From the NCBI GenBank assembly GCA_016182795.1, contig JACPFW010000025.1, forward strand, positions 1-64,000: 64,000 nucleotides of DNA, written 5' to 3'. This DNA comes from Gemmatimonadota bacterium (lineage in GTDB: Bacteria > Gemmatimonadota > Gemmatimonadetes > Gemmatimonadales > Gemmatimonadaceae). The first letter of the stretch is position 1; each line of letters starts with the position of its first letter. The notes beneath the pieces are model-generated. The model saw nothing but the letters and a program-made list of their open reading frames with translations, searched no databases and had not been told where the DNA came from. Both the position numbers and the translations under genes were made by a program. Below are positions 1-64,000 of the stretch, piece after piece.

Positions 1-1
1 C

Positions 2-286
2 AGTGCGCGCATCGAGGTGACCCGAGGCTCGCTGACACTTCGCCGCGACTACTCGTACAAGCTGCTCGTTGACGTGCGCGAGTGGACGGGGACGGGACAG
101 TTCTACGAGTACACAAAGGTGTTCGCCGGGACGTACGAGAATGACGACCGCGCCATCTGGCTGACGTACTATGAGCCGGGGGACTACTACTCGAGCTCGA
201 TGGTGGCGAACTGGAGAAATGGGAGGATTGAAGTGGCGGTGCCAGGGGTGGATGGCGGGTATCCAGTCCTCTGCGTGTTCGACTAG
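2..286 (+). CDS. C-terminal part of an unrecognised protein (5' truncated by the window)
   Basis: The reading frame is open from the window edge and ends at a TAG at 284-286, so only the last 94 residues are visible. A GTG at 17 lies in the frame, but the frame continues upstream of it and no ribosome-binding site precedes it, so it is probably internal. The fragment is rich in aromatic and beta-prone residues (Tyr, Trp, Val) and ends with a Gly-rich stretch and a single Cys, which suggests a small beta-sandwich or the end of an extracytoplasmic protein. I do not recognise the family. A palindromic intergenic repeat follows 8 bases after the stop. Confidence 0.5.
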   Translation, partial: SARIEVTRGSLTLRRDYSYKLLVDVREWTGTGQFYEYTKVFAGTYENDDRAIWLTYYEPGDYYSSSMVANWRNGRIEVAVPGVDGGYPVLCVFD

Positions 287-294
287 AACGACAC

Positions 295-417
295 GGAACG
301 GGGAGGGGGTAGGGGCGTAGGAACGAGGACGGGGAGTGGTGAAGGGGGAAGGGATGATCGCCCTCCCCGTTCCGTATCTCCAGTCTCAACCCTTCGCCTC
401 TACCCCCTCCTCGTTCC
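295..417. repeat. Palindromic intergenic repeat, copy A (GGTAGRGG subtype)
   Basis: The left end starts GGAACGGGGAGGGGGTAGGG and the right end is its near-perfect reverse complement, finishing TACCCCCTCCTCGTTCC. Further internal GGAACG-type blocks (about 320 and 363) make almost the whole 123 bp able to fold into one imperfect hairpin. The same ends recur at 35458-35589, and a sister subtype with GGCCGGGACT in place of GGTAGGGGCG occurs at four other loci here. With the promoter at 471-498 it fills the gap between the first fragment and the porin gene. Confidence 0.85.
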
Positions 418-470
418 AAGTAGTGCCAATGTGGAGGGCAAACTCTCACACTCTGTCCACGCCTCTCCGA

Positions 471-498
471 TTGAACCAGCACATGACATACCTATTTT
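471..498 (+). promoter_or_regulatory. Possible sigma-70 type promoter for the porin/nrf genes
   Basis: TTGAAC at 471-476 is followed after 16 bases by TATTTT at 493-498, about 34 bases before the porin ATG. The AT-rich patch stands out in a GC-rich intergenic region. This is pattern matching only. Confidence 0.35.
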
Positions 499-531
499 TC
501 GCGAGTCTCAATCTTTGGCGCGGAGTGGACC

Positions 532-2010
532 ATGACGCAGACTCGCGGCCGGGTGGGCCTCTGGATGGTTGCGGCGATGGTGGCGGGGCTCGCGATAGCG
601 GGCGCCGGCGCAGCGGCGCAGGGGACGACACCGGGGACGACAGCCAGTGGCGCGGATCGTGTGCGTCTCTCGGCGACGCTCCGTGGACGCGCGGAATCGT
701 GGGACTGGTTCGACGCGGGTGCAGAAGGGGAGTACAGCTACGCCCATCTGCTGGCGCGCATTTCGGCGGCGCAGACGAAGGGGGCGTGGCAGTGGCGTGT
801 GGAGGGAGCGGTGCCGATGCTGATCGGCCTCCCCGACGACGCAATTCGGCCGGCCCCGGCGGGGCAGTTGGGCCTCGGCGCGACGCTGTACGCGGCCAAT
901 GATGCGCAGCGGTCGGTGGCGCGCGTGTTCATCAAGCAGGCGTTCGTGCGCTGGGGACGCGGCGCGAAGTCGCTGCGCGCGGGCCGCTTTGAGTTCTCGG
1001 ATGGCGCCGAGCGCGCGGCGAGTGATCCGACGCTGGCTGCGGTGAAGGCGCAGCGCCTCAGTCAGCGGCTCATCGGTCCGTTTGGATTCTCGGCGGTTGG
1101 TCGTTCGTTTGACGGCGTGCACGCGACGGCGCCGCTGGCGATTGGGACGCTGACGGTTGCAGCGATGCGTCCGACGGCGGGGGCTTTCCGCGTGGATGGC
1201 CAGCCGGGGCTGAACGTGGACGTGGCGTATGCGGCGTGGGCGGCGGGAGCGCGGTCGAACACGGGCGAGCACGATCTGCGTCTGTTCGGCCTGTGGTATC
1301 GCGACGCTCGCGGCACGGTGCCAACGGACAATCGCGCGGCTGCAGCGCGCGCGGCGGACCGCGGCGACATCAGTGTGGTGACGCTGGGCGGCCACTGGGC
1401 GGCAGTGCACAAGGCCGGGCGCGCGAAGTTCGACGCGATGGCGTGGGGTGCGTGGCAGGGCGGGAGTTGGGGTGCACAAGACCACGACGCCAACGCGCTG
1501 GCGCTTGAGGGGGGTGTGCAGCATGCCGCGGTGCCGTGGAGCGCGTGGCTGCGCGCGGGGTGGCTGCGATCGAGCGGCGACGCGACGGCCAACGATGGGC
1601 GCCACGGCACGTTCTTCCAGGCGTTGCCGACGCCGCGCGTGTACGCGCGCTTCCCATTCTACAACATGATGAACTCGACCGAATCATTCGTGACGCTGCA
1701 GGCGAAGCCGCACGCGCGGGTGACGCTGCGCGTCGGCGCGCATGATCTGCGTCTGACCGAGTCGACGGACCAGTGGTATCTTGGGGGCGGAGCGTTTGAC
1801 AGCCGAGTGTTCGGCTTCACGGGGCGTCCGTCAGGGGGAGCGACGGCGCTGGCGCGAGTGATGGATGCGTCCATCGCGTGGCAGCCGCACGCTCGGTTGG
1901 CGATTGAACTGTACGGTGCGTCCGCGAGAGGCGGCGCGGTGGCACGCAATGCCTACAACGGATCGCGCGACGCGCGATTTGTCTATCTCGAAACTACGCT
2001 GAGCCGCTGA
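532..2010 (+). CDS. Alginate_exp-type outer-membrane beta-barrel porin
   Basis: A 492-residue exported protein. It starts with a signal peptide (hydrophobic residues about 10-30, cleavage probably after an Ala-rich stretch near residue 33). The body has the alternating, Arg/Trp/Gly-rich pattern of the alginate_exp (PF13372) family: an early R-G-R-x-E-x-W strand, then F-I-K-Q-A-F-V-R-W-G and G-R-F-E-F, then a long run of short strands ending in an aromatic-rich C-terminus. Family members form outer-membrane channels, and in several phyla they sit beside respiratory cytochrome genes. nrfH starts 48 bases after the stop and nrfA follows, so it may let nitrite or another anion into the periplasm. 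That role is inferred from position only; family assignment is fairly good, substrate unknown. Confidence 0.7.
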   Translation: MTQTRGRVGLWMVAAMVAGLAIAGAGAAAQGTTPGTTASGADRVRLSATLRGRAESWDWFDAGAEGEYSYAHLLARISAAQTKGAWQWRVEGAVPMLIGLPDDAIRPAPAGQLGLGATLYAANDAQRSVARVFIKQAFVRWGRGAKSLRAGRFEFSDGAERAASDPTLAAVKAQRLSQRLIGPFGFSAVGRSFDGVHATAPLAIGTLTVAAMRPTAGAFRVDGQPGLNVDVAYAAWAAGARSNTGEHDLRLFGLWYRDARGTVPTDNRAAAARAADRGDISVVTLGGHWAAVHKAGRAKFDAMAWGAWQGGSWGAQDHDANALALEGGVQHAAVPWSAWLRAGWLRSSGDATANDGRHGTFFQALPTPRVYARFPFYNMMNSTESFVTLQAKPHARVTLRVGAHDLRLTESTDQWYLGGGAFDSRVFGFTGRPSGGATALARVMDASIAWQPHARLAIELYGASARGGAVARNAYNGSRDARFVYLETTLSR

Positions 2011-2058
2011 TATGATACCGCGTTGGGTGATTGCGGTCGGGTGCGGAGCCGCTGATCG

Positions 2059-2529
2059 ATGACCAAATGGATTGCGCTGGTGATTGCCGCGCTGCTGGGA
2101 ACGGCCACCGGACTGGGCGGCTACACGTTCCTCGCGGCCAAGGGGTATTCGTACCTCACCAATGACGCGGCCGCGTGCGCCAACTGCCACGTGATGCACG
2201 AGCACTTCGCGGCGTGGGAGAAGTCGAGCCATCGCAATGTGGCGGTGTGCAACGACTGCCACGCGCCGCACGACAACGTGGTGCACAAGTATTTCGTGAA
2301 GGGTGAGAATGGGTTCTGGCACTCTCTCAACTTCACCACCGGGCGGCACCCCGATCCGCTGCGCATTCGCGCCAAGAACAAGCGCGTGGCGCAGGCGGCG
2401 TGCCTCAACTGCCACGGCGATCTGGCGTCGTCGATCTCACCGGCGGCGCGCGCCGGGCATTCGGGGACGGGCGATGATGCGCTGGACTGCATCAAGTGTC
2501 ATCGATACGTGGGGCATTGGGTGCGATAG
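2059..2529 (+). CDS. nrfH: Tetraheme quinol dehydrogenase subunit of nitrite reductase
   Basis: A 156-residue membrane-anchored NapC/NirT-type cytochrome c. One N-terminal transmembrane helix (residues about 5-26) is followed by four heme-binding motifs: CANCH (40), CNDCH (64), CLNCH (115) and CIKCH (144). This number and spacing fit NrfH, which takes electrons from the menaquinol pool and passes them to NrfA in the periplasm. The first motif is followed by V-M-H-E-H, as expected near the quinol site. nrfA follows after an 84-base gap holding a heptamer tandem repeat, so the two are probably cotranscribed. The length is typical of the family. Confidence 0.92.
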   Translation: MTKWIALVIAALLGTATGLGGYTFLAAKGYSYLTNDAAACANCHVMHEHFAAWEKSSHRNVAVCNDCHAPHDNVVHKYFVKGENGFWHSLNFTTGRHPDPLRIRAKNKRVAQAACLNCHGDLASSISPAARAGHSGTGDDALDCIKCHRYVGHWVR

Positions 2530-2531
2530 CC

Positions 2532-2574
2532 CAGACGGTAGACAGTAGACGGTAGACGGTAGATGGTAGACGGT
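2532..2574. repeat. Heptamer tandem repeat (GTAGACG-like, about 6 units)
   Basis: The spacer between nrfH and nrfA holds about six copies of a 7-base unit of the form GGTAGAC, with single-base variants (AGTAGAC, GGTAGAT). The tract ends about 25 bases upstream of the nrfA ribosome-binding site. Related heptamer tracts occur at 43560-43600 and inside folD. Confidence 0.85.
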
Positions 2575-2613
2575 CGGGATGGCATCAACATTGGTTTGCT
2601 GGAGAGCGATTCT

Positions 2614-4005
2614 ATGACTTCTCGTTCACGCCGCGGCATCACGCCGCTGACTCTCGTTCTCGTCGCCGTCGTGTTTGGACTGGCCGCGGTGGCGGCCGGC
2701 TTTCTGCTGCGCGACATCACGCGCAAGCAGGACGAGGCGCGCAATCCGTTCTACCGGGTGGTGGCGCTCACCGACACGACCACCGACCCGGCGGAGTGGG
2801 GGAAGAACTTCCCGCTGCAGTACGACGGGTACCTGCGCACGGTGGACATGAAACGCACGCGCTTCGGCGGGAGCGAGGCGCTGCCGCACGTGCCCTCCCA
2901 GCTCGACCCGCGCGACACGGTGTCGCAGTCGCGGCTCAAGGAAGACCCGCGCTTGGTGCAGATGTGGGCGGGGTACGCGTTCGCCAAGGATTTCCGCGAG
3001 GAGCGCGGACACGCGTACATGCTCGACGACCAGATGTACACGGAGCGCCAGCAGGTGACCAAGCAGCCCGGCACGTGCATCAATTGCCACGCCTCGACGT
3101 ACGCGCCGATGATGCGGCTCGGCAACGGCGACATCATGAAGGGCTTTGAGGCGCTGAACAAGCTGCCGTACTTCGACGCGCTGAAGGAGACGGGGAAGCA
3201 TCCGGTGTCGTGCGTCGACTGCCACGATCCGGCGTCGATGTCGCTGCGGGTGACGCGGCCGGCGTTCATGGAGGGGATCCGCGCCTACAAGGCGTCACTG
3301 GGCGTCAAGGATTACGACGTCAACAAGCAGGCGACGCGCGCCGAAATGCGCAGCTACGTCTGCGGGCAGTGCCACGTGGAGTACTACTTCAAGGGACCGG
3401 ACAAGCGGCTCACCTTCCCGTGGTTCAACGGCCTCGCCGGCGACTCGATCCTCGCCTACTACCAGAAGGACGGGCACAAGGACTGGGTGCACGCGCGCAC
3501 CGGCGCGCCGGCGCTGAAGGCGCAGCATCCGGAGTTTGAGATGTTCAACCAGGGCGTCCACGCCAAGAGCGGCGTGGCGTGCGCCGACTGCCATATGCCG
3601 TTCCAGCGCACCGGCGCACAGAAGATCAGCGACCACCACGTGGCGAGTCCGATGCTCAACGTGAACCGCGCCTGCCAGACGTGCCACAAGCAGACGGAAG
3701 AGGAGCTGACCGCCCGTGTGGCGCTCATTCAGGATCGCACGTTCGGCATGCGCAACCTCGCGATGGATGCGCTGCTCGAGCTGATCGCCGACGCCGAGGC
3801 GGTGAAGAAGGCCGACTCAACGAGCGCGGCGCTGAAGGAAGCGCAGAACTACCAGCGGCAGGCGCAGTTCCTCCTCGACTTCGTGGAAGCGGAGAACTCG
3901 GTGGGCTTCCACGCACCGCAGGAAGCGGCACGGCTGCTGCAGAAGTCGATTGACTTCTCGAGGAAGGGGCAGTTGGTGCTGCGGCCGAGGGTGAGTGCGA
4001 GATAG
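2614..4005 (+). CDS. nrfA: Pentaheme cytochrome c nitrite reductase (ammonia-forming), CXXCH type
   Basis: A 463-residue periplasmic enzyme that reduces nitrite to ammonium with six electrons from NrfH. I place the start at the ATG at 2614 because GGAGAG lies 10-13 bases upstream and the next residues form a signal anchor (M-T-S-R-S-R-R followed by a long hydrophobic stretch); an in-frame start at 2563 lies next to the tandem repeat. Five heme motifs are present: CINCH (155), CVDCH (200), CGQCH (250), CADCH (323) and CQTCH (354). The third is followed by V-E-Y-Y, which carries the conserved active-site Tyr, and H-P-E-F-E-M precedes the fourth. The first motif, which binds the catalytic heme, is CXXCH rather than the classical CXXCK, so this is the His-ligated NrfA variant. 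A solo end of the palindromic repeat family follows the stop. Confidence 0.93.
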   Translation: MTSRSRRGITPLTLVLVAVVFGLAAVAAGFLLRDITRKQDEARNPFYRVVALTDTTTDPAEWGKNFPLQYDGYLRTVDMKRTRFGGSEALPHVPSQLDPRDTVSQSRLKEDPRLVQMWAGYAFAKDFREERGHAYMLDDQMYTERQQVTKQPGTCINCHASTYAPMMRLGNGDIMKGFEALNKLPYFDALKETGKHPVSCVDCHDPASMSLRVTRPAFMEGIRAYKASLGVKDYDVNKQATRAEMRSYVCGQCHVEYYFKGPDKRLTFPWFNGLAGDSILAYYQKDGHKDWVHARTGAPALKAQHPEFEMFNQGVHAKSGVACADCHMPFQRTGAQKISDHHVASPMLNVNRACQTCHKQTEEELTARVALIQDRTFGMRNLAMDALLELIADAEAVKKADSTSAALKEAQNYQRQAQFLLDFVEAENSVGFHAPQEAARLLQKSIDFSRKGQLVLRPRVSAR

Positions 4006-4006
4006 A

Positions 4007-4025
4007 GGCCCCCCTCCCCGTTCCG
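4007..4025. repeat. Solo half of the palindromic intergenic repeat (copy B)
   Basis: GGCCCCCCTCCCCGTTCCG directly after the nrfA stop matches the right end of the palindromic repeat family. No left end precedes it, because that space is nrfA coding sequence. It lies between convergent genes. Confidence 0.6.
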
Positions 4026-4037
4026 TTCAGTTGATAA

Positions 4038-4760
4038 CTATCTCATTCGCTCAACGATCAGTCGTCCAATCTCTCCGTACGCCCGATCCAAATGATGCCC
4101 CCCACTCATCTTCACGATGACGGCGGGCGGCTTGAGGTCCGGGCAGATGGTGTCCTTCTCGTCGGCGCCGTAGAAGCACATCAGCGGGGTGGCGCCGAGC
4201 CGCTCGATCTCGGGCATCAGCGGCACGTCATCGGGGGCGGGCGCGCTCGACAGCAGGTCGCGCATCCGGAAGTGGAAACCGGCAAGATGTTCCGACCCGA
4301 TGAGCACGACGCCTCTCACGGTACCGCGCAGGGCAGGGGGGAGGCGGTTGACGGCGAAGGGAGCCACGCCGGCGCCGCGGGAGTAGCCAATGACGATCAC
4401 GATGTCGCGGCGCCAGTGCGCGCGATACGCGGTGATGATGCGTGCGAGGTCGGCGCTGGATTGGTCGGGCGTCTTGCCGCCCCACAGGTAGCTGCGCTGG
4501 TTGAAGCCGACCACGGGAATGCCGGCGGCCTTCAGCGCGGCGGAGACGCCCTGGTCGAGCGCGACCCATCCGCCGTCTCCGGTGAGGAAGACGGCGAACA
4601 GATAACCGGGCCCTGCGGCCGGTACTTCGGTGAGCGGCAAGTCGGCCACGGCCGCGAGCTGCGCGCGCGCGGGCTGCGCGATGCACGCGAGGGAGAGGGC
4701 GAGCGTCAGCGCGCGCCCGAACGCGCGCCCGAACGCGGTGCGCTGCGGGGCGGCGATCAT
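4038..4760 (-). CDS. VirJ/AcvB-family alpha/beta hydrolase, probable lysyl-phosphatidylglycerol hydrolase
   Basis: A 240-residue exported protein with an N-terminal signal peptide (cleavage near A-R-A). The VirJ domain (PF06057) shows L-T-G-D-G-G-W near the start, the nucleophile elbow G-Y-S-R-G-A in mid-protein, an acid in Y-G-A-D-E-K-D and a C-terminal His in S-G-G-H-H-L-D, giving a plausible Ser-Asp-His triad. AcvB/VirJ proteins of Agrobacterium and Rhizobium act in the periplasm and hydrolyse aminoacylated phosphatidylglycerol made by the MprF homologue LpiA. Here the ATG overlaps the end of mprF by 4 bases, the same partnership. This protein is a single VirJ domain rather than the longer AcvB form. 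Family assignment is strong; the substrate is inferred from the operon. Confidence 0.82.
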   Translation of the reverse strand: MIAAPQRTAFGRAFGRALTLALSLACIAQPARAQLAAVADLPLTEVPAAGPGYLFAVFLTGDGGWVALDQGVSAALKAAGIPVVGFNQRSYLWGGKTPDQSSADLARIITAYRAHWRRDIVIVIGYSRGAGVAPFAVNRLPPALRGTVRGVVLIGSEHLAGFHFRMRDLLSSAPAPDDVPLMPEIERLGATPLMCFYGADEKDTICPDLKPPAVIVKMSGGHHLDRAYGEIGRLIVERMR

Positions 4761-7312
4761 TTCTTGACGATCCCGGTGAGGCCGCCGGAGATGAGCGCGG
4801 CGACATTGGCGAGTATGCGCGGGAGCATCAGCCCGCCCGGCGAGGCGAGATAGCGCGGTTCCCAGATGGGATCAAACTTCTCCTTGTACTCACGCAGCCC
4901 CTGGAAGTTGTAGAAGTTCTCACCGAACCGGTACACGAGCGCGCCGACGCGGTTCCAGAGCGGCGCGAGCGCGCGGTTCTCGAGTCCGGCGAGCGGCGCC
5001 ATGCCGAGATTGAAGTGCCCAAATTCCTCGGCGCGTCCGTAGAGCATCGTCTGAATGAACAGGTACTCCATCACGTTCTCGGGGGCCTGCGCCGAGTAGC
5101 GCATCAGGTCCACCGTGATTTCGTCGCCCGGCTGGCCGCGCATGAGATTGGCGAACGCGACGACGCGCCCTTCGCGCCGCACCACGGCGAGCGGGAAGCG
5201 GCGCAGGTAGGGCTCACTGAAGCAGCCGAGCGAGAAGGCTTTCTCGCGTACGCGCTTGCTCTCGAGCCACTCGTCGGAGACGGCGCGGAGTTCGGGCATC
5301 AGCGAGGGGACATCCTCAACCTGAACAATGCCGAACTCGCCGCCGTCCTTCTCCACCTGATTGACGACGCGCCGCATTCCCTTGCGCGCGCCGCCCTGCA
5401 GCGAGAACTCGCCGAGCGGCACGCGCGCCTCTTCGCCGAGCTTGAGGAGCGACAAGCCGAGATCGAGATACAGCGGAAGGTTGTGCATCCGCACTTCATA
5501 GAACACCGTGGCTGCGCCGTGGCGGTCGGCGAGTTCGCGGAATCGCCATCCGAGCTCCTGCCGCTCGCTGGGGGCTCCTACCGGATCGCCGAGCGCCACG
5601 AACGACCGGCCGGAGACGCCGTACATCACGAAGGCGTTGCCGGCGTCGCTGAACAGGAGCGACTTGTCACCGAGCAGTGCGAGATTGGCCTGCACGTCGC
5701 GTGACGCGTGCACGATGGTGGCGACGCGGTCGAGTGTCGGCTCGCCGGGCGTGCTGAGCCTCGGCAGGGCGGGGCGGAGGAGCCGCTGCAGCGCGACGAA
5801 GAGGAGGAGCGCGACGATGCCGACCGAGGCACGCAGGAAACGCGGCGCGTCGCCGCGCACGGCGAACTCCCACCACAGGTCGTGTGAGTAGTCGACGTGC
5901 TTGAAGGCGAACAGGCCAAGCCAGAACGTGGAGCCGACGGCGAGAACGATCGCCGCCCCCCAGCCCGGGGAGAACACGTCACTGGTCATCGACGCGCGCC
6001 GATAGAAATGGCGCCGGGCGGGGACGAGCGCGGTGAAGACGAGCGCGAGGAACGTGGCCTCCTCGAAGTCCACGCCCTTGAGCAGTGAGGCGGCAATGCC
6101 CACCAGCAGCGCGATGCTCGTGAGCCACCACGCGGCGTCGAGGCGGCGGCGCAGCCCCCAGGCGAGCACCAGCAGCGCGGCGCCAACGACGCTGGCCGTG
6201 AAGTGCGACAGCTCAATTACCGCCAGCGGCAGCACATCGGCCAGCACGTGCAAGCGCGACTGCACGCTGGGCGTGGCGCCGGAGAGAAGCAGGATGATGC
6301 CGGAGATGAAGGTCGTGAACGCCAGCATCGACGGTACGACGCCCGGGACCCAACGTCCGGCGACGGCCGCCGCGCGGGCGATGCCATGCCGCGCGCGCGA
6401 CACCTCGTGCGCGGCGAGCAGCGCCAGCGCGGTGCCGAGCGGAATCAGATAGTAGACGACGCGATACGCGAGCAGCGCGCCGACAAGCCCGGCGGCCGGG
6501 ATTTCGTCCTTCATCAGGAAGACGATCACCGACTCGAAGATGCCGATGCCGCCCGGGACGTGACTGATGAGGCCCACCACCTGCGCGAGCAGGAACGCGC
6601 TGAGGAACGCGCCAAACGGCACCGGATGGTCGGCGGGGAGCAGGGCAAACAGCACGGCGCCGGCGGCGACCCAGTCGACGGACGACGCGACGACCTGCGC
6701 GACGGCGAGCGGCGGCCGCGGCAGGTTGAACTCCCACCCGAGCGCGCGCAGCGGCGCCCGGCGCACCGCGCTGGCCACGAGGTAGCCGACGACGAGCACG
6801 AGCAGCAGCGCGCCGATGGTGGCGAGCGACGCAACCGGCAGGTCCAACAAGTCGGGCGTCGCCTGCGGTTCAATGAGGAAGACCGCGCCGCCAATGGTGA
6901 GCACGCCAAGCCAGAAGGTCAGCGAATTGAAGCCCACGGCCAGCGCGATATCGGCGCTCGACAGTCCCCACGCCGAGTAGAAGCGATAGCGAAGGGAACC
7001 GCCGAGGAGTATATGGAAGCCCAGCGACTGGGACAGCGCGTACGCGACAAAGCCCACGAACGCGACGCGCCGCGGCGCGAGCGGGCGCTGGATGTAGTGC
7101 AGGGCGAGCCAGTCGTAGCTGACGAGTGCCGCGTAGCCGAGGGCGGTGAAGCCGAGCCCGGCGAGCAGTTGCGCATTGGGGACGGCGCGCAGGGCAAGCC
7201 GGATGTCGTGGTAGTGCAGCGTGGAGAGTTCGTCATGCAGCGACCAGAGCGCCAGCGCAAAGACCAGCGCTCCGGCGAGCACGCCCAGCGAGCGATAGAC
7301 GCGCTTGGTCAT
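4757..7312 (-). CDS. mprF: Phosphatidylglycerol lysyltransferase/flippase
   Basis: An 851-residue membrane protein. The N-terminal half (residues about 1-500) is a multi-pass flippase domain with many hydrophobic helices and the conserved G-G-S-L-R-Y-R-F-Y and H-V-P-G-G-I-G patches. The C-terminal third is the cytosolic DUF2156 aminoacyl-transferase domain, with D-P-V-G-A, F-Y-E-V-R, L-G-E-E-A and a final W-E-P-R-Y-L segment. MprF transfers an amino acid, usually lysine, from its tRNA to phosphatidylglycerol and flips the product outward, reducing surface negative charge and sensitivity to cationic peptides. I use the ATG at 7312 because it overlaps the upstream gene's stop (ATGA) and begins the first membrane helix; the frame runs open 93 codons further inside that gene. 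The gene downstream encodes a likely hydrolase of the product. Confidence 0.9.
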   Translation of the reverse strand: MTKRVYRSLGVLAGALVFALALWSLHDELSTLHYHDIRLALRAVPNAQLLAGLGFTALGYAALVSYDWLALHYIQRPLAPRRVAFVGFVAYALSQSLGFHILLGGSLRYRFYSAWGLSSADIALAVGFNSLTFWLGVLTIGGAVFLIEPQATPDLLDLPVASLATIGALLLVLVVGYLVASAVRRAPLRALGWEFNLPRPPLAVAQVVASSVDWVAAGAVLFALLPADHPVPFGAFLSAFLLAQVVGLISHVPGGIGIFESVIVFLMKDEIPAAGLVGALLAYRVVYYLIPLGTALALLAAHEVSRARHGIARAAAVAGRWVPGVVPSMLAFTTFISGIILLLSGATPSVQSRLHVLADVLPLAVIELSHFTASVVGAALLVLAWGLRRRLDAAWWLTSIALLVGIAASLLKGVDFEEATFLALVFTALVPARRHFYRRASMTSDVFSPGWGAAIVLAVGSTFWLGLFAFKHVDYSHDLWWEFAVRGDAPRFLRASVGIVALLLFVALQRLLRPALPRLSTPGEPTLDRVATIVHASRDVQANLALLGDKSLLFSDAGNAFVMYGVSGRSFVALGDPVGAPSERQELGWRFRELADRHGAATVFYEVRMHNLPLYLDLGLSLLKLGEEARVPLGEFSLQGGARKGMRRVVNQVEKDGGEFGIVQVEDVPSLMPELRAVSDEWLESKRVREKAFSLGCFSEPYLRRFPLAVVRREGRVVAFANLMRGQPGDEITVDLMRYSAQAPENVMEYLFIQTMLYGRAEEFGHFNLGMAPLAGLENRALAPLWNRVGALVYRFGENFYNFQGLREYKEKFDPIWEPRYLASPGGLMLPRILANVAALISGGLTGIVKK

Positions 7313-10300
7313 GGTCGCACCGTTTCCACTGTGGCTTTCCGCTCCAGCGAGCCCCACCCGACCGACCGGCCGCGAATGGCCGCCACGAACGAACGGACCA
7401 CCACCCAGTACATGACCTGACGATACGCAAAGCGCTGCAGCACCGTCAGCCACGTCAACGAGTGCTCTTCGTCGGGCTCCATCGCAAAGGCGATGACCGC
7501 GCCAAGCCAGTCGGTGACGAGGAAGATGGCGTAGAAGATGAGAATCTGTCCGAGATCGACGAGCGCGTACGATTCGCCGAACGACTGCCACGTGAGCCAG
7601 ACGCTCGCCAAGCCATACACGAACAGCAGGTCAGCGAGCGGCGACAGGGCGGTGAGAATGAGCTGGAAGAGCCACGTGTTGGGGAGGGCAACCATCCCCA
7701 GCGTGCCGTAGCGCGGGTGCAGCAGCGCATCGCGATGCTTCCACGCGCACTGCAGCGTGCCAAACGACCAGCGGAAGCGCTGGCGCGCGAGGCCGCGCAG
7801 CGTGTCGGGCGCCTCGGTCCACGCCACGGCGCGTTCGGCGTACGCAACCGAATACCCGGCGCGGTGCACGGCGATGGTGAGGTCCTGGTCCTCGGCGAGC
7901 GTTTCGCCGCGGAAGCCGCCGACTGACTGCACGACGCTCTTGCGCCATCCGCCAACCGCGCCGGGGACCACGGTGATGCAGTCGAGCAGGGCAAAGGCTC
8001 GGCGGTCGAGGTTTTGGCTCGTCACGTACTCGAGTGCTTGCCAGCGCGTGACGAGGTTGAGCCGGTTGCCGACCTTGGCGTTGCCGGCCACCGCGCCGAC
8101 GGCGGGATTCTCGAGCGGCGCGACGAGTTCGGCGACCGTCTGCGGTTCAAACTGGGTGTCGGCGTCGAGGCAGATGACGATGTCGGCGGACGCGCGCGCG
8201 ATGCCGAAGTTGAGCGCGCTCGCCTTGCCGCCGTTGGGCTTGGTGTAGACGGCGACGCGGGGATGGCCCTCGAACGCGCGGCGGGCCACCGCGTACGTGT
8301 CGTCGGGTGAGCCATCGTCGACGACCACCACATCGAGCGCGCCGTCGTAGCGCTGCGCGAGCAGCGACCGGACCGTACGCTCGATAACCTTGGCTTCACG
8401 GAAGGCGGGAACGATGACCGTCACCGCGGGCGTGAAGTGCGGCGCCGGCGCCGCGGCGCCGCGGGCGCGCTGAATGGCGGCGAGCACCAGAATGAACAGC
8501 AGGCGGCCAACGCCGAGCACGACCGCGACGAAGAAGAGCCAATAGAGCGTCCAGTCGAGGGCGCCGATGGTGCCAAAGGCGAGCAGGTCCACCGAGCGTT
8601 CCACCGACGAGCGCGCAGGGAGGGGCGGCATGGCCTCGTCGCGCGTGACGCCGGCAAGGTCGGAGACGAGCACCAGCGTGTCGCCGTGCGCCTTGAGCGA
8701 GTCGATGACGGGGCCAAGCGCCGCGACCGTCGCCGAGCGATCGCCGCCGCCGTCGTGCATCAGCACGATGTTGTTGCCTTCGCGCCGCTTGCGCAGCGTC
8801 TCGGCGATGATGAGCGCGGGGTCGCGCAGGCGCCAGTCTTCGGAGTCGATGCGCACGCCCACCGAGACGTAACCGAGGCGCGTGGCCATCGCCACGGGAT
8901 CGAGTTCGTCGGCGGTGGTCGGTTCGGCGTCGCCGAAATACGGCGGGCGAAAGAGCGCGGTGCGGCGGCCGAGCAGCGTCTCGATGAGCCGCTCGGTGGC
9001 GACGAGTTCGAGCCGCCCGACCCACGGCGCGGTGAGCGAAAGGTTGCGATGCGTGTACGTGTGATTGCCGATCTCGTGCCCTTCGCGATAGATGCGCCGC
9101 AGGAGGCCAGGGCGATTGTCGGCGTCGCGGCCGACCACAAAGAACGTCGCCGGCACGCCGCGACTGCGGAGCGTGTCAAGAATGGCGGGCGTCCATCGCG
9201 CGTCGGGGCCGTCGTCGAACGTCAGCGCCACCTTGCCCTCGGCCTCGCCGAACCGCTCAATCACCCACGGCGATGGGAGCGTCGTGAGCGACTCGGCGAC
9301 AATCAGCCGGCGACGGTCATCCAGCTGCACGGTGCGCGCGCCGCCAGTGGGCGGGAGGCGCAAGCGGAGGAGTTCGCCGTTTCCCTGGAACTCCACCTGA
9401 TATCCGGGGGGAATGTGCTGGATGTCGCTCGGCGACGGCGCGGTGGCACGGCGTTCGAGCAGCGACCAGAGCGAGGGATCTTCGGCGCCGAGCCGCCAGA
9501 GCGCCGCGCCGGCCGTGTGCAGGCGCGCGGCGGTGCCGAGGTCGTTCCACCCCGTCGCCGCGTCGAGGAACCAGGCGACGTGACTCGTGCTGTCGGGATC
9601 GTCCCACACCACGTACGGGTTGAGCGTCACAGAGTCGAACTGCACGCTGGTGTGGCGTTCCCGCACCGCGCTGATCATTTCCTGATACGTGACGGCGTGG
9701 CCGTGGATCTTGCCGCCGGCGTCGTTCCAGTCGTAGCCGAACGCGCCGAGCGCGAGTATGGACTTGGCCGGACCGACGGCGGCGGTGAGCGCTTCGGCGT
9801 TGCGGTCGTACCACGATTGACTGGCCACCGGACCCGGATCGCCGCGCCCGAAGTGCTCGTCGTAGAGCATCAGGAAGACGTAGTCGCACGGCGCGGCCAC
9901 GGCGTGGGCGGTGGCGGAATCGACCCCGGCGGCAATGGTCGTCGTCACGAGCCGGCGCGCAGGGGAGAGCGCGGCGCGCAGATCGCGCAGAAAGCGCACC
10001 CAGTCATCGACGAGGTCGTCGGGGACCTCCTCAAAGTCGATCGTCACGCCCGCCAGTCCGTAGCGCTCCGCCGCCGCGGTCAGCTGGGCGATGGCGTGAC
10101 GGCGGGCGGCCGGGTGGGTGAGGAGGCGGCGCAGGCCGGCGGTGGAGAAGACGCCCGAGTGCGAGTCGTAGTTGCTGACCATGGCCAGGATGCGCGGCCG
10201 CTGGTCGGCGGGGAGCACGCCATTGGCGAAGAGAACGCGCGGATCGATGTCGAAGCGGAGCGAGTCGCCGCGGTCGGCGACGAAGATCCATTCGCTCACC

Positions 10301-10749
10301 ACCCAGTCGAGTTCGGCGGCGTGCGCGCGGTAGGCGGCGAAGGAGTTGTCGTCCCACTTCACGTTGAAGCCAACGACGAGCGGCGGGCGCACCGGGTTGG
10401 CGGCGGCGGGCGCGGCGACGCGCGCCTCGCGCGTCCGATTGCGCGCCACGGGGAGATGCTCGGGGCGGTCGGCGCGCGGGGCCGGCTGCAGCGCGAGGGC
10501 GGCCATCAACCGACGCCGCGCGGCGAGGCGCGCGCGCTCGGAGCGGGTGGAGGTAAAGCCGGATCGCGCGGCGCTCCCCACCGCCCGCTGCGAGTCGCGC
10601 ATCGCGGGGAGCAGGGGCGGGATGATGATGCTCGTAACGAGGCCGAGCGCCAGCAGCGACGAGACGACGCCGAGACCGACGGCGAACGTGCGCACGCGAC
10701 GCCATCGGCGACCGGAGGGATCGATGAAAACGGGGCGATCGGCTGTCAC
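7309..10749 (-). CDS. Trifunctional exopolysaccharide protein: GH18-like + polysaccharide deacetylase (NodB) + glycosyltransferase 2
   Basis: About 1146 residues. After one N-terminal membrane helix (residues about 18-45) comes a GH18-like domain starting near V-G-F-N-V-K-W-D (about 124) with the catalytic strand I-D-F-E-E-V (about 238). A NodB deacetylase domain follows, with T-F-D-D-G-P near 510 and H-T-Y-T-H for metal binding. A family 2 glycosyltransferase domain starts near 775 (V-I-V-P-A-F-R-E, later V-V-D-D-G-S and the Q-R-F-R-W motif near 991) and ends in several membrane helices. GT2 domains of this type make beta-linked polymers such as N-acetylglucosamine chains, and the deacetylase modifies them. 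The GTG start at 10749 is tentative: the frame is open to 10902, but that extension is encoded by palindromic repeat C. mprF overlaps the 3' end by 4 bases. Confidence 0.85.
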   Translation of the reverse strand: MTADRPVFIDPSGRRWRRVRTFAVGLGVVSSLLALGLVTSIIIPPLLPAMRDSQRAVGSAARSGFTSTRSERARLAARRRLMAALALQPAPRADRPEHLPVARNRTREARVAAPAAANPVRPPLVVGFNVKWDDNSFAAYRAHAAELDWVVSEWIFVADRGDSLRFDIDPRVLFANGVLPADQRPRILAMVSNYDSHSGVFSTAGLRRLLTHPAARRHAIAQLTAAAERYGLAGVTIDFEEVPDDLVDDWVRFLRDLRAALSPARRLVTTTIAAGVDSATAHAVAAPCDYVFLMLYDEHFGRGDPGPVASQSWYDRNAEALTAAVGPAKSILALGAFGYDWNDAGGKIHGHAVTYQEMISAVRERHTSVQFDSVTLNPYVVWDDPDSTSHVAWFLDAATGWNDLGTAARLHTAGAALWRLGAEDPSLWSLLERRATAPSPSDIQHIPPGYQVEFQGNGELLRLRLPPTGGARTVQLDDRRRLIVAESLTTLPSPWVIERFGEAEGKVALTFDDGPDARWTPAILDTLRSRGVPATFFVVGRDADNRPGLLRRIYREGHEIGNHTYTHRNLSLTAPWVGRLELVATERLIETLLGRRTALFRPPYFGDAEPTTADELDPVAMATRLGYVSVGVRIDSEDWRLRDPALIIAETLRKRREGNNIVLMHDGGGDRSATVAALGPVIDSLKAHGDTLVLVSDLAGVTRDEAMPPLPARSSVERSVDLLAFGTIGALDWTLYWLFFVAVVLGVGRLLFILVLAAIQRARGAAAPAPHFTPAVTVIVPAFREAKVIERTVRSLLAQRYDGALDVVVVDDGSPDDTYAVARRAFEGHPRVAVYTKPNGGKASALNFGIARASADIVICLDADTQFEPQTVAELVAPLENPAVGAVAGNAKVGNRLNLVTRWQALEYVTSQNLDRRAFALLDCITVVPGAVGGWRKSVVQSVGGFRGETLAEDQDLTIAVHRAGYSVAYAERAVAWTEAPDTLRGLARQRFRWSFGTLQCAWKHRDALLHPRYGTLGMVALPNTWLFQLILTALSPLADLLFVYGLASVWLTWQSFGESYALVDLGQILIFYAIFLVTDWLGAVIAFAMEPDEEHSLTWLTVLQRFAYRQVMYWVVVRSFVAAIRGRSVGWGSLERKATVETVRP

Positions 10750-10775
10750 ACAGGAGGGACGGAGGAACCGGATTA

Positions 10776-10934
10776 CGGAACGGGGAGGGGGACCGGGACT
10801 CGGCGAGGGGCGAGGGGAGGGGTGAAGGGGGACGCGAGCGCGGCGGTACCGGCTCACCCCTCTAAACCTGCAGGCGCCGACTCGTTCCGCGTCCCGTCCC
10901 ACCTGGCCGAGTCCCGGCCCCCCTCCTCGTTCCG
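10776..10934. repeat. Palindromic intergenic repeat, copy C (GGCCGGGACT subtype, longest)
   Basis: The left arm CGGAACGGGGAGGGGGACCG continues GGACTCGGCGAGG; the right arm reads GGCCGAGTCCCGGCCCCCTC and ends CTCGTTCCG. The arms are complementary over about 33 bases. It lies between divergent genes, so it cannot serve as a terminator for either, and it overlaps the open upstream extension of the minus-strand enzyme gene. Confidence 0.88.
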
Positions 10935-10954
10935 TCTCCCGTCCACCTCGCTCC

Positions 10955-10984
10955 TTGCTTATAACCCTTACTGTCGCCTATGTT
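10955..10984 (+). promoter_or_regulatory. Possible promoter for rpsU-yqeY
   Basis: TTGCTT at 10955 is followed after 18 bases by TATGTT at 10979-10984 in a noticeably AT-rich patch, about 60 bases upstream of rpsU. Confidence 0.4.
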
Positions 10985-11044
10985 TATAGGCTGTCACCAA
11001 GTCCTTGTCAGGCGCGCAATCGCCACGAAGGGGGGAGATCGTAA

Positions 11045-11233
11045 TTGTCGGAAGTCATCATCCATGACGATGAAAACTTCGAGCGGGCGCTCAAGCGCTT
11101 CAAGAAGAAGTGCGAGAAGGCCGGAATCTTGTCGGACCTGCGCAAGCATCGTCACTATGAAAAGCCGAGCGAACGCCGCAAGCGCAAGATGAACGCGGCG
11201 ATGCGCAAGAATCGTCGCACGCGCTCCGGCTAG
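11045..11233 (+). CDS. rpsU: 30S ribosomal protein bS21
   Basis: A 62-residue basic protein with the family pattern: an acidic start containing [13 protein letters not shown], then a Lys/Arg-rich helix with [11 protein letters not shown]. bS21 joins the 30S platform near the 3' end of 16S rRNA and helps initiation. The start is a TTG at 11045 supported by a strong purine-rich ribosome-binding site (AGGGGGGAG, 11030-11038); no ATG is available. yqeY starts on the base after the stop, a frequent pairing in bacteria. Confidence 0.95.
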
Positions 11234-11677
11234 ATGCCCGCCCTGCAGGATCGCCTCGCCGCGGAGCTGACCGCCGCGCGCAAGGCCCAGGACAAAGCGC
11301 TTACGCTGCTCCTGGGAACGATCATTGCCGATACACGGAACCGCGAGATCGAACTCAAGCGTCCGCTCACCGATGACGATGTCATCGAGGTGCTGCGCAA
11401 GGGCGTGAAGAAGCGGAAGGAATCCGTGACGGCATACGAGCAGGCGGGACGCACGGAACTCGCGGCCGCGGAAGCTGCGGAAGTGGTGGCGCTGGAGCGC
11501 TACCTCCCCGCGATGGCCAGCGAAGATGAAGTGCGCGACGCTGTCCGAGCGGCCGTCGCCGCCGGCGCCACGAGCGTCGGGCCGGTGATGGGCGCGGTGA
11601 TGCCCCGGTTCAAGGGGCGTGCTGATGGAGGCATGATCAACCGCGTGGTGCGCGAGGAGCTCGGCAAGGCGGAGTGA
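11234..11677 (+). CDS. yqeY: GatB/YqeY domain protein
   Basis: 147 residues, matching the YqeY family, which resembles the tRNA-tail domain of the GatB amidotransferase subunit. Typical features are the N-terminal R-L-A-A-E-L-T-A-A-R-K-A-Q-D helix, the A-Y-E-Q-A-G-R motif in the middle and the C-terminal G-R-A-D-G-G-M-I-N-R-V-V-R-E-E-L. It follows rpsU without a gap and was probably a companion gene to translation functions, but its biochemical role is not established. mutS2 reading overlaps its stop, yet a terminator-like hairpin 28 bases downstream suggests transcription often ends here. Confidence 0.88.
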   Translation: MPALQDRLAAELTAARKAQDKALTLLLGTIIADTRNREIELKRPLTDDDVIEVLRKGVKKRKESVTAYEQAGRTELAAAEAAEVVALERYLPAMASEDEVRDAVRAAVAAGATSVGPVMGAVMPRFKGRADGGMINRVVREELGKAE

Positions 11678-14166
11678 CACCCCCCAACGTGTTTCCCGAA
11701 CAAGCCCGAACAGGCGATCACGATCGCCCGGTCGGGTTTTTTCGCACCCATGCGCTGACCGTCCTCGAGTTCCCGCGCGTGCTCGACGTCGTGGCCGGCT
11801 ACGCCCACTCGTCACTCGGCGCCGCGCGCGTGCGTGCGCTGGCGCCGTCGCTCGATCTCGACTGGGTGCGGCGTGAGCACGCGCGGGTGGAGGCGATGCG
11901 CACGCTGGTGAGTTCGGAGGAAGGGTGGCAGGGGGAAGCGGTGCCCGACCTCGGCGCCGCGCTCGCGCGGCTCCGCGTGGCGGGGACCGTGCTCGACGGA
12001 CTGTCGCTGCGCGATGCGGGGCGCCTGCTGGGTTCGGCGCGGCGCACGCGCGACGCCATCTACGCCGACCACGTGAGCCCGATGACGCGCGCTCTGTTGG
12101 TGGAGTACGCCGACGTGATGGCGCGCGACGCCGAACTCGAGCGGCGCCTGGAGAAGGCGCTCGACGACGATGGCTCGGTGCGCGACGACGCGTCGTCGGC
12201 CCTGCGGCGCATCCGCCGCGAGATGGCCGGCGCCGAGGGCGAACTGGTGCGGCTGCTGGAGCGTCTAATGGCCAAGCTCGAGCCGCATCACCAGGTGAGC
12301 GACGCGTCGGTAACGATCCGCAACGGGCGCTACGTGATTCCCGTGCGGCGCGAGGGGGCCAAACAGGCGGGCGGCATCGTGCACGACACCAGCGCCAGCG
12401 GCGCCACGGTGTTCATCGAGCCGCCGGCGGCCGTGGAAGCGGGGAACCGCATTCGGGAGCTGGCCATCGAGGAGCAGCGCGAGATCGAGCGCATCCTGCG
12501 CGAACTCTCGGACGCGCTCCGCCCGCACCACGCGGCGCTCGAACTCTCGCTCGAGGCGCTGATCGCGCTCGACGCGCTGGCGGCGCGCGCCCGGTACGCG
12601 CTGGCGGCGCGGTGCACGCCCGCCCCGCTTGGCGCGCCGGCCGACGGCTTTGCGATTCGCAACGGACGCCATCCGCTGCTCCTCGCGCGCGGCGCCGACG
12701 TGGTGCCGTTTGATCTCGAGATGCTCCCTGGCGAACGCACGCTGCTGGTCTCGGGGCCGAACACGGGGGGCAAGACAGTGCTGCTCAAAGCGCTCGCCCT
12801 GCTGTCGCTGATGGCGCAGAGCGGTGTGCCGTCGCCGGTGGGGCCCGAGAGCCGGCTGGCGGCGTTCGACGGCGTCTTTGCCGACATCGGCGACGAGCAG
12901 AGCATCGAGGCGTCGCTCTCGACGTTCAGCGCGCACCTCAAGAACCTGATCGAGATCGTGAAGGACGCCACGGCCGACTCGCTGGTGCTCGTCGACGAGC
13001 TGGGCTCGGGGACGGATCCGCTGGAAGGAGCGGCCCTGGGCGGCGCGATTCTCGAGTCGCTCACGTCGCGCGGCACGCTGACCATTGCCACGACGCACCT
13101 GGGCGCGCTCAAGGAGCTGGCGCAGGAAGTGCCGGGCGTGGTGAACGCGTCGCTGCAGTTCGACGCCGTCGCGCTGGCGCCGACGTACCGGCTGATCAAG
13201 GGCATCCCGGGACGCTCGTACGGGCTGAGCATCGCGCGCCGGCTCGACATGCCGGCCGAAGTGATTGCGCGGGCCGAAGAGCGCGTGCCGACGGCGGAAC
13301 GCGATGTGCATCGCCTGCTCGAGGTGCTCGAGGTGCGTGACCGCGAGAGCGCCACGCTGCGGGCGCAGCTCGACGCCGACACCGAGGACGTGCACGAGCG
13401 CGGACGCCGGCTTGCCGAACGCGAGGCGGCGGTACGGCAGAAGGAGCGCGAACTCGAAAAGGCGGCGCGCCACGACGCGCGGCGCTACCTGCTCGACGCG
13501 CGCAGCGACCTGGAGAAGATGATTGCGTCGCTTAAGGATGCGGGGGCGGCGGGGCTCGACGCGGCGGCCGCGGCGGCGCGTCGCGGACTGGAGCAGCGCG
13601 CGGCACAGGAGCGCGAGGCACTGGCCGGCCTCGACGCGCAAGACGAAGTCGACGCCAAGGCCGCCGCGGAAGCGCGCCAGCGTGACGCGCGCGCCCGGGG
13701 GGTGCGTGACGACCGGCCGCTCGCCGCTGGCGACACCGTGGCGGTCTCGACGCTCGGCGGCAAGGCGGGCAAGCTGCTGGAAGTGCGCGGCGCCGAGGCG
13801 CTGGTGAATGTCGGCGCCCTCAAGCTCACGGTGCCGCTGGCGTCGCTGACGCGCATTTCGGCGCGCGCCCTGCGCGACCGCGAGACGGCGGTGGCATACA
13901 TTGGAGATATTCCCGAGGTGCACGTCCAGCACGAAGTGGACGTGCGCGGGATGCGTATTGGCGAGGTGGAGGATGCGGTGCTGCAGGCCATCGACGGCGC
14001 GCTGCGCGCCGATCTGGCCGAGTTGCGCATCATCCACGGCAAGGGAACGGGTGCCCTGCGCGAGAAGGTGGGGCACATGCTGATGGACGACCCGCGTGTG
14101 AAGGGGTACCGGCTGGGCGCGTGGAACGAGGGAGGGGCCGGGGTGACGGTCGTGCAGCTGCGATGA
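11674..14166 (+). CDS. mutS2: Endonuclease MutS2
   Basis: Up to 830 residues. MutS-like core and clamp helices lead to an ABC-type ATPase with Walker A S-G-P-N-T-G-G-K-T (about 360) and Walker B L-V-D-E-L-G-S-G-T-D-P. A long coiled coil follows (about 530-680), then a C-terminal Smr nuclease domain (about 750-830, with D-V-R-G-M-R and I-H-G-K-G-T-G-A-L). MutS2 acts on recombination intermediates and, in some bacteria, on collided ribosomes through its Smr domain; it is not a mismatch repair protein. Family N-termini resemble T-V-L-E-F-P-R-V-L-D, which begins about 28 codons after the GTG at 11674. GTG codons at 11674 and 11689 are in frame, but neither has a clear ribosome-binding site and a terminator lies between them and the conserved start. 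The 3' end overlaps dnaG by 4 bases. Confidence 0.92.
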   Translation: MTPPNVFPEQARTGDHDRPVGFFRTHALTVLEFPRVLDVVAGYAHSSLGAARVRALAPSLDLDWVRREHARVEAMRTLVSSEEGWQGEAVPDLGAALARLRVAGTVLDGLSLRDAGRLLGSARRTRDAIYADHVSPMTRALLVEYADVMARDAELERRLEKALDDDGSVRDDASSALRRIRREMAGAEGELVRLLERLMAKLEPHHQVSDASVTIRNGRYVIPVRREGAKQAGGIVHDTSASGATVFIEPPAAVEAGNRIRELAIEEQREIERILRELSDALRPHHAALELSLEALIALDALAARARYALAARCTPAPLGAPADGFAIRNGRHPLLLARGADVVPFDLEMLPGERTLLVSGPNTGGKTVLLKALALLSLMAQSGVPSPVGPESRLAAFDGVFADIGDEQSIEASLSTFSAHLKNLIEIVKDATADSLVLVDELGSGTDPLEGAALGGAILESLTSRGTLTIATTHLGALKELAQEVPGVVNASLQFDAVALAPTYRLIKGIPGRSYGLSIARRLDMPAEVIARAEERVPTAERDVHRLLEVLEVRDRESATLRAQLDADTEDVHERGRRLAEREAAVRQKERELEKAARHDARRYLLDARSDLEKMIASLKDAGAAGLDAAAAAARRGLEQRAAQEREALAGLDAQDEVDAKAAAEARQRDARARGVRDDRPLAAGDTVAVSTLGGKAGKLLEVRGAEALVNVGALKLTVPLASLTRISARALRDRETAVAYIGDIPEVHVQHEVDVRGMRIGEVEDAVLQAIDGALRADLAELRIIHGKGTGALREKVGHMLMDDPRVKGYRLGAWNEGGAGVTVVQLR
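11705..11742 (+). terminator. Rho-independent terminator after yqeY, inside the 5' end of the mutS2 frame
   Basis: CCCGAACAGGCGATC (11705-11719) pairs with GATCGCCCGGTCGGG (11722-11736) with two mismatches, and six T follow at 11737-11742. The structure lies within the open mutS2 frame if translation starts at 11674 or 11689. Confidence 0.7.
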
Positions 14167-16070
14167 TACCGGACGAGGATGTCGAACGAGTCCGCGAGGC
14201 GGCGGACATCGTGGCGATCATCAGCGAACACGTGCGCCTCAAGCGCGTGGGTTCGGTGTATCGGGGCCCGTGCCCGTTCCATCAGGGGACCAACAACAAT
14301 TTCTCGGTGATGCCCAAGGGCGGGTACACCTGCTTTGTGTGCGGCGAGAAGGGCAACGTCTTCACCTTCGTGCAGAAGCGCCTGGGCCTCACCTTTGCCG
14401 AAGCGGTGAAGTACGTCGGCGAGAAGGCCGGCATCGAGGTGCGTGAAATCTCCAAGCAGCGCGAGGGGCCCGATCCGCGCGAGCCGTTCTGGGAGATGAA
14501 TGCCACCTCGGCCGAGTGGTTCCGCGAACAGCTCTGGAACAGCGACCGCGGGGCGCCGGCGCGCGAGTATCTCGCGTCGCGCGGCATCAGCCGCGAGACG
14601 GCCGACCGATGGGAGCTGGGCTTCGCGCCGCGCGAGCTGGGCTTGCTGCGCGCGCACATGGCCAACCTCGGCTGGGAAGAAGAGCGATTGCTGCAGGCCG
14701 GGTTGCTGGTGAAGCGCGCGGAAGAAGAGGAGCTGCGGCCGCGGTTCCGCGATCGCCTGATGTTCGCGATTCTCGACGCCCAGTCGCGGCACACCGCCTT
14801 TGGCGGGCGCCTGCTGGGCCCCGGCGAGCCGAAGTATCTCAACAGCGCCGAGTCGGATGTCTTTCACAAGGGGCAGACGCTGTACGGTCTGCACTTCGCG
14901 CGCGGCGCGATGCGGCGCGAAGAACGCGCCATTCTGGTGGAAGGGTACTTTGACGTCGTGCGTCTGTCGGATGCCGGCGTGGAGCCGGTGGTGGCGCCGC
15001 TGGGGACGGCGCTCACGGAAGGGCAGGCGGAGCTGCTGCGCCGGCACGCCAAGACCGTGTTCATCGCCTACGACAGCGACGCCCCGGGGCAGAAGGCGAC
15101 GTTCCGCGCCGCCGACGCGCTGCTCGCGCAGGGCGTGGCCGTGCGTATCGTGACGATGCCCGATGGCGAAGATCCCGACACGTTTGTGCGCGCGCACGGA
15201 CGCGAGGGCATGGAACGCCTGATCAGCAGCGCGCTCGACGTGTTCGACCGCAAGGTGCAGCTGCTCGAGCGGGGCGGATGGTTTGCCGACCTACAGCGCA
15301 AGCGACGCGCGCTCGATTCGCTGCTGCCGACGATTCGCGCGGCCAAGGATCCGATCACGCGCGAGATGTACCTCGCACGCGCCGCCGAGGCGGCGAAGGT
15401 GGATCGCGGCGTGCTGGCGCGCGAACTCGACGCCGGCGTCGGCCGACGGGCGCGCCAGGCGACGCACGCGCCGGCGGCGCGGCGGCCGGTGGTGGAGGAA
15501 ATGGATGCACCGCCGGCGCCAGCACCGGCGCCGGTCGGACCGTACAAAAGCACGGTGGAGGCGTCGTCCTCGGAACGCGATCTGGTGCGGGTCATGCTGG
15601 TGCATCGCGCGCTGGCGGACGTCGTGATTGAAGGCGTGGGCCGGCTGAGCGAGGACGAGTCGGAACGGCCGGAGTGGCTTGCCGACGATGAGGATCAGTC
15701 GCGCGCGCCGGACGGGCTGCGCGATCCGGTGTTTCGGGCAATGTACGACGCGCTGCTCGAAGCGGAGAGCACGCTGCAGGGCGGCGAGCTGATCACTTGG
15801 CTGGCAGACCGTCTGGAGCCGTGGGCTGTGCAGCTTGCCGAAGAGATGCTGGGCACGGCGGAGAGCATGACGAATCCGCAGGCGATGGTCGAAGGCGCGC
15901 TGCGCCGCCTGCGGGAGCGGGCGATGCGCGATACGTTGGCCGAGCTGGACCGCGTGACTCCCCTGGCGGCTGGGGAGCAGAAGGATCGGCTGATTGCCGA
16001 GAAGCAACGGTTGCACAATGAACTGCGCCACATGGGCGCGACAGGCTGGAAGGGCTATCGGCGCCCCTGA
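14163..16070 (+). CDS. dnaG: DNA primase
   Basis: 635 residues. The N-terminal CHC2 zinc domain is seen as C-P-F-H near residue 38 and C-F-V-C-G-E-K-G-N about 24 residues on. The catalytic core includes E-G-Y-F-D-V-V-R-L and the Toprim acidic motif Y-D-S-D-A-P-G-Q-K-A. A Pro/Ala-rich linker (about 435-460) precedes the C-terminal helicase-binding domain. DnaG makes RNA primers at the replication fork with DnaB. The ATG at 14163 overlaps the mutS2 stop (ATGA), and the residues after it (I-P-D-E-D-V-E-R-V-R-E) match the usual DnaG beginning; a start at 14121 would add a non-family Arg-rich tail. The stop codon lies in the left arm of a small hairpin (16064-16088) next to the following gene's ribosome-binding site. 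Confidence 0.95.
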   Translation: MIPDEDVERVREAADIVAIISEHVRLKRVGSVYRGPCPFHQGTNNNFSVMPKGGYTCFVCGEKGNVFTFVQKRLGLTFAEAVKYVGEKAGIEVREISKQREGPDPREPFWEMNATSAEWFREQLWNSDRGAPAREYLASRGISRETADRWELGFAPRELGLLRAHMANLGWEEERLLQAGLLVKRAEEEELRPRFRDRLMFAILDAQSRHTAFGGRLLGPGEPKYLNSAESDVFHKGQTLYGLHFARGAMRREERAILVEGYFDVVRLSDAGVEPVVAPLGTALTEGQAELLRRHAKTVFIAYDSDAPGQKATFRAADALLAQGVAVRIVTMPDGEDPDTFVRAHGREGMERLISSALDVFDRKVQLLERGGWFADLQRKRRALDSLLPTIRAAKDPITREMYLARAAEAAKVDRGVLARELDAGVGRRARQATHAPAARRPVVEEMDAPPAPAPAPVGPYKSTVEASSSERDLVRVMLVHRALADVVIEGVGRLSEDESERPEWLADDEDQSRAPDGLRDPVFRAMYDALLEAESTLQGGELITWLADRLEPWAVQLAEEMLGTAESMTNPQAMVEGALRRLRERAMRDTLAELDRVTPLAAGEQKDRLIAEKQRLHNELRHMGATGWKGYRRP

Positions 16071-16101
16071 GCGCCGCGATTTCAGGGGGAGGAGAGCATC
16101 C

Positions 16102-16806
16102 GTGCAGCAGGAACTGGTGGCATTACTGGCAGTGCAGGCGGACGACATCGAGATCCACGCGCTCGAAGAGCGGCTGGCGCTGCTGCAGCCGCGGCTCAAG
16201 GAACTCGATCAGCGCAAGGCGCGCATTGCGGCCGATCTGGAACGCGCGCAGACGACGGTGACGGCGGAGGAGAAGAAGCAGGCCTTTCTGCGCGAGAAAA
16301 TCGCCGAACACAAGGGGCTGATTGACCGCAACCAAGCGCAGATGGACGCGGTGAAGACCATGCGCCAGGCGACGGCGGCGGTGGCGCAGATGGAAGAGGC
16401 CAAGCGCATTGTGGCCACGGAGGAGTCGGAGCTGGTGGCGATTCTCCGGCGCCTCGACGAAGCGCGCGCGGCGATGTATGGATTTGAAGCGGCGCTTGAG
16501 GCGTGCACCACGGAGCAGGCCGAAGCGCGCGCCGAGGTGGCCACCGAACAGACGACGCTGGAGGGCGAGCTGACGACGATGCGCGCCAAGCGCGCCGAGA
16601 AGGCGGTGCACGTGCCGGCCGGTCTGCTCGGCAAGTACGACAAGATCCGCGTACGTCGACGCGCGCGGGCGGCGTGGGCCATCAATGGCACGGCGTGCGG
16701 CGCGTGCGACACCGCCATTCCGATGCAGCGCCGCAACCAGATGTCGAGCGTCGGCGGCATTGACGTGTGCGAAGCGTGCGGCGTGCTGATGTACTTCGCG
16801 GAGTAG
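16102..16806 (+). CDS. C4-type zinc-ribbon coiled-coil protein (zf-RING_7 family)
   Basis: 234 residues. Residues about 5-180 are almost entirely alpha-helical coiled coil rich in Glu, Lys, Arg and Ala. The C-terminus carries a four-cysteine zinc ribbon: C-G-A-C near residue 198 and C-E-A-C near 225. This matches the bacterial zf-RING_7 (PF02591) family, often found near dnaG, rpoD or Nif3-like genes. Members are thought to bind nucleic acids or ribosomes, but no general function is agreed. The GTG at 16102 is chosen because GGGGGAGGAG lies 8-14 bases upstream; an earlier in-frame ATG is inside dnaG. recJ follows after about 40 bases. Confidence 0.82.
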   Translation: MQQELVALLAVQADDIEIHALEERLALLQPRLKELDQRKARIAADLERAQTTVTAEEKKQAFLREKIAEHKGLIDRNQAQMDAVKTMRQATAAVAQMEEAKRIVATEESELVAILRRLDEARAAMYGFEAALEACTTEQAEARAEVATEQTTLEGELTTMRAKRAEKAVHVPAGLLGKYDKIRVRRRARAAWAINGTACGACDTAIPMQRRNQMSSVGGIDVCEACGVLMYFAE

Positions 16807-16845
16807 GGATGCGGCGTCGCGCCCCACGGAGCACGCGATAACCGC

Positions 16846-18603
16846 ATGAACGCCCCCGCCTCACCACGCCGCCGCGTCGCGGCGAAGTGGAAGCACGCGG
16901 CGCGGCCGGATGCGGCGTCGCTGCGCGCGCTGCAGGACGCGCTCAGCCTCCCCGAGGCGCTGTGCGCGCTGCTCGCCTCGCGCGGCTACGTCAGCGACGA
17001 GGCGGCGCGCCGCTATCTGCGCCCGCAGCTGGAACACCTGCATCCCCCCGAGGCGCTCAAGGATCTCGACGTCGCGGTGGCGCGCCTGCGGCGCGCCGTC
17101 GAGCAGGGCGAGCAGATCGTGGTGCACGGCGACTACGATGTGGACGGGATGTGCTCCACCACGCTGATGACGCGCGCCCTGCGCACGCTGGGCGGCAACG
17201 TGACGCCGTTCGTCCCCGACCGCATGAAGGACGGCTACGATCTGGGCCCCGCCGGCGTGCAGGCGGCGCTTGATGCCGGCGCGGGCGTGGTGCTCACCTG
17301 CGACTGCGGCACGAGCGCAGTGGCGGCCGTGCAGGCGCTGCAGGATGCCGGCGTGGACGTGATCATCTCGGACCACCATCTCCCCGGCGGGCCGCTGCCG
17401 CCGGCGCTGGCAGTGCTCAACCCGCGTCGCGTCGACGACACGTCACCCGACAAGGACCTGGCGGCGGTGGGGGTGGCGTTCAAGCTGGCGCTCGCCCTCA
17501 CCCGCGCGATGGGCGGCAACGAGAACGTCGTGCTCAACATGCTCGACCTCGTGGCGCTCGCGACCGTGGCCGACGTCGCCCCCCTGCGCGGCGAGAACCG
17601 CGTGTTTGTGCGCCGCGGCCTGCCGCTCATCCGCGAATCGCGCAGCGCGGGACTGCGTGCGCTGGTGCGCGCGGCGGGACTCGACGCCAAGGAGATCACG
17701 GCCGGACGCGTGGGCTTCATCCTTGCCCCGCGCCTGAACGCGCTGGGCCGCATTGGACGCGCCATTGACGGCGTGGCGCTGCTGCTCAGCGATCGCGAGG
17801 ACGAAGCCAACGCGCTGGCGCGCCGGTGCGAGGAGCTCAACCGCGAGCGGCAGGAGCTGGATCGCCGCATTCTCGACGAGGCGCTGCGGGCGGCGGCGCA
17901 GTATCCCGCGGACGACACGTGGGGCATCGTGCTGCACGGCGAGCAGTGGCACGCGGGGGTCATCGGCATCGTCGCCTCGCGTGTGGTGGAGCAGACCGGA
18001 CGCCCCGCCGTGCTCATTGCGGTGCAGGACGGCATCGGCAAGGGATCGGGGCGCTCCATCCCGGCCTTTGACCTGCATGCCGCCCTGCAAGACTGCCACG
18101 ACCTGCTGATCAAGCACGGCGGCCACAAGGCGGCGGCGGGGCTGACGATTGACGCCGCGCAGCTCGCCGCGTTCGCGCAGCGATTCAACGACGTGGCGCG
18201 CGCCAAGCTGACGGCCGAGGATCTCGTGCCCGAGATTCGCGTGGACCTCGAACTGCCGCTCGATGAAGCGACCGACGATCTGGAGAAGCTGCTGCGCCAT
18301 CTGGAGCCGTGCGGCATCGGCAATCCGGGGCCGGTCTTCTGGGCGCGCGGCGTGAAGATCGTGAGCGGGCCCGACCGCATTGGCACCGACGGCGTGAAGG
18401 TGCGGCTGGCTACGGCGCGCGGACCGCTGGAGGCGGTGGGGTGGGGGCTCGCGCATCGCGTCAACGAACTCGTGGCCGCGCGGACCGGCACGGTGGAGAT
18501 TGCGTACAAGCTTGACCGCAACGAGTTCAAAAACGCGAGCACCCTGCAGGCGCAGATTGTGGATTTCCGCGTCGAGCGACCGGCCGACGGAGCGCCCGCG
18601 TGA
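16846..18603 (+). CDS. recJ: Single-stranded-DNA-specific exonuclease RecJ
   Basis: 585 residues, the usual length for RecJ. The DHH catalytic module shows H-G-D-Y-D-V-D-G-M (about 95), T-C-D-C-G-T and S-D-H-H-L-P-G-G. The DHHA1 region has L-N-A-L-G-R-I-G and later K-G-S-G-R-S-I and K-H-G-G-H-K-A-A-A-G, and the C-terminus is an OB-fold. RecJ is a 5'-3' single-strand exonuclease used in recombination and repair. The stop overlaps the rsmD start (GTGA), so recJ, rsmD and coaD appear to form one transcription unit. Confidence 0.95.
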   Translation: MNAPASPRRRVAAKWKHAARPDAASLRALQDALSLPEALCALLASRGYVSDEAARRYLRPQLEHLHPPEALKDLDVAVARLRRAVEQGEQIVVHGDYDVDGMCSTTLMTRALRTLGGNVTPFVPDRMKDGYDLGPAGVQAALDAGAGVVLTCDCGTSAVAAVQALQDAGVDVIISDHHLPGGPLPPALAVLNPRRVDDTSPDKDLAAVGVAFKLALALTRAMGGNENVVLNMLDLVALATVADVAPLRGENRVFVRRGLPLIRESRSAGLRALVRAAGLDAKEITAGRVGFILAPRLNALGRIGRAIDGVALLLSDREDEANALARRCEELNRERQELDRRILDEALRAAAQYPADDTWGIVLHGEQWHAGVIGIVASRVVEQTGRPAVLIAVQDGIGKGSGRSIPAFDLHAALQDCHDLLIKHGGHKAAAGLTIDAAQLAAFAQRFNDVARAKLTAEDLVPEIRVDLELPLDEATDDLEKLLRHLEPCGIGNPGPVFWARGVKIVSGPDRIGTDGVKVRLATARGPLEAVGWGLAHRVNELVAARTGTVEIAYKLDRNEFKNASTLQAQIVDFRVERPADGAPA

Positions 18604-19115
18604 GAGTCATTGCCGGCGAATGGCGGGGTCGGCCGCTGGTCGCGCCGGCGGGGCGGTCGACACGCCCGACGACTGACCGGGCGCGGGAGGCGTGGATGAG
18701 CATCATCCATCCCGGGCTCGTCGGCGCGCGCGTGCTCGACCTCTTTGCCGGCTCCGGCGCGCTGGGGCTCGAGGCGCTGTCGCGCGGCGCGGCGGAGGCG
18801 ACCTTCGTTGAAGATGACCCGCGGGCGCTCACCGCACTGCGCAAGAACGTGGCCGCGCTCGGCGCCGCCGATCGCGTGACGATCGTCCGCGCCGATGCCG
18901 TGCGGTTTGTGAAGTCGCTGGACGCCGGCGCCTTCGATATTGCGTTTGCCGACCCACCGTACGAGAAGGGGCTGGCGACGGCGGTCGCCGAGCGCTGGCT
19001 GGACGCCCCGTTCGCGCACATTCTTGGCGTGGAGCACTCGCCACGCGAACCGTTGCCGCAGGGCGCCGATAGCCGTCGCTATGGGGACACGGCCATCACT
19101 TTCTACCGGGACTGA
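18600..19115 (+). CDS. rsmD: 16S rRNA (guanine966-N2)-methyltransferase
   Basis: 171 residues. The start M-R-V-I-A-G-E-W-R-G-R is typical of RsmD. The SAM-binding motif is V-L-D-L-F-A-G-S-G-A-L-G and the catalytic motif F-A-D-P-P-Y is present near residue 117. The enzyme methylates G966 of 16S rRNA during 30S assembly. It starts at a GTG overlapping the recJ stop, and coaD starts one base after its stop; the rsmD-coaD pair is common across bacteria. Confidence 0.94.
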   Translation: MRVIAGEWRGRPLVAPAGRSTRPTTDRAREAWMSIIHPGLVGARVLDLFAGSGALGLEALSRGAAEATFVEDDPRALTALRKNVAALGAADRVTIVRADAVRFVKSLDAGAFDIAFADPPYEKGLATAVAERWLDAPFAHILGVEHSPREPLPQGADSRRYGDTAITFYRD

Positions 19116-19116
19116 C

Positions 19117-19605
19117 ATGCCACGGCTGGCACTGTACGCGGGGAGTTTTGATCCGATCACCAACGGACACACCGACCTCATCAAGCGGTCGCTCGGGTTC
19201 GTGGACAAGCTGATTGTCGCCGTGGCGGTAAATGTGCAGAAGCAGTCGCTGTTCTCGGTGGAGGAACGCGAAGCGCTGATCAGCGCGGCGGTGGAAAACG
19301 ACCCGCGGGTCGAAGTGCGCTCGTTTCAGGGGCTGCTGGTCGAGTTCGCCCTCTCGCTGCAGGTGCCGGTGCTGATTCGCGGCCTGCGCGCCGTGAGCGA
19401 CTACGAGTACGAATACCAGATGGCGCTGATGAACCGCCACCTCGCACCGACGATGGAGACGGTCTTCATGGTGCCGTCGCTCGACACGACGTACATCAGT
19501 TCGTCGATGGTGCGAGAGGTCGCCAAGTTTGGGGGGGATATCACGAACTTGGTCCATCCCCGCGTGGCGAAGGCTCTTCGTGACAAGTTTGGCACCGGGA
19601 AGTAA
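19117..19605 (+). CDS. coaD: Phosphopantetheine adenylyltransferase
   Basis: 162 residues, the standard CoaD length. The nucleotidyltransferase signature is G-S-F-D-P-I-T-N-G-H near the N-terminus, with R-G-L-R-A-V-S-D-Y-E-Y-E-Y-Q-M in the middle and Y-I-S-S-S-M-V-R-E towards the end. It catalyses the penultimate step of coenzyme A synthesis. The ATG at 19117 starts the conserved sequence directly after the rsmD stop; the open frame upstream lies within rsmD. A palindromic repeat follows 16 bases after the stop. Confidence 0.95.
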   Translation: MPRLALYAGSFDPITNGHTDLIKRSLGFVDKLIVAVAVNVQKQSLFSVEEREALISAAVENDPRVEVRSFQGLLVEFALSLQVPVLIRGLRAVSDYEYEYQMALMNRHLAPTMETVFMVPSLDTTYISSSMVREVAKFGGDITNLVHPRVAKALRDKFGTGK

Positions 19606-19621
19606 CGATCCTTGCTCTTCG

Positions 19622-19757
19622 CGGAACGGGGAAGGGGGCCGGGACTAAGGGACGGGTGAAGTGAGGGGCGAGGAGCGACGGGCGACAGCCTTCGCGCCCC
19701 TCGCTCGGTCCGCCTCCCGTCCCACATTTCTTAGTCTCGGCCCTCCTCCTCGTTCCG
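19622..19757. repeat. Palindromic intergenic repeat, copy D (GGCCGGGACT subtype)
   Basis: The left end CGGAACGGGGAAGGGGGCCG continues GGACTAAGGGACGGG; the right end reads TTAGTCTCGGCCCTCCTCCT and finishes CGTTCCG. It lies between codirectional coaD and pta, ending 22 bases before the pta start. Confidence 0.88.
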
Positions 19758-19779
19758 GCCGCTCCTCCAGATTCCACTC

Positions 19780-20787
19780 GTGTCCTTCCTTCACGATCTC
19801 CACTCCCGCGCCGCCGAAATCCCTCGCCGCCTCGCCTTTGCCGAGTCGGCGGATGAGCGCGTGCTCGAGGCCGTGCGGCGCGTGCGCAAGGAAGGGTTGG
19901 CCATCCCGGTGCTCGTGCTCGATCCGGCGCATCCGGAGACGCACGAGGCGGCGCTTGCCACGGGGGCGGAGTGCGTGGATCCGACGACCAATCCGCACCG
20001 CGACCGGTTGGTGGAGGCGCTCATCAGCGCGCGGGCGCAAAGGGGCCTGACGCTCGAGGGCGCGGAGCGACTGGCGCGCGATCCGCTGGTCTTCGCCATC
20101 TGGCTGCTGCATGAGCGCGGCGTGCACGGATGCGTGGCGGGAGCGGTGCGGACGACGGCCGAGGTGCTGCGGTATTCGCTGTGGCTTGTTGGGCCCGATG
20201 CCGGGGTGAAGACGGTTTCGAGCGCGTTCTACATGGTTACCGAACACGGGCAGGCGACGGGACAGGGTGTGTTGACCTTCACCGACTGCGCGGTTGTGCC
20301 TGATCCTACCGCGGAGCAGTTGGCTGATATCGCCCTGGCGGCCGCCGAGGCGCGGCGTCGGATTGTGGGGGACGAACCGCGGGTCGCGCTGCTGTCCTTC
20401 TCCACGCGGGGGAGCGCGGAATCGGCGTCGGTGGCCAAGGTTCGCGACGCGCTGGCCCGCATCCGCGTGCGGGATCCCGGCCTGGTGGTCGACGGCGAGC
20501 TGCAGGGCGACGCGGCGCTTGCCCCCGCGGTGGCGGCGCGCAAGGCGCCGGAGAGCCCGGTGGCGGGGGGCGCTAACGTGCTGGTCTTCCCGAACCTCGA
20601 TGCCGGCAACATCGCGTACAAGCTGGTGGAGCGTCTGGCCGGGGTTCGGGCCATCGGCCCCATCCTGCAGGGACTCGCACTTCCGGTCTGCGATCTCTCG
20701 CGCGGCGCGAGTCCGGATGCCATTTTTGACGTGGCGGCCATCACCGCCCTGCTGTCGAGCCCGTCGGCCGATGGGCGATCGCGCTGA
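19780..20787 (+). CDS. pta: Phosphate acetyltransferase (short form)
   Basis: 335 residues, matching the catalytic PTA_PTB domain without the N-terminal DRTGG regulatory part of long Pta enzymes. Recognisable blocks are [16 protein letters not shown] near the start, a serine-rich S-S-A-F-Y-M-V around the phosphate/CoA site, [10 protein letters not shown] and [13 protein letters not shown]. It interconverts acetyl-CoA and acetyl phosphate. No ackA is in the window. The start is a GTG at 19780. The stress-response partner-switch genes begin 28 bases after it, so acetyl phosphate metabolism and stress signalling may be cotranscribed. Confidence 0.9.
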
Positions 20788-20815
20788 GTTCCCTCCCGCT
20801 GAGGACGCACCTGAC

Positions 20816-21148
20816 ATGAGCTTTACCGTCAAGAAGACCAACGACGTCACGATCTTCGAAGTCGAAGGGACGTTGATCGTCGGCAATCGCCAGGAGCTGA
20901 AGCAGAAGGTCATCGACGAGATCGAGGGCGGCGCGCGCAAGGTGCTGGTGGACTTCGAGAAGACCACCTACATTGACAGCTCGGGTCTCGGCGTGCTGGT
21001 CTCACTCGCCAAGAAGATTCGCGAGACGGGCGGCGACCTGCGCCTCGCCAACCTGAACGACGACCTGCAGACCCTGTTTGAGCTGACCAAACTCGACACG
21101 CTGTTCCAGATCTCCGAGAGCCGCGACCGCGCACTCGAGAGCTTCTAG
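20816..21148 (+). CDS. STAS-domain anti-sigma factor antagonist (RsbV/SpoIIAA type)
   Basis: 110 residues forming one STAS domain. The phosphorylation site is in Y-I-D-S-S-G-L-G-V-L near residue 58, and the N-terminal strands V-T-I-F-E-V-E-G are typical. Dephosphorylated proteins of this type bind an anti-sigma kinase and release the sigma factor; phosphorylation by the kinase reverses this. The ATG at 20816 is used because the conserved fold starts there; the frame extends upstream inside pta. The kinase gene starts on the base after the stop, so the two are translationally coupled. Confidence 0.92.
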   Translation: MSFTVKKTNDVTIFEVEGTLIVGNRQELKQKVIDEIEGGARKVLVDFEKTTYIDSSGLGVLVSLAKKIRETGGDLRLANLNDDLQTLFELTKLDTLFQISESRDRALESF

Positions 21149-21592
21149 ATGGGGCCTGTGCCCCTGCAGCTCGAGCTGGAACTCCCGAGCGACGTCAATT
21201 GCATTGAGTCCGTGGTGGCCGAGGTGGTGCGCCGCTGCGCGGAGGCGGCGTTCGCCGACCGCCAGTTGGCGTTTCACATTCCGGTCGCGCTCACCGAGGC
21301 GCTGTCCAACGCCATCCTGCGCGGCAACGGCGAGGACGCGAGCAAGTCGGTGCGTCTGCGGGTGACGGTTGACGCGCAGGCGCTCGTCGTTGACGTCGAG
21401 GACGACGGGCTGGGATTTGATCTCGCCGCCTGCACGCTCGATCCGACCATCGACGACAATCTCGACCGCGAAGACGGCCGCGGGCTGTTCCTGATGCAGC
21501 GGCTGATGGACCGGGTGGAGCAATTTCGCGGGAGCGGCAACGTAGTGCGCATGATTCTTCACCGGCGGTCGAGCGACGACCGCGCCGCGTGA
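21149..21592 (+). CDS. ATP-binding anti-sigma factor kinase (RsbW/SpoIIAB type)
   Basis: 147 residues with a GHKL-type HATPase_c_2 domain. The N box is E-A-L-S-N-A-I-L-R-G-N, the G1 box D-D-G-L-G-F-D and the G2-like motif G-R-G-L-F-L-M. Such kinases phosphorylate the neighbouring STAS protein on serine and hold a sigma factor inactive. No sigma factor gene is in this cluster, so the target lies elsewhere or the switch controls something other than sigma. The PP2C phosphatase follows after 10 bases. Confidence 0.9.
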   Translation: MGPVPLQLELELPSDVNCIESVVAEVVRRCAEAAFADRQLAFHIPVALTEALSNAILRGNGEDASKSVRLRVTVDAQALVVDVEDDGLGFDLAACTLDPTIDDNLDREDGRGLFLMQRLMDRVEQFRGSGNVVRMILHRRSSDDRAA

Positions 21593-21602
21593 CGAGCGCC
21601 GC

Positions 21603-23129
21603 GTGAAAGACCTCGACGCCGTCCTGTCGGCCTTCCGCGAGGCCACCGGCTGCCCGGCGTCGGTGTGGGCGCAGCCGACGCCCGACGAGCCGTTGCAGAT
21701 CGAGGGCGGCGATCCGGGCGATTCGCCGGCACCGGCCACCGAGCAGCTCCCCGCCGCCGGCACGCGCGAAGTCACGACCGATGCCGGGCGCCAGATTGTC
21801 GCGCGCGTGCCCGGCGCGCGCGCGGCGTGGCTGTGCGTGGGGCCCTCGCGCGATGAGCGCGCCGCTGCGCTCGGCCTAAAGCTCCTGCTGCCCGTGGCGT
21901 CGCAGGTGCTGCGCTCTCAACTCGAAGTCAGCCACGCGGCCAACGACCTGGCCGAACAAGACGCGGCCACGACGATTCTCAACGAGATTTCCGAAACCGT
22001 CGGCGCGCGCCGCGGCGCGATCTACGTGATCGACCGCACCGTTGGCATGCTGCGCGCCGTCGCAACGCTTGGCACGTCGACGCCGCTCGCCGACATCGCG
22101 GCCGACGACGCGGTGTCGGTGACGGCGCGCGTCTTCCGCACGCACCACGCGCTGACGGTGGCCGAGGGGGCCATGCAGTCGGAGGTGGAGGCGCCGATTC
22201 GGCGCGGCGCGATGCTCAGCGTGCCGATCATGTGGGCCACCCCGCAGGGCGGCGTGCCGCTGGGCGTGGTCAACCTGTCGGGGCGCCGCGGCGGCCAGCC
22301 GTTCACGGCCAGCGACCAGAAGCTGGTGGCGGCCATCGCCACGCAGGTGGGAACGACGATTCAGAACACGCGCCTCGTGCGCGCGTCCACCGAGCAGGCC
22401 GAGCTCACGCGCGAGATGGCGCTGGCGCACGACCTGCAGATGAAGCTGCTGCCGCCGCCGCAGTCGCTGGCCCCGGCGGCCGACTGCGCGGCGCGCGTGG
22501 CGCCGGCGGAGAGCGTGGGCGGCGACTTCTACAATCTGTTCCTGCTCGGCGATGGCAAGGTGGGCGTGCTCATTGGCGATGTGTCGAGTCACGGGTATCG
22601 GTCGGCGCTGATCATGGCGCTGGTGATGAGCGCCACCGCCATTCACGCGCGCGGCTCGAGCGATCCGGCGGCAACGATCGGCGCGCTGCTCACATCGCTG
22701 GCCGACGAGCTGCGCGAGACGGAGATGTTCATGACCGTCTGCTACGCGGTGATCGACACGCGCGCCGGAACGCTGACGTGGTGCAACGCCGGGCATCCGC
22801 ACGCGTTCGTGGTGCATACCGACGGCACGTCGACGCGCCTCGCGGCCACCGATCCGCCGCTCGGCCTCGTGGACGAGGCGCCGCACGCGGCATCGCGGCC
22901 GTGGAGCGCGAGCGACCTGCTGGTGCTGTTCACCGACGGCATCAGCGATGCGCGCGGCGCGCAGAAGAAGCGGCTAGGCGAGAGCGCGGTGCTCGAGGTC
23001 GTCACCGCGCGCCGCGCCGAAGCGGCGTGGCGCATCGTGGACGGCGTATTCGCGCTGCTCGAGGGGCATATGGGCGCGCTGCCGCCGCGGGATGATCAGG
23101 CGCTGGTCGTGCTGCGCACGACCCAATGA
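21603..23129 (+). CDS. GAF-domain PP2C/SpoIIE serine phosphatase (RsbU type)
   Basis: 508 residues. An N-terminal region of unknown fold (1-110) leads to a GAF sensory domain (about 115-265; I-L-N-E-I-S-E-T-V and V-P-L-G-V-V-N-L-S-G). A linker helix A-L-A-H-D-L-Q-M-K-L-L-P-P-P precedes the SpoIIE/PP2C domain (about 290-508) with metal-binding acids in S-V-G-G-D-F-Y-N-L and V-L-I-G-D-V-S-S-H-G, then N-A-G-H-P-H and L-F-T-D-G-I-S-D-A. It should dephosphorylate the STAS protein encoded two genes upstream in response to whatever the GAF domain senses. The GTG start at 21603 follows the kinase by 10 bases; the stop overlaps rsmA (ATGA). Confidence 0.9.
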   Translation: MKDLDAVLSAFREATGCPASVWAQPTPDEPLQIEGGDPGDSPAPATEQLPAAGTREVTTDAGRQIVARVPGARAAWLCVGPSRDERAAALGLKLLLPVASQVLRSQLEVSHAANDLAEQDAATTILNEISETVGARRGAIYVIDRTVGMLRAVATLGTSTPLADIAADDAVSVTARVFRTHHALTVAEGAMQSEVEAPIRRGAMLSVPIMWATPQGGVPLGVVNLSGRRGGQPFTASDQKLVAAIATQVGTTIQNTRLVRASTEQAELTREMALAHDLQMKLLPPPQSLAPAADCAARVAPAESVGGDFYNLFLLGDGKVGVLIGDVSSHGYRSALIMALVMSATAIHARGSSDPAATIGALLTSLADELRETEMFMTVCYAVIDTRAGTLTWCNAGHPHAFVVHTDGTSTRLAATDPPLGLVDEAPHAASRPWSASDLLVLFTDGISDARGAQKKRLGESAVLEVVTARRAEAAWRIVDGVFALLEGHMGALPPRDDQALVVLRTTQ

Positions 23130-23935
23130 GCTCCTATCCGCCCCCGCGCAAGCGACTCGGCCAACATTTCCTGACCGACCCGCGCATCCTCGGCCGCATC
23201 GTCGACGCGCTGGCGCCGGCGGCCGACGAGACGGTCGTGGAGATCGGGCCGGGGCGGGGGGCGCTCACCGACGTGCTGCTGCAGCGCGCAGGGCGGGTGA
23301 TCGCCATTGAGATCGACCGCGACCTCGCGCCGCGGCTGCGCGAGCGGTATGCGGACGATGCCCGGCTGACGGTCATCGAAAGCGACGTGCTGAAGGTCGA
23401 CTTTGGCGCGCTGACCGGCGGGCCATACGTGGTGGCCGGCAACGTACCGTACAACATCACCACGCCGATCCTCTTTCACGCCCTGCGCGTGCCGCGGCCG
23501 CTGCGCGCGGTGTACCTGGTGCAGCGCGAAGTGGCCGAGCGCGTAGTGGCGCCACCGGCCAGCGAATCATACGGCGCGCTGTCAGTGAATGTGCAGGCGG
23601 TGGCGCACGCCGAACTCGTTTTTCGCGTGCCGGCGGGGGCGTTCCAGCCGCCGCCCAAGGTGGAGAGTGCCGTGCTGCGCATCACGCCGCGCGGCGACGC
23701 GGTGATTGTCGCCGGCGAGGAAGAGGCGTATCGCGCGCTGGTGCAGGCGTCATTCGGCCTGCGGCGCAAGCAGCTGCGGCGCGTCGTGCGCACCGTGTGC
23801 AGTCTCGATGTGGAAGCGGCCGACCGCGTGGTGGCGGCGGCGGGGCTGGATCCCGAGGCGCGCCCCGAGGTGCTCACGCCCGACGATTTTGCGCGTCTGC
23901 TGCGCGCACGCCGGCATTGGCGACGTGACACCTGA
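23126..23935 (+). CDS. rsmA: 16S rRNA (adenine1518-N6/adenine1519-N6)-dimethyltransferase
   Basis: 269 residues, the standard KsgA length. The start P-P-R-K-R-L-G-Q-H-F-L-T-D is typical. SAM-binding motifs are V-E-I-G-P-G-R-G-A-L-T, A-I-E-I-D-R-D-L and the catalytic N-V-P-Y-N-I-T near residue 107. It dimethylates two adjacent adenines in 16S rRNA late in 30S assembly. The ATG overlaps the phosphatase stop by 4 bases, so it is probably the last gene of the partner-switch operon. Confidence 0.95.
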   Translation: MSSYPPPRKRLGQHFLTDPRILGRIVDALAPAADETVVEIGPGRGALTDVLLQRAGRVIAIEIDRDLAPRLRERYADDARLTVIESDVLKVDFGALTGGPYVVAGNVPYNITTPILFHALRVPRPLRAVYLVQREVAERVVAPPASESYGALSVNVQAVAHAELVFRVPAGAFQPPPKVESAVLRITPRGDAVIVAGEEEAYRALVQASFGLRRKQLRRVVRTVCSLDVEAADRVVAAAGLDPEARPEVLTPDDFARLLRARRHWRRDT

Positions 23936-24000
23936 CAGCTGCTGAGAGAAACTGACGGACGGCGGCGCAAGTGGGCGGAGGCTCGCAAGCTACGAGGCGC

Positions 24001-24059
24001 CGCGCTGATCAAAGCGGAACCATGCCTCGTTCGTCGGGGTTCAGGGCTTGATCAGCGCG
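24001..24059. repeat. 12-bp perfect inverted repeat at the convergent rsmA/lipoprotein junction
   Basis: CGCGCTGATCAA (24001-24012) is perfectly complementary to TTGATCAGCGCG (24048-24059), separated by 35 bases. The right arm is inside the 3' end of the minus-strand lipoprotein gene and encodes its last residues. No T-tract follows on either strand. Confidence 0.7.
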
Positions 24060-25972
24060 GCCCAGGTTCGTAACGCATCCGTCGCCCCATACTGGCCGTG
24101 CACCCAAGTGCCGGACGTCGCCGGGTCCAAATCCAGCGACAGGAAATCGGCGAAACGGTTTCGACCGCTAGAATCCAGAGCGAGATTCGGGGAGCTGCCT
24201 GCCTTCACCATGATCCACGGGCCCATCACGCCGGGAGCATCTGTGGCGCGGTGAACGGATGCGTGTATGGACGGGTAGCTCGTCTCGCTCGTCGTGTTGA
24301 ACGCGAGCACGGCGTTCCCTGAAGGGTCTACGGTGATGGCTGGGTGAAATGTCCAAACGCCGTCGGCGCCGACCAATCCCTGCTGCACCACCCTCGGAGT
24401 TCCTGGCCATCCGCTCACGTCCAACTCGGCCCATTTGATGGCAGTCACCGTGCCAGCGGCGAACCGCTGTCCCCAAGTTTGCGCCACCCAAAGTCGCCCG
24501 TTCCGGAAAACCGGACTCCTCGCCAGCGAACTCGCTCCTCCCACGTCCATCGCAATAGTGCTCGATGCCTGCGGTGCGTAACGAGGGAAATCACAGGTGC
24601 CGTCAAGCGGCACCACCTGCGTCGTGACACTCGGCGTTCCCGCCCCCGTCGTGACCCCCCAGACCGTGACGCCGCACACTGCCGACGGCGCACGGCCGAC
24701 GAAGAAGTGAACGGGCGCCGTGTCGAACATATGCGCGGGCATGAGGCCGGGTGCTACGTCCACGTTGTTCGGAAACGCGAGGTCGGTCCACGTGGTCGGC
24801 GCCCTGCCCGCCACTATCGACGCCTTGTCGAGAATGCGAATAATCGCGCCCATAGGCGCGCCGTCGGATTCGCGGTAACGGCGTGAGGTCACGATCAACG
24901 CGTCGGGGCTGGTCGCCAACACATCGAAGTCTGCCCAGATCGTAGTGAGGATCGGTGGATTCGTCGATCGCTCGACGTAGCGATCAATGGCGAAGAGATG
25001 CCAATCCGTCGGCAGAAGTGATCCCGGGGTGGCGGACTTCGACACAGCGATCATGTTGTGGCCGACACACGTGCCGGCCAGACAGGTTTGCGGATGGATC
25101 TTCGCGGCCTCAGCAACAAAGAAGCGACCAGTCGCGTCGTCATAGACAGCCGCAACATCGCCGGCACTGCTCTCGCCAGCGACCATGGCCGGCAGGAAGA
25201 ACTCGTGCAGCGGCTTCCGTGTGATTACCAGTCCGGCCTTCGACGCGATCACGACTTCCGCATTGCTGATGAAGACGATGCGATCCTGGCCCACAGCAAG
25301 CGCGGGATCGGAGGCGAGATAGTTCACGGATGCCGTGGTCACGGGAAACGCCGTTCCTTCGGCTCCCGCGGTCGGAAGCGTCACCGTGATGGCCGCGGTC
25401 GCGCTGCGACCCTCAGAAGCGACCGTGACGGAGACGAGCCCTTCCGCCACCGCTGTCACCAGCCCCTCACTCGACACCCGCGCCTTCGCCGAGTCGGAAG
25501 ACGTCCACGTCACCGCTCGGTCGCTCAGCCGTGATCCACTGGCGTCGAAGAGCGATGCGGAAAGCTGCTGGGTCTGACCGACGAGAACGCTGGCCGTTGC
25601 TGGCGTCACGGTAACGGCCGCGACGGGAATGAGACTAACGGTCAGCGTTGCCTGCCCCGTCTTGCCTGCCGTGGCAGCGCTGATCGTTGTTTGGCCCGAG
25701 GCGAGTGCGATGATCGCGCCGTCCCCAGAGATGGTCGCAACGTTGGTGGCGGACGAAGTCCAAATGACGGGTCCTAACGTGATCGCCCCGCCGTGTTGAT
25801 CGTATCCGCGGGCCGTGGCGAACGTCGACTGACCTACCTGGATATTCGTCGACGAGAGTGAGACGGCGACTGTCGTCAGCACGAACGAGGGTGCCGACGC
25901 TTTCTCACTGGCGCCGCCGCACGACAGCACGAGCCCGAGTGCCACAACCTGCAGAATGTGCGACTTCGGCAC
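24041..25972 (-). CDS. Secreted lipoprotein with Ig-like group 2 (Big_2) domains
   Basis: 643 residues. The GTG at 25972 starts a lipoprotein signal peptide with lipobox L-V-L-S-C-G-G. Two Big_2-like domains follow (residues about 35-115 and 120-200), each with the pattern V-x-V-T/S-x2-x-A/S-x-x-x-V-G-Q-T and W-T-S-S-x2-x-x-A-T/R-V-S. The remaining 400 residues form a beta-rich region with several Cys and many Trp/Phe and no family I recognise; it may be a beta-propeller. Big_2 domains are common in surface adhesins and large secreted proteins. The frame is open further upstream to 26101, but the lipobox and a CGGAG ribosome-binding site favour 25972. Codon use is less GC-rich than in the neighbouring housekeeping genes. 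Confidence 0.72.
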   Translation of the reverse strand: MPKSHILQVVALGLVLSCGGASEKASAPSFVLTTVAVSLSSTNIQVGQSTFATARGYDQHGGAITLGPVIWTSSATNVATISGDGAIIALASGQTTISAATAGKTGQATLTVSLIPVAAVTVTPATASVLVGQTQQLSASLFDASGSRLSDRAVTWTSSDSAKARVSSEGLVTAVAEGLVSVTVASEGRSATAAITVTLPTAGAEGTAFPVTTASVNYLASDPALAVGQDRIVFISNAEVVIASKAGLVITRKPLHEFFLPAMVAGESSAGDVAAVYDDATGRFFVAEAAKIHPQTCLAGTCVGHNMIAVSKSATPGSLLPTDWHLFAIDRYVERSTNPPILTTIWADFDVLATSPDALIVTSRRYRESDGAPMGAIIRILDKASIVAGRAPTTWTDLAFPNNVDVAPGLMPAHMFDTAPVHFFVGRAPSAVCGVTVWGVTTGAGTPSVTTQVVPLDGTCDFPRYAPQASSTIAMDVGGASSLARSPVFRNGRLWVAQTWGQRFAAGTVTAIKWAELDVSGWPGTPRVVQQGLVGADGVWTFHPAITVDPSGNAVLAFNTTSETSYPSIHASVHRATDAPGVMGPWIMVKAGSSPNLALDSSGRNRFADFLSLDLDPATSGTWVHGQYGATDALRTWAALIKP

Positions 25973-26041
25973 GGATCGGCTCCGGAGAAGGAACGAGCGT
26001 TCGCACAGTGGTTCGCGGCGCCAACACCGACGGTTCCCTGC

Positions 26042-26072
26042 AGTATAGTATTCCCGTGCTTTCGGGTGTCGA
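26042..26072 (-). promoter_or_regulatory. Possible promoter of the Big_2 lipoprotein gene
   Basis: On the minus strand TATACT (26047-26042) is a strong -10 match about 70 bases upstream of the GTG start. The nearest -35-like hexamer, TCGACA at 26072-26067, is 19 bases away, longer than usual. Confidence 0.3.
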
Positions 26073-26151
26073 TAGGCCAGTCCAACGAATTCCTCCCGCA
26101 CTCGGACGCGAGGCGTGCGGGCAGGCGGACCGCCCAGAGCGACGGCTATCG

Positions 26152-26814
26152 TCAGCGGTTGGTCAGCGCGAACGAGAGCACTTCGAGTTCCATCGCCAGG
26201 TCCATGCGACGCACGGTGACGCCAGCCGGCACGGTGAGCGGCGCCGTGGAGAAATCGAGGAGCGCGTGCACGCCGGCCTGCGCAAGACGCGTGGCGATTG
26301 ACTGCGCCGCCGCGGGCGGGAGCGCGAGCACGGCGATATCGGCGCGCAGGCGCTGTACGTCGGCCTCAAGATGGCACACGTCAGCGATCGTGACGCCGGC
26401 GAGTGTCTGCCCGATGCGGCGCGGATCGAGGTCGAAGATGCCAACGACGTGAAAGCCGCGGTCGCGAAAGCCCGGGAACTGCGCGATCGCCGAGCCCATG
26501 CGCCCGGCGCCGACGACCACGAGGCGCCACGTGCGGTCGAGGCCGAGGATCTGGCGAATGTGGGCGACGAGGTCGTGCGTGCCGTAGCCAAGCCCGCGTT
26601 TGCCAAATGATCCGAACGACGAGAGGTCTTTTCGCACCTGCGCCGGCGTCGTGTGTCCGCTCTGCGCCAGTTCACCGCTGGAGATGGTGGTCCGTCCGGC
26701 GCCTTCGAACTCCTCGAGGAATCGCAGGTAGAGCGAGAGCCGGCGAACGGTGGGATCGGCGATGCGTTTCACGGGGTCAGGGCGCGCGCGCGCGGCGGTG
26801 AAGAGGTGAGGCAC
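26152..26814 (-). CDS. rex: Redox-sensing transcriptional repressor Rex
   Basis: 220 residues. The N-terminal winged helix starts at about residue 15 with V-R-R-L-S-L-Y-L-R-F-L-E and includes T-P-A-Q-V-R-K-D-L-S-S-F-G-S-F-G-K-R-G-L-G-Y. The Rossmann domain begins V-V-V-G-A-G-R-M-G-S-A-I and binds NAD(H). Rex dimers bind DNA when NADH/NAD+ is low and leave it when NADH accumulates, so they report redox state. The ATG at 26814 gives a slightly extended N-terminus; an in-frame GTG 14 codons on is the alternative. A near-perfect Rex operator lies 40 bases upstream of the start (26854-26871), which implies autoregulation. Confidence 0.93.
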   Translation of the reverse strand: MPHLFTAARARPDPVKRIADPTVRRLSLYLRFLEEFEGAGRTTISSGELAQSGHTTPAQVRKDLSSFGSFGKRGLGYGTHDLVAHIRQILGLDRTWRLVVVGAGRMGSAIAQFPGFRDRGFHVVGIFDLDPRRIGQTLAGVTIADVCHLEADVQRLRADIAVLALPPAAAQSIATRLAQAGVHALLDFSTAPLTVPAGVTVRRMDLAMELEVLSFALTNR

Positions 26815-26853
26815 TGCGTCGCGGGCTGGCAGGCCCCCGCAGCGCGAACGAGT

Positions 26854-26871
26854 TTGTGAAATCCTTCACAA
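26854..26871. promoter_or_regulatory. Rex operator
   Basis: TTGTGAAATCCTTCACAA is an 18-bp palindrome with 7-bp perfect arms and a 4-base centre, the consensus Rex site. It sits in the 95-base gap between divergent rex and the exonuclease gene, so it could regulate both. Confidence 0.92.
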
Positions 26872-26909
26872 TCTAGGATGAGAGTCGGCGTCGTGGTACC
26901 GTTCTCCCA

Positions 26910-27557
26910 ATGAAGGCTTTTGCGAACTCCCGCTTTGCCGTGGTGGACGTCGAGACGACGGGGACCAGCCACGGCCATGGCGACCGCGTCACCGAAGTGG
27001 CGGCGGTGCTAGTCGAGGGAGGCGAAGTGGTCGGCGAGTTCCAGTCGCTGGTGAACCCCGAACGCCCCATTCCGTGGCGCATCACCGTGCTCACCGGGAT
27101 CTCGGACGCGATGGTCGCCGACGCGCCGCGGTTTGGTGACATCGCCGAGCCGCTCGCGGCCGTGCTGCGCGAGCGCGTGTTCGTGGCGCACAACGCGCCG
27201 TTCGACTGGGGATTCCTGGGCATGGAGTTTGCGCGCGCCGGACTCCCCGACGCGCTCACCGGCTCGCCGCTCTGCACCGTGCGCCTGGCGCGGCGGTTGC
27301 TCTCGCATCTCCCTCGGCGCAACCTCGACTCCGTGGCCGTGCACTACGGCGTGGAGATCGAAAGCCGCCACCGCGCGCTGGGCGACGCGCGCGCCACGGC
27401 GCTGGTACTCAAGGGACTGCTGCGGGATGTGGCGCGGGAAGGGGTGGAGACTCTGGAACAGTTGACGGAATGGATGGGACGGAGGGGGAACGTGAGGGCT
27501 CGACGAACTGCGTTGCCATCCTGGGTTCGGGGGAAGGGGCTGGGGGAAGGAGCGTAA
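26910..27557 (+). CDS. DnaQ-like 3'-5' exonuclease
   Basis: 215 residues with a DEDDh exonuclease fold: V-V-D-V-E-T-T-G near the N-terminus (Exo I), V-A-H-N-A-P-F-D-W-G-F (Exo II) and R-H-R-A-L-G-D-A-R-A-T (Exo III with the catalytic His). This is the proofreading-domain family of DNA polymerase III epsilon and related nucleases. The Arg-rich C-terminal tail (R-R-G-N-V-R-A-R-R) and the final G-K-G-L-G-E-G-A are unlike the family and abut the palindromic repeat at 27563, so the end of the gene may have been altered by it. Whether it serves the replicative polymerase or repair cannot be told from sequence. It shares its upstream region, including the Rex operator, with rex. Confidence 0.85.
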   Translation: MKAFANSRFAVVDVETTGTSHGHGDRVTEVAAVLVEGGEVVGEFQSLVNPERPIPWRITVLTGISDAMVADAPRFGDIAEPLAAVLRERVFVAHNAPFDWGFLGMEFARAGLPDALTGSPLCTVRLARRLLSHLPRRNLDSVAVHYGVEIESRHRALGDARATALVLKGLLRDVAREGVETLEQLTEWMGRRGNVRARRTALPSWVRGKGLGEGA

Positions 27558-27562
27558 CAGAG

Positions 27563-27689
27563 CGGAACGGGGAGGGGGGCCGGGACTAAGGGACGGGAAA
27601 TGAGAGGTGGAACGGGCGAGAAGAGCCGTCTTCACCTCGTTCCGCATCCCCTCTCTCGTCCCTTAGTCCCGGCCCTCCTCCCCGTTCCG
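27563..27689. repeat. Palindromic intergenic repeat, copy E (GGCCGGGACT subtype)
   Basis: The left arm CGGAACGGGGAGGGGGGCCG continues GGACTAAGGGACGGGA. The right arm reads GTCCCTTAGTCCCGGCCCTC and finishes CTCCCCGTTCCG. Arms match over about 35 bases, and a second pair of GGAACG-type blocks lies inside. It occupies essentially the whole gap between the exonuclease and the MBL-fold gene. Confidence 0.9.
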
Positions 27690-27705
27690 AGTGTATTTTT
27701 CAACC

Positions 27706-28611
27706 ATGTCCGCTCCCACTCCTCTCGTCCAATCCCGCCGTATCGGTCGCTTCAGCGTGCATGCGCTGCAGGCCGGCGGGCAGATGCTCGATGGCGGCGC
27801 GATGTTCGGCGTCGTGCCGAAGCCGCTTTGGGAAAGAAAGATTCCTTCCGATCCCCGCAATCGCATTCCCATGGGGATGCGCTGTCTGCTGATTGAGCAC
27901 GAGAGCGGGCTGGTGCTCATCGACACCGGCGCCGGGCACAAGGAGACGTCGAAGTTTCTCGACATCTACGGCATTGAGAACGACGGCGGCGGCCAGCGCA
28001 CGATGCTCGAGGCGGCCATCGTCGCCGCCGGCTTTTCGCCGAGTGACATCTCGCTGGTCATCAACACGCACCTCCATTTTGACCACGCGGGGGGCAACAC
28101 GGCCCTCGAGGCCGACGGACGGGTGGTGAGCGCGTTTCCCAACGCGCGGTTCGTGGTGCAGGCCGGCGAGCGGCACTACGCCATGCACACCAACGAGCGC
28201 ACCGCGGCGTCGTATTTCCCGCGCAACTGGGAGCCGCTCCGCGAGGCGGGCAAGCTGGATCTCGTGGACGGCGCGACCGAAATCGTGAAGGGCATTCGCT
28301 CACTCGTAACGCCCGGGCACGTGCCGTTCCACCAGAGCATCCTGATTGACGGCGGCAGCGAGATGGCGTGCTTCCTGGGCGACGTGATTCCCACGCACAT
28401 CCATATGCCGCTGCCGTGGATCATGGGCTACGACGTGGAGCCGCTGCGCACGCTCGAATCAAAGCGCGCCCTGCTCGAGACCGCGCTCGCCGAACAGTGG
28501 CTGCTGATTTTCGAGCACGACGCGAGCGTGGCGTGGGGGTATGCCAAGCATGATGGGAAGGCGTATTACTGCGACACAACTGAACGGAACGAGGAGGGGG
28601 GCCGGGACTAG
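27706..28611 (+). CDS. Metallo-beta-lactamase-fold hydrolase
   Basis: 301 residues. The zinc-binding signature T-H-L-H-F-D-H-A-G-G is near residue 121, and further metal ligands are likely in V-T-P-G-H-V-P-F-H and F-L-G-D-V-I-P-T-H. The overall pattern (I-E-H-E-S-G-L-V-L-I-D-T-G-A-G-H) fits the N-acyl homoserine lactonase/thiol-ester hydrolase-like branch, but the substrate is not evident. The ATG at 27706 starts M-S-A-P-T-P; a GTG at 27691 is also in frame. The last nine codons (R-N-E-E-G-G-R-D and the preceding residue) and the TAG lie within palindromic repeat F, so the natural C-terminus has been replaced or extended by the repeat. Confidence 0.85.
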   Translation: MSAPTPLVQSRRIGRFSVHALQAGGQMLDGGAMFGVVPKPLWERKIPSDPRNRIPMGMRCLLIEHESGLVLIDTGAGHKETSKFLDIYGIENDGGGQRTMLEAAIVAAGFSPSDISLVINTHLHFDHAGGNTALEADGRVVSAFPNARFVVQAGERHYAMHTNERTAASYFPRNWEPLREAGKLDLVDGATEIVKGIRSLVTPGHVPFHQSILIDGGSEMACFLGDVIPTHIHMPLPWIMGYDVEPLRTLESKRALLETALAEQWLLIFEHDASVAWGYAKHDGKAYYCDTTERNEEGGRD

Positions 28612-28711
28612 GGGACGAGGGGTGGGATTCGGAACGGGGAGGGTGATCATCTCGTCCCCCTTGACGATTCCCCCTGCTCGTCCCTTCGTCCCGGCCCCCC
28701 TCCCCGTTCCG
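28585..28711. repeat. Palindromic intergenic repeat, copy F, overlapping the MBL-fold gene
   Basis: The left arm CGGAACGAGGAGGGGGGCCG continues GGACTAGGGGACGAGG; the right arm reads GTCCCTTCGTCCCGGCCCCC and finishes CTCCCCGTTCCG. The first 27 bases are in frame with the upstream gene and supply its stop codon. The infC promoter begins 31 bases after the repeat. Confidence 0.9.
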
Positions 28712-28741
28712 TAAGCCGTTACCAAGAGTGCATATAGCCCG

Positions 28742-28770
28742 TTGACACCACCCCTCTGTTCGGCTAGCTT
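28742..28770 (+). promoter_or_regulatory. Sigma-70 type promoter of the infC operon
   Basis: TTGACA at 28742-28747 is a perfect -35 box; 17 bases later comes TAGCTT at 28765-28770. Transcription would start near 28777, giving a leader of about 175 bases before infC. Confidence 0.7.
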
Positions 28771-28898
28771 CAATGGACAATCAGCCAAGTGGGTAAGCGA
28801 ACGCTTGCCCCACCCGTCGGCCACCAGTTTGTGAGGGTGTGCTTCCGGAGTCCCGAGAGCAGCGGCGTGCACCAATCGTGCGCGCGCGTTGTCTGTTC

Positions 28899-28932
28899 GC
28901 GGATCCGGAATCGGGTCCGCGTTTTTGTTTTC
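28899..28932 (+). terminator. Attenuator-like terminator in the infC leader
   Basis: GCGGATCCG (28899-28907) pairs with CGGGTCCGC (28912-28920) including one G-U pair, with a GAAT loop, followed by GTTTTTGTTTTT. It lies 22 bases upstream of the infC start and downstream of its promoter, so it can only act on infC leader transcripts. A second stem (GGGTAAGCG with CGCTTGCCC, near 28790-28812) lies earlier in the leader. Confidence 0.75.
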
Positions 28933-28953
28933 CCCGTCTCGAGGTAACGAGTC

Positions 28954-29472
28954 ATTCAGGATACCACCAAGCGGCCTCCGCGCGTCAACCGGCAGATTCG
29001 TATCAGCCCAGTGCGCGTGATCGGGGCCGATGGCTCACAGCTTGGCATCATGGAAGTGGACGCGGCTCTCGCGTCCGCGGTGGAGCAGGGGTTTGATCTC
29101 GTCGAAGTGGCCCCGCTCGCCCGACCGCCGGTGGTCCGCATCATGGACTACGGCAAATACAAGTTCGAGATGGCCAAGCAGGCGCGGCAGGCCAAGAAGA
29201 AGCAGCATGTGATCCTCCTCAAGGAAGTGAAGTACCGTCCCGGGATCGAGGACCACGATTTCGACACCAAGACGCGCCATGCCCGGCGTTTCCTGGGAGA
29301 AGGCAACAAAGTGAAGGTGACGTTGATGTTCCGTGGCCGTCAGATCGCCCATCCCGAGCTGGGAAAGGCGGTGGTTGACCGGGTCGCGACCGAGTTGGCC
29401 GACGTGGCGAAGGTGGAAGTGGACGCCCGCCTCGAAGGCAAGTCGATGACGATGATTCTCACGCCCAAGTAA
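28954..29472 (+). CDS. infC: Translation initiation factor IF-3 with AUU start codon
   Basis: 172 residues. The conserved IF-3 beginning [15 protein letters not shown] lies upstream of the first GTG (29011), so translation must start earlier. The only candidate is the ATT at 28954, preceded by GAGG 9 bases upstream; the in-frame stop TAA at 28945 excludes anything further. An AUU start is a known hallmark of infC, since IF-3 itself discriminates against it and so represses its own synthesis. The N-domain, K-rich linker ([11 protein letters not shown]) and C-domain are complete. rpmI starts 13 bases after the stop and rplT follows, the classic infC-rpmI-rplT operon. Confidence 0.95.
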
Positions 29473-29485
29473 GCGAGGCTGTTCG

Positions 29486-29683
29486 ATGCCGAAGATGAAG
29501 CGACATGCCGGCGCCAAGAAGCGCTTCTCCGTGACGGGGAAGGGCAAGGTGCGCCGCCTGAAGGCCTACAAGAGCCACATCCTGACCAAGAAGACCGCCA
29601 AGCGGAAGCGCAACCTGCGTCGCGCCGCGATTGTCGCCACGAATGGCGAGGCGAAGAACATCAAGCGCCTGTTGTCGGCCTAA
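29486..29683 (+). CDS. rpmI: 50S ribosomal protein bL35
   Basis: 65 residues, very basic, starting [14 protein letters not shown] and containing [15 protein letters not shown], as in all bL35 proteins. It is the middle gene of infC-rpmI-rplT. It ends 9 bases before rplT. Confidence 0.97.
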
Positions 29684-29692
29684 GGAGGAGAC

Positions 29693-30052
29693 ATGCCACG
29701 CGTAAAGAGCAATCCGGTTCGCCTGCGCCGCAAGAAGCAGGTGATGAAGGCCGCCAAGGGCTATTTCGGCGCGCGCAGCAAGCTGTGGGGTCCGGCCAAG
29801 GAGTCGGTGGAGCGCGCCTGGCGCTACGCCTACCGCGACCGCAAGAACAAGAAGCGTGAGTTCCGCAAGCTGTGGATCGTCCGCATCAACGCGGGCGCCC
29901 ACCTCAACGGCCTCAACTACTCGAACTTCATGAACGGCCTGTCGAAGGCCGGCATTGAGATCGACCGCAAGGTGCTCGCCGACATCGCCGTGCTCGATCC
30001 GGTGGCGTTCACGGCGCTCGCCGAGAAGGCGCGGGCCGCGCTGAACGGCTAA
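29693..30052 (+). CDS. rplT: 50S ribosomal protein bL20
   Basis: 119 residues with the typical start [14 protein letters not shown] and the conserved [22 protein letters not shown] and [10 protein letters not shown] segments. bL20 is needed early in 50S assembly, and in several bacteria it represses its own operon by binding mRNA. The ribosome-binding site TAAGGAGGAG is almost perfect and overlaps the rpmI stop. A strong terminator follows. Confidence 0.97.
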
Positions 30053-30069
30053 GCGCTGCCTAGAGCGTG

Positions 30070-30111
30070 AAACCGGCGGGAGCGATTGGCTCCCGCCGGT
30101 TTCTTTTTTTT
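30070..30111 (+). terminator. Strong rho-independent terminator of the infC operon
   Basis: AAACCGGCGGGAGC (30070-30083) pairs perfectly with GCTCCCGCCGGTTT (30089-30102) around a 5-base loop, followed by C and eight T. Confidence 0.95.
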
Positions 30112-30154
30112 CTCGACGCTGGTTGGGTGATGGCGGATGGCGGACTGCCGATCC

Positions 30155-31207
30155 CTACGGCTCGACGCCGACCGCTTCGCCACTCTTTGGGGTCAGCGTC
30201 GCCACCTGCTTCTCGAGCTTGCGCAGACGACACAGCAGTTCGGGGAGCTGCTGCAGCGCCACCCACTGGCGCTTGGCCTGCTTGTCGGGGACGGCGGGAT
30301 ACCCGAGCACCGTCTGTCCGTCCTCGAGGTCGCGCGTCACGCCTGACTTGCCGCCGACCGTCACCTGGTGGCCAATCGTGAGATGTCCGGTGACGCCGGT
30401 CTGCGACGCGATGACACAGTAGTTGCCAAAGGTCGTGCTTCCGGCAAAGCCGCACTGGCCCATGATCAGGCAGTGCTGACCGAAGACGACGTTGTGCGCC
30501 ACGTGCACCAAATTGTCGATCTTGGTGCCGGCGCCGATGCGCGTGGAGCCGAGTGCGGCGCGATCGATCGCCGAGTTGGCGCCGATCTCCACATCGTCAC
30601 CGATGACGACGGTGCCGATCTGCAGCATCTTGCGGTGCTGCCCCTGGTCGAACACGTAGCCATAGCCGTCTGACCCAATGACCGTGCCGGCGTGGATCGC
30701 CACGCGATGGCCGATCTGTGTGCGAGCGTAAACGACGACATTGGGATAGAGCCGCACATCGTCGCCGATCTGGCAGTTGGGGCCGATGTGGTTGCCCCCA
30801 GTCAGCACCGTACGGGCGCCGATGACCGTGCCCGGGCCGACCTGACAGTAGGCGCCGATATGCGCCGTCGCATCGACGCGCGCGGTGGGGGCGATGATGG
30901 CCGTGGGATGCACGCCGGGCTCGAACGTGTCGGGCGGATACAGGAGCGGAAGCACGCGGGCGGCGGCGATGCGCGCGTTGGCGACGCGAATGAGCGTCTT
31001 GCCCGAGGCCGACGCATAGTGTGCCGATACGAGCACCGCGGACGCGGCGCTCGCGTCCGCGGCGGCAAAGTGCCCGTTCTTTTCGGCGAAGGTGAGGTCC
31101 CCGGGGCGGGCTTGAGCGGCGGCGCTAAAGCCGCTGAGTGAGATGCTGCCATCACCGATCACCTCGCCGTCGAGGTGTGCTGCGATCTGGGCCGCTGTGT
31201 GAGTCAT
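30155..31207 (-). CDS. lpxD: UDP-3-O-(3-hydroxyacyl)glucosamine N-acyltransferase
   Basis: 350 residues. An N-terminal uridine-binding domain (1-100) leads to a left-handed beta-helix of hexapeptide repeats (about 105-300), including [14 protein letters not shown]. The conserved catalytic region [12 protein letters not shown] holds the active-site His. The C-terminal helix is coiled-coil. LpxD adds the second acyl chain in lipid A synthesis, so this organism makes LPS and has an outer membrane. The ATG at 31207 is the family start; the frame continues open upstream. It stands alone, divergent from pheS, with no other lpx gene in view. Confidence 0.94.
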
Positions 31208-31415
31208 GGGGATGCCCGGTAAGTGCGGTTGGCGGATCGAGAAGCATACCATGGCGCGCGGCCGCCCGCCCCGCAACGCGGGCCGCGGGCCGCGGGCCGA
31301 GGTCACCCTCTCGGCGCAGGGCGCCGACGGTGCTCGGAGGCGCGTGATTGCGCTAGATTTCACCACGTCCGTCACCCGACGGCCGGCTCCTTTCACCGTT
31401 CACCGCACCACACGC

Positions 31416-32441
31416 ATGACTCTCGACGAATTCCGCTCGGCCGCCGAGTCGCTGCGCCGCGACGGCCCCGCGCAGGTGGCGGCCGCTGGCACGCTCGACG
31501 CGTGGACCGAGGCGCGCAATCACCTGGTGGGACGCACGAGCGGACGGCTCTCCGAGCTCATGACCGCCCTCGGCACGCTGCCCAAGGAGGACCGCCGCGA
31601 GGCGGGGCTCCTCGCCAATTCGGTGAAGCAGGAACTCGAGGCGCTGCTCGATGCGCGCCACGTAGAGCTCCTGCGCGCGCAGCAGCAGGGGCCGTCGATT
31701 GACCCGACGATGCCCGGCCGCGCCGACTGGCAGGGGACGGTGCATCCGGTCTCGCTCGTCATCGACGAAGTCGTCGACATCTTCCGCGAGCTGGGCTTCA
31801 CGATCGCGCTCGGCCCCGAAGCCGAGCACCCGTGGTACAACTTCGGCGCGCTCAATTTCCCGGCCGACCATCCGGCGATGGATCTGCACGACACGCTCTA
31901 TCTGGACGACCTCGTGCTGCGCACGCACACGTCGCCGGTGCAGGTGCGCACGCTGCAGCAGTATCCGCCGCCGATCCGCATTCTCGCGCCGGGCAACGTG
32001 TACCGCGCCGATCCCTTTGACGCATCACACGCGCCGATGTTCGCGCAGGTCGAAGGGCTGGTGGTCGACGAGGGGATCACGTTCGCCGACCTGAAGGCGA
32101 CGCTGACGCGATTCGCCAACCGCTTCTTTGGCGAGACGAAGACGCGCTTTCGCCCGTCGTACTTCCCGTTCACGGAACCGTCGGCCGAAATGGACGTGCT
32201 GTGCGGCGTGTGCAAGGGGAGCGGCTGCCCGGTGTGCAAACACAGCGGCTGGGTGGAGATCCTCGGCTCGGGGATGGTGCATCCGGCCGTGCTCGAGAAC
32301 GCCGGCATCGACAGCGAGAAGTACACGGGGTGGGCGTTCGGCATGGGACCGGCGCGCACCGCGCTGGCCCGTCATGGCATTCCCGACATCCGCATCCTGT
32401 ATGACTCGGATGTCCGTTTCCTGGAGCAGTTCGCCCGATGA
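31416..32441 (+). CDS. pheS: Phenylalanine-tRNA ligase alpha subunit
   Basis: 341 residues. The N-terminal coiled coil that contacts tRNA spans about 1-85. Motif 2 is G-N-V-Y-R-A-D-P-F-D-A-S-H-A-P-M-F and motif 3 is F-G-M-G-P-A-R-T-A-L-A-R-H-G-I-P-D. Between E-P-S-A-E-M-D and G-W-V-E-I-L-G-S-G-M it has C-G-V-C-K-G-S-G-C-P-V-C-K, a C-x2-C-x4-C-x2-C cluster likely to bind zinc; many bacterial PheS proteins lack it but it occurs in a subset. The ATG at 31416 is the family start. pheT overlaps the stop by 4 bases. Confidence 0.95.
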   Translation: MTLDEFRSAAESLRRDGPAQVAAAGTLDAWTEARNHLVGRTSGRLSELMTALGTLPKEDRREAGLLANSVKQELEALLDARHVELLRAQQQGPSIDPTMPGRADWQGTVHPVSLVIDEVVDIFRELGFTIALGPEAEHPWYNFGALNFPADHPAMDLHDTLYLDDLVLRTHTSPVQVRTLQQYPPPIRILAPGNVYRADPFDASHAPMFAQVEGLVVDEGITFADLKATLTRFANRFFGETKTRFRPSYFPFTEPSAEMDVLCGVCKGSGCPVCKHSGWVEILGSGMVHPAVLENAGIDSEKYTGWAFGMGPARTALARHGIPDIRILYDSDVRFLEQFAR

Positions 32442-34870
32442 ATCTCTCGCATGAATGGCTGAAGGCCTTCGTCCCGCACACGCTCGCGGCGGAGCAGGTG
32501 CGCGATCTGCTCACCGCGCACGTCGCGACGGTGGAGGGTTTCGAGCGCCTGCGCGCCGACCTCGCGCCGTTTGTCGTGGCCCGCGTGGTGGAGACGGAGA
32601 AGGTGCCGGACACCAAACTGTCGTTCAACAAGGTGGACGACGGATCGGGAACGCTGCTCGAGGTCGTCTGCGGCGCGCCCAACGTGACGGCGGGCGCGGT
32701 GTATCCGTTTGCGCGCAGCGGCACGATGATGCCGGCGGGGTTCAAGATCGAGAAGAAGAAGATCCGCGGCTTCACGTCCAACGGGATGCTCTGCTCGGCG
32801 GCCGAGCTCGGCCTCGGCGAGGATCACGCCGGCATTCTCGAACTGACCACCGATGCCGCGCCGGGCACGCCGCTGCTCGAGGTGCTGCCGCTGGGCGACG
32901 TGCGGCTAGTGCTGGACGTGCTGCCCAATCGACCCGACCTGCTCTCGCACCTTGGTGTGGCGCGCGAACTGAGCGCGCTCACTGGCGTACCGATGGTGAA
33001 TCCCGACGCCGCGCACGCGGCGCCAGTGGTGGACGTGACGCGCGACGCGCGCGAAGTGCGCGGAGGCGGCGCCACGGTGCGGCTGGAGGACGCCGACGGA
33101 TGTCCGCAGTACCTCGGCGCCGTGATTCGCGGCATCACCGTGGCGCCGAGTCCCGCGTGGCTGCGCGAGCGCGTGGAAGCGGCGGGCGTACGGTCGATCA
33201 ACAACGTGGTGGACGTCACCAATGCGATTCTGCACGGGCTCGGCCAGCCGATGCACGCGTTCGATCTCGGCACGCTGGCGGAGCAGACGGTGGTGATTCG
33301 CCGCGCGCGCGCCGGCGAGAAGATCAGGACACTCGACGGCGTGGAGCGCGCGCTGACGCCGGAGATGACGATGATCGCCGACGCCACGCACAGCATCGCG
33401 GTGGCGGGCGTGATGGGCGGCGAGAACACCGAAGTGAAAGGCACCACCACCGACCTGTTCCTCGAGGTCGCGTACTTCGATCCGCGGCGGACCCGCAAGA
33501 CGCGGCGCGCGCTGGGGCTGTCGACCGACGCGAGCTATCGCTTTGAGCGCGGGATCGACCCGGCGGGGCTGGTGAGTGCGATGCGCGCGGCGATCGGAAT
33601 GATCATCGCGGTGGCCGGCGGCAGGGTCGACGGCGGCATTCTGGGCGTGGGGGCCGAGCCGGCGCCGCGCTCCGCGGTGGCGCTGCGTCCCTCGCGCGTG
33701 CGCACGGTGCTCGGCGCCGAGGTGAGCCTGGCGCTCATCACGCAGTATCTAACGAGTGTCGGGTTCGCCGTGCAGCCAGCGGGCGAGGCGCTGACGGTCA
33801 CGCCTCCCTCGTGGCGGAACGACGTCACGCGCGAAGTGGATCTCATTGAGGAAGTCGCGCGACTCCACGGCTACGACAAACTGCCGGATACGATTGAAGC
33901 GTACCGGCCCACAACCGTGCCCGACCATCCACTCTATCTCACGGGGCGTCGCGTGCGCGACGCGCTGGTGGGCGCGGGGCTGGCCGAAGTGCGGCCAATG
34001 CCGTTCGTGAAGGGCGACGACGCGTCGCATTGGCGCGTGACGAACCCGCTGGCGGATGACGAGCCGCATCTGCGGACGACGATTCTCGAGTCGCTGGCGC
34101 GGCGCGCGGAGTACAATCTCACGCGCATGCTGGGCGATATCCGGATGTTTGAAGTGGGATCAGTATTCTTGGGGAAGGGGAAGGGGCAGGGTGTATTGGA
34201 GGAAGTGCGCGTCGGGGTGCTCATGATGGGGGCGCGGCATCCGCAGCATTTCGCCGATGGCGCGCCGGCGGCGATCGATGCGTGGGATGTCAAGGGGCTG
34301 GCCGAGCGGGTGGCGCGTGCGGCGTTCCCTGGCGTGGCGGTGACGCTCGTGCCGGGCGACGACGGCGCGCTGTGGACGATCGCAGCGGGCGAGCGCGTTG
34401 TGGGCGCGGTGACGCGCGTGGCGCTCGATGCACCGGTGTGGGCGACGCCGGCGTTTGGCGTTGAACTCACGCTCGGCGAGATGCCGCTGGCGTATGTGGC
34501 CAAGCCCCGAACGTCGGCGCACGCCGGCGTCCGTCCGCCGATGGCGCCGCCCGCTCCGGCCGTTCGCTACACACCGCTGCCGGTGACGCCGGCTGCCGCC
34601 TTTGACCTGGCGCTGTTAGTGCCCGACGCGATGCGCGCGGCCGAGGTGGAGCGTGTGCTGCGCACGAGCGGCGGCGACATGCTGGAATCGCTGGTGGTGT
34701 TTGACGAGTTCCGCGGCGCGGGCGTGCCGGACGGGATGCGCTCGATCGCGTGGCGATTGACCTTCCGGCATCCGGAGCGCACTCTACGCGACAAGGAGAT
34801 CGACGGGCGCCGGTCGCAACTGCTCAAGTCCCTGGAGAACCAGCTCGGTGTCAAACCCCGTACGGCCTGA
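32438..34870 (+). CDS. pheT: Phenylalanine-tRNA ligase beta subunit
   Basis: 810 residues. Domains in order: N-terminal region, EMAP-type tRNA-binding OB-fold (about 40-150, with K-L-S-F-N-K-V-D-D-G and V-C-G-A-P-N-V), B3/B4 editing domain (about 210-390), B5 domain (about 400-470), the catalytic-like core with R-R-V-R-D-A-L-V-G-A-G-L, and the C-terminal ferredoxin-fold anticodon-binding domain ending T-F-R-H-P-E-R-T-L-R-D-K-E-I. The enzyme is an alpha2-beta2 tetramer that charges tRNA-Phe. A small GGGGAAG run near 34174 encodes G-K-G-K-G-Q-G, which looks like a short tandem repeat within the gene. The next gene overlaps the 3' end by 23 bases. Confidence 0.95.
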   Translation: MNLSHEWLKAFVPHTLAAEQVRDLLTAHVATVEGFERLRADLAPFVVARVVETEKVPDTKLSFNKVDDGSGTLLEVVCGAPNVTAGAVYPFARSGTMMPAGFKIEKKKIRGFTSNGMLCSAAELGLGEDHAGILELTTDAAPGTPLLEVLPLGDVRLVLDVLPNRPDLLSHLGVARELSALTGVPMVNPDAAHAAPVVDVTRDAREVRGGGATVRLEDADGCPQYLGAVIRGITVAPSPAWLRERVEAAGVRSINNVVDVTNAILHGLGQPMHAFDLGTLAEQTVVIRRARAGEKIRTLDGVERALTPEMTMIADATHSIAVAGVMGGENTEVKGTTTDLFLEVAYFDPRRTRKTRRALGLSTDASYRFERGIDPAGLVSAMRAAIGMIIAVAGGRVDGGILGVGAEPAPRSAVALRPSRVRTVLGAEVSLALITQYLTSVGFAVQPAGEALTVTPPSWRNDVTREVDLIEEVARLHGYDKLPDTIEAYRPTTVPDHPLYLTGRRVRDALVGAGLAEVRPMPFVKGDDASHWRVTNPLADDEPHLRTTILESLARRAEYNLTRMLGDIRMFEVGSVFLGKGKGQGVLEEVRVGVLMMGARHPQHFADGAPAAIDAWDVKGLAERVARAAFPGVAVTLVPGDDGALWTIAAGERVVGAVTRVALDAPVWATPAFGVELTLGEMPLAYVAKPRTSAHAGVRPPMAPPAPAVRYTPLPVTPAAAFDLALLVPDAMRAAEVERVLRTSGGDMLESLVVFDEFRGAGVPDGMRSIAWRLTFRHPERTLRDKEIDGRRSQLLKSLENQLGVKPRTA

Positions 34871-35150
34871 TATCGCCGCGTTTCAGGAATTGCAGTTCCT
34901 CATCTATCAAGTCGGTGAGGAGCTGGTGGCGTTCCGCAAGCGCGCGCTCACCGCGGAGCAGCGGCTCAAGGCGATCGCGACGGGCGCGCCCACCGCGGCG
35001 CCGCTTGCCGCCGAGGAGCGCGTGGCGCAGCTCGAGGCCGAAAACGCCCGGCTTCGCGAGCGCCTGCAGGACGCCGAGACGCAGACGATGAAGATGCTCG
35101 AGCAGGTGCGGTTCATGCGGCAACAACATGTGCTGGAGGGCGAGCCGTGA
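34848..35150 (+). CDS. Small coiled-coil protein between pheT and zapA
   Basis: 100 residues. Residues 8-45 form one amphipathic helix (I-A-A-F-Q-E-L-Q-F-L-I-Y-Q-V), followed by an Ala/Pro linker and a leucine-zipper-like coiled coil at about 55-92 (V-A-Q-L-E-A-E-N-A-R-L-R-E-R-L). The layout resembles ZapB-like division proteins, and the downstream neighbour is zapA, whose product binds FtsZ. No diagnostic motif is present, so a ZapB-like role is only inferred. It starts at a GTG at 34848 inside pheT and overlaps zapA by 4 bases, so expression is tightly coupled. Confidence 0.75.
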   Translation: MSNPVRPDIAAFQELQFLIYQVGEELVAFRKRALTAEQRLKAIATGAPTAAPLAAEERVAQLEAENARLRERLQDAETQTMKMLEQVRFMRQQHVLEGEP

Positions 35151-35449
35151 GCACCATCAAGCACAGCACGCGCGTGACGATCTGCGGCGAGGACTACAAC
35201 ATCCGATCCGACTCGCCGCCCGATCACACGCGAGCGGTCGCCGCATATGTGGACGGCAAGATCCGCGAAGTGCTCGAAAACGCGTCGGTAGTGGAGTCGC
35301 ACAAGGCCGCCATTTTGGCCGCCCTACAGATTACGGACGAACTGTTCGAGGCCAAGCAGGCCCAGGCGGATGCGGCGGACGCGATGCGGACGCTGTCGGG
35401 GGAGTTGAAGAGATGGTTGCCGCCGGGGAAGAGGACGCCTTCGGCCTGA
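35147..35449 (+). CDS. zapA: Cell division protein ZapA
   Basis: 100 residues. The N-terminal segment V-T-I-C-G-E-D-Y-N-I-R-S-D and the long C-terminal helix match the ZapA family, which cross-links FtsZ protofilaments at the division ring. The start is a GTG overlapping the previous stop (GTGA). A palindromic repeat starts 9 bases after the stop. Confidence 0.88.
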   Translation: MSTIKHSTRVTICGEDYNIRSDSPPDHTRAVAAYVDGKIREVLENASVVESHKAAILAALQITDELFEAKQAQADAADAMRTLSGELKRWLPPGKRTPSA

Positions 35450-35457
35450 ACTTCCTT

Positions 35458-35589
35458 GGAACGGGGAGGAGGTAGAGGCGCAGGGTTGAGACGAGGGAGT
35501 GGGAACGAGGGGGGAGAGGCGCTTTGACGGCCTCGTCCCCCTCGCGTGTCTCTGGTCCCCGACCTACGCCCCTACCTCCTCCCCGTTCC
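35458..35589. repeat. Palindromic intergenic repeat, copy G (GGTAGRGG subtype)
   Basis: The left arm GGAACGGGGAGGAGGTAGAG continues GCGCAGG; the right arm reads CCTACGCCCCTACCTCCTCC and ends CCGTTCC. Its ends match copy A rather than the GGCCGGGACT copies, giving two subfamilies in one window. Confidence 0.9.
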
Positions 35590-35827
35590 AAAGGCCGGTG
35601 TCTCCGTTGCCTTGCCGCCCTCTCGCCTGTACCTTCTTTATGCGTCTCGGATCACGAGCGCGTAGGTGCAAGTGGCCTCGGCAGTTAGCTCGCCCCGCTG
35701 CGCCCCTTTCGTCGGGGCCCGGTCGGTCGGGCGTTTTGCCCATGTCCTGCTTCTGCTGCGCTGGGTGCTCCAGACCGTTCACATATAGCGACGCCTGGGT
35801 TGGCGCCGCCCCCCTGGAGCATAACAA
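35590..35827 (+). other. Non-coding 238-base gap upstream of rny with a terminator-like hairpin
   Basis: No open frame is supported here. Besides the hairpin at 35717-35737 there is a longer stem of CCCCG with CGGGG around 35692-35716. zapA is followed by 6S RNA in many bacteria, but I cannot recognise the 6S secondary structure, and the distance from the repeat to the hairpin (about 130 bases) is short for it. The sequence may be a small RNA or the rny leader. Confidence 0.35.
35717..35737 (+). terminator. Terminator-like hairpin between zapA and rny
   Basis: GCCCG (35717-35721) pairs with CGGGC (35728-35732) around a GTCGGT loop, then G and four T. It lies about 90 bases upstream of the rny start. 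Confidence 0.5.
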
Positions 35828-37408
35828 ATGTCTTTGACGATCATCGCCCTCATTGCCGGCGGGCTCGTTGTCAGTGCCGTCACGTGGGTTGTGGGCAGGA
35901 AGCAAGGCGCAACGGCGGAGCGGGATGCGCGAAATGCCGCGCGCGAGACGGCCGAACAGATGGCCAAGCGGATCGTCGGCGACGCCGAGCGCGACGCCGA
36001 TGCGCTGAAGAAACAGGCGATTCTGGCCGGCAAGGAAGATGTGATGAAGTCCCGCGAGGAGTGGGAGGCTGAAGCGCGCCACCGCCGCGGGGAGATTGAA
36101 CTCGAAGAGAAGCGTCTGCTCGACCGCGAGACGCAGCTCGACAAGAAGGTCGAGCTGCTGGAGACGCGCGACCGCGACCTTGGTCGGCGGGCCAGCGACC
36201 TCGGGCGCAAGGAGAAGGGCGTCGAGGAGCGGCAGGCCGAGCTGGACAAGATGGTCGCCGACGAACGCCGCCGCCTCGAGCAAGTGGCCGGGCTGTCGGC
36301 GCAGGAAGCCAAGGCCGAGCTGATCCGCCGCATCGAGGAAGAGGCGCACGCCGACGCCGCCAACAAGATTCGCGAGATCCGCGAGACGGCCAAGCGCAAC
36401 GCCGACCGCGAGGCGAAGAAGATTGTCGCGCTCGCCGTGCAGCGCATCGCCGCCGAGCACACGAGCGAGATCACGCAGACCGCGGTGCCCCTGCCGAAGG
36501 ACGAGATCAAGGGGCGCATCATCGGGCGCGAGGGGCGCAACATCCGCGCGTTCGAACTGGCGACGGGCGTGGACGTGATCATCGACGACACGCCGGACAC
36601 GGTGGTGATTTCGTGCTTCGATCCGGTGCGCCGCGAGACGGCGCGCCTGGCGCTGGCGCGGCTCATCGAGGACGGCCGCATCCATCCGGGGCGCATCGAA
36701 GAGGTGGTGGAGAAGGCCCGCAAGGAAATCGATGCCGGCATTGTCGAAACCGGCGAGCGCGCCGCGTACGATGTGGGCATCCACGGCCTGCACCCCGAGC
36801 TGATCAAGCTGGTGGGGCGCATGAAGTGGCGTACGTCGTACGGGCAGAACATCCTCGACCATTCCAAGGAAGTCGCCTACCTCGCCGGCATTATGGCGAG
36901 CGAGCTGGGGCTCGACGTGGCGCTCGCCAAGCGCGGCGCGCTGCTGCACGACCTCGGCAAGGTGATGACCCACGAGCACGAGGGAACGCACGTCCAGCTG
37001 GGCGTGGAGATGGCCACCAAGTACGGCGAGAATCCGTTCGTGGTGAACTGCATTGCCGCGCACCACGACGACGTGCCGCACGAGAGCGAGGAGTCGGTGC
37101 TGGTGCAGGCGGCCGACGCGATCAGCGGATCGCGCCCCGGCGCGCGCCGCGAGGCGTTTGAGACGTATGTGAAGCGGCTCGAGGGGCTGGAGAAGATCGC
37201 CTCGAGCTACCGTGGCGTGGACCGCGTGTTCGCCATTCAGGCGGGACGCGAAGTTCGCGTGATTGTGAACCCCGAGGATGTGGACGATCTGCGGATGCAG
37301 TCGCTGACCGACGAGATCGCGCGTCGTGTGGAAGCGGAGCTGCAGTATCCGGGGCAGATCAAGGTTGTCGCCATCCGTGAAAAGAGGACTGTGGACATTG
37401 CCCGCTAA
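35828..37408 (+). CDS. rny: Ribonuclease Y
   Basis: 526 residues. One N-terminal transmembrane helix (about 3-23) anchors the protein, followed by a long Glu/Arg/Lys-rich coiled coil (25-200). The KH RNA-binding domain carries [13 protein letters not shown] near 232. The HD domain follows, with L-L-H-D-L-G-K near 373 and H-H-D-D-V. RNase Y starts mRNA decay at the membrane in bacteria without RNase E. Its presence as a full-length gene suggests it is a main endoribonuclease here. folD overlaps the 3' end by 11 bases, so they are probably cotranscribed. Confidence 0.95.
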
Positions 37409-38297
37409 CGTACTGGACGGCGTCGACGCCGCCAAACTGATCGATGGCGTTGCCATCGCCAAGCAGGTGCGCGCCGCGGTGGCGCGCGAAGTCGAGGCGC
37501 TGAAGGCGCGCGGCGTGACGCCGGGACTGACCGTCGTGCTCGTGGGCGACGATCCGGCGAGCACCGTGTACGTGCGCTCCAAGGAGAAGGCCTGCATCGA
37601 AGCCGGGATGAACGGCCAGACCATCCGCCTGCCGGCCGACACGCCGCAGGCCGACCTGCTGGCGCTCATCGACAAGCTGAACGCCGATCCCACGGTGCAT
37701 GGCATCCTGGTGCAGATGCCGCCGCCCAAGCACATCGATCCGCAGGCCGTCATCCTGCGCATTGCCGCCGAGAAGGACGTGGACGGCTTCCATCCGGTGA
37801 ACGTCGGCCGCATCTGGATCGGCGAGAAGAGCGGCTTTGCGCCGTGCACGCCGGCGGGTGTGATGGTGATGCTGGAAAGTGCAGGGTGCAGGGTGCAGGG
37901 GGCGAATGCAGTGGTGCTCGGCCGCTCGACGATCGTCGGCAAGCCGATGACCTCGCTGCTCGTCAACGCGAGCGCGACGGTGACAGTCTGCCACTCGAAG
38001 ACCAAGGACCTCGCGGCGGTCACGCGCGGCGCCGACATCCTGATTGCCGCCATCGGCAAGCCGGAGTTCGTGAAGGCCGACATGGTGAAGCCGGGGGCGG
38101 TGGTGATTGACGTCGGCATTAACCGTGTGGACGACCCGTCGCAGAAGAAGGGGTATCGCATTGTCGGCGACGTGGCGTTTGACGCGGTGAAGAATGTGGC
38201 GTCGAAGATCAGCCCGGTGCCGGGCGGCGTCGGCCCGATGACCATTGCGATGCTGCTCAAGAACACGGTGCGCGCCGCCGCGCAGGGCATGAAGTGA
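37398..38297 (+). CDS. folD: Methylenetetrahydrofolate dehydrogenase/cyclohydrolase
   Basis: 299 residues. Conserved parts are [14 protein letters not shown] (catalytic Tyr and Lys), [19 protein letters not shown], and the NADP-binding [12 protein letters not shown]. It interconverts methylene- and formyl-tetrahydrofolate for purine and formyl-Met-tRNA supply. The start is a TTG at 37398 with GAGG about 10 bases upstream; the frame's earlier GTG lies 82 bases inside rny. Three tandem GTGCAGG heptamers (37879-37899) encode S-A-G-C-R-V-Q-G-A in place of the usual sequence just before the NADP-binding strand, without changing family length. xseA overlaps the stop. Confidence 0.94.
37879..37899. 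repeat. Three perfect GTGCAGG heptamers inside folD
   Basis: The unit GTGCAGG occurs three times in tandem (37879, 37886, 37893). Twenty-one bases equal seven codons, so the tract keeps the frame. Confidence 0.9.
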
Positions 38298-39568
38298 ACA
38301 GCCGCCGCGGCAGCACGCCGCGGCGCGGGACGGCGCCGTCGTTGTTTGACGGCGCCGGTTCTATTGATGCGTCCGAGGTGACGCGGCGGGACGCGGTCCC
38401 GGGAGAGACGGCCGAATCGGCCATCTCGGTGCTCGACCTCACGACGCTCGCCAAGGCGGTGCTCGAGGGAGGCATTCCGCCGGTCTGGATTCGCGGCGAG
38501 GTGTCGGGCTTCAAGCGCTACTCGAGCGGCCACTGGTACTTCACGCTCAAGGACGCGTCGGCCTCGGTGCAGTGCGTGGTGTGGGCTGGCGACACGCATC
38601 GCATTCCGGCGCAGCCGGACGAAGGGATGCAGGTGATGGCGCGCGGCCAGCTCACGGTCTATCCTGCCCAGGGGCGCATGCAGTTCATCGTGCGCGCCAT
38701 GGAGGCCGAGGGCGAAGGGCTGTGGCGCAAGGCATTTGAGGAGACGCGCAAGCGACTCGAGAAGGACGGACTGCTCGACCCCTCGCGCAAGCGGCCGATC
38801 CCGCGCTTCCCGCGGCGCGTAGCCGTGGTGACGAGCGCCGACGGCGCGGCGCTGCACGACATTCGGTCAGTCATCGCGCGGCGCAACCCGTCGGTGGACG
38901 TCATCATCGTGCCGGCCGCGGTGCAGGGCGAGGCGGCGCCGGCGTCGCTGGTGGCGGCGCTGCAGCGCGTGGGGCGGTGGAAGGGCGCCGACGTGGTGAT
39001 CGTCGGGCGCGGCGGTGGGTCGCGCGAGGACCTGTGGGCGTTCAACAGCGAGGACGTGGCGCGGGCCATCGCCGCCTGTCCGATACCGACGATCAGCGCG
39101 GTCGGGCACGAAGTGGACGTCACGATTGCCGACCTTGTGGCCGACCTGCGCGCCGCGACACCGTCGGCGGCGGCGGAGGCGGCGGTGCCCGTGCTCGCCG
39201 AGCTCGTCGACTGGCTGGAGTCGCTGCAACGGATGATGGGCGCGGCGGTGGAACGGCGGGTGGTGAACGCGCGCCGTGATCTGCGGCGATTGGCGAACGA
39301 CCTGTCGTTGCGCGCGGGGCGCACCGTGGAACGCCGGCGCGCACGCGTGCAGCAGGTGGCGGCTCGAATCGACGCGCTGAGTCCGCTCAACACCCTGGCG
39401 CGCGGCTACGCGGTGGCGCGCGACGCTCAGGGACACGCGCTGGGGTCGGCGGCGGCGTTCGCGGCAGGGCAGGCATTTGCACTGGTGCTGCGCGACGGGC
39501 AAGTGGACGCGGTGGTGTCGGGCGTGCGCCCGGGCGCGCCGCCAACGGCGGGAGGAACGGCGAAATGA
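38294..39568 (+). CDS. xseA: Exodeoxyribonuclease VII large subunit
   Basis: 424 residues. After about 45 residues of low-complexity N-terminal sequence comes the OB-fold ([14 protein letters not shown], then H-W-Y-F-T-L-K-D). The catalytic domain has [16 protein letters not shown] and [16 protein letters not shown], with a long coiled coil and a C-terminal domain. Exo VII degrades single-stranded DNA from both ends. The GTG start overlaps the folD stop; the N-terminal 45 residues are not conserved, so a later start is possible. xseB overlaps by 4 bases. Confidence 0.94.
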
Positions 39569-39774
39569 GCTTCGAACAGGATCTGGAACGCCTGGAGCAG
39601 ATTGCGCAGGCGCTCGATCGCGCGGACCTGTCGCTCGACGAGTCGCTGGCGCTCGTCGAGGAGGGCATCACGCGTCTGCGCGCCGCCTCCGAGGCGCTGG
39701 CGAAGGCGGAAGGGCGGGTGACGACGCTGGTGGAGCAGGCGAATGGGGCGCTCGAGGAGCGCGATGCCGGCTAG
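39565..39774 (+). CDS. xseB: Exodeoxyribonuclease VII small subunit
   Basis: 69 residues, beginning [13 protein letters not shown] and containing L-S-L-D-E-S-L-A-L-V-E-E-G-I, the family signature. Several copies wrap one XseA in the complex. It overlaps xseA at its start and ispA at its end. Confidence 0.95.
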   Translation: MSFEQDLERLEQIAQALDRADLSLDESLALVEEGITRLRAASEALAKAEGRVTTLVEQANGALEERDAG

Positions 39775-40663
39775 CAGCACGGCTCCCGACTTCACGGCGG
39801 CGCGGGCGCGCGTGGCACAGGCGCTCGACGCGCTCTGCGACCGCTCGCTGCCGGCCATCGGCGGGCAGGTGGGCGAGGCGATGCGCTACTCGATCACCGG
39901 CGAGGGCAAGCGGCTGCGCGCGGTGCTGGTGATGCTCACGTACGAGGCGTGCGGGGGCGTTGGCGACGTGGCGCCGCTGGCTGCGGCGGTGGAGGTGGTG
40001 CACGCCTACTCGCTGGTGCACGACGATCTGCCGTGCATGGACGACGACGACCTGCGCCGTGGTCGGCCAACAGTGCACAAGGCGTTTGGCGTGTCTGTGG
40101 CGACGGCGGCGGGCATGGCCATGGTTCCGCTCGCCGCCCGCGCGGCATGGGATGCCGCCATCGGGCTCGGCCTCGACGTGGGTACGACCGCTGATATTGT
40201 GCGTGTGCTGATGCGCGCGTCTGGGGCCGGTGGGATGATTGGCGGCCAGCTGCTCGACCTCGAGGGCGAGGGGCAGCATCTGTCGTACGATCAGCTCGAG
40301 CGCATCCACCGCTGCAAGACGGGGGCGCTGATTGAAGCCTCGGTGGAGATCGGGGCGCGGGCCGCGTTGGCACCGGCCGACACGTTAGCGGCCCTTGGCC
40401 GATATGGCCGCTGCATCGGACTCGCCTTTCAGATCGCGGATGACGTGCTGGATGTCACGGCGACCAGCGACGAGCTTGGCAAGACGGCCGGCAAGGATGT
40501 TGCCTTTCAGAAGAGCACGTATCCGGCGCTGCTGGGCGTCGATGGGGCAATTGCCCGCGCTGAATCGCTGGTGCAGGAAGGGTGCAACGCGCTCGCCGGC
40601 GCCGGCGTGCTGACGCCCTCGCTCGAGGCGACCGCCCGGTACATCGTGGCGCGTCGCTCCTGA
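39764..40663 (+). CDS. ispA: Polyprenyl synthetase, probable (2E,6E)-farnesyl diphosphate synthase
   Basis: 299 residues. The first Asp-rich motif is D-D-L-P-C-M-D-D-D-D-L-R-R-G-R-P-T near 90 and the second is Q-I-A-D-D-V-L-D. G-E-G-K-R-L-R lies in the diphosphate-binding region. The enzyme condenses IPP with allylic diphosphates to C15 and possibly C20. The ATG at 39764 has GAGGAGC as ribosome-binding site and overlaps xseB by 11 bases. The xseB-ispA-dxs order is widespread and links isoprenoid supply through the MEP pathway. Confidence 0.9.
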   Translation: MPASSTAPDFTAARARVAQALDALCDRSLPAIGGQVGEAMRYSITGEGKRLRAVLVMLTYEACGGVGDVAPLAAAVEVVHAYSLVHDDLPCMDDDDLRRGRPTVHKAFGVSVATAAGMAMVPLAARAAWDAAIGLGLDVGTTADIVRVLMRASGAGGMIGGQLLDLEGEGQHLSYDQLERIHRCKTGALIEASVEIGARAALAPADTLAALGRYGRCIGLAFQIADDVLDVTATSDELGKTAGKDVAFQKSTYPALLGVDGAIARAESLVQEGCNALAGAGVLTPSLEATARYIVARRS

Positions 40664-40717
40664 CACGCCGCCCCCGCGCGGCGCGTATAGATTTCTCTAG
40701 TCTTAAACCGCTTCTCC

Positions 40718-42622
40718 ATGACTGTTCTTTCTCGCATCAACTCCCCCGCGGACCTCAAGGGCCTCTCGTCGCCCGAGCTCAAGCAGCTCGCCGATGAGGT
40801 GCGGGAGTTTCTTATCGAGACCTGTTCGGCTACCGGCGGCCACATTGGCGCCGGCTTGGGTGTCGTGGAGCTGACCATCGCCCTGCACTACGCGTTCGAC
40901 GCGCCGCGCGATCAGTTCGTCTGGGACGTCGGGCATCAGGCGTATCCGCACAAGGTGCTCACGGGGCGCCGGGACCGGATGTCGACCCTGCGGCAGGAAG
41001 GCGGGCTGTCGGGATTCCTGAAGCGCAGCGAGAGCGAGTATGACGCCTTTGGCGCCGGCCACGCGGCGACGTCGATCTCGGCCGCCCTCGGCATCGCTGC
41101 CGGACGCGACCTGAATCACGACGACTTCAAGGTTGTGGCCATCATCGGCGACGGCTCCATGGGCAGCGGCCTCGCGTACGAGGGGCTCAACAACGCGGGC
41201 GCCTCTGACCGCGACATCATCGTGGTGCTCAACGACAACGAGATGTCGATCGCGCCCAACGTCGGCGCGATGCACCGGTATCTCACGTCGGTGCAGCGCA
41301 ATCCGCTGTACAACCGCGTGCGCAGCAGCCTTGGACAGATCTTCGAGCAGCACGACAAGGGCAAGGGCGCCATCCACGACATCGGCGCCGTGGTCAAGCG
41401 GTGGGAAGAGAGCGTGAAAATGTTCCTGACGCCCGGCGTACTGTTCGAGGAGTTCGGGTTCCGCTATTTCGGCCCCATCGACGGACACGACATTGATCAG
41501 ATGATCGAGACGTTCCGCGCGATGCGCGAGTTCAAGGGGCCGCGCCTGGTGCACGTCATCACGCAGAAGGGGCGCGGCTTCCCGGCGGGCGAGCACGGCG
41601 AGAAATGGCACGCCCTGCCGCCGGGGCACGATCCGGCCACCGGCAAGGTGATTCACGCCTCGACCGCGAACCCGAATTGGACGACGGTGTTCGGCCGCGG
41701 CCTGTCGGAGCTGATGGCGGAGGACCCGACGCTCGTGGCGATCACGGCGGCGATGCCGAGCGGCACGGGGGTGAACCTGGTGCAGAAGGCGCATCCGACC
41801 CGGTTCTTCGACGTGGGCATCGCCGAGGGGCACGCGGTGACGTTCGCCGCCGGTATGGCGACGCAGGGGGCGCGTCCGGTCACCGCCATCTATTCGACGT
41901 TCCTGCAGCGCGGCTACGACAACATCATTCACGACGTCGCCATCCAGCACCTGCCCGTGATCTTCTGCCTCGATCGCGCGGGACTGGTGGGCGAGGATGG
42001 CGAGACGCACGCGGGGCTGTACGACATCGCCTATATGCTCGCCATCCCGGGCATGACAGTGACGGCGCCGGCGAGCGGCGCCGAACTCATTGGCCTGCTG
42101 CGGACGGCGATCGCGCATCGCGACAATCCGTTCAGCATCCGGTATCCGCGCGACGCGTCACCCGATCTGGTCGGCGCGGCGGAAACGATCGAAGCGGTGC
42201 CGTACGGAAGCTGGGACGTGGCGCGCCGCGGACGCGATGAGGTGGCGGTGCTCGCGGTCGGCACGATGGTGGCGCAGTCGGTGCGCGCCGCGGACGAGTT
42301 GGCGAAGGAAGGCATCGACGTGACCGTGGTGAACTGTCGTTTCCTCAAGCCCATCGACGGCGCCTCGCTCGATGCGCTGCTGCACGAGCACAAGACGCTG
42401 CTCGTCGTGGAGGAGGGGACGGTCGTGAACGGCTTCGGCGCGTATCTCGCGGCAATCGTGGCAACGCGCGATCCGTCGGTGCGGGTAATTGCTCACGGCG
42501 TCCCTGATCGTGTGATCTACGCCGCCTCCCGTGCCCGCCAGTTGGCGGAGTGCGGATTGGACGCCGCCGGCATCGCCGCCAAGGTGCGCGCCCTCCACAG
42601 CGCCGCGGCGATGGCAGGCTGA
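40718..42622 (+). CDS. dxs: 1-deoxy-D-xylulose-5-phosphate synthase
   Basis: 634 residues. The thiamine diphosphate site appears as G-H-I-G-A-G-L-G-V-V-E-L-T, V-G-H-Q-A-Y-P-H-K and G-D-G-S-M-G-S-G-L-A-Y-E-G-L-N-N-A. The pyrimidine domain has V-G-I-A-E-G-H-A-V-T-F-A-A-G and D-R-A-G-L-V-G-E-D-G. It makes DXP from pyruvate and glyceraldehyde 3-phosphate, the first step of the MEP pathway that feeds the IspA reaction. nadK starts 2 bases after the stop. Confidence 0.95.
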   Translation: MTVLSRINSPADLKGLSSPELKQLADEVREFLIETCSATGGHIGAGLGVVELTIALHYAFDAPRDQFVWDVGHQAYPHKVLTGRRDRMSTLRQEGGLSGFLKRSESEYDAFGAGHAATSISAALGIAAGRDLNHDDFKVVAIIGDGSMGSGLAYEGLNNAGASDRDIIVVLNDNEMSIAPNVGAMHRYLTSVQRNPLYNRVRSSLGQIFEQHDKGKGAIHDIGAVVKRWEESVKMFLTPGVLFEEFGFRYFGPIDGHDIDQMIETFRAMREFKGPRLVHVITQKGRGFPAGEHGEKWHALPPGHDPATGKVIHASTANPNWTTVFGRGLSELMAEDPTLVAITAAMPSGTGVNLVQKAHPTRFFDVGIAEGHAVTFAAGMATQGARPVTAIYSTFLQRGYDNIIHDVAIQHLPVIFCLDRAGLVGEDGETHAGLYDIAYMLAIPGMTVTAPASGAELIGLLRTAIAHRDNPFSIRYPRDASPDLVGAAETIEAVPYGSWDVARRGRDEVAVLAVGTMVAQSVRAADELAKEGIDVTVVNCRFLKPIDGASLDALLHEHKTLLVVEEGTVVNGFGAYLAAIVATRDPSVRVIAHGVPDRVIYAASRARQLAECGLDAAGIAAKVRALHSAAAMAG

Positions 42623-42624
42623 CC

Positions 42625-43488
42625 ATGCGCATCGGCGTCATTGGCCACTTCCGGCACGACGGACTCGGTGCGCTCGTCGGGCACCTCGTGGCGCAGGCGC
42701 CGGCGCTCGGACTCGATCTCGCGTTCGAACGTGAACTGCTGCCCTTCGCCGGGCGCGACGCGGCGGTTCTGCACGACACGGCGCACCTCGACGCCATCCT
42801 CGCGTTTGGGGGCGACGGCACGCTGCTGCGCGCCGCGCGACTGCTTGGGCACTCGTCGGCGCCGGTGTTCGGCGTGAACCTCGGCAAGCTGGGCTTCCTG
42901 ACGACGTGCCGCGCGCAGGACTTCGCGGGACTGCTGCCGCGGTTCGCCCGCGGCGAGTTCGTGGCCGAACAACGGATGGCGCTGGAGGCGCAGTGGCACG
43001 ATGCGCTGGGGACGGCCGGTGCGCGCCTGCGCGCGCTCAACGACGTGGTGCTGCACAAGGGCGGATTTGCGCGCGTGCTGCGCCTCACGCTGACAGTGAG
43101 CGGCGAGCGACTGGGTTCGATGACGGCGGACGGAATCGTCGTGTCGTCACCGACGGGCTCCACCGCGTACTCGTTGTCGGCCGGCGGCCCGATCGTCGAT
43201 CCGTCGCTGGAGTCGATCGTCGTCACGCCAGTTGCCGCGCACACGCTCGCTATGCGGCCGTTCGTCCTGCCGGCCGAGGCGGTGATCGAAGTGCAACCGG
43301 AAGATGCGCCCGAGGAGGTTTTGGTGACGGTCGATGGCCAGGTCGGCACCAAGCTGGGTCCCAACCAGCGGCTCCTCGTGCGCCGCTCGCCGCAGCCGGT
43401 GCGCATCGTGCGCATGGACGACACGACGTTCTTCGGTCGACTGCGCGAGAAGATGGGGTGGGGCGGGCTGGTTGAGCGAGACGGGTAA
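42625..43488 (+). CDS. nadK: NAD kinase
   Basis: 287 residues. The kinase signature A-F-G-G-D-G-T-L-L-R-A-A-R lies near residue 53, followed by G-V-N-L-G-K-L-G-F-L-T and S-P-T-G-S-T-A-Y-S-L-S-A-G-G-P-I-V-D-P. It phosphorylates NAD+ to NADP+ and so supplies NADPH for reactions such as IspC-type reductions. The ATG at 42625 begins M-R-I-G-V-I-G, the usual start, directly after dxs. A tandem-repeat gap separates it from recN. Confidence 0.95.
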   Translation: MRIGVIGHFRHDGLGALVGHLVAQAPALGLDLAFERELLPFAGRDAAVLHDTAHLDAILAFGGDGTLLRAARLLGHSSAPVFGVNLGKLGFLTTCRAQDFAGLLPRFARGEFVAEQRMALEAQWHDALGTAGARLRALNDVVLHKGGFARVLRLTLTVSGERLGSMTADGIVVSSPTGSTAYSLSAGGPIVDPSLESIVVTPVAAHTLAMRPFVLPAEAVIEVQPEDAPEEVLVTVDGQVGTKLGPNQRLLVRRSPQPVRIVRMDDTTFFGRLREKMGWGGLVERDG

Positions 43489-43493
43489 GGGAG

Positions 43494-43600
43494 ATTCAGG
43501 ACTGGGACTCAGGATTGAGATTTGTGATCGCGATTCTTGATTGCGATTAGCGACCTGAGACTCACTGACTACTCTCTACCTTCCACCCTCTACCTTCTGC
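43494..43600. repeat. Simple heptamer-like tandem repeats between nadK and recN
   Basis: The first part has imperfect 7-base units related to ATTCAGG/CTCAGGA; the last part (about 43571-43600) reads as CTCTACC TTCCACC CTCTACC TTCTGCC. The CTCTACC unit is the complement of GGTAGAG, close to the GGTAGAC unit at 2532-2574. The tract is richer in A and T than its surroundings. Confidence 0.7.
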
Positions 43601-43606
43601 CGTTGC

Positions 43607-45331
43607 GTGCTCACTGAACTCCGCATTCGCAACTTCGCCATCATTGACGCCGTGGTGCTGCCGCTGGCGCCGGGGCTGAACGTGCTGTCGGGCGAAACGG
43701 GGGCGGGGAAGTCCATCATTGTCGGCGCGCTAGGCCTGCTGATCGGCGAACGGGCGACTGCCGATCTCGTGCGTCCCGGGGCTGACCGCGCGGTGGTGGA
43801 GGGGACGTTCGAGCTGGGAGATGCGCCCGAACTGCGCGCCCAGCTCGACGAGCGCGGCATCGACTGCGACGACGGGCTGCTCGTGCTCAAGCGCGAAGTG
43901 GCGGCCGCCAGCGGCGCGCGCGCGCGGGCGTGGATCAACGGCACTGCGGTGACCGCCGCGGTGCTGGCGGACGTTGGGCGCGCGCTGGTCAACGTGCACA
44001 GCCAGCACGAGGCGCAGTCGCTGCTCGACGCCGAGGCGCAGCGGCGAATCCTCGACGCCTTCGCCGGCGCGCAGGGCCAGACGGCGGCGGTGGCCCGCGC
44101 CCACGCCACGCTTGCCGACGCGCGGCATGCGGTGGCCGACCTCGTGGCGCGCCGTGATGCCGCGCAGAAGCGAGCCGACTATCTGCGGCACGTGGCGCAC
44201 GAGATCTCCGACGCGAAGCTCGTCGAGGGCGAGGAGCAGAAGCTCGAAGACGAAGCGCGGCGCCTGACGCACGCCGAGGAACTGCGCGCGCTGGCCGGCG
44301 AACTCTCGGGTGTGCTCGAGGGCGAGGACGCGTCGGTGCTCGCCCAGCTTGGCCACCTGCAGAAGCCGTTGGCCGCGCTGCAGCGCATCGACCCGTCGGT
44401 CGACCGTCTGCAGGAGCTGTACGACGCGGCCTACTACGCCCTCGAAGAGCTGGCCCGCGAGGTATCCGCCTACGCGGAGACGGTGGAGCACGACCCCAAC
44501 CGGCTCGCCGAGGTGGATCGCCGGCGCGATGTGCTGTTCCGCCTGCTGAAGAAGTACGGGGGGACGGTTGCGTCGGCGCTCGAGACTGGGCGCGAAGCGC
44601 GCGCCGAGCTGTCGCTGCTCGACACGGCGGCCCTCGACCTGCGCGGCCTTGAAGAGAGCGTGGCCACCGCGGACGCGGCGCTGCGGGCGACCGCCGCCGC
44701 GCTCACCAAGGTGCGCCAAAAGGCGGCGTCACGACTCGCCAAGGAAGTCGAGGCCCAGTTCCCGGGCCTCGGACTCGAGGACGGGCGATTCCAGGTGGTG
44801 TTGACCGCGCGCGACGAGCCGGGCGCCGTCGGCGCCGAAGATGTCGAGTTCCGCGTCGCGCTCAACGTCGGCCACGAGGCGCGCGCGCTCTCGCGCGTGG
44901 CGTCGGGTGGCGAACTCGCGCGCGTGATGCTTGCTCTCAAGACGATTCTTGCCGGAGTGGACCGCGTACCGACGCTCATCTTCGACGAAGTCGACGCCGG
45001 GATTGGCGGCAAAGTGGGGCAGCAAGTGGGGGACGCGATGCGCCGCGTGGCCGAGCACCATCAGGTGTTCGCCATCACGCACCTGCCGCAGATCGCGGCC
45101 CGCGCGCACCATCACATTCGCGTGCACAAGGGCGCCAAGGACGGCGTGACCACCGCCGACATCGAGGTGCTCGAGGGCGACGCGCGAGTCGAGGAAGTGG
45201 CGCGCATGCTGGGCGGCGACGCCGACAGCGCCACGAGCCGCGCGCACGCGCGGGAGCAGCTGCACGCCGGCGCCGCCGTACGACCGCCACAAGATGAACC
45301 GCGCCGAGGGGCGCGGGGGCGTGGCGCCTAG
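43607..45331 (+). CDS. recN: DNA repair protein RecN
   Basis: 574 residues. The SMC-like ATPase has Walker A G-E-T-G-A-G-K-S near 30, the signature L-S-R-V-A-S-G-G-E-L-A-R-V-M-L and Walker B F-D-E-V-D-A-G-I-G-G. A long coiled coil occupies about 150-360. RecN holds DNA ends together in double-strand break repair. The start is a GTG at 43607 with family-like residues L-T-E-L-R-I-R-N-F-A-I-I. The last 25 residues (R-P-P-Q-D-E-P-R-R-G-A-R-G-R-G-A) are not conserved. The stop shares the palindrome CTAG (45328-45331) with the convergent gene. Confidence 0.94.
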   Translation: MLTELRIRNFAIIDAVVLPLAPGLNVLSGETGAGKSIIVGALGLLIGERATADLVRPGADRAVVEGTFELGDAPELRAQLDERGIDCDDGLLVLKREVAAASGARARAWINGTAVTAAVLADVGRALVNVHSQHEAQSLLDAEAQRRILDAFAGAQGQTAAVARAHATLADARHAVADLVARRDAAQKRADYLRHVAHEISDAKLVEGEEQKLEDEARRLTHAEELRALAGELSGVLEGEDASVLAQLGHLQKPLAALQRIDPSVDRLQELYDAAYYALEELAREVSAYAETVEHDPNRLAEVDRRRDVLFRLLKKYGGTVASALETGREARAELSLLDTAALDLRGLEESVATADAALRATAAALTKVRQKAASRLAKEVEAQFPGLGLEDGRFQVVLTARDEPGAVGAEDVEFRVALNVGHEARALSRVASGGELARVMLALKTILAGVDRVPTLIFDEVDAGIGGKVGQQVGDAMRRVAEHHQVFAITHLPQIAARAHHHIRVHKGAKDGVTTADIEVLEGDARVEEVARMLGGDADSATSRAHAREQLHAGAAVRPPQDEPRRGARGRGA

Positions 45332-47004
45332 CGGCGCCCCCAGAGCGATCGATACCAGCGCACCGTGACGAGGTCGCGGTTGAGATGCGCCACGCGCCAT
45401 CCGCTGCCGGAAACCGTCTGCTGGTGTTCGTACGTCACGTCAAAAGCCACGCGCGCGTGGCCGCGACGCACCGCTTCGACCGTGGAGTACGTGCCGCCAA
45501 CCGACAGGCGCTGCTCCGACCAGTCGGTGGCCGTCGTCCACGCGGTCAGGTCGGCTGCCGTGGCACCGCCGGCGCCCGCAGGCCCCGCCAAACTCCAGCT
45601 GTCCTTTTCCTGACGCGCCAGGCTCCACGTCGCGCCGAGGCGAATATTGCGCGTGATGGCCACGCGCGGCGTGACCGCCACGTCGAGACGCGAGCCGGGC
45701 TGGCGCGAAACGCGCAGCTCGCGAGATGCGGGCACGAACGGGAACGGCACCCCGCCAACCTCGGGGCTGTCGGCGGCCGCGACGCGCGTCACGTAGTCGG
45801 CGCTAGCGGACTGTTCGATGCCAACCACGACCGTCGCCGACCAGCGTTCGCTGTAGAACAGGTCGGTGAACGACTGCAGCGCGATTCCGCGCTCGCGGTC
45901 GCCGGTCACGGGGGCAAACGGTTCGCTGGGATCGGGCGTCGAACTGCCCGTGAGTCGCACGGACGCGGCCACCGCCTGGCGAACCGCAAAGCCGTGGATG
46001 CTCGATGTGTCGTCGCCGACCATGTCGAACACACGGGCCTTCGCGTGCACGCTCACGTCGCCGAGGCCGTAGGCGTGAACGGTGCGCACGGGACGCATCA
46101 GGTAGCCGTAGAGCGAATCGGCGAGAAGCGTGTCGACATCGGCGCGCGAGAAGAGCGCGGCGGCCGACGGCCCCTGTGTGTCGAGCGCGTTGTTGCCAAA
46201 GGCAACGAACTGATCGCGGAAGCCGAGGATGCGTTGGTTGATGGCCGCCTGCGCCGCGCTGTTGGCCAGCGGCACAAACGGCAGCCCCGCCGCGCCGGCG
46301 CGTCCGCCGTAGAGCTGGTTGAGCGCCGTCGCAAACGTTGTCGCTTGGCCGACGAGGGTCTGTGCGCCCGCGACGTTGGCGAGTACGGGCGCGCAGCCGG
46401 CGGCTGCGGGCGTGGCCTGGCACTGCGTGATGCGGCGGCCCGTTTGCGCGACGGCGCTGTCGAATTGCGCCACGAGCGTCGCATTGCGTGTGCGGGCCGC
46501 GCTGTTGGCCCACGCCGGGTTGAAGCCCATCGTGCCTTCGACGCGTCCGGCGTTCAGCACGAGGTTGGGCTCAATGGCGTGACTGGCCGCCACGAGGCGC
46601 GCGCCGACGGTGAGGCGGCGGAGGACGCCGAGTTCCACGCCAAGGGCGGCATCCTGCGCGGCATCGCGGCGGCCAATCGACAGGACGCCGAGTGACGGAT
46701 CGAAGCCCGCGAAGCCGGAGAGTGAGGCGACGAGCGGCGACGCCGATGCAAGGCGCGCGTCGTAGCGTCCGTTCCACGACGCGGCGCTGGCATTGGCGCC
46801 GAGCGAGCGAAGCGTGCCGTCGCCATCGTAGCGTTCGTTGGCCCGGTCCCACACGATGCCGGCGCTGACGCGCGCGGTGCCCACGGGGAGCGTGGAGGCG
46901 TCACCGCCGATGCCAAGCGCCCGCTGGGCCGCCGCGGGCGACGCGACCGCCAGCAGGGCGACGAGCGCGCTCAGCGCGCGCGTGACGAGTCTCCGGTGGA
47001 CCAT
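45328..47004 (-). CDS. Exported outer-membrane-like protein, family not recognised
   Basis: 558 residues. A clear signal peptide (M-V-H-R-R-L-V-T-R-A-L-S-A-L-V-A-L-L-A, cleavage after A-A-A-Q) sets the start at 47004. The rest is beta-rich with alternating charged and hydrophobic residues, Trp/Tyr-rich strands, and short repeats of S-x-G-x-x-x-W patterns, suggesting an outer-membrane barrel. One pair of Cys (C-Q-A-T-P-A-A-A-G-C) may form a disulphide. The C-terminus ends in an aromatic-rich strand (V-T-V-R-W-Y-R-S-L-W) but not in the classical terminal Phe. It is divergent from the glycosidase-like gene, and its stop overlaps that of recN. I cannot assign a function. Confidence 0.65.
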   Translation of the reverse strand: MVHRRLVTRALSALVALLAVASPAAAQRALGIGGDASTLPVGTARVSAGIVWDRANERYDGDGTLRSLGANASAASWNGRYDARLASASPLVASLSGFAGFDPSLGVLSIGRRDAAQDAALGVELGVLRRLTVGARLVAASHAIEPNLVLNAGRVEGTMGFNPAWANSAARTRNATLVAQFDSAVAQTGRRITQCQATPAAAGCAPVLANVAGAQTLVGQATTFATALNQLYGGRAGAAGLPFVPLANSAAQAAINQRILGFRDQFVAFGNNALDTQGPSAAALFSRADVDTLLADSLYGYLMRPVRTVHAYGLGDVSVHAKARVFDMVGDDTSSIHGFAVRQAVAASVRLTGSSTPDPSEPFAPVTGDRERGIALQSFTDLFYSERWSATVVVGIEQSASADYVTRVAAADSPEVGGVPFPFVPASRELRVSRQPGSRLDVAVTPRVAITRNIRLGATWSLARQEKDSWSLAGPAGAGGATAADLTAWTTATDWSEQRLSVGGTYSTVEAVRRGHARVAFDVTYEHQQTVSGSGWRVAHLNRDLVTVRWYRSLWGRR

Positions 47005-47069
47005 CTCGAATGGGCGGTGCAAATGGGAACCCGCTAAGTTTGGCTTGTCTCCAGCAACTCTGAAACCTA

Positions 47070-48848
47070 ATGCCCGAACCTTCGCTCCCAAGCATCCCCT
47101 GGCAGGTCACCGGTAATCATTGGGTTGCCCTGCCATGCGTACACCCCGTGGACGGCGCGGTTCACGCGCTTGGCGCGCTGCACCGGGGGGCGCGGTCGGC
47201 GGTGGAGTTTGCGGGAAGCGCCGACTTTCTGACGGGCAATGGTCCCGCGCTGGCGCGTCCGGTGCTGAGCGTGGACGGCGAGCGCATCGAACTCGCCCGC
47301 GGCGGGATCGTGTGGGAGCGCGCCTTCAACTGGCTGCCGACGTTCACGGCGGCCGTCGGCGACCTGATCATTCGCGGCACGCTGTTCGCCCCGTACGGGC
47401 TCGACGCCGACATGGCGGGGGCGGTGTACGCGCTGACCGTCGAGAACCGGGGTGCGACGGCGCGGCACATTACGCTGGCCCTCGAGGGCGCGCTCGGGCA
47501 TCGTCAGGTGCGCGTGCGCACCCCGCGGGCGCTCGAAGATGCCTCGCGCATCAGCGCCGGAGCCGACGGGGCGGTGGTGCTCGACGGGGCTAATGCCCCG
47601 GGGCTCGCCGCGCTCGCCATTGCGAGCGATGAGAGCGGCGAGATTGCCATTCGCGAGGGGCCCGAGCCGAGCTATCGCATCGCGCGCGAGTTTACGGTTG
47701 AAGGCGGTTCGCGCGTCGAGTGCGCCTTCTACGTAGGCGCCGGACCCGAGCGTGACGGGGCGCAGGCCATCCTGGGAGTGCTCCGCCGCCGCGGCTGGCG
47801 CGCCCTGCTCGCCGCCACCCGCGAGGCGTTGCGCGCGCTGGAGCAGAGCACCGGCACCGAGTCGCTCGACCTGCTCGTCAACCGCAACCTGCTGTTCGCC
47901 TATTTCTATGGCGTGGCGCGCGCCCTCGACGACGCGCAGTACTACTTGGTGCGCAGTCGCGCGCCGTGGCATCCGGCCGGCGTGACGATCCGCGACTGGG
48001 AGGCGCTGTGCTGGACGATTCCGGCGGTGCAGCTAGCTGATCCGTCGCTGGCGCGCGAACTGATCCTGCGGGCGTGCGAACTGCACGGCTACGCGCCGGG
48101 GCAGGGAATCCACTACTTCGACGGCACGCTCTTTGAGCCGGGCTTCACGCTCGAAGGATGCTCGGCGTATGCCATAGCGGTGGACCGCTACATTCGCGAC
48201 ACCAATGATGATCGGGTGGTCGAAGAGCCCGTGCTGGCGGACACGCTGTACGTGTCGAGCGACGATCTGGCGGCGCGGCGCGACAAGGACCATCCGCTGT
48301 ACCACACCGAAGTCACGCTCGGCGGTGGTCGCGCGGCGCTGCCGTTCACGCTGCACGGCAACGCGGTGACCGCATACGCGCTCGACTGCCTCAAGCGAAC
48401 GCTCGACGAAGAGGCGGCCAAGGGGCTGCAGGATCCTGAGGGCGTGCGCGCGGCGCTGCGCCGGCATTTCGCCCCCGGTGGAGCGAAGTCCGCGTTTGTT
48501 GCCGCCAGCGATCTGGCGGGGCGGGTGAGCGAGGCGGACGATCCGGTGGGGTCGGCACTGTGGCTCCCGCTCTACGAGACCGTCGAGCGCAGCGACTCGA
48601 CGTACCGGCGCACCGCCAAGCAGGTACCGGAGCCGACGATGCTCGCGCAGCAAATTGCCCGGCTGATGGGCCCCGATGCGGCGGAAGTGCTCGCCTGGCT
48701 GCGGCGGGCGCCGCTATCACTGGGCGTGGCGAGCGAGCGCGTGCAGAGTGACGGGGTGGGCACCGCCGGCGGCGGCGACGCGGCACTCGCCGGATTGCTC
48801 GCCTACGCCACATGGTTCAGCGTGCACGCGTTCGGAGTGCGCCCGTGA
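47070..48848 (+). CDS. Six-hairpin glycosidase-like protein (probable glycoside hydrolase)
   Basis: 592 residues, no signal peptide. The N-terminal 200 residues look like a beta-sandwich (G-G-I-V-W-E-R-A-F-N-W and many V-x-V-x strands). The remainder resembles (alpha/alpha)6-barrel sugar hydrolases of the glycogen-debranching/trehalase type, with V-T-I-R-D-W-E-A-L-C-W, G-I-H-Y-F-D-G-T-L-F-E-P-G-F-T-L and Y-A-I-A-V-D-R-Y-I-R-D-T-N-D-D. Acidic residues in D-W-E and F-D-G are candidates for catalysis. The exact family and substrate are not clear. galK overlaps the 3' end by 4 bases, so a role in freeing or handling galactose or a galactoside is plausible but inferred only from position. Confidence 0.6.
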   Translation: MPEPSLPSIPWQVTGNHWVALPCVHPVDGAVHALGALHRGARSAVEFAGSADFLTGNGPALARPVLSVDGERIELARGGIVWERAFNWLPTFTAAVGDLIIRGTLFAPYGLDADMAGAVYALTVENRGATARHITLALEGALGHRQVRVRTPRALEDASRISAGADGAVVLDGANAPGLAALAIASDESGEIAIREGPEPSYRIAREFTVEGGSRVECAFYVGAGPERDGAQAILGVLRRRGWRALLAATREALRALEQSTGTESLDLLVNRNLLFAYFYGVARALDDAQYYLVRSRAPWHPAGVTIRDWEALCWTIPAVQLADPSLARELILRACELHGYAPGQGIHYFDGTLFEPGFTLEGCSAYAIAVDRYIRDTNDDRVVEEPVLADTLYVSSDDLAARRDKDHPLYHTEVTLGGGRAALPFTLHGNAVTAYALDCLKRTLDEEAAKGLQDPEGVRAALRRHFAPGGAKSAFVAASDLAGRVSEADDPVGSALWLPLYETVERSDSTYRRTAKQVPEPTMLAQQIARLMGPDAAEVLAWLRRAPLSLGVASERVQSDGVGTAGGGDAALAGLLAYATWFSVHAFGVRP

Positions 48849-50005
48849 CAGCGCGGGAGGCCGGGCGCGCCGTGGCGGAGGACGCGCGCCGGTTCTTTGC
48901 GAAATCGTTTGGCGGCGACCCGACGCTCGTGGTGTCGGCGGCTGGACGCGTGAACCTGATTGGCGAGCACGTCGACTACAATGGCGGCATCGCCCTGCCG
49001 ATCGCCATTCAACGGCGCACGGCGGTGGCTGTTCGCGTGCGCGACGGCGCCCGGGTGACGCACATCAACTCGGGGGGGACGGGCGGCGTGCTGCGCATCG
49101 ACCACGGCAAGCTCGCGCGGCGCCGAAAATGGACAGACTATCCCTCAGGCGTGCTCGATCAACTGGTGGGCGTCGGCATCAACGTGCCGGGACTCGATGT
49201 CGCCGTGGCAAGCGACATTCCGTCGGGGAGCGGACTCAGTTCGTCGGCGGCGCTGGAAGTCGCCTTTGATTTTGCCGTGCGCTCCGCGCTCGGCCTCGAC
49301 GCCGAGCCGGTGGCGCTGGCCCTCGAGTGCCAGCGGGCGGAGCGGCAATTCGTGGGCGTGCCGTGCGGCGCGATGGACCAGCTTTCGGCGGCGTGCGGTG
49401 AGCAGGGCCACGCGATGCTGATGCAGTTTGCGCCGGTGCAGATGACGCCGGTGCCGTTTGCGGAGCGGGTGCTCGTGGTGGACACCGCCACGCCGCGCAG
49501 CCTGCGCGCGTCGGCGTACAGCGAACGCGTCGCCGAGTGCCAGACCGCGCTCGCCGCGATTCAGCGCTTGGCGCCGGAGACCGCCACGCTCGCGTCGGCG
49601 TCGCTCGAGCAGGTGGAGGCCGCGGAAATGCCTGATGTGCCGCGCCGCCGTGCCCGACACGTGGTTTCCGAGTGCCAGCGGGTGCGGCGCGTGGCGGAAG
49701 CACTGGCGAGCGGGGCAGGTTTTCCCGGGGCCGAGGCCAACGCGTCGCACGCGTCGCTGCGCGACGACTACGACTGCTCGACGCCCGAGCTCGACTGGAT
49801 CGTTGAGCACGTGCGGCCGGTGCGTGGCATCGCCGGCGCGCGGCTCACCGGCGCCGGGTGGGGCGGCTGTGCCATTGTGTTTGGCGAGGCATCGGCGCTG
49901 GAGGCGCTGACTGAATCGCTGCCGCCCGCCTACGAGCGCGCCATCGGGCGCGCGCCACGCACCTGGCTGGTGGGCGCGGACGACGGGGTGCGGATCGAAG
50001 CGTAG
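48845..50005 (+). CDS. galK: Galactokinase
   Basis: 386 residues of the GHMP kinase family. The galactokinase signature A-G-R-V-N-L-I-G-E-H-V-D-Y-N-G-G lies near residue 34. The ATP-binding motif is D-I-P-S-G-S-G-L-S-S-S-A-A and motif 3 is L-T-G-A-G-W-G-G-C-A-I-V-F. It phosphorylates galactose at C1, the first Leloir step; galT and galE are not in the window. The GTG at 48845 overlaps the previous stop (GTGA); an in-frame start at 48812 would lie inside the upstream gene. Confidence 0.92.
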   Translation: MTAREAGRAVAEDARRFFAKSFGGDPTLVVSAAGRVNLIGEHVDYNGGIALPIAIQRRTAVAVRVRDGARVTHINSGGTGGVLRIDHGKLARRRKWTDYPSGVLDQLVGVGINVPGLDVAVASDIPSGSGLSSSAALEVAFDFAVRSALGLDAEPVALALECQRAERQFVGVPCGAMDQLSAACGEQGHAMLMQFAPVQMTPVPFAERVLVVDTATPRSLRASAYSERVAECQTALAAIQRLAPETATLASASLEQVEAAEMPDVPRRRARHVVSECQRVRRVAEALASGAGFPGAEANASHASLRDDYDCSTPELDWIVEHVRPVRGIAGARLTGAGWGGCAIVFGEASALEALTESLPPAYERAIGRAPRTWLVGADDGVRIEA

Positions 50006-50055
50006 TGCGTGCCACCGGTTGCCGTGGCGGCGGGACGTTGGTATTCTCCGTGCAC

Positions 50056-50128
50056 GCGGGAATAGCTCAGTTGGTAGAGCACAACCTTGCCAAGGTTGGG
50101 GTCGCGGGTTCGAGTCCCGTTTCCCGCT
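50056..50128 (+). tRNA. tRNA-Gly (GCC)
   Basis: A 73-base cloverleaf. Acceptor arms GCGGGAA and TTCCCGC pair perfectly. The D-arm has AGCTCAGTTGGTAGAGC, the anticodon loop TTGCCAA (anticodon 50089-50091) is closed by CAACC/GGTTG, and the T-arm contains GGTTCGAGTCC. CCA is not encoded. Confidence 0.97.
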
Positions 50129-50140
50129 CTGAAGCAGAAA

Positions 50141-50184
50141 GACAACAGAGAAACAACAGAGAGACAACAGAGAAGCAACAGAAG
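50141..50184. repeat. Four tandem 11-base units after tRNA-Gly
   Basis: The units are GACAACAGAGA, AACAACAGAGA, GACAACAGAGA and AGCAACAGAAG. Just downstream, AAGGGCGGG pairs with CCCGCCCTT (about 50182-50213), and a further tract of short GTATC/GAATCC-like units runs to about 50278, so the whole gap to tRNA-Leu is simple sequence. Confidence 0.85.
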
Positions 50185-50283
50185 GGCGGGGGCCGGGTGG
50201 CTTCCCGCCCTTCGTCCTATCCGTATCATTATCCCGTATCGGTATCGTCTATCCGAATCCGAAATCCGCATTCGTAGTTCTCC

Positions 50284-50368
50284 GCCGGGGTGGCGAAACT
50301 GGCTAGACGCAAGGGACTTAAAATCCCTCGGGAGCAATCCCATCCGGGTTCGATTCCCGGCCCCGGCA
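50284..50368 (+). tRNA. tRNA-Leu (TAA)
   Basis: An 85-base class II tRNA. Acceptor arms GCCGGGG/CCCCGGC pair perfectly, the anticodon loop CTTAAAA (anticodon TAA, 50319-50321) is closed by AGGGA/TCCCT, a long variable arm follows and the T-arm contains GGTTCGATTCC. No CCA is encoded. The 3' 52 bases are the left boundary of the integrated element and are repeated at 57152. Confidence 0.97.
50317..50368. other. attL (3' part of tRNA-Leu)
   Basis: Fifty-two bases starting CTTAAAATCCCTCGGGAGCA and ending GGCCCCGGCA, identical to 57152-57203. The identity begins exactly at the first base of the anticodon loop, a frequent crossover point for tyrosine integrases. Confidence 0.95.
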
Positions 50369-50470
50369 CTGTTGCAGTAGAAGGAGTTACGTGACTGACT
50401 ATACCGGCCACGCTGTCGGAAAACGCTTCGACTGTGTCCAAGATCGGCACCAGTCCGGTGGGGTCTGTGG

Positions 50471-51550
50471 TCATACGGCCCCCCGCTCACGGACGCGGCG
50501 CAGGTCTTCGGCGCGCGGTTGGTAGCGGCCGTAGAGCTTCAGAACCAGTGAAGCGTCACGATGGCCTAGGTTCGAGGCGATGATCTGGGGCTCGACGCCC
50601 TGCTTCATCCAGCGCACGGCGATGCTATGGCGCGCGTCGTGCATGCGGTACTCGGGATTCAGGCCGGTCGCCGCCAGCGCGTCGCGATGAGCCTTGCGGG
50701 CCCCTTCGTACGTAAGGCCGTCGAAGACGAACGCGTCAGGTAGCTTGTCAGCGAACACGCGGCGAAGGATGGGCCACGCCCAGTCTTCGACGATGACGGT
50801 CCGCGCACGCCACTCGTTCTTGCTACCCAGCACGAAGACGACTTTTTCGGTTTCCCAGATATCGCGACGTCGAACGCGAAGGGCCGCGCTGATCTCGACA
50901 CCGGCGGCTTCACGCAAGGCAGCAAGCGCTGCGTAGGGAGACGGCTGGGCCTCCACGAGACGTCGCTGGTCGGCTTGGTCTAGGAACTGCGTTCGTCCAG
51001 GGTTCGGGCGGGGAGCACGGATATCGCGGAGCGGGTTGTGCTCGATTACCTCGATCTCTACGAGGTAGTTGGCGAACGAGGACCACGCGGCATGATATCG
51101 CCGTCTTGTGGAACCACTGGTCGCGAGCTGCTGCAGAGCCGCCGAGAGGTCACGGCGACGAAACCGGGACCGGGGGAAGGGAACTCCACTCGGAATCAGC
51201 ACCCGCAACTGGCTCCTGTACTTCGCGACCGTCGCTTTGCCCGCACGGCGTTCGGCCCACGAGATCCACCCGTCAACAAAAGTGTTAAGATCAGCATCGG
51301 AGATTAGCGCGCGATGCCGTTCCAACGGCTCTCCCTCGCTGCGCCACGCGTCGAGAAGTTCTCCGATGCCGTCGGGGCGTGTCTGCGCCGCGAGTAGGAT
51401 GGGCCATTCGCGAAGCGCGGCGAGCCGCGCCAGCATGGTCTCAGCCTCGCGAGCGACCGAATGAACTGTCGTGCCGAGCGAAATCCGCTTGCGACGGCCG
51501 CCCGGCTGGCGGAGGTACGCCCAGTACACGCGTCCGCGTTTCCAAGCCAT
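50471..51550 (-). CDS. Tyrosine recombinase (site-specific integrase)
   Basis: 359 residues. An N-terminal Arap-type strand (R-G-R-V-Y-W-A-Y-L-R) and a SAM-like core-binding domain (about 85-180) precede the catalytic domain. Box II is H-D-A-R-H-S-I-A-V-R (His at about 304), followed by N-L-G-H-R-D-A-S-L-V-L-K-L-Y-G-R-Y with the nucleophile Tyr at about 340. Box I, normally T-G-x-R-x-S-E, reads A-G-V-E-I-S-A, so the first catalytic Arg appears to be Glu (about 219). The ATG at 51550 has GGGGAGG at a good distance and overlaps the upstream AlpA-like gene (TAATG). It lies about 100 bases from attL, as expected for its own element. Confidence 0.92.
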   Translation of the reverse strand: MAWKRGRVYWAYLRQPGGRRKRISLGTTVHSVAREAETMLARLAALREWPILLAAQTRPDGIGELLDAWRSEGEPLERHRALISDADLNTFVDGWISWAERRAGKATVAKYRSQLRVLIPSGVPFPRSRFRRRDLSAALQQLATSGSTRRRYHAAWSSFANYLVEIEVIEHNPLRDIRAPRPNPGRTQFLDQADQRRLVEAQPSPYAALAALREAAGVEISAALRVRRRDIWETEKVVFVLGSKNEWRARTVIVEDWAWPILRRVFADKLPDAFVFDGLTYEGARKAHRDALAATGLNPEYRMHDARHSIAVRWMKQGVEPQIIASNLGHRDASLVLKLYGRYQPRAEDLRRVRERGAV

Positions 51551-51801
51551 TAGGACCTCCCCGCGGCGTCTGGTGCCGCCCGGCCGGCGATGAAGGCCTT
51601 CAGGTCGGTTTCCCGATAGCGTGGCATAGACTTGCGGCTGGACGGGGATGCGAGGTCCACGACTGGAATGTCCTTGTTGTTCTCCAGCCACCGCATCGAG
51701 ACACCGAGAATCGCGGCGGCATCCCTGCGCCGGAATAGTCGGTCGCCGTTGGCGGCGCTCGGTGTCTGTACTAAATTGGAAATGCGCGAGTCTCGATGCA
51801 T
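51550..51801 (-). CDS. AlpA-like helix-turn-helix protein (probable excisionase)
   Basis: 83 residues. A winged/AlpA-type HTH is visible as R-L-F-R-R-R-D-A-A-A-I-L-G-V-S-M-R-W-L-E, followed by basic residues and a Y-R-E-T-D-L-K-A-F-I helix, as in MerR-like excisionase and AlpA proteins. Its TAA overlaps the integrase ATG, the classic xis-int arrangement. Such proteins steer integrase to excision; this role is inferred. Confidence 0.8.
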   Translation of the reverse strand: MHRDSRISNLVQTPSAANGDRLFRRRDAAAILGVSMRWLENNKDIPVVDLASPSSRKSMPRYRETDLKAFIAGRAAPDAAGRS

Positions 51802-51823
51802 CGTCGATTCTCCGTGAGGTTCT

Positions 51824-51871
51824 GCGAACGTGCCCGCGTCTCTTCAGGATTGACGGGCACGTTCGCTTTTT
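51824..51871 (+). terminator. 13-bp perfect hairpin with T-tract on the plus strand, inside the minus-strand integrase operon
   Basis: GCGAACGTGCCCG (51824-51836) pairs perfectly with CGGGCACGTTCGC (51854-51866) around a 17-base loop, followed by five T on the plus strand. It lies between the small acidic protein gene and the AlpA-like gene. As an intrinsic terminator it works on plus-strand transcripts only; on the minus strand the hairpin has no T-tract but could still slow polymerase. Confidence 0.85.
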
Positions 51872-51875
51872 GCGG

Positions 51876-52022
51876 CTACTCGTCCTCTTCGATGAAGACG
51901 TCTTCGTCGTCATCATCCGACTCTTCGGGCTCCAGGTACTGAGCCGTCAGGTCGTAGAGTCCGCCGACGAGGTCGCGAAGATCGCGGTTCTCCGCCTCGA
52001 TCTCAGCTTTCGTGCGTCCCAT
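51876..52022 (-). CDS. 48-residue acidic small protein
   Basis: The frame M-G-R-T-K-A-E-I-E-A-E-N-R-D-L-R-D-L starts at an ATG with GGGAGG six bases upstream and ends at a TAG at 51878-51876. An amphipathic helix of about 25 residues is followed by an almost purely acidic tail (E-E-S-D-D-D-D-E-D-V-F-I-E-E-D-E). It lies 33 bases after the regulator gene and before the AlpA-like gene, in the same direction. Acidic small proteins in mobile elements often act as DNA mimics or anti-defence proteins, which here is speculation. Coding is supported by the ribosome-binding site, position and frame, not by homology I recognise. Confidence 0.7.
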   Translation of the reverse strand: MGRTKAEIEAENRDLRDLVGGLYDLTAQYLEPEESDDDDEDVFIEEDE

Positions 52023-52055
52023 GCTGCACCTCCCACTCTGCACGTTCTCTCATGC

Positions 52056-52427
52056 TCACCGCTCCTTCGGCGGGAAGAAGCCGCGAGGGACTGGGCGACA
52101 TTCGAAGCCGTACCTCTCCGCGAACTTCCGAAGTTCGGAAAGGCGGATGACCTTCACCGCCTCCAATTCAGGTCGAGGGTGGACCTTTTCCCATCGAATC
52201 TTCCCCTCCTTTGCCCAGTTGTAGATCGCCATACGCGAAACCGGCTTACCGCCTCGCTGGATGAGCGTGGCGGCTTCTTGGAACGTGACCAGTCCCGCCG
52301 CCTCGACGGCGCGATGGTATCGTCCGCGAGCGGTCTCCTTGACCAGCAGGGCGTTCTCTCTGTCCATCCAGTAGCCCTCCAGCTCATACTCGCCTTGCTT
52401 GCCGTCCCCGGAACGGTAGTAGGCCAT
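52056..52427 (-). CDS. Helix-turn-helix regulator of the integrated element
   Basis: 123 residues. The central HTH reads V-T-F-Q-E-A-A-T-L-I-Q-R and M-A-I-Y-N-W-A-K-E-G-K-I, typical of DNA-binding proteins from mobile elements. The ATG at 52427 has GGAGGT seven bases upstream, and a strong promoter lies just upstream. It is the first gene of the minus-strand operon ending in the integrase and is probably its regulator. Confidence 0.75.
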   Translation of the reverse strand: MAYYRSGDGKQGEYELEGYWMDRENALLVKETARGRYHRAVEAAGLVTFQEAATLIQRGGKPVSRMAIYNWAKEGKIRWEKVHPRPELEAVKVIRLSELRKFAERYGFECRPVPRGFFPPKER

Positions 52428-52446
52428 TGCACCTCCGTTACGCGAC

Positions 52447-52475
52447 AACATTGTGGTGGCGAGGCAATCTGTCAA
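52447..52475 (-). promoter_or_regulatory. Strong promoter for the element's regulator-integrase operon
   Basis: On the minus strand TTGACA (52475-52470) and AATGTT (52452-52447) are separated by 17 bases. The -10 box overlaps the short palindrome ACAACATTGT, a possible operator. The start codon is about 20 bases beyond the -10 box. Confidence 0.8.
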
Positions 52476-52910
52476 GTAGTAGCAGGCGGCGCACTCGTAA
52501 TAGACCTTCTGAAGTTGTAAAGTAGGCGGCGTTTGTGAGTTCATTCTCAATCACTGAAATTGCGTTTTCGGCTGCGTTTTCAGCTGCATTCTCGTTCATT
52601 TCAACGATTTCACAATGCGACCTGAGGCTGTACACGTAGCGACGCACTGTTTGGCCTTTGTCGGGGCCTACTTGGCACGCGCCGTCCGCAATTGCGGTGC
52701 GGTAGGTGGCGGGTGAGCCGGACAGTATCTGCGGTTGGGACTGCGTATCGCTCCCCGGCTCCGATGAGCGCCGAGCTTTGCGCAGCGACTATCGACCGAC
52801 GACGTGATAACCCGAAGGCGACGACTCCCGCGCGCGTCAGTGCTTGCGCTGCGAACGACTGCTGCGCACTCTAATCCGCGTATTTCACCCTGATTGGGAG
52901 CGAGCGAAAG
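52476..52910. other. Gene-free divergent control region of the element
   Basis: Between the minus-strand operon and the plus-strand cargo lie 435 bases without a supported gene. It holds GAAAACGCA direct repeats near 52560-52585, which could be iterons or simple sequence, and a weak TTGCGC/CTAATC promoter candidate upstream of the TIR-like gene. I see no other structure in it. Confidence 0.5.
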
Positions 52911-53675
52911 ATGAACACCGCCATATCGGCGCGCCTCGTCAAGTTGATCGCCGAGGGGGAGGGCCTGAGCAACGAAAGGCAGATAGAACTGTGGTCGACA
53001 GGAGTCTACTCGTTCCTAGGCACTGCCTTAGGGCCCGGCGAGGCAGAGGCGTTCTTGCGATTGCAGCACACCTTTGACGAGTATAAACAGCACGCTCTTC
53101 GCATCGGTTACCTTCAAGGACTCGTGGCGAAGGCGGAAGCCGACGCGAGCCCAGTGTCAACGGACCCAGCTGCCAACGTGACTGCGCCGGTCGTCGCCAC
53201 CGGCTCCACGCCCTCTGCGAGTTCACGCAAGGTATTTGTCGTTCATGGACACGACGGTGAGGCTAAGGAGACGACGGCGCGCTTCCTTGCGAAACTCGCG
53301 CTACAGCCCGTCATCCTTCATGAGCAGCCAAATGCTGGTCGCACAATTATCGAGAAGTTCGAGACTTACTCGGGCGATATCGCCTTCGCAGTAGTCCTAC
53401 TCACTCCAGACGACGTGGGCGCTACGGCGACTGCTGCAGAGGAACTCAAGCCGAGGGCACGTCAGAATGTCATCCTTGAGCTAGGTTACTTCATCGGCAG
53501 GCTCGGTCGCACAAACGTCTGTGCTTTGCACAGGGGCGGCGTTGAGCTTCCATCTGACTATCAGGGTGTTTTGTACGTAGAGATGGATGCCGGAGGCGCC
53601 TGGAAGGCGAAACTCGCCCAGGAGCTCGTGCAGGCAAAACTCCCTATCGAACTGACCGGGTTGCTTGATGGCTAG
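52911..53675 (+). CDS. TIR-like domain protein (predicted NAD-degrading effector)
   Basis: 254 residues. Residues 1-90 are helical, followed by a low-complexity linker rich in Ser, Thr, Pro and Ala (85-107). The TIR-like domain (PF10137 type, also seen as a CBASS effector) starts V-F-V-V-H-G-H-D-G-E-A-K near 108. It contains L-H-E-Q-P-N-A-G-R-T-I-I-E-K-F, V-L-L-T-P-D-D-V-G and Q-N-V-I-L-E-L-G-Y-F-I-G-R-L-G-R, with the likely catalytic Glu at 190. Related domains deplete NAD+ to stop phage spread. No cyclic-nucleotide synthase is nearby, so its trigger is unknown. The ATG at 52911 follows AGCGAGCGAAAG. It is the first cargo gene of the element and has lower GC than the host. Confidence 0.88.
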   Translation: MNTAISARLVKLIAEGEGLSNERQIELWSTGVYSFLGTALGPGEAEAFLRLQHTFDEYKQHALRIGYLQGLVAKAEADASPVSTDPAANVTAPVVATGSTPSASSRKVFVVHGHDGEAKETTARFLAKLALQPVILHEQPNAGRTIIEKFETYSGDIAFAVVLLTPDDVGATATAAEELKPRARQNVILELGYFIGRLGRTNVCALHRGGVELPSDYQGVLYVEMDAGGAWKAKLAQELVQAKLPIELTGLLDG

Positions 53676-53913
53676 CCGGGCGTTCGTGGAAACGCTGCGT
53701 GAGCGTCGGCAGGCGACATCTGTCTTGGGTCTACCGAACTGCCTTGCGGTGTTCTCTCGCGTACGAAGCACGTGAAAGCGCTGCGTGGCTTCAGTCTTGG
53801 AGCTCTTAGCACTTGGAGAGAAGCCGTTGCGCGCCTACCACGTGAACTGCCATAACTCGCGTGAGGCGTAGTACAGGTGATTGTCACCATGAAACTTGGT
53901 AAATGAGATCAAG

Positions 53914-54975
53914 ATGCCGACGTTCACCCGGCGTGGAGAACATCCTGTCACTGCGGACGCATTTGACCTTGCCGCTCGCCTGGCAACGGAAAGCGGACAA
54001 GGACTGCGGGACTTCTTGGCCAGTGGCGACTCCAGCAGTCTCTTGGAGCGCACCGTAAGGCAGTCAGGCAGTGCTGTGCGATTGCATGGCAGGCGAGTCG
54101 AAGAGATGTTCGGGTACGTGGTCGCCGTCCTCGGGAGGGCCGAGGCCATAAAGAGAGAGGACGGCGGTGCGCTGATCGTGCGCGAAGGCGCGAATGTCAC
54201 AGTGCCGGACTATCGAATAGTCCTGCGAGACCATGCCGAGATTCTGGTTGAGGTCAAGAACTGCCATCACGCCTCGCCTAAGAGACCAATGAGGCTGAGA
54301 CGTACGTATCTCGACGGCCTGCTAGCGTATGGTCAGCTATTCGCGCGTCCCGTATATGTGGCTGTCTACTGGTCTCGATGGCGCACGTGGTCACTGCACC
54401 CAGTAGAGGACCTTCTGCTGGCGTGCGAACAGCGAATCGACTTGTCGATGCTGACTGCGTTTCCCGCTTCTCACATGCACGTTCTGGGAGACGTGTGGCT
54501 CGGCACCGTGTACCCGTTGCGCTTCCGGCTTCGGGTGGACGCCGAGCAGCTCGGAGACGGTACCGAGCGATCCGATTACAAAGTGACGATACGAGAAGTA
54601 CAGATGTCCGCCGCAGGAGTCGAGCTCCTTAACGATGTTGAGAAGAACATAGCGTGGAGTTTCATGCAATACGGACAATGGCATGAAGAAGGACCGACTC
54701 CAGTCTTCGATGGCAAGGCGCTCACAGCCATTGATTTCGTCTATACTCCTGAGAAGGCCGACGACAGTCAGGACTTCGCAGTCCTCGCGGCGGCAAGCGT
54801 CTTGGCGGCTGGTCAATTCAATGCTATCACCACACGGGACGGTGTTGTCACAAGGTTGCACACGAGTAGCATTCATGAACCGCAGTACCCGCGAGGAGGT
54901 ACTCAATACGTCAGCGAGACCCTGCCCATCTGGAGGCTTGCGATGACTCCGACGCCAATCCAGCAGTGGGAGTGA
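53914..54975 (+). CDS. PD-(D/E)XK nuclease-like protein
   Basis: 353 residues from the ATG at 53914 (a TTG at 53896 is also in frame). A candidate nuclease core is V-T-V-P-D-Y with Asp at about 99, then 13 residues later E-V-K (Glu 113, Lys 115), preceded by an acidic helix R-R-V-E-E-M-F-G-Y and followed by A-Y-G-Q-L-F-A-R-P-V-Y. This order fits restriction-endonuclease-like folds. The C-terminal 200 residues match nothing I recognise. It starts 238 bases after the TIR-like gene and is followed by the DUF4145 gene after about 100 bases. Function is predicted: nucleic-acid cleavage, target unknown. Confidence 0.65.
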   Translation: MPTFTRRGEHPVTADAFDLAARLATESGQGLRDFLASGDSSSLLERTVRQSGSAVRLHGRRVEEMFGYVVAVLGRAEAIKREDGGALIVREGANVTVPDYRIVLRDHAEILVEVKNCHHASPKRPMRLRRTYLDGLLAYGQLFARPVYVAVYWSRWRTWSLHPVEDLLLACEQRIDLSMLTAFPASHMHVLGDVWLGTVYPLRFRLRVDAEQLGDGTERSDYKVTIREVQMSAAGVELLNDVEKNIAWSFMQYGQWHEEGPTPVFDGKALTAIDFVYTPEKADDSQDFAVLAAASVLAAGQFNAITTRDGVVTRLHTSSIHEPQYPRGGTQYVSETLPIWRLAMTPTPIQQWE

Positions 54976-55079
54976 GCGCTTCTGTCACTCACCTGCCACG
55001 AGACAAGCGGACTAGGTTTGTCGTCGTCCGGTGAGGACGAAGGACATGTTCACGACGGACCTATACGTAGAGGGCACGA

Positions 55080-55733
55080 ATGGCTCGCAGCTCGCAGGAC
55101 CTCTTCTGCACTCAGTGCAATCTCGTAGTGGTCGCACGGGAGATCGCCGTAGGTCACGGCGATCTGCGGAGCGACGCCATTAACCCGCTGGACGAGATTG
55201 ACGCGGAGTACCGCAGCGAAGTCTACACTGTCCTCATCTGCCCGCGTTGTGCGAGTCCCTTCCTCGTGCGAGAGTCGATCTGGGGCATCCCAGCGGAGTT
55301 TGAGACGGTAACGGATACGACAGTGCTCTATCCCCAGCTCTCGCGAGTCGTCCCGGCGGACGCGCCCGAGTCGGTCTCACGCGCCTGGGACCAGGCATCG
55401 AAGTCGTTCAACGCCGCACTCTACGAACCCGCTGCAATCATGTGCCGACGCTGCCTCGAGGGCGTGTGCGTCGCATTTGGGGCAACTGGGCGCAATCTCG
55501 CAGCCAAGTTGGACTCGCTCGCGTCTGCCGGAGTGATTGACACGCGCCTCAATGAGTGGGCTCACAGCGTCCGGGTTGTCGGCAACGAGGCCGCTCACGA
55601 CGTGTCGGTCGCGATTGAAAAGGAAGATGCAAGAGACGCGCTTGATTTTACGGAAGCGCTCCTCCTCTATGTATTCACGCTTCGGCGGAAGTTCGAGCGT
55701 TTTCAGGAGCGAAGAAGGCCACAGTCCGACTGA
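55080..55733 (+). CDS. DUF4145 protein with zinc ribbon
   Basis: 217 residues. The N-terminus has a zinc ribbon with C-T-Q-C (10-13) and C-P-R-C (54-57). The rest is an all-helical DUF4145 domain with A-A-I-M-C-R-R-C-L-E-G-V and L-N-E-W-A-H-S-V-R-V-V-G-N-E-A-A-H-D. Such domains are common in phage-defence and restriction loci and are often grouped with HEPN-like folds; the spacing R-x7-H differs from the classic HEPN RNase motif, so cleavage activity is uncertain. It is the third plus-strand cargo gene, converging on rep with a 55-base gap. Confidence 0.78.
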   Translation: MARSSQDLFCTQCNLVVVAREIAVGHGDLRSDAINPLDEIDAEYRSEVYTVLICPRCASPFLVRESIWGIPAEFETVTDTTVLYPQLSRVVPADAPESVSRAWDQASKSFNAALYEPAAIMCRRCLEGVCVAFGATGRNLAAKLDSLASAGVIDTRLNEWAHSVRVVGNEAAHDVSVAIEKEDARDALDFTEALLLYVFTLRRKFERFQERRRPQSD

Positions 55734-55788
55734 GGCGGCGCTCCCGCGAAGCTGTTACTCGTGCTGCGCTTGGCGCCATATGTGTCGT

Positions 55789-56781
55789 TCAGTGCGGGAC
55801 GCGACGGCTTTCATGGATCACTCTCAGAACAGCTTCGGCCCCACCTTGCTCGGCTGCCTCGAGGACTAGGTATTTTAAGCCGGGACGGTCCCGACACGAG
55901 TCCCATTCCCATCCTGAAAAGGTGTAGACCGCTTCCTCGACGTCCTCTGTGCCGTCCACGATCTCTTTGTCGGTGCGCTCTACGCCGATGCCGGCTGCTT
56001 CCCGCAAACCTCGCGTCCACGTGAGCAATCGCGCCCCTTTCATGCCACGACAATAGGCTTGCCAAAGCAGGGCATCGGATTCGTCTCCTGTTTGTAAGAA
56101 GTCCGCAGCCACTTGGAACAGGGAGCGGCTGGATGACCTCCCGAGCTTCCCGGCCGGGGCGACCAATTCCATTGAGAGACCAAGTTTGGTGAGGTAACTC
56201 GCGTCTGCGCACGGACGCAGGTCGCATCCGTGTACGGCGTCCGGTACCGCGGCCTCACCTAGTGAAAGTGCGACGGCACGACTCCACCGTTCGGCGATGA
56301 ACAGGCGAGCCGCATTCAGGTCGTTACTCGAGAGCCGATCGAGGAACAACAGCACGTGTAGATGGGGATGGAATCCGTTTGGACCCGCCGTGACTTCCAT
56401 GCTGCGGATTGCTCCGCGCATTCGGTAGCGTCGCTTGAAGCGCTGCCACGGTTCACCAGCTTGGACTCGCCGCCATGCCTGTGCGACACCGGCCCGAGTG
56501 CGAGTCAGGTCATCGCCGAGGCCGTGACGGACTGTGAGCGAGAGAAGAAGCAGTGAGCCACCGCTCGCGGTGTGCCATTCCACGACACGGCGCACTTCCT
56601 CCGTGCGCTCAGCGCGGATCGCGGAGCTGCATGTCAGGCACTCATGAACGGACCCGCATCGGAGAACGCCGTGGTAATGTGCGCGACCGCTTCTGAGTGC
56701 CACTTCGACCGCTGGTGCAATCCGGACCCTACCGCACTTCGCGACGCGAGACCGAGCGTAGGGCCGTAGTGCGTCCTTCAC
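55789..56781 (-). CDS. Rolling-circle replication initiator protein
   Basis: About 330 residues. A zinc-finger-like segment C-G-S-V-H-E-C-L-T-C occurs near residue 45. The HUH motif appears as G-F-H-P-H-L-H-V-L-L-F-L near 140, and the nicking Tyr is probably in A-S-Y-L-T-K-L-G near 192. This order is typical of Rep proteins of actinobacterial-type rolling-circle plasmids and integrative elements. The start is uncertain: a GTG at 56781 is the first sensible codon after the hairpin cluster, while the frame stays open to 57558 through attR, which cannot be coding. Rep would nick the origin and start replication of the excised element. Confidence 0.85.
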   Translation of the reverse strand: MKDALRPYARSRVAKCGRVRIAPAVEVALRSGRAHYHGVLRCGSVHECLTCSSAIRAERTEEVRRVVEWHTASGGSLLLLSLTVRHGLGDDLTRTRAGVAQAWRRVQAGEPWQRFKRRYRMRGAIRSMEVTAGPNGFHPHLHVLLFLDRLSSNDLNAARLFIAERWSRAVALSLGEAAVPDAVHGCDLRPCADASYLTKLGLSMELVAPAGKLGRSSSRSLFQVAADFLQTGDESDALLWQAYCRGMKGARLLTWTRGLREAAGIGVERTDKEIVDGTEDVEEAVYTFSGWEWDSCRDRPGLKYLVLEAAEQGGAEAVLRVIHESRRVPH

Positions 56782-56851
56782 CTCATAGCGGAGTCGCCGA
56801 CCCCGATCAGCGCCGCTAGGGGTAACTCTGTTCGTGTTCTTTCCAAGTGTC

Positions 56852-56926
56852 GCGGCGCTCCGCGCCGCGCGCGGGGCTCCGCCCCGCACCCCGGAGAAGC
56901 TTTTATTGGGGCGCACCCGGCGGTGC
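56852..56926. repeat. Three consecutive hairpins upstream of rep (candidate replication origin)
   Basis: GCGGCGC-TCC-GCGCCGC (56852-56868), GCGGGGC-TCC-GCCCCGC (56871-56887) and GCACC-CGGC-GGTGC (56913-56926). The first two have perfect 7-bp stems with identical TCC loops. An AT-rich AAGCTTTTATTGG lies between the second and third. Confidence 0.75.
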
Positions 56927-57151
56927 AAACTGCCACCACCGGCTGCAACCCCCGCATCCCGTTGCCGGTCTGCGCCCACGTAGCTCGGGAGCTTCTCAGG
57001 AACCCGGCTACGCGCCCTCGCGCCGTTTCCGGCGCTTCCATCCGTTGTGTCTGGTTCTGTGCTCGCGATGCTGCGCGAGCGTGCGGAACCGTGCGGCTCG
57101 GTGCGTTGTGTCTCTCTCCGTCGCCGATACCGTCCGTGATGTTCGCTAGCT
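56927..57151. other. Gene-free right end of the element
   Basis: This 225-base stretch lies between the hairpin cluster and attR. It has open frames but none with a start signal or recognisable product; the open rep frame through it is discounted. I see no other structure. Confidence 0.5.
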
Positions 57152-57203
57152 CTTAAAATCCCTCGGGAGCAATCCCATCCGGGTTCGATTCCCGGCCCCG
57201 GCA
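57152..57203. other. attR (duplicated 3' part of tRNA-Leu)
   Basis: Identical over 52 bases to 50317-50368. It lacks the acceptor and D-arm half of the tRNA, so it is not a gene but the original chromosomal tRNA end displaced by integration. Confidence 0.95.
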
Positions 57204-57385
57204 TGACGAGGCAGAGCAGCACCTGAGCGCACCGCTCGAGCAAGCCGCCGCACGGCCACGCGAGCGTCGCGTGTCCGGAATGGCCGTGTCGCAAGCCGCA
57301 CGGCGAAACTTGTGTGGACGGCTGGCGTAAGTAGGACCTGAAGCGCACGAGGCGAAGATCACTCGGCTTCTTCAGGGGCCTTCTC

Positions 57386-58261
57386 ATGAGACTACGACCG
57401 CTGGGCGTTGTCACGGCACTGGCCGTGGGTGCCCTCGGCCTCACTGTCACGGTGCGCGGCTGGCAACATCGCGCTCTCGAAGCGCCGACATCGCCAACTC
57501 TGGCGGAGGTTGTTCGGCTGTCGTCGGCGTGGCCGGTGGCCAGAGGGGCAGGGGTCACCGTCGCGGTGCTCGATTGGCAGTTTGACCCGCGCGGGGCCGC
57601 CGCGTCGCTTTACGTGCATGACACCACATTGGTGAACGGTGAACGGATCGGCGCACTCAAGCCGTGGCACGGGGCCTGGATGGTGGAGCTTGTCCACTAC
57701 GTTGCACCCGAAGCGCGCATCATGCCGATCATCGCACGCAGCCGGAACGAGGACTACCGAGCCTACCTACCCGCCGGCATTCGCTACGCCGCAGCGCACG
57801 GCGCCGCCGTGGTCACGAGTTCCATGGGCGAGATCCAGCAGACGGAAGCGCTGCGCGACGCGATTGCCTACGCCGAGTCGCGCGGAACGATCTTCGTGGA
57901 TGTTCACCCGGAGTTGGTGGTGGGCGATTCCGGAACGCTCGTGCAGTGCCGTGGCGGCGAGTGTGACGCCCGCATCGTGCGCGCCGGGGTCGTGTCGGTC
58001 CCAAACCATCCGGTGAAGCCGAACGGCGCACGGGACGTCTACTCGTGGCCGTACGATCTGAAGGCCCGGTTTAAGGACGGCTGGGGCTTCTCCAATGCCC
58101 CACCCGTGGTGGGTGGCGTTCTGGCCCTCATGAAGAGTGCCAATCCGAACCTCTCGTCGCGTGCCCTCAGGCAACTCGTGGTTGAGACCGCCTACGAGTC
58201 GAATGGCTTCCGAGTGCTCGATGCCGGCGCCGCGGTGCAGGCGGCACGGGCGGCGCGGTGA
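57386..58261 (+). CDS. Subtilase-like (S8) protein, secreted
   Basis: 291 residues. A signal-anchor-like N-terminus (M-R-L-R-P-L-G-V-V-T-A-L-A-V-G-A-L-G) is followed by a diverged S8 fold: V-A-V-L-D-W-Q-F-D for the Asp (normally D-T/S-G), K-P-W-H-G-A-W-M-V for the His and W-G-F-S-N-A-P-P-V-V-G-G for the Ser (normally G-T-S-M-A-x-P). The triad could still be present, but the surrounding motifs differ from active subtilisins, so activity is doubtful. It is the first chromosomal gene beyond attR, and the methyltransferase follows after 22 bases. Confidence 0.7.
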   Translation: MRLRPLGVVTALAVGALGLTVTVRGWQHRALEAPTSPTLAEVVRLSSAWPVARGAGVTVAVLDWQFDPRGAAASLYVHDTTLVNGERIGALKPWHGAWMVELVHYVAPEARIMPIIARSRNEDYRAYLPAGIRYAAAHGAAVVTSSMGEIQQTEALRDAIAYAESRGTIFVDVHPELVVGDSGTLVQCRGGECDARIVRAGVVSVPNHPVKPNGARDVYSWPYDLKARFKDGWGFSNAPPVVGGVLALMKSANPNLSSRALRQLVVETAYESNGFRVLDAGAAVQAARAAR

Positions 58262-58283
58262 TGCCTCCTTCGACCTTCACGCG

Positions 58284-59129
58284 ATGACCAACCCATTCGC
58301 GAACGACTACGCTGATCTTACGCGAGCACGGGCCTACAGCGAGTTGCAGTTTCCCGGAACATACTACCTGGCGTTTCGAGACCTCCCGGCCCTGTTTGGG
58401 CGACATGTTGCGGGACGCCGGGCGATGGACTTCGGGTGCGGCGCGGGCAGATCCACGCGCTTCCTCCGAGACCTCGGGTTTGACGCGATCGGCGTCGACA
58501 TTTCGGAGGCCATGCTCCGCGAAGCGCAACGGCTGGATCCGGCGGGTCAGTATGCGCTGATCGGGAACGGCATGCTGGCCGAGTTGGCGGGTCGTCGGTT
58601 CGACCTGATCTTCGCGTCGTTCACCTTCGACAATGCGGGCACGCCGGAACACAAGGTCCGGATCTTCACGCAACTGGGCGAACTCCTCTCGGACGAGGGA
58701 CGCCTCGTGACGATTGTGTCCACGCCCGAGTTGTACCGGCATGAGTGGATGTCGTTTGCAACGGCTGACTTCCCAGAGAACGAACACGCGACGGATGGAA
58801 ATCTCGTGCGGACCATCATTCGGGACATCCCGGATGCGCGACCCGTCGTTGACATGCTCTGCGTGCCGTCAACATACGACCGCATTCACGCGACCGCGGG
58901 CCTCGCGACGGTGGAAAGTCTGCACCCCCTGGGCCATCCGACGGAACCGTACGCGTGGGTGAGCGAAGAACGCGTTGCACGCAAACGGCCGGCGAGCAGT
59001 GCTCGCCGGCCGTTTGCCGTGCGGTGTGACGGATACTGCTACGGGTTACGGTCGATGCAGACGCCCGCGCCCGCCGTCGGGTTGTTCGTTTCGGCGAACG
59101 GAATCGGGAAGTTCACATCCGTGCCGTAG
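58284..59129 (+). CDS. SAM-dependent class I methyltransferase with anomalous C-terminus
   Basis: 281 residues. The SAM motif D-F-G-C-G-A-G-R-S-T-R-F-L and the acidic V-D-I-S-E-A-M-L that follows are clear; later motifs (F-D-L-I-F-A-S-F-T-F-D-N) fit a small-molecule or protein methyltransferase. The ATG at 58284 is preceded by a stop-linked spacer after the S8 gene. From about residue 233 the frame runs through a perfect 17-bp hairpin and then antisense into the last 91 bases of susD; these about 45 residues look non-native, so the original stop may have been lost. Substrate unknown. Confidence 0.7.
   Translation: MTNPFANDYADLTRARAYSELQFPGTYYLAFRDLPALFGRHVAGRRAMDFGCGAGRSTRFLRDLGFDAIGVDISEAMLREAQRLDPAGQYALIGNGMLAELAGRRFDLIFASFTFDNAGTPEHKVRIFTQLGELLSDEGRLVTIVSTPELYRHEWMSFATADFPENEHATDGNLVRTIIRDIPDARPVVDMLCVPSTYDRIHATAGLATVESLHPLGHPTEPYAWVSEERVARKRPASSARRPFAVRCDGYCYGLRSMQTPAPAVGLFVSANGIGKFTSVP
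58981..59017. terminator. 17-bp perfect hairpin after susD, inside the methyltransferase frame
   Basis: GCAAACGGCCGGCGAGC (58981-58997) pairs perfectly with GCTCGCCGGCCGTTTGC (59001-59017) around a 3-base loop. It lies 22 bases beyond the susD stop on the minus strand. Neither side has a long T-tract, so it may work with Rho or as a bidirectional barrier. Confidence 0.75.
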
Positions 59130-60424
59130 TTGCCGCCCTTATGCCACGTGCCGGTCGGGAAGACCGAGTTGGCGGTGCGGCCGTACTGCCGGATAAGGCG
59201 GCGCATGTCACCCGTGCGGGTGCCAAGGCCGAACAGCGTGAAGCCACGCTCGCGGAACAGCTGGTTCACGCGCGCGTCCGTCGTACCGGCATCGGCGAGC
59301 GGCGTGAGCCCCGGCACCGCGGCGCGGAGCGCGTTCAGCGTGGCGAGCGAGCCGGCCGTGTTGCCAGCCGCCAGCTGCGCTTCGGCTTCGATCAACCGCG
59401 CTTCGCGACCCGAGAGGATCGCGACCGACGATTCGCGCGCCGGCCAGATGCGCTGCACCCAGAACGGCTTGCTGAGGTCGTCGCGGTTCGCGCGGGTGGC
59501 GCCAATCAGCTTGCAGACGGCGTCATTGCCCTGGCAGGTCGGCACGCGCGGGTCGTTCGCCGTGGCGAAGTCGAGCCCGTTGATGCCTTCCCCCGTCGAC
59601 ACGCTGTACCGGCCGGCGATGTTGCCCAGCGTCCAGTACGTGTTGCTCGTGGCGGTCTGCGCATGGTACTCGAGGTACTCAAACGACGTCGCCACGCCGG
59701 CGACCGCCGTCGCCGCGCCGGCGTAGTTCTTCTGGTTCAGCAGGATGCGGCCCTTCACGACCGACAGCGCTGACTTCACGCGGACGTCGTTGGAGGTGGT
59801 CCCGGTGATGAGCGCCAGGCCCGAGTCGGCGTGGGCGAGCGCCCGCGCATACACCGCGACCGTAGTCATCGGCGCGCCGTAGATCTCGGCGCCGTCAACG
59901 ACCGTGCTGAAGACGATGCCGCTGCACAGATGATCGGCGGCCAGGTTCTCGAGGTACGCTTGCACGAAGTACATCTCGGCGATCTGCCACGGCGCGGCCG
60001 TCTGGCTGTACTTGCGCAGCAGGAGCACCGCCTGCTCGGCCGAGAGCCGCGAGCGGCTCAGATTGCGGACCGCGGAGAGCAGGAACGAATTCTCGCGTGT
60101 GATCACGCGCTGGTCGATCTCCTGACGGGCGATAAAGGAATCGCCGTTGTTCCACTCGTCGGAGAGCAGGCCGCCCAATTGCAGGAGGCTCTCTTCGCCG
60201 GTGGTGGACGAGGTGAAACGGGCGAGCGCGCCAAGCCGCACGGCATCCGCGCCCGCCGCTGACGTTACGTCGCCCGGGTTGATGATGTCGGGGTCGGTGA
60301 CGTGCAGCACATCGTTGGAGTTGCAGGCCGCCAGCACGAGCGCGGCGGCAAGAGGCGCGAGGGTCCGAGCCGCGAAACGCGGCGTGCGTGACCGGAGCGC
60401 GCTGAGCATTGATGGCACTTTCAT
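59039..60424 (-). CDS. SusD/RagB-family nutrient-binding outer-membrane lipoprotein
   Basis: 461 residues. The signal peptide ends in the lipobox L-V-L-A-A-C-N. The helical SusD fold with tetratricopeptide-like repeats fits the family: an early D-V-L-H-V-T-D-P-D-I-I-N-P, mid-protein helices, and C-terminal R-E-R-G-F-T-L-F-G-L-G-T-R-T-G-D-M-R-R-L. SusD proteins sit on the cell surface and pass ligand to a SusC transporter. It follows the SusC-like gene by 15 bases on the same strand and is probably cotranscribed. The ligand is unknown and no glycoside hydrolase is adjacent. Confidence 0.9.
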   Translation of the reverse strand: MKVPSMLSALRSRTPRFAARTLAPLAAALVLAACNSNDVLHVTDPDIINPGDVTSAAGADAVRLGALARFTSSTTGEESLLQLGGLLSDEWNNGDSFIARQEIDQRVITRENSFLLSAVRNLSRSRLSAEQAVLLLRKYSQTAAPWQIAEMYFVQAYLENLAADHLCSGIVFSTVVDGAEIYGAPMTTVAVYARALAHADSGLALITGTTSNDVRVKSALSVVKGRILLNQKNYAGAATAVAGVATSFEYLEYHAQTATSNTYWTLGNIAGRYSVSTGEGINGLDFATANDPRVPTCQGNDAVCKLIGATRANRDDLSKPFWVQRIWPARESSVAILSGREARLIEAEAQLAAGNTAGSLATLNALRAAVPGLTPLADAGTTDARVNQLFRERGFTLFGLGTRTGDMRRLIRQYGRTANSVFPTGTWHKGGNYGTDVNFPIPFAETNNPTAGAGVCIDRNP

Positions 60425-60439
60425 TCTAGGCGCTCTCCG

Positions 60440-63400
60440 TTAGAAGCCAAAGGTGAAGCGGAACGTGACGTACGTGGGCGGACCGAACGCCTGGAACGAC
60501 GACGGCGCGTCACCCGTGGTGCCAAACGCTTCGGGGTCGACACCGCTGTACTTGGTCCAGATGACGCCGAGGTTGCGCACGGCGAACGTGGCCTGCACCG
60601 ACTTGGAGCGGGCGTAGCGGGCCCACGACTCCGGCAGGTTGGCGTTCAACGACAGTTCGCGGAAGCGAATGAAGTCGCCGGGCTCGATGAAACCGCTCAC
60701 CGAGCGGCCGGGGTGTTCGCGCACCATGATCGTCCGCGCCTGCTCGTCAAGTGGCGCGGACTTGTCGAAGAGCGCGCGGCAGTTGTTGCGGCTGGCGCAG
60801 CGGATGCGCTCGGTGTTGTTGTAGATCTTGAAGCCGCCCTTGTAGTCGAGCTGGGCCGACAGGCGAAGCCGGCGCTTCCAGAACTCGACGGCCTGCGTCA
60901 TCACGACGTCGTACTTCGGCAGCGGATTGCCGAGGAAGACGTTGGTGTCGGTCACCGTGATCTCGCTCAGCGCCGGATCGGCGTTGTACTGAATGATGCC
61001 ATTGCCGTTCTTGTCGGCGTACGAAATCAGCTTGCGCGACCACCAGCCGTTCAGCGGGTAGCCTTCGCGGTCCTGCAGCGTCGACGAAAGCACGATGTTC
61101 GGCAGGCCGTTGAGGCTGACCAGCTTGTTCTGGTTGGTCGAGCCGTTCATCGTCACGTCCCAGCCGAGCCCGTCGCGCTTGAGGACCTCGAGGCGCACGA
61201 GCGCTTCGAGGCCGGCGTTCTTGACCTTGCCGACGTTCTCGAGGCGGGCGGTGGCTCCGGTGCCCAGTGACGGCGGCAGCACGCGGCTGACCAGCGCGTC
61301 TGTGGAGAGCTTGCTGTAGTACGTGAACTCGGTGACGACCCGGCTGTCCCAGAAGGTGCCGTCAAGGCCGAGTTCAAACTCCTGCGAGCGCTCGGGCTTC
61401 AGGTTGCGGTTGCCGAGCGTCGTGTACACCAGCGCCGGCACATCGCCGCTCTCGCCGCGATAGGTGCTGGCCGAATAGTAGGGCACGGCGTCGGTGGTGC
61501 CCGGCTGGACGCCGGCGGCGCCGGTCGCGGCGCGCAGGCGGATCTGGTTCACCCAGTCGTACTTCGGGAAGAAGCCTTCATCCGAGAGCACCCACGACAC
61601 CGAGAGCTTCGGATAGAACACGGTCTTGAAGTCCGCGCCGAACGCGCTGTTGCGGTCGGAGCGCACGGCGCCGGTCACGAAGACGCGATCGCGCCAGGCG
61701 ATGCCTTCCTCGACGTAGGCGCCGAGCGTGCGGCTTTCGGAGGTGCTTTCGTCGGCCTGCGCCGTCGCCGCGGCCGAGACCTGCACCGCCCCCGGCGGGA
61801 GCGTGAGGCCGGTCGCCCCGTTGCGGTCGAATGTGCTGCGGTAGAACTGCACGCCGGCCGTCGTCTTCGACTCGATGGACTTCGACAGCGTCCGCGTGGC
61901 CGTGGCGCTGCCGTCCACCGTGTACGTGAAGAAGTTGGAGCGGTTGTCGATCTTGAAGCCGAGCTTGTCGGTGATGCTCGGGCACTGCGAGAAGCGGCAG
62001 AGCTGCTTGTCGGTGCGGCTGATGAAGTCGACGCCGGCATTGGCGCGCATCGCAACCCACGCCAGCGGCCGCCAGTTGGCGGACATCGAGGTGATGAACC
62101 GCTCGATGTTCTGCGTCGTCTCCGCCTGGTAGATGTCCTTGGGCGTGAACTCGCGCCAGCCGTACAGGGTGTCGCCGGCGGCGTTGGTGTTGTACTTGTA
62201 GCCCGGGCCGCCATAGATGTTGGCCGCGATGCCCGGGGTGCCGCTGTCGTCACTGCGCGGCAGCTTGATCTCTTCCGACGTGTAGCCCGTGCTGAACGCG
62301 AGGTCGGCCTGCGGCGTGAGCGCGATGTTGAGGTTGGCGCGCGTCGAGACCTTGGCCACGCCGCCCGGGTTGCGCTGCCGCGCCGTCAGGAAGCGATTGT
62401 GCGAGTTGATGTAGTTGTTGTCGAAGTCCGGCACCTTCGTGACGCCGTCTTCATTCTCGACCTGCGCCAGCAGGAAGTAGCGCACCACGTCCGACCCGCC
62501 GCGCACCTGCAGGCCGTGCTGCCAGCGGTAGCCAACGCCGAACGGCGTCGACTGCTTGTCGCTCGTCATGTCGTACTTGGTCAGGCTGTCCTGCACGCAG
62601 ACGCCGTTCGCCACGCCGGACAGGTTGCAGAACACGGCGTTGAGGTTCGACGTCGTCGACTTGGTCGAGGTCGTCGTCCCGGTGCGCCAGCCGGTGTACG
62701 CCGTGGGATAGTCGTTGCGATCCGAAGCGAACGTCTGCTCCGTGTAGTAGCTCCACTGCGGCTTGCCGGCGATGCCCTTCTTGGTCGTGATCACGATCAC
62801 GCCGTTGGCCGCGTCGGTGCCGTACAGCGTGGCGGCCGACGGCCCGCGGACGATTTCGATGTTCTCGATCTCCGACGGATTCAGGTCGCCGATGCGGCTC
62901 GGCAGCGTGCCGCCGACGCTCACCGTTGACGAGCCCGTCGTGCCTTCAACGCGGATGCCGTCGATGAAGTAGATCGGGTTGTTGGACAGCGACAGCGAGC
63001 TGGTGCCGCGGATGCGGATGCGGATGCCCGCGCCCGGCTGTGTGGCGCCGAACACCGCCACGCCGGCGGCGCGGTTGGTGAGCAGGTCGCCGACATTCGC
63101 GATCGCCTGCGTCTTGGTGAGGTCGGACGCGCTCACCTGCGCGATGGCGTTGCCGACCTCAATGCGTCGCTGCTCGCCGATGGCCGTGGTCACGACGGCG
63201 CTGAGCGACGCGGGAACGGGACTCATCACGAAGTTCACCGTCACGCTCTGGCCGGCGCGCACGACCACCTGCTGCCGGGACTCGGCGTACCCGATGCGCA
63301 GCGTGCGGACCGTGACGGTGCCGGCGACGACGCCGCGCACCGTGAAGACACCGTCGGCATTCGTGAGTGCGGCCGCCGGAGAACCAATCACCATGACCTG

Positions 63401-63544
63401 CGCGGACGGGACCGGCAGATTGGTCCCGACCTCCGTCACACGTCCGGTTATGGTCCCCTGAGTGGCTTGCGCGAGCATCGTGCTGGGTGAAGCCACCGCC
63501 CAGCCGATCGTCGCGAGGCAGTACAGCAGTTTGCGATAACTCAT
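60440..63544 (-). CDS. SusC/RagA-family TonB-dependent outer-membrane transporter
   Basis: 1034 residues. A signal peptide (M-S-Y-R-K-L-L-Y-C-L-A-T-I-G) is followed by a carboxypeptidase-regulatory-like domain (G-T-I-T-G-R-V-T-E-V-G-T-N), then the plug domain (A-A-T-L-Y-G-T-D-A-A-N-G-V-I-V-I-T-T) and a long beta-barrel ending in aromatic strands (V-T-F-R-F-T-F-G-F). These transporters import ligands passed by the partner SusD using TonB-derived energy. The ATG at 63544 is used because it starts the signal peptide; the frame is open a further 32 codons upstream. A 240-base gap separates it from the divergent SIS gene. Confidence 0.92.
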   Translation of the reverse strand: MSYRKLLYCLATIGWAVASPSTMLAQATQGTITGRVTEVGTNLPVPSAQVMVIGSPAAALTNADGVFTVRGVVAGTVTVRTLRIGYAESRQQVVVRAGQSVTVNFVMSPVPASLSAVVTTAIGEQRRIEVGNAIAQVSASDLTKTQAIANVGDLLTNRAAGVAVFGATQPGAGIRIRIRGTSSLSLSNNPIYFIDGIRVEGTTGSSTVSVGGTLPSRIGDLNPSEIENIEIVRGPSAATLYGTDAANGVIVITTKKGIAGKPQWSYYTEQTFASDRNDYPTAYTGWRTGTTTSTKSTTSNLNAVFCNLSGVANGVCVQDSLTKYDMTSDKQSTPFGVGYRWQHGLQVRGGSDVVRYFLLAQVENEDGVTKVPDFDNNYINSHNRFLTARQRNPGGVAKVSTRANLNIALTPQADLAFSTGYTSEEIKLPRSDDSGTPGIAANIYGGPGYKYNTNAAGDTLYGWREFTPKDIYQAETTQNIERFITSMSANWRPLAWVAMRANAGVDFISRTDKQLCRFSQCPSITDKLGFKIDNRSNFFTYTVDGSATATRTLSKSIESKTTAGVQFYRSTFDRNGATGLTLPPGAVQVSAAATAQADESTSESRTLGAYVEEGIAWRDRVFVTGAVRSDRNSAFGADFKTVFYPKLSVSWVLSDEGFFPKYDWVNQIRLRAATGAAGVQPGTTDAVPYYSASTYRGESGDVPALVYTTLGNRNLKPERSQEFELGLDGTFWDSRVVTEFTYYSKLSTDALVSRVLPPSLGTGATARLENVGKVKNAGLEALVRLEVLKRDGLGWDVTMNGSTNQNKLVSLNGLPNIVLSSTLQDREGYPLNGWWSRKLISYADKNGNGIIQYNADPALSEITVTDTNVFLGNPLPKYDVVMTQAVEFWKRRLRLSAQLDYKGGFKIYNNTERIRCASRNNCRALFDKSAPLDEQARTIMVREHPGRSVSGFIEPGDFIRFRELSLNANLPESWARYARSKSVQATFAVRNLGVIWTKYSGVDPEAFGTTGDAPSSFQAFGPPTYVTFRFTFGF

Positions 63545-63783
63545 GAAGGTGGCACCTGAAAGGGTACGGGTCGGCGTCAAACGGCGCGCCGAGAGGGGAT
63601 TCGTGCGCAAAATCATGCGACGCTTCGGCTTACCCCGCAAGATGAGGCGAGAACGATTCTCAAGCGGGTCGCGCTAATACCCGCGCATACACGAGATTGT
63701 CACCGGCGCCTCCAACGCGTGCTCTAGCCCCGCCCGCGCGGTCCTCTAGAATTGCGGAGTTGCATCTACTCTCGGAGAACTCA

Positions 63784-64000
63784 ATGCTCGCCCAACAATG
63801 GCTCGACAACGCGCGCGCGGTGATGGGCGCGATCGAGCAGACGCAGCAGACCAACATTCGCGCCGCGGCCGCCGTGATGGCCGATTCCATCGAGGCCGGT
63901 CGGTGGGTGCACACTTTCGGCTGCGGCCACGCCACGATCCCCGTGGAGGAGATGTATCCGCGCATCGGGGGATTCGTTGGCTTCCACCCGATGGTTGAAC
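63784..64000 (+). CDS. SIS-domain phosphosugar-binding protein (3' truncated by the window)
   Basis: Only the first 72 residues are visible. They show a helix rich in Ala and Gln (A-Q-Q-W-L-D-N-A-R-A-V-M-G-A-I-E) followed by H-T-F-G-C-G-H-A-T-I-P-V-E-E-M, the phosphosugar-binding start of a SIS domain as in UPF0309/KpsF-like sugar isomerases. The ATG at 63784 has CGGAGAA ten bases upstream, and a TAGAAT box at 63747-63752 could be its promoter. Further function cannot be judged without the rest. Confidence 0.75.
   Translation, partial: MLAQQWLDNARAVMGAIEQTQQTNIRAAAAVMADSIEAGRWVHTFGCGHATIPVEEMYPRIGGFVGFHPMVE

Follow-up and report, generated by a model that had tools for sequence, protein, structure and literature searches.

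Intrinsic terminators that lack a U-tract, termed I-shaped, are described for mycobacteria (PMC12288462). For Bacillus cereus, another study describes a single bidirectional terminator hairpin between two convergent genes (PMC5381666). In Streptomyces griseus, structured RNA 3' ends remaining after Rho-dependent termination are raised as an option for ends that are structured and carry no motif (PMC8914203). Here we analysed a stretch of 64,000 nucleotides from a Gemmatimonadota contig (the window), in which a perfect inverted repeat was found at the meeting point of two convergent genes.

Like the I-shaped terminators (PMC12288462), the repeat is a hairpin without poly-U that sits close to a gene end, and its genome too is high in GC. 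The mycobacterial study names a distance of 50 bp from the stop codon (PMC12288462), whereas the stem here begins 64 nt past the ksgA stop and is followed by no T-run. It also differs in its 35-nt loop and in a coding arm that overlaps the lipoprotein gene, and it would be a putative terminator. Whether hairpins of this kind terminate on their own is itself disputed, a 2014 paper in the reference list of that study reportedly holding that a U-tract is required. The bidirectional terminators of B. cereus are similar in that one hairpin lies between the genes of a convergent pair (PMC5381666); unlike them, the repeat has no T-tracts. With the structured ends that remain after Rho it would share a stable stem beyond a stop codon, and rho is present in the genome.

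The inverted repeat between ksgA and the lipoprotein-like gene

The repeat sits between ksgA, a member of the rRNA adenine dimethylase family on the plus strand (23126..23935; Pfam PF00398, E 4e-58), and a lipoprotein-like gene that converges on it from the minus strand and has a Big_2 domain (24041..25972 with the start given by a simple gene caller; the longest open reading frame extends to 26101). Near the start of the latter gene, LVLSC would, in our reading, be lipobox-like. The first-pass annotation had described a perfect 12-bp inverted repeat at 24001-24059. The repeat was confirmed, with arms of 14 bp instead of 12: the left arm (23999-24012, plus strand) is intergenic, and the right arm (24048-24061, minus strand) falls within the lipoprotein reading frame, in agreement with the statement that one arm is coding. 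The 35 nt between them (24013-24047) include the lipoprotein stop codon (24041-24043), which 4 bases separate from the right arm. Neither strand has a T-run after the repeat (the flanks are CCAGGTTCGT and GCCTCGTAGC), which bears out the earlier remark that a T-tract is missing. A canonical intrinsic terminator has a T-run directly past its stem and a short loop, and the repeat has neither. Our terminator consensus scan considered loops of 3-8 nt only and was thus unable to list a repeat with a loop of 35 nt. Rfam at gathering score gave no match at the repeat, two tRNAs being its sole matches in the window.

Base composition predicts 0.00015 such repeats per 145 bp and 0.07 per 64 kb, and just 2 repeats with arms of at least 14 bp were found in 658 kb of coding sequence (0 in a control with the complement not reversed). 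These figures, together with the location in a convergent gap, a class enriched for such repeats, speak against the explanation that a string of common codons makes up the coding arm, which met its complement by luck 35 nt away and has no function. That explanation draws support from the arm itself, whose sequence, at up to 2 mismatches, matches 7 times in the window where 1.6 would be expected (0/100 shuffles reached 7). To our reading the excess fits common codons (GCC GCG CTG ATC), and this would make chance somewhat likelier than the base-composition estimate implies. It is also favoured by the folding values of the wider region, and no orthologous lipoprotein end that might show a conserved stem was found among 178 other genomes.

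When folded, the core gave a z of -5.25 for 23999-24061 (0/200 shuffles as low) and of -4.94 for 23985-24075. The signal faded with length: four segments that were longer gave -2.89, -2.19, -1.66 and -1.05. In our survey of gaps the ksgA/lipoprotein gap scored only -1.3. Folding also suggested a possible outer pairing of 23989-23995 with 24068-24074, which was not significant (164/2000 shuffles were equal or better), and the inner part of the repeat did no better than shuffles (1973/2000) under a free-end-gap scoring that we consider flawed. A longer palindrome was tried and rejected: the two sides, when aligned with gaps, scored above 999/1000 shuffles, but chiefly through the core. With the low expectation and the core z set against the fading z, the survey value and the over-represented arm, the repeat is probably not a product of chance, yet it does not rank among the strong hairpins of this genome. 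A functionless coincidence is, in our judgement, somewhat unlikely.

Hairpins at gene ends in the genome and the genus

Gene ends were surveyed in 744 kb (the window and 34 stretches) of the 3.13-Mb assembly, which has 50 contigs and was judged 93% complete. Genes were called with a simple codon-usage caller and perfect inverted repeats were then listed. Repeats with arms of at least 12 bp and loops of up to 60 nt occurred at 196 per 100 kb in convergent gaps, 70 in tandem gaps, 11 in divergent gaps and 2.9 in coding sequence. The corresponding control values were 39, a figure inflated by word arrays, and 2.2, 0 and 2.1. Among convergent gaps of 50-300 bp, 18 of 30 contained arms of at least 11 bp and 13 of 30 arms of at least 14 bp. 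A fold z of -3 or lower was likewise found in 20/30 convergent gaps, compared with 30/147 tandem gaps, 2/49 divergent gaps and 2/79 pieces of coding sequence. Long stems with bulges were present in 63/79 coding pieces as well, so stem length alone is unspecific. In other genomes, the same threshold of z was reached in 3/16 convergent, 9/67 tandem and 3/20 divergent gaps of a congener (G001; 300 kb), a weaker signal, and in 2/5, 11/82 and 0/20, respectively, in a genome of another genus (G022; 400 kb).

T-rich tails were rare at these stems. At least five T within the 8 bases past the main stem (at least 14 pairs) were seen in 1/21 convergent, 5/95 tandem, 1/33 divergent and 0/63 coding cases, indicating that a hairpin without a T-tract is the usual form at convergent ends here. 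The first-pass annotation had proposed a Rho-independent barrier of unusual type; a hairpin at a gene end fits, and the word unusual has to be dropped for this genome in view of these counts. What does set the ksgA/lipoprotein gap apart is its coding arm: among the 18 convergent gaps with arms of at least 11 bp, no other has an arm that lies entirely within a coding sequence, and 5/60 intergenic-class repeats with arms of at least 12 bp touch coding sequence at all. A rho gene is present in this genome, with a match above the family cut-off on contig C13. A second Rho-like match lies at G000 C40:112930-113997 and scores 430.5 bits, under that cut-off.

In many gene-end hairpins of this genome, short purine-rich words are repeated along the arms, and these hairpins look unusual. 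Their 5' arms consist of imperfect tandem words (for example ACAACAGAGAG, AGCAGAGAGAA and CGGAACGGGGAGGG), which have inverted matches in the 3' arm. Long word-built hairpins at gene ends were noted in the window at 27563-27689, 28630-28711 and 290-378, and in G000 at C21:156740-156879, C21:168321-168424, C24:50711-50824 and C41:77444-77602. Between two tRNA genes, window positions 50130-50215 hold a GC-rich stem together with words of the ACAACAGAGA type. The pattern ACAACAGAGARACAACAGAG, with one mismatch allowed, matched 186 times in this genome; the reversed pattern, used as a control, matched 96 times, a high number because the word is almost mirror-symmetric. The pattern was found in 9/11 genomes of the genus, two of them with a single match, and in 0/49 outside it. 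A narrow literature search returned nothing on word-built gene-end hairpins.

Strong hairpins also recur at orthologous gene ends within the genus. At the 3' end of gcvP (L208-L218), z was -3.9 or lower in 11/11 of its genomes, although for two the flank folded was shorter than 100 nt. Words of the ACAACAGA kind occurred there in 7/11 and different words in the others, with none evident in G004; the exact core GGTCCGGAGC with its partner stood in 5/11. The 3' end of leuS (L219-L229) gave z of -3.8 or lower in 9/11 genomes, the exceptions being G009 (0.2) and G007 (-0.9); here the words differ strongly between genomes, and G004 again has none that are evident. At the ppa end, 5/9 readable loci reached -3 or lower (in one of 10 the flank was too short, and G009 was unmatched).

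The 14-bp repeat itself has no repeated word, and the purine fraction of its 5' arm is 0.45 and 0.53, against a mean of 0.68 for convergent long stems. That it belongs to the word-built system is a guess on our part. It could be a bare form of that system, whose hairpins have a GC-rich core that repeated copies of a short purine-rich word extend in register at both ends, the vocabulary varying by gene and species and the hairpin position staying, but we think this rather unlikely. Under such a scheme one arm might perhaps, again as a guess, serve as template for the other at the replication fork.

The ksgA/rex junction in relatives and the insertion proposal

We take the minus-strand gene at 26152..26814 to be rex-like from its sequence; in relatives, rex is the gene that ancestrally adjoins ksgA. 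The comparison covered 59 relatives' loci, each of which has ksgA. In 49/59 rex was present; in 39/59 it was convergent and lay at most 172 bp from the ksgA match, and in 10 it lies on the other strand. The lipoprotein matched a protein at a single locus of the 59 (L097), where it lies on the far side of rex. Since rex lies that close to ksgA in most of these loci and the one match lies beyond rex, the lipoprotein gene is extra here. Searches of 178 other genomes of 179 with the C-terminal 400 residues gave 13 matches, all of them weak at 18-30 bits and 23-29% identity, and no orthologous end of the lipoprotein gene was found among them. In L061, a locus of the same genus, about 2 kb separate ksgA from dnaQ with no rex detected between them, and an independent change may have affected this junction.

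The first-pass annotation had also considered an insertion footprint. That relatives have no such lipoprotein gene separating ksgA from rex is in keeping with a scar of the event that placed it there. Such a scar should show matching repeats at both edges or further copies, but only one edge carries the repeat, and the edges have no direct or inverted match of at least 10 bp in common, sharing one inverted 9-mer where 0.4 would be expected. The annotation had suggested searching for the repeat elsewhere and had itself counted a lack of copies against its idea. No second copy was detected in the genome, other DNA matches being short and partial; the 14-base arm by itself has exactly one further occurrence. 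An insertion footprint is thus not supported, and we regard it as very unlikely. Each arm contains the 6-bp palindrome TGATCA, as a pair of sites for a DNA-binding protein or recombinase might. However, no similar pair was found elsewhere in the genome, nor an adjoining recombinase or regulator among the neighbouring genes inspected, and a role as such a site pair appears extremely improbable.

Inverted repeats occur now and then at the ksgA/rex junction of relatives. In L074, perfect inverted arms of 28 bp enclose a 32-nt loop (L074 5778-5865), and the left arm lies nearly all within the end of ksgA. The GGGGTCAGAGTCG-like sequence of this repeat may resemble repeats seen with transposases. 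The junction in L060 has 10-bp arms of GGATTGG-like words, and in the remaining 12/14 relatives inspected the arms were 8 bp or shorter.

Proposed role of the hairpin

The 14-bp repeat is, we think, probably an ordinary gene-end hairpin that serves chiefly ksgA, either as a terminator without T or as a guard of the 3' end after Rho. The enrichment at convergent ends, the core z of -5.25, the presence of rho and the 28-bp repeat of L074 argue for this role. Against it stand the coding arm, the survey z of -1.3, the codon-like arm sequence and the low purine content of the 5' arm, as well as the 12/14 relatives with arms of 8 bp or less at ksgA/rex and the 3/16 convergent gaps at z -3 in G001.

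On the plus-strand ksgA transcript, both arms would lie in the RNA 3' of the stop codon, which should leave the 14-bp stem free to form. The stem could then release RNA polymerase without a U-tract, in the manner of an I-shaped terminator, or it could block 3' exonucleases once Rho has ended transcription farther downstream. On the minus-strand lipoprotein transcript, the 5' arm would lie just ahead of the stop codon and be covered by the terminating ribosome, which makes a role of the hairpin there less sure. From this cover of the 5' arm we infer that any effect on RNA ends would fall mainly on the ksgA transcript.

By itself the 14-bp repeat is a minor finding, which adds a further T-less hairpin to the convergent ends of a high-GC genome. 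In a limited literature search we found nothing on how this genus ends its RNAs. The repeat was a useful pointer because its follow-up revealed many strong hairpins without T-tails at convergent ends, and part of those hairpins are word-built and are kept at orthologous gene ends while their vocabulary changes.

Follow-up and report, generated by a model that had tools for sequence, protein, structure and literature searches.

We found that a 6.8-kb integrative element occupies a tRNA-Leu gene in a 64,000-nucleotide stretch of DNA (the window) from a gemmatimonadotal host, and the evidence described below suggested that the cargo slot of this element probably holds three separately acquired defence-type effectors. 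A backbone composed of an integrase, HTH proteins and a Rep_1-like protein would frame this slot, the content of which differs in the one clear sister element, and the cargo would presumably benefit the element itself.

The integrative element at tRNA-Leu and its sister

The ends of the element were located by repeat comparison. The element is bounded by exact 52-bp copies of the 3' end of a tRNA-Leu gene: attL (50317..50368, plus strand), which lies at the 3' end of the tRNA-Leu(taa) gene found by ARAGORN (50284..50369, plus strand) and marks it as the integration target, and attR (57152..57203, plus strand), which is 100% identical to attL at a spacing of 6835. A genome of the same genus (G008) contains the site without the element, with a single att copy between galactokinase and susD. 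An integrase, flanking att repeats and an empty site were all present, the last in a genome from which the greater part of the 1.8 kb separating attR from susD is missing as well, so that the difference in this region exceeds the element alone. These data bore out an earlier claim, made in a preliminary description of the window, that the cargo lies on an integrated element. The same description had reported three consecutive plus-strand genes with a GC content lower than that of the host; all three open reading frames are present at the coordinates given below, the G+C content of the cargo is 58.8% compared with 68.5% in window bases 1–50000, and third-position G+C is likewise lower (0.65–0.72 versus 0.84–0.92 in three host genes).

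The backbone genes are all encoded on the minus strand. A tyrosine integrase (50471..51547; the ORF frame extends to 51916) was identified by matches to Phage_integrase (E = 1.1e-9) and phrog_1 (E = 7.9e-31), and is followed by a small, excisionase-like HTH protein (51550..51801; phrog_66, E = 0.003; HTH_17, E = 0.017, under the cut-off), relatives of which adjoin integrases of the same kin in two further genomes (L076 and L079). A second HTH protein (52056..52550; HTH_17, E = 0.042, under the cut-off) is a likely regulator. On the far side of the cargo lies a rolling-circle-type replication protein (55868..57078; start codon uncertain within a frame of 55789–57558), which matched Rep_1 just below the cut-off (E = 6e-8, 32.9 versus 33.2 bits) and phrog_11698, a family of unknown function, at E = 2.6e-60. 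This Rep is approximately 30–39% identical to "protein rep" of small plasmids (best 20 of 150 records), and as a query it retrieved no relative in the viral-collection scan. Promoter and terminator scans gave counts near the chance level (1 versus 0.8 and 3 versus 2.2, respectively).

A sister element was found in a genome of the same family (G102), where a 43-bp exact repeat was detected at tRNA-Lys. Its gene order (integrase, HTH, plus-strand cargo and Rep) matches that of the window element, its Rep is approximately 51.5–53% identical to the window Rep, and an HTH protein encoded on it shares 31% identity over 93 columns with the second HTH protein of the window element (E = 1.4e-6). The cargo differs, being toxin-antitoxin-chaperone-like, suggesting, on the basis of this one clear sister element, that the slot is exchangeable. 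Integrative elements and phage satellites are known to encode defence systems (PMC8791490), and the present element resembles them in having att repeats at a tRNA gene, an integrase, a small gene for replication and defence-type cargo, but differs from them in its type of Rep_1-like backbone (6.8–7.3 kb), its occurrence in Gemmatimonadota and the absence of phage packaging or relaxase genes among the seven element ORFs scanned. Among the literature matches listed for Gemmatimonadota, integrative, defence and tRNA, no publication was devoted to this element, as judged by title.

The three cargo proteins

The first cargo gene (52911..53675, plus strand) encodes a variable N-terminal part of approximately 95 residues followed by a TIR domain of the CAP12/Pycsar type, which matched PF10137 in Pfam at E = 1.2e-38. 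Glu190, which had been pointed out together with the PF10137 assignment as the likely catalytic residue, is present along with R184, N186 and D216 in 13/13 rows of alignment A5, consisting of the window protein (P0001) and 12 of the 15 gene-1 loci (L061, which duplicates the L060 match, the short L065, and L052 were omitted). Because of this conservation, Glu190 is not a chance occurrence, for which the bare motif would have been insufficient evidence. The four residues align at identical spacing with R78, N80, E84 and D110 of SfSTING (pair E = 0.046), which are its catalytic TIR residues (PMC9402430). Five PADLOC models of the defence candidate PDC-S35, a term under which no paper was found, matched mainly the TIR half (E = 3.7e-71 to 1.3e-44); the best of them covered residues 96–249, aligning the TIR half nearly to its end, whereas the matches begin at residues 88–102 and leave most of the N-terminal part outside. 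The protein also matched the PADLOC models of the TIR effector (E = 3.3e-13) and PycTIR (E = 7.4e-11), and fell far below the cut-off of the NCBIfam Cap12 models (33.6 of 450 bits). Unlike CBASS Cap12 and Pycsar PycTIR, it is encoded on an element whose seven scanned ORFs include neither a STING or cyclic-nucleotide-sensing domain nor a cyclase gene; they likewise gave no CD-NTase or methyltransferase match, as had been stated before. A CBASS, Pycsar or Thoeris locus was ruled out, as no partner was present among the scanned element ORFs. We propose that the TIR protein would be activated only when infection is sensed by its N-terminal part, and would then assemble so that Glu190 of one subunit and Asp216 of its dimer mate complete an NAD+-cleaving site, with the loss of NAD+ causing the cell to stop.

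The second cargo gene (53914..54975, plus strand) encodes a PD-(D/E)XK (Hjc-like) domain and a beta-rich C-terminal part. Its start at ATG 53914, giving 353 aa, fits the starts of the relatives better than the listed TTG 53896. A structure model based on a 19-row alignment reached a pLDDT of 86.9 and superseded an earlier model from 4 sequences (pLDDT 60.9). The best Foldseek match was an archaeal Hjc Holliday-junction resolvase (E = 8.2e-4, probability 1.00, TM 0.59 by target), with which the nuclease core is shared at 22% identity over 109 columns. TM by query was just 0.22, and Hjc, a protein of approximately 120 aa, lacks the beta-rich C-terminal part. E63, D99, E113 and K115 are present in 19/19 rows of alignment A3, which comprises the window protein and 18 of the 24 gene-2 loci (the partial L034 and the plasmid or phage records L005–L009 were left out); one relative outside A3 (L006) has R in place of K115. 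The bare motif would be insufficient, and it is because of this conservation that D99, E113 and K115 are not attributable to chance. The model shows the alpha-beta core of the PD-(D/E)XK superfamily and the alignment its D, E and K, supporting the D-x13-E-x-K core (D99-x13-E113-x-K115) recognized earlier and a nuclease-like structure. The protein would cut nucleic acid via the Hjc-like site (E63/D99/E113/K115), and the C-terminal part might choose the target or the trigger.

The third cargo gene (55080..55733, plus strand) encodes a probable split zinc ribbon and a DUF4145 (HEPN-clan) domain. DUF4145 (PF13643) matched at E = 4.4e-23, with 81.6 bits against a curated cut-off of 23.1, and CxxC pairs are located at positions 10 and 54. 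The DUF4145 part of the earlier "zinc-ribbon DUF4145" assignment stood; the Pfam zinc-ribbon model itself matched only weakly (E = 0.015, 15.9 of 30.8 bits). The sequence R165-x7-H173, with G168 and N169, is present in 6/6 rows. It departs from the strict Rx4-6H, which is the motif definition for catalytic HEPN domains and is mostly conserved (80%) in DUF4145 according to a table in PMC3710099. The protein also aligned to the PADLOC model of PD-T7-4 (PMC9519451; E = 1.2e-11, 42.5 bits), a partial match limited to residues 42–182 and to a model without a stated cut-off, and retrieved no relative in the viral-collection scan. The DUF4145 protein would bind nucleic acid and may act as an HEPN-type RNase. 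None of the three cargo genes is known to us to have been assayed for defence.

Co-location of the three families

The preliminary description had joined the three genes into one anti-phage module. When 61 fetched loci, a set from which the five of the window's own genome had been excluded, were searched with all three proteins (E ≤ 0.01), 55 contained one family, 6 contained none and 0 contained two. Without duplicates, the co-location count was 0/24 for gene 2, 0/15 for gene 1 and 0/5 for gene 3. Among the relative genomes, own genome included, gene 2 was found in 3/99 (E ≤ 1e-3), and gene 1 and gene 3 in 1/149 and 3/149 (E ≤ 1e-10), the own genome being the only one common to the three sets. 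Pfam analysis of 30 chosen neighbours of gene-2 relatives (19 of the 24 loci) yielded no PF10137 or PF13643, and 13 of these neighbours lacked any match. Homologues were not found together in the parts of the collections searched, and a conserved trio was rejected, since no fetched locus contained two of the three families. On plasmid CP135082.1, gene-1 and gene-2 matches lie approximately 16 kb apart. The database records opened amounted to 6/1143 plasmid and 0/5 phage records for gene 1, 4/43 and 1/2 for gene 2, and 2/11 and 1/7 for gene 3; as these were few, a rare linked case could have been missed. The trio was also said not to be a named system, and indeed none covers it as a whole, although gene 1 matches the PDC-S35 candidate and gene 3 partly matches PD-T7-4. 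Counting against separate effectors, the three genes are adjacent, co-directed, operon-like and the sole cargo, and their similar G+C content (58–61%) provides no argument for separate origins.

An unlikely but appreciable alternative is that the cargo consists of addiction or inter-element competition genes, which would retain the element or exclude rivals, rather than of phage defence genes as such. TIR and PD-(D/E)XK domains play the part of toxins in numerous systems. The same applies to HEPN domains (PMC3710099), and this reading further agrees with the commonness of gene-1 relatives on plasmids (1143 records) and with the toxin-antitoxin-like cargo of the sister element; however, region 52551–55733 contains, beside the three genes, no non-overlapping ORF of 80 aa or more on the plus strand as an antitoxin candidate, and PADLOC ranks gene 1 among defence candidates. 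It is improbable that a two-gene pair is hidden within the trio, for example a restriction-like combination of the nuclease and DUF4145 with the TIR protein independent. The gap between genes 2 and 3 is the shorter one, DUF4145 is fused to restriction endonucleases in cases described in PMC3710099, and in phage PhiR11_1 another HEPN-like protein, whose match to the RiboL-PSP type fell slightly short of the cut-off, is encoded approximately 480 nt after a gene-2 relative; nevertheless, 0 gene-2 loci had a gene-3 match in the fetched flanks, and PF13643 occurred in 4/13 genomes with gene-2 relatives at coordinates beyond the fetched ranges. Least probable is a single self-contained anti-phage system, with a HEPN sensor bearing a zinc ribbon that would work together with a nuclease and a TIR NADase: the genes are adjacent on one strand as the only cargo, the TIR and DUF4145 proteins match defence-candidate models of PADLOC, and DUF4145 recurs in conflict loci (PMC3710099), but no second example occurred in any examined locus, the families have other neighbours in the opened records, and the intergenic gaps are 238 nt (genes 1–2) and 104 nt (genes 2–3). 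The reading of three separately acquired effectors corrects a plausible but unsupported one, in which adjacent genes were taken as a single system.

The nuclease family and its distribution

The middle protein is the newest piece of the cargo, as its family has no Pfam family above the cut-off and the window member has no PADLOC match; together with a compact element type that has one known sister with other cargo, this nuclease family is the useful residue of the analysis. Used alone as a query, gene 2 retrieved no relative in the genome-collection scan, and the first gene-2 alignment contained no stretch conserved enough for scanning. We tentatively suggest, as a joint reading that is less likely than not to hold, that the middle protein is the founding member of an undescribed family of stand-alone defence nucleases and that the cargo slot of the Gemmatimonadota Rep_1/integrase element is an exchangeable defence site. 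The nuclease would then combine an Hjc-like PD-(D/E)XK domain with a C-terminal targeting domain of its own, and would have spread through unrelated bacteria via prophages, plasmids and integrative elements; its neighbours would vary by lineage. If the nuclease protects alone, it would provide a new single-gene model for defence-finding tools. A literature search for PhiR11/ECOR13 gave no paper treating that phage, as judged by titles and the beginnings of abstracts. The relatives of gene 2 were distributed among Gemmatimonadota, Acidobacteria, Proteobacteria, a Peptococcaceae bacterium and two E. coli phage records.

Integrative element at the tRNA-Leu gene and its relatives

The three plus-strand ORFs that the preliminary description placed at 52911-55733 were present there, and the start of the second (gene 2) is most likely ATG 53914 rather than TTG 53896, since its relatives start at that position. 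The integrated element proposed to carry them was borne out by an exact 52-bp repeat of the 3' end of tRNA-Leu(taa) at its two boundaries (att repeats, 50317-50368 and 57152-57203). In its backbone, the element encodes a tyrosine integrase, a pair of weakly matched small HTH proteins, and a replication protein of the Rep_1-like type. The last of these scored just below the Pfam cut-off (32.9 versus 33.2 bits) and matched phrog_11698 (function unknown, E=2.6e-60) as well as replication proteins from small plasmids and phages. The G+C content was 61.0% in the element interior and 58.8% in the cargo, against 68.5% in window bases 1-50000, in agreement with the lower GC of the cargo noted earlier.

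The site is without the element in G008, a genome of the same genus: a galactokinase gene is followed there by tRNA-Leu with a single att copy, susD (87% identity) and susC (84%), and no integrase or Rep match was observed in the 6-kb stretch. Only about 90 bp separate the tRNA from susD, indicating that the subtilase gene and most of the methyltransferase ORF are also missing there; a subtilase relative of 56% lies on another G008 contig, and a weak 94-residue match to the end of the methyltransferase ORF overlaps the tRNA and the susD end. The stretches from four further genomes (G001, G004, G005, and G010), which end at differing points, each contained one att copy without an integrase, Rep, or susD match.

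A 53%-identical relative of the window Rep was found in a genome of the same family (G102), within a sister element (L045 2322-9671) bounded by an exact 43-bp repeat at tRNA-Lys and again 7307 bp downstream. The tRNA-Lys is followed by an integrase, an HTH gene, three overlapping plus-strand genes, a MerR-like HTH gene, and the Rep gene, which adjoins the second repeat. The HTH protein after the integrase was 31% related to the second HTH protein of the window, and the two integrases were barely similar (24% over 123 residues). The first sister cargo gene, a 127-aa ORF, had no Pfam match, the second matched the MqsA antitoxin below the cut-off (E=3.5e-5), and the third matched SecB above it (E=1.6e-8); PADLOC gave no clear match to any of the three. 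Toxin-antitoxin-chaperone systems have the same layout, and some of them, such as CmdTAC, protect against phage, as described in excerpts of PMC11618068. The shared frame with differing cargo in this one clear sister was the strongest positive evidence that the trio in the window is the cargo load of the element. The integrative element in the window is compact and of an ordinary kind, and its cargo is of defence type.

ARAGORN placed a tRNA-Pro(tgg) within the sister element (L045 6568-6653), in the interval separating the SecB-like gene from the following ORF, suggesting that the middle of this element may have had a separate history. As for other Rep relatives, the matches in G001 and G005 covered only about 50 residues, and no att-like repeats were found in the stretches examined from G035 and G336. 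At the G035 locus (L046 8331-16388), the related Rep gene adjoins an ORF that by eye resembles a serine recombinase, and ORFs farther along resemble, also by eye, type III restriction-modification genes.

Properties of the three cargo proteins

Most of the domain calls made from the sequence alone held. Gene 1 encodes a PF10137 (CAP12/Pycsar TIR) protein (E=1.2e-38), which also matched the Cap12 structure 9lmq (E=5.9e-7). Its R184, N186, E190, and D216, including the proposed catalytic Glu 190, were invariant in all 13 rows of the alignment. In a weak pairwise match (E=0.046), they align, with identical spacing, with SfSTING R78, N80, catalytic E84, and D110, the last contributed by the dimer mate according to excerpts of PMC9402430. 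The approximately 95 N-terminal residues varied widely among relatives, and the PADLOC PDC-S35 models covered chiefly the TIR half (best E=3.7e-71).

No Pfam family passed its cut-off for gene 2, DUF790 ranking best (E=0.077); PADLOC and PHROGs gave no match, and NCBIfam none of note. Among 19 aligned members, PADLOC type II restriction-enzyme models matched one each, with a best E of 0.0014. The described D-x13-E-x-K core was recovered as D99, E113, and K115, which were invariant in 19/19 rows together with G59, R61, E63, E82, and N116; in a further relative (L006), K115 is replaced by Arg. The predicted structure (pLDDT 86.9, pTM 0.82), a check suggested in the preliminary description, contains helices at 54-73 and 130-142 and strands at 76-81, 87-90, 100-104, 109-117, and 147-153. 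Archaeal Hjc resolvases were the top Foldseek matches in PDB, the best of them (E=8.2e-4, prob 1.00) being the only match below 0.001, followed by RecU and then, more weakly, SPARDA entries; several top named matches in the viral structure library were RecU or Holliday-junction resolvases. The model and these matches give good support to a PD-(D/E)XK fold in gene 2, a putative nuclease. This uncharacterised family would merit attention as a phage-defence candidate.

Gene 3 was confirmed as a DUF4145 protein (E=4.4e-23), in which the CxxC motifs at residues 10 and 54 probably form a split zinc ribbon; the PD-T7-4 model (system described in PMC9519451) matched it partially. In the excerpted text of Anantharaman et al. 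2013 (PMC3710099), DUF4145 is assigned to the HEPN superfamily, whose catalytic members bear Rx4-6H, and a table grades this motif as mostly conserved (80%) for DUF4145. In gene 3, R165, G168, N169, and H173 were conserved in 6/6 rows; the R-to-H spacing of seven falls outside the strict motif, making RNase activity uncertain. A structural role in phages is possible for some members of the DUF4145 family: in Virgibacillus phage Mimir87 (MK560763.1; L057 4210-5139), a DUF4145 gene is located between the distal tail protein gene and the tail protein gene that comes next, and PDB 9y9c contains 24 chains of a DUF4145 protein.

Distribution and neighbours of the three gene families

The co-occurrence test proposed in the preliminary description did not support a conserved or a cooperating three-gene system within the collections searched. 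Relatives of gene 2 occurred in 3/99 relative genomes (E<=1e-3) and 3/298 phylum genomes (E<=1e-5), those of gene 1 in 1/149 relative genomes (E<=1e-10), and those of gene 3 in 3/149 (E<=1e-10), and the only genome shared between these sets was that of the window. When all three proteins were used as queries (E<=0.01) against 61 fetched loci, excluding the window's own, one family was found in 55, none in 6, and two in 0. After removal of duplicates, these represented 24 gene-2, 15 gene-1 (including one same-match pair, L060 and L061), and 5 gene-3 loci, several of which were shortened by contig ends (e.g., L031, L034, L035, and L038). Of 13 genomes carrying gene-2 relatives, 1 had a match to a TIR profile and 4 had a match to PF13643, at coordinates beyond the ranges fetched. 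Counting against separateness, plasmid CP135082.1 carries gene-1 and gene-2 matches about 16 kb apart. The database records opened were a thin sample: for gene 1, 6/1143 plasmid and 0/5 phage; for gene 2, 4/43 and 1/2; and for gene 3, 2/11 and 1/7.

A Pfam scan of 30 neighbours of gene-2 relatives, drawn from 19 of the 24 loci, gave no match for 13; the others included T5orf172, PIN, histidine phosphatase, FRG, RiboL-PSP HEPN, GmrSD, DUF3800, OLD-like ATPase, IS110 transposase, and housekeeping genes. Recurrence inside a lineage was observed for some neighbours, with T5orf172 at two scanned Rhizobiaceae loci and histidine phosphatase on two viral contigs.

The 1143 plasmid relatives of gene 1 reached top identities of about 60% across the TIR half, and their settings differed among the six opened. 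At four plasmid loci (L049, L050, L053, and L054), an ORF of about 93-96 aa, with no Pfam family above the cut-off in the three scanned, abuts or overlaps the TIR gene immediately upstream; this TIR subfamily may have in it a partner that has so far gone unrecognised. Three Rhizobiaceae gene-2 relatives (L005, L006, and L033) have a GIY-YIG gene immediately upstream, possibly a real partner in that lineage; its identification comes from Pfam (T5orf172) for L005 and L033 and from annotation for L006. In E. coli phage PhiR11_1 (PV340547.1; L009 1937-5856), the gene-2 relative is flanked by genes for an FRG-domain protein and a RiboL-PSP HEPN-like protein, close to the side tail fibre gene, a site that is likely a moron slot.
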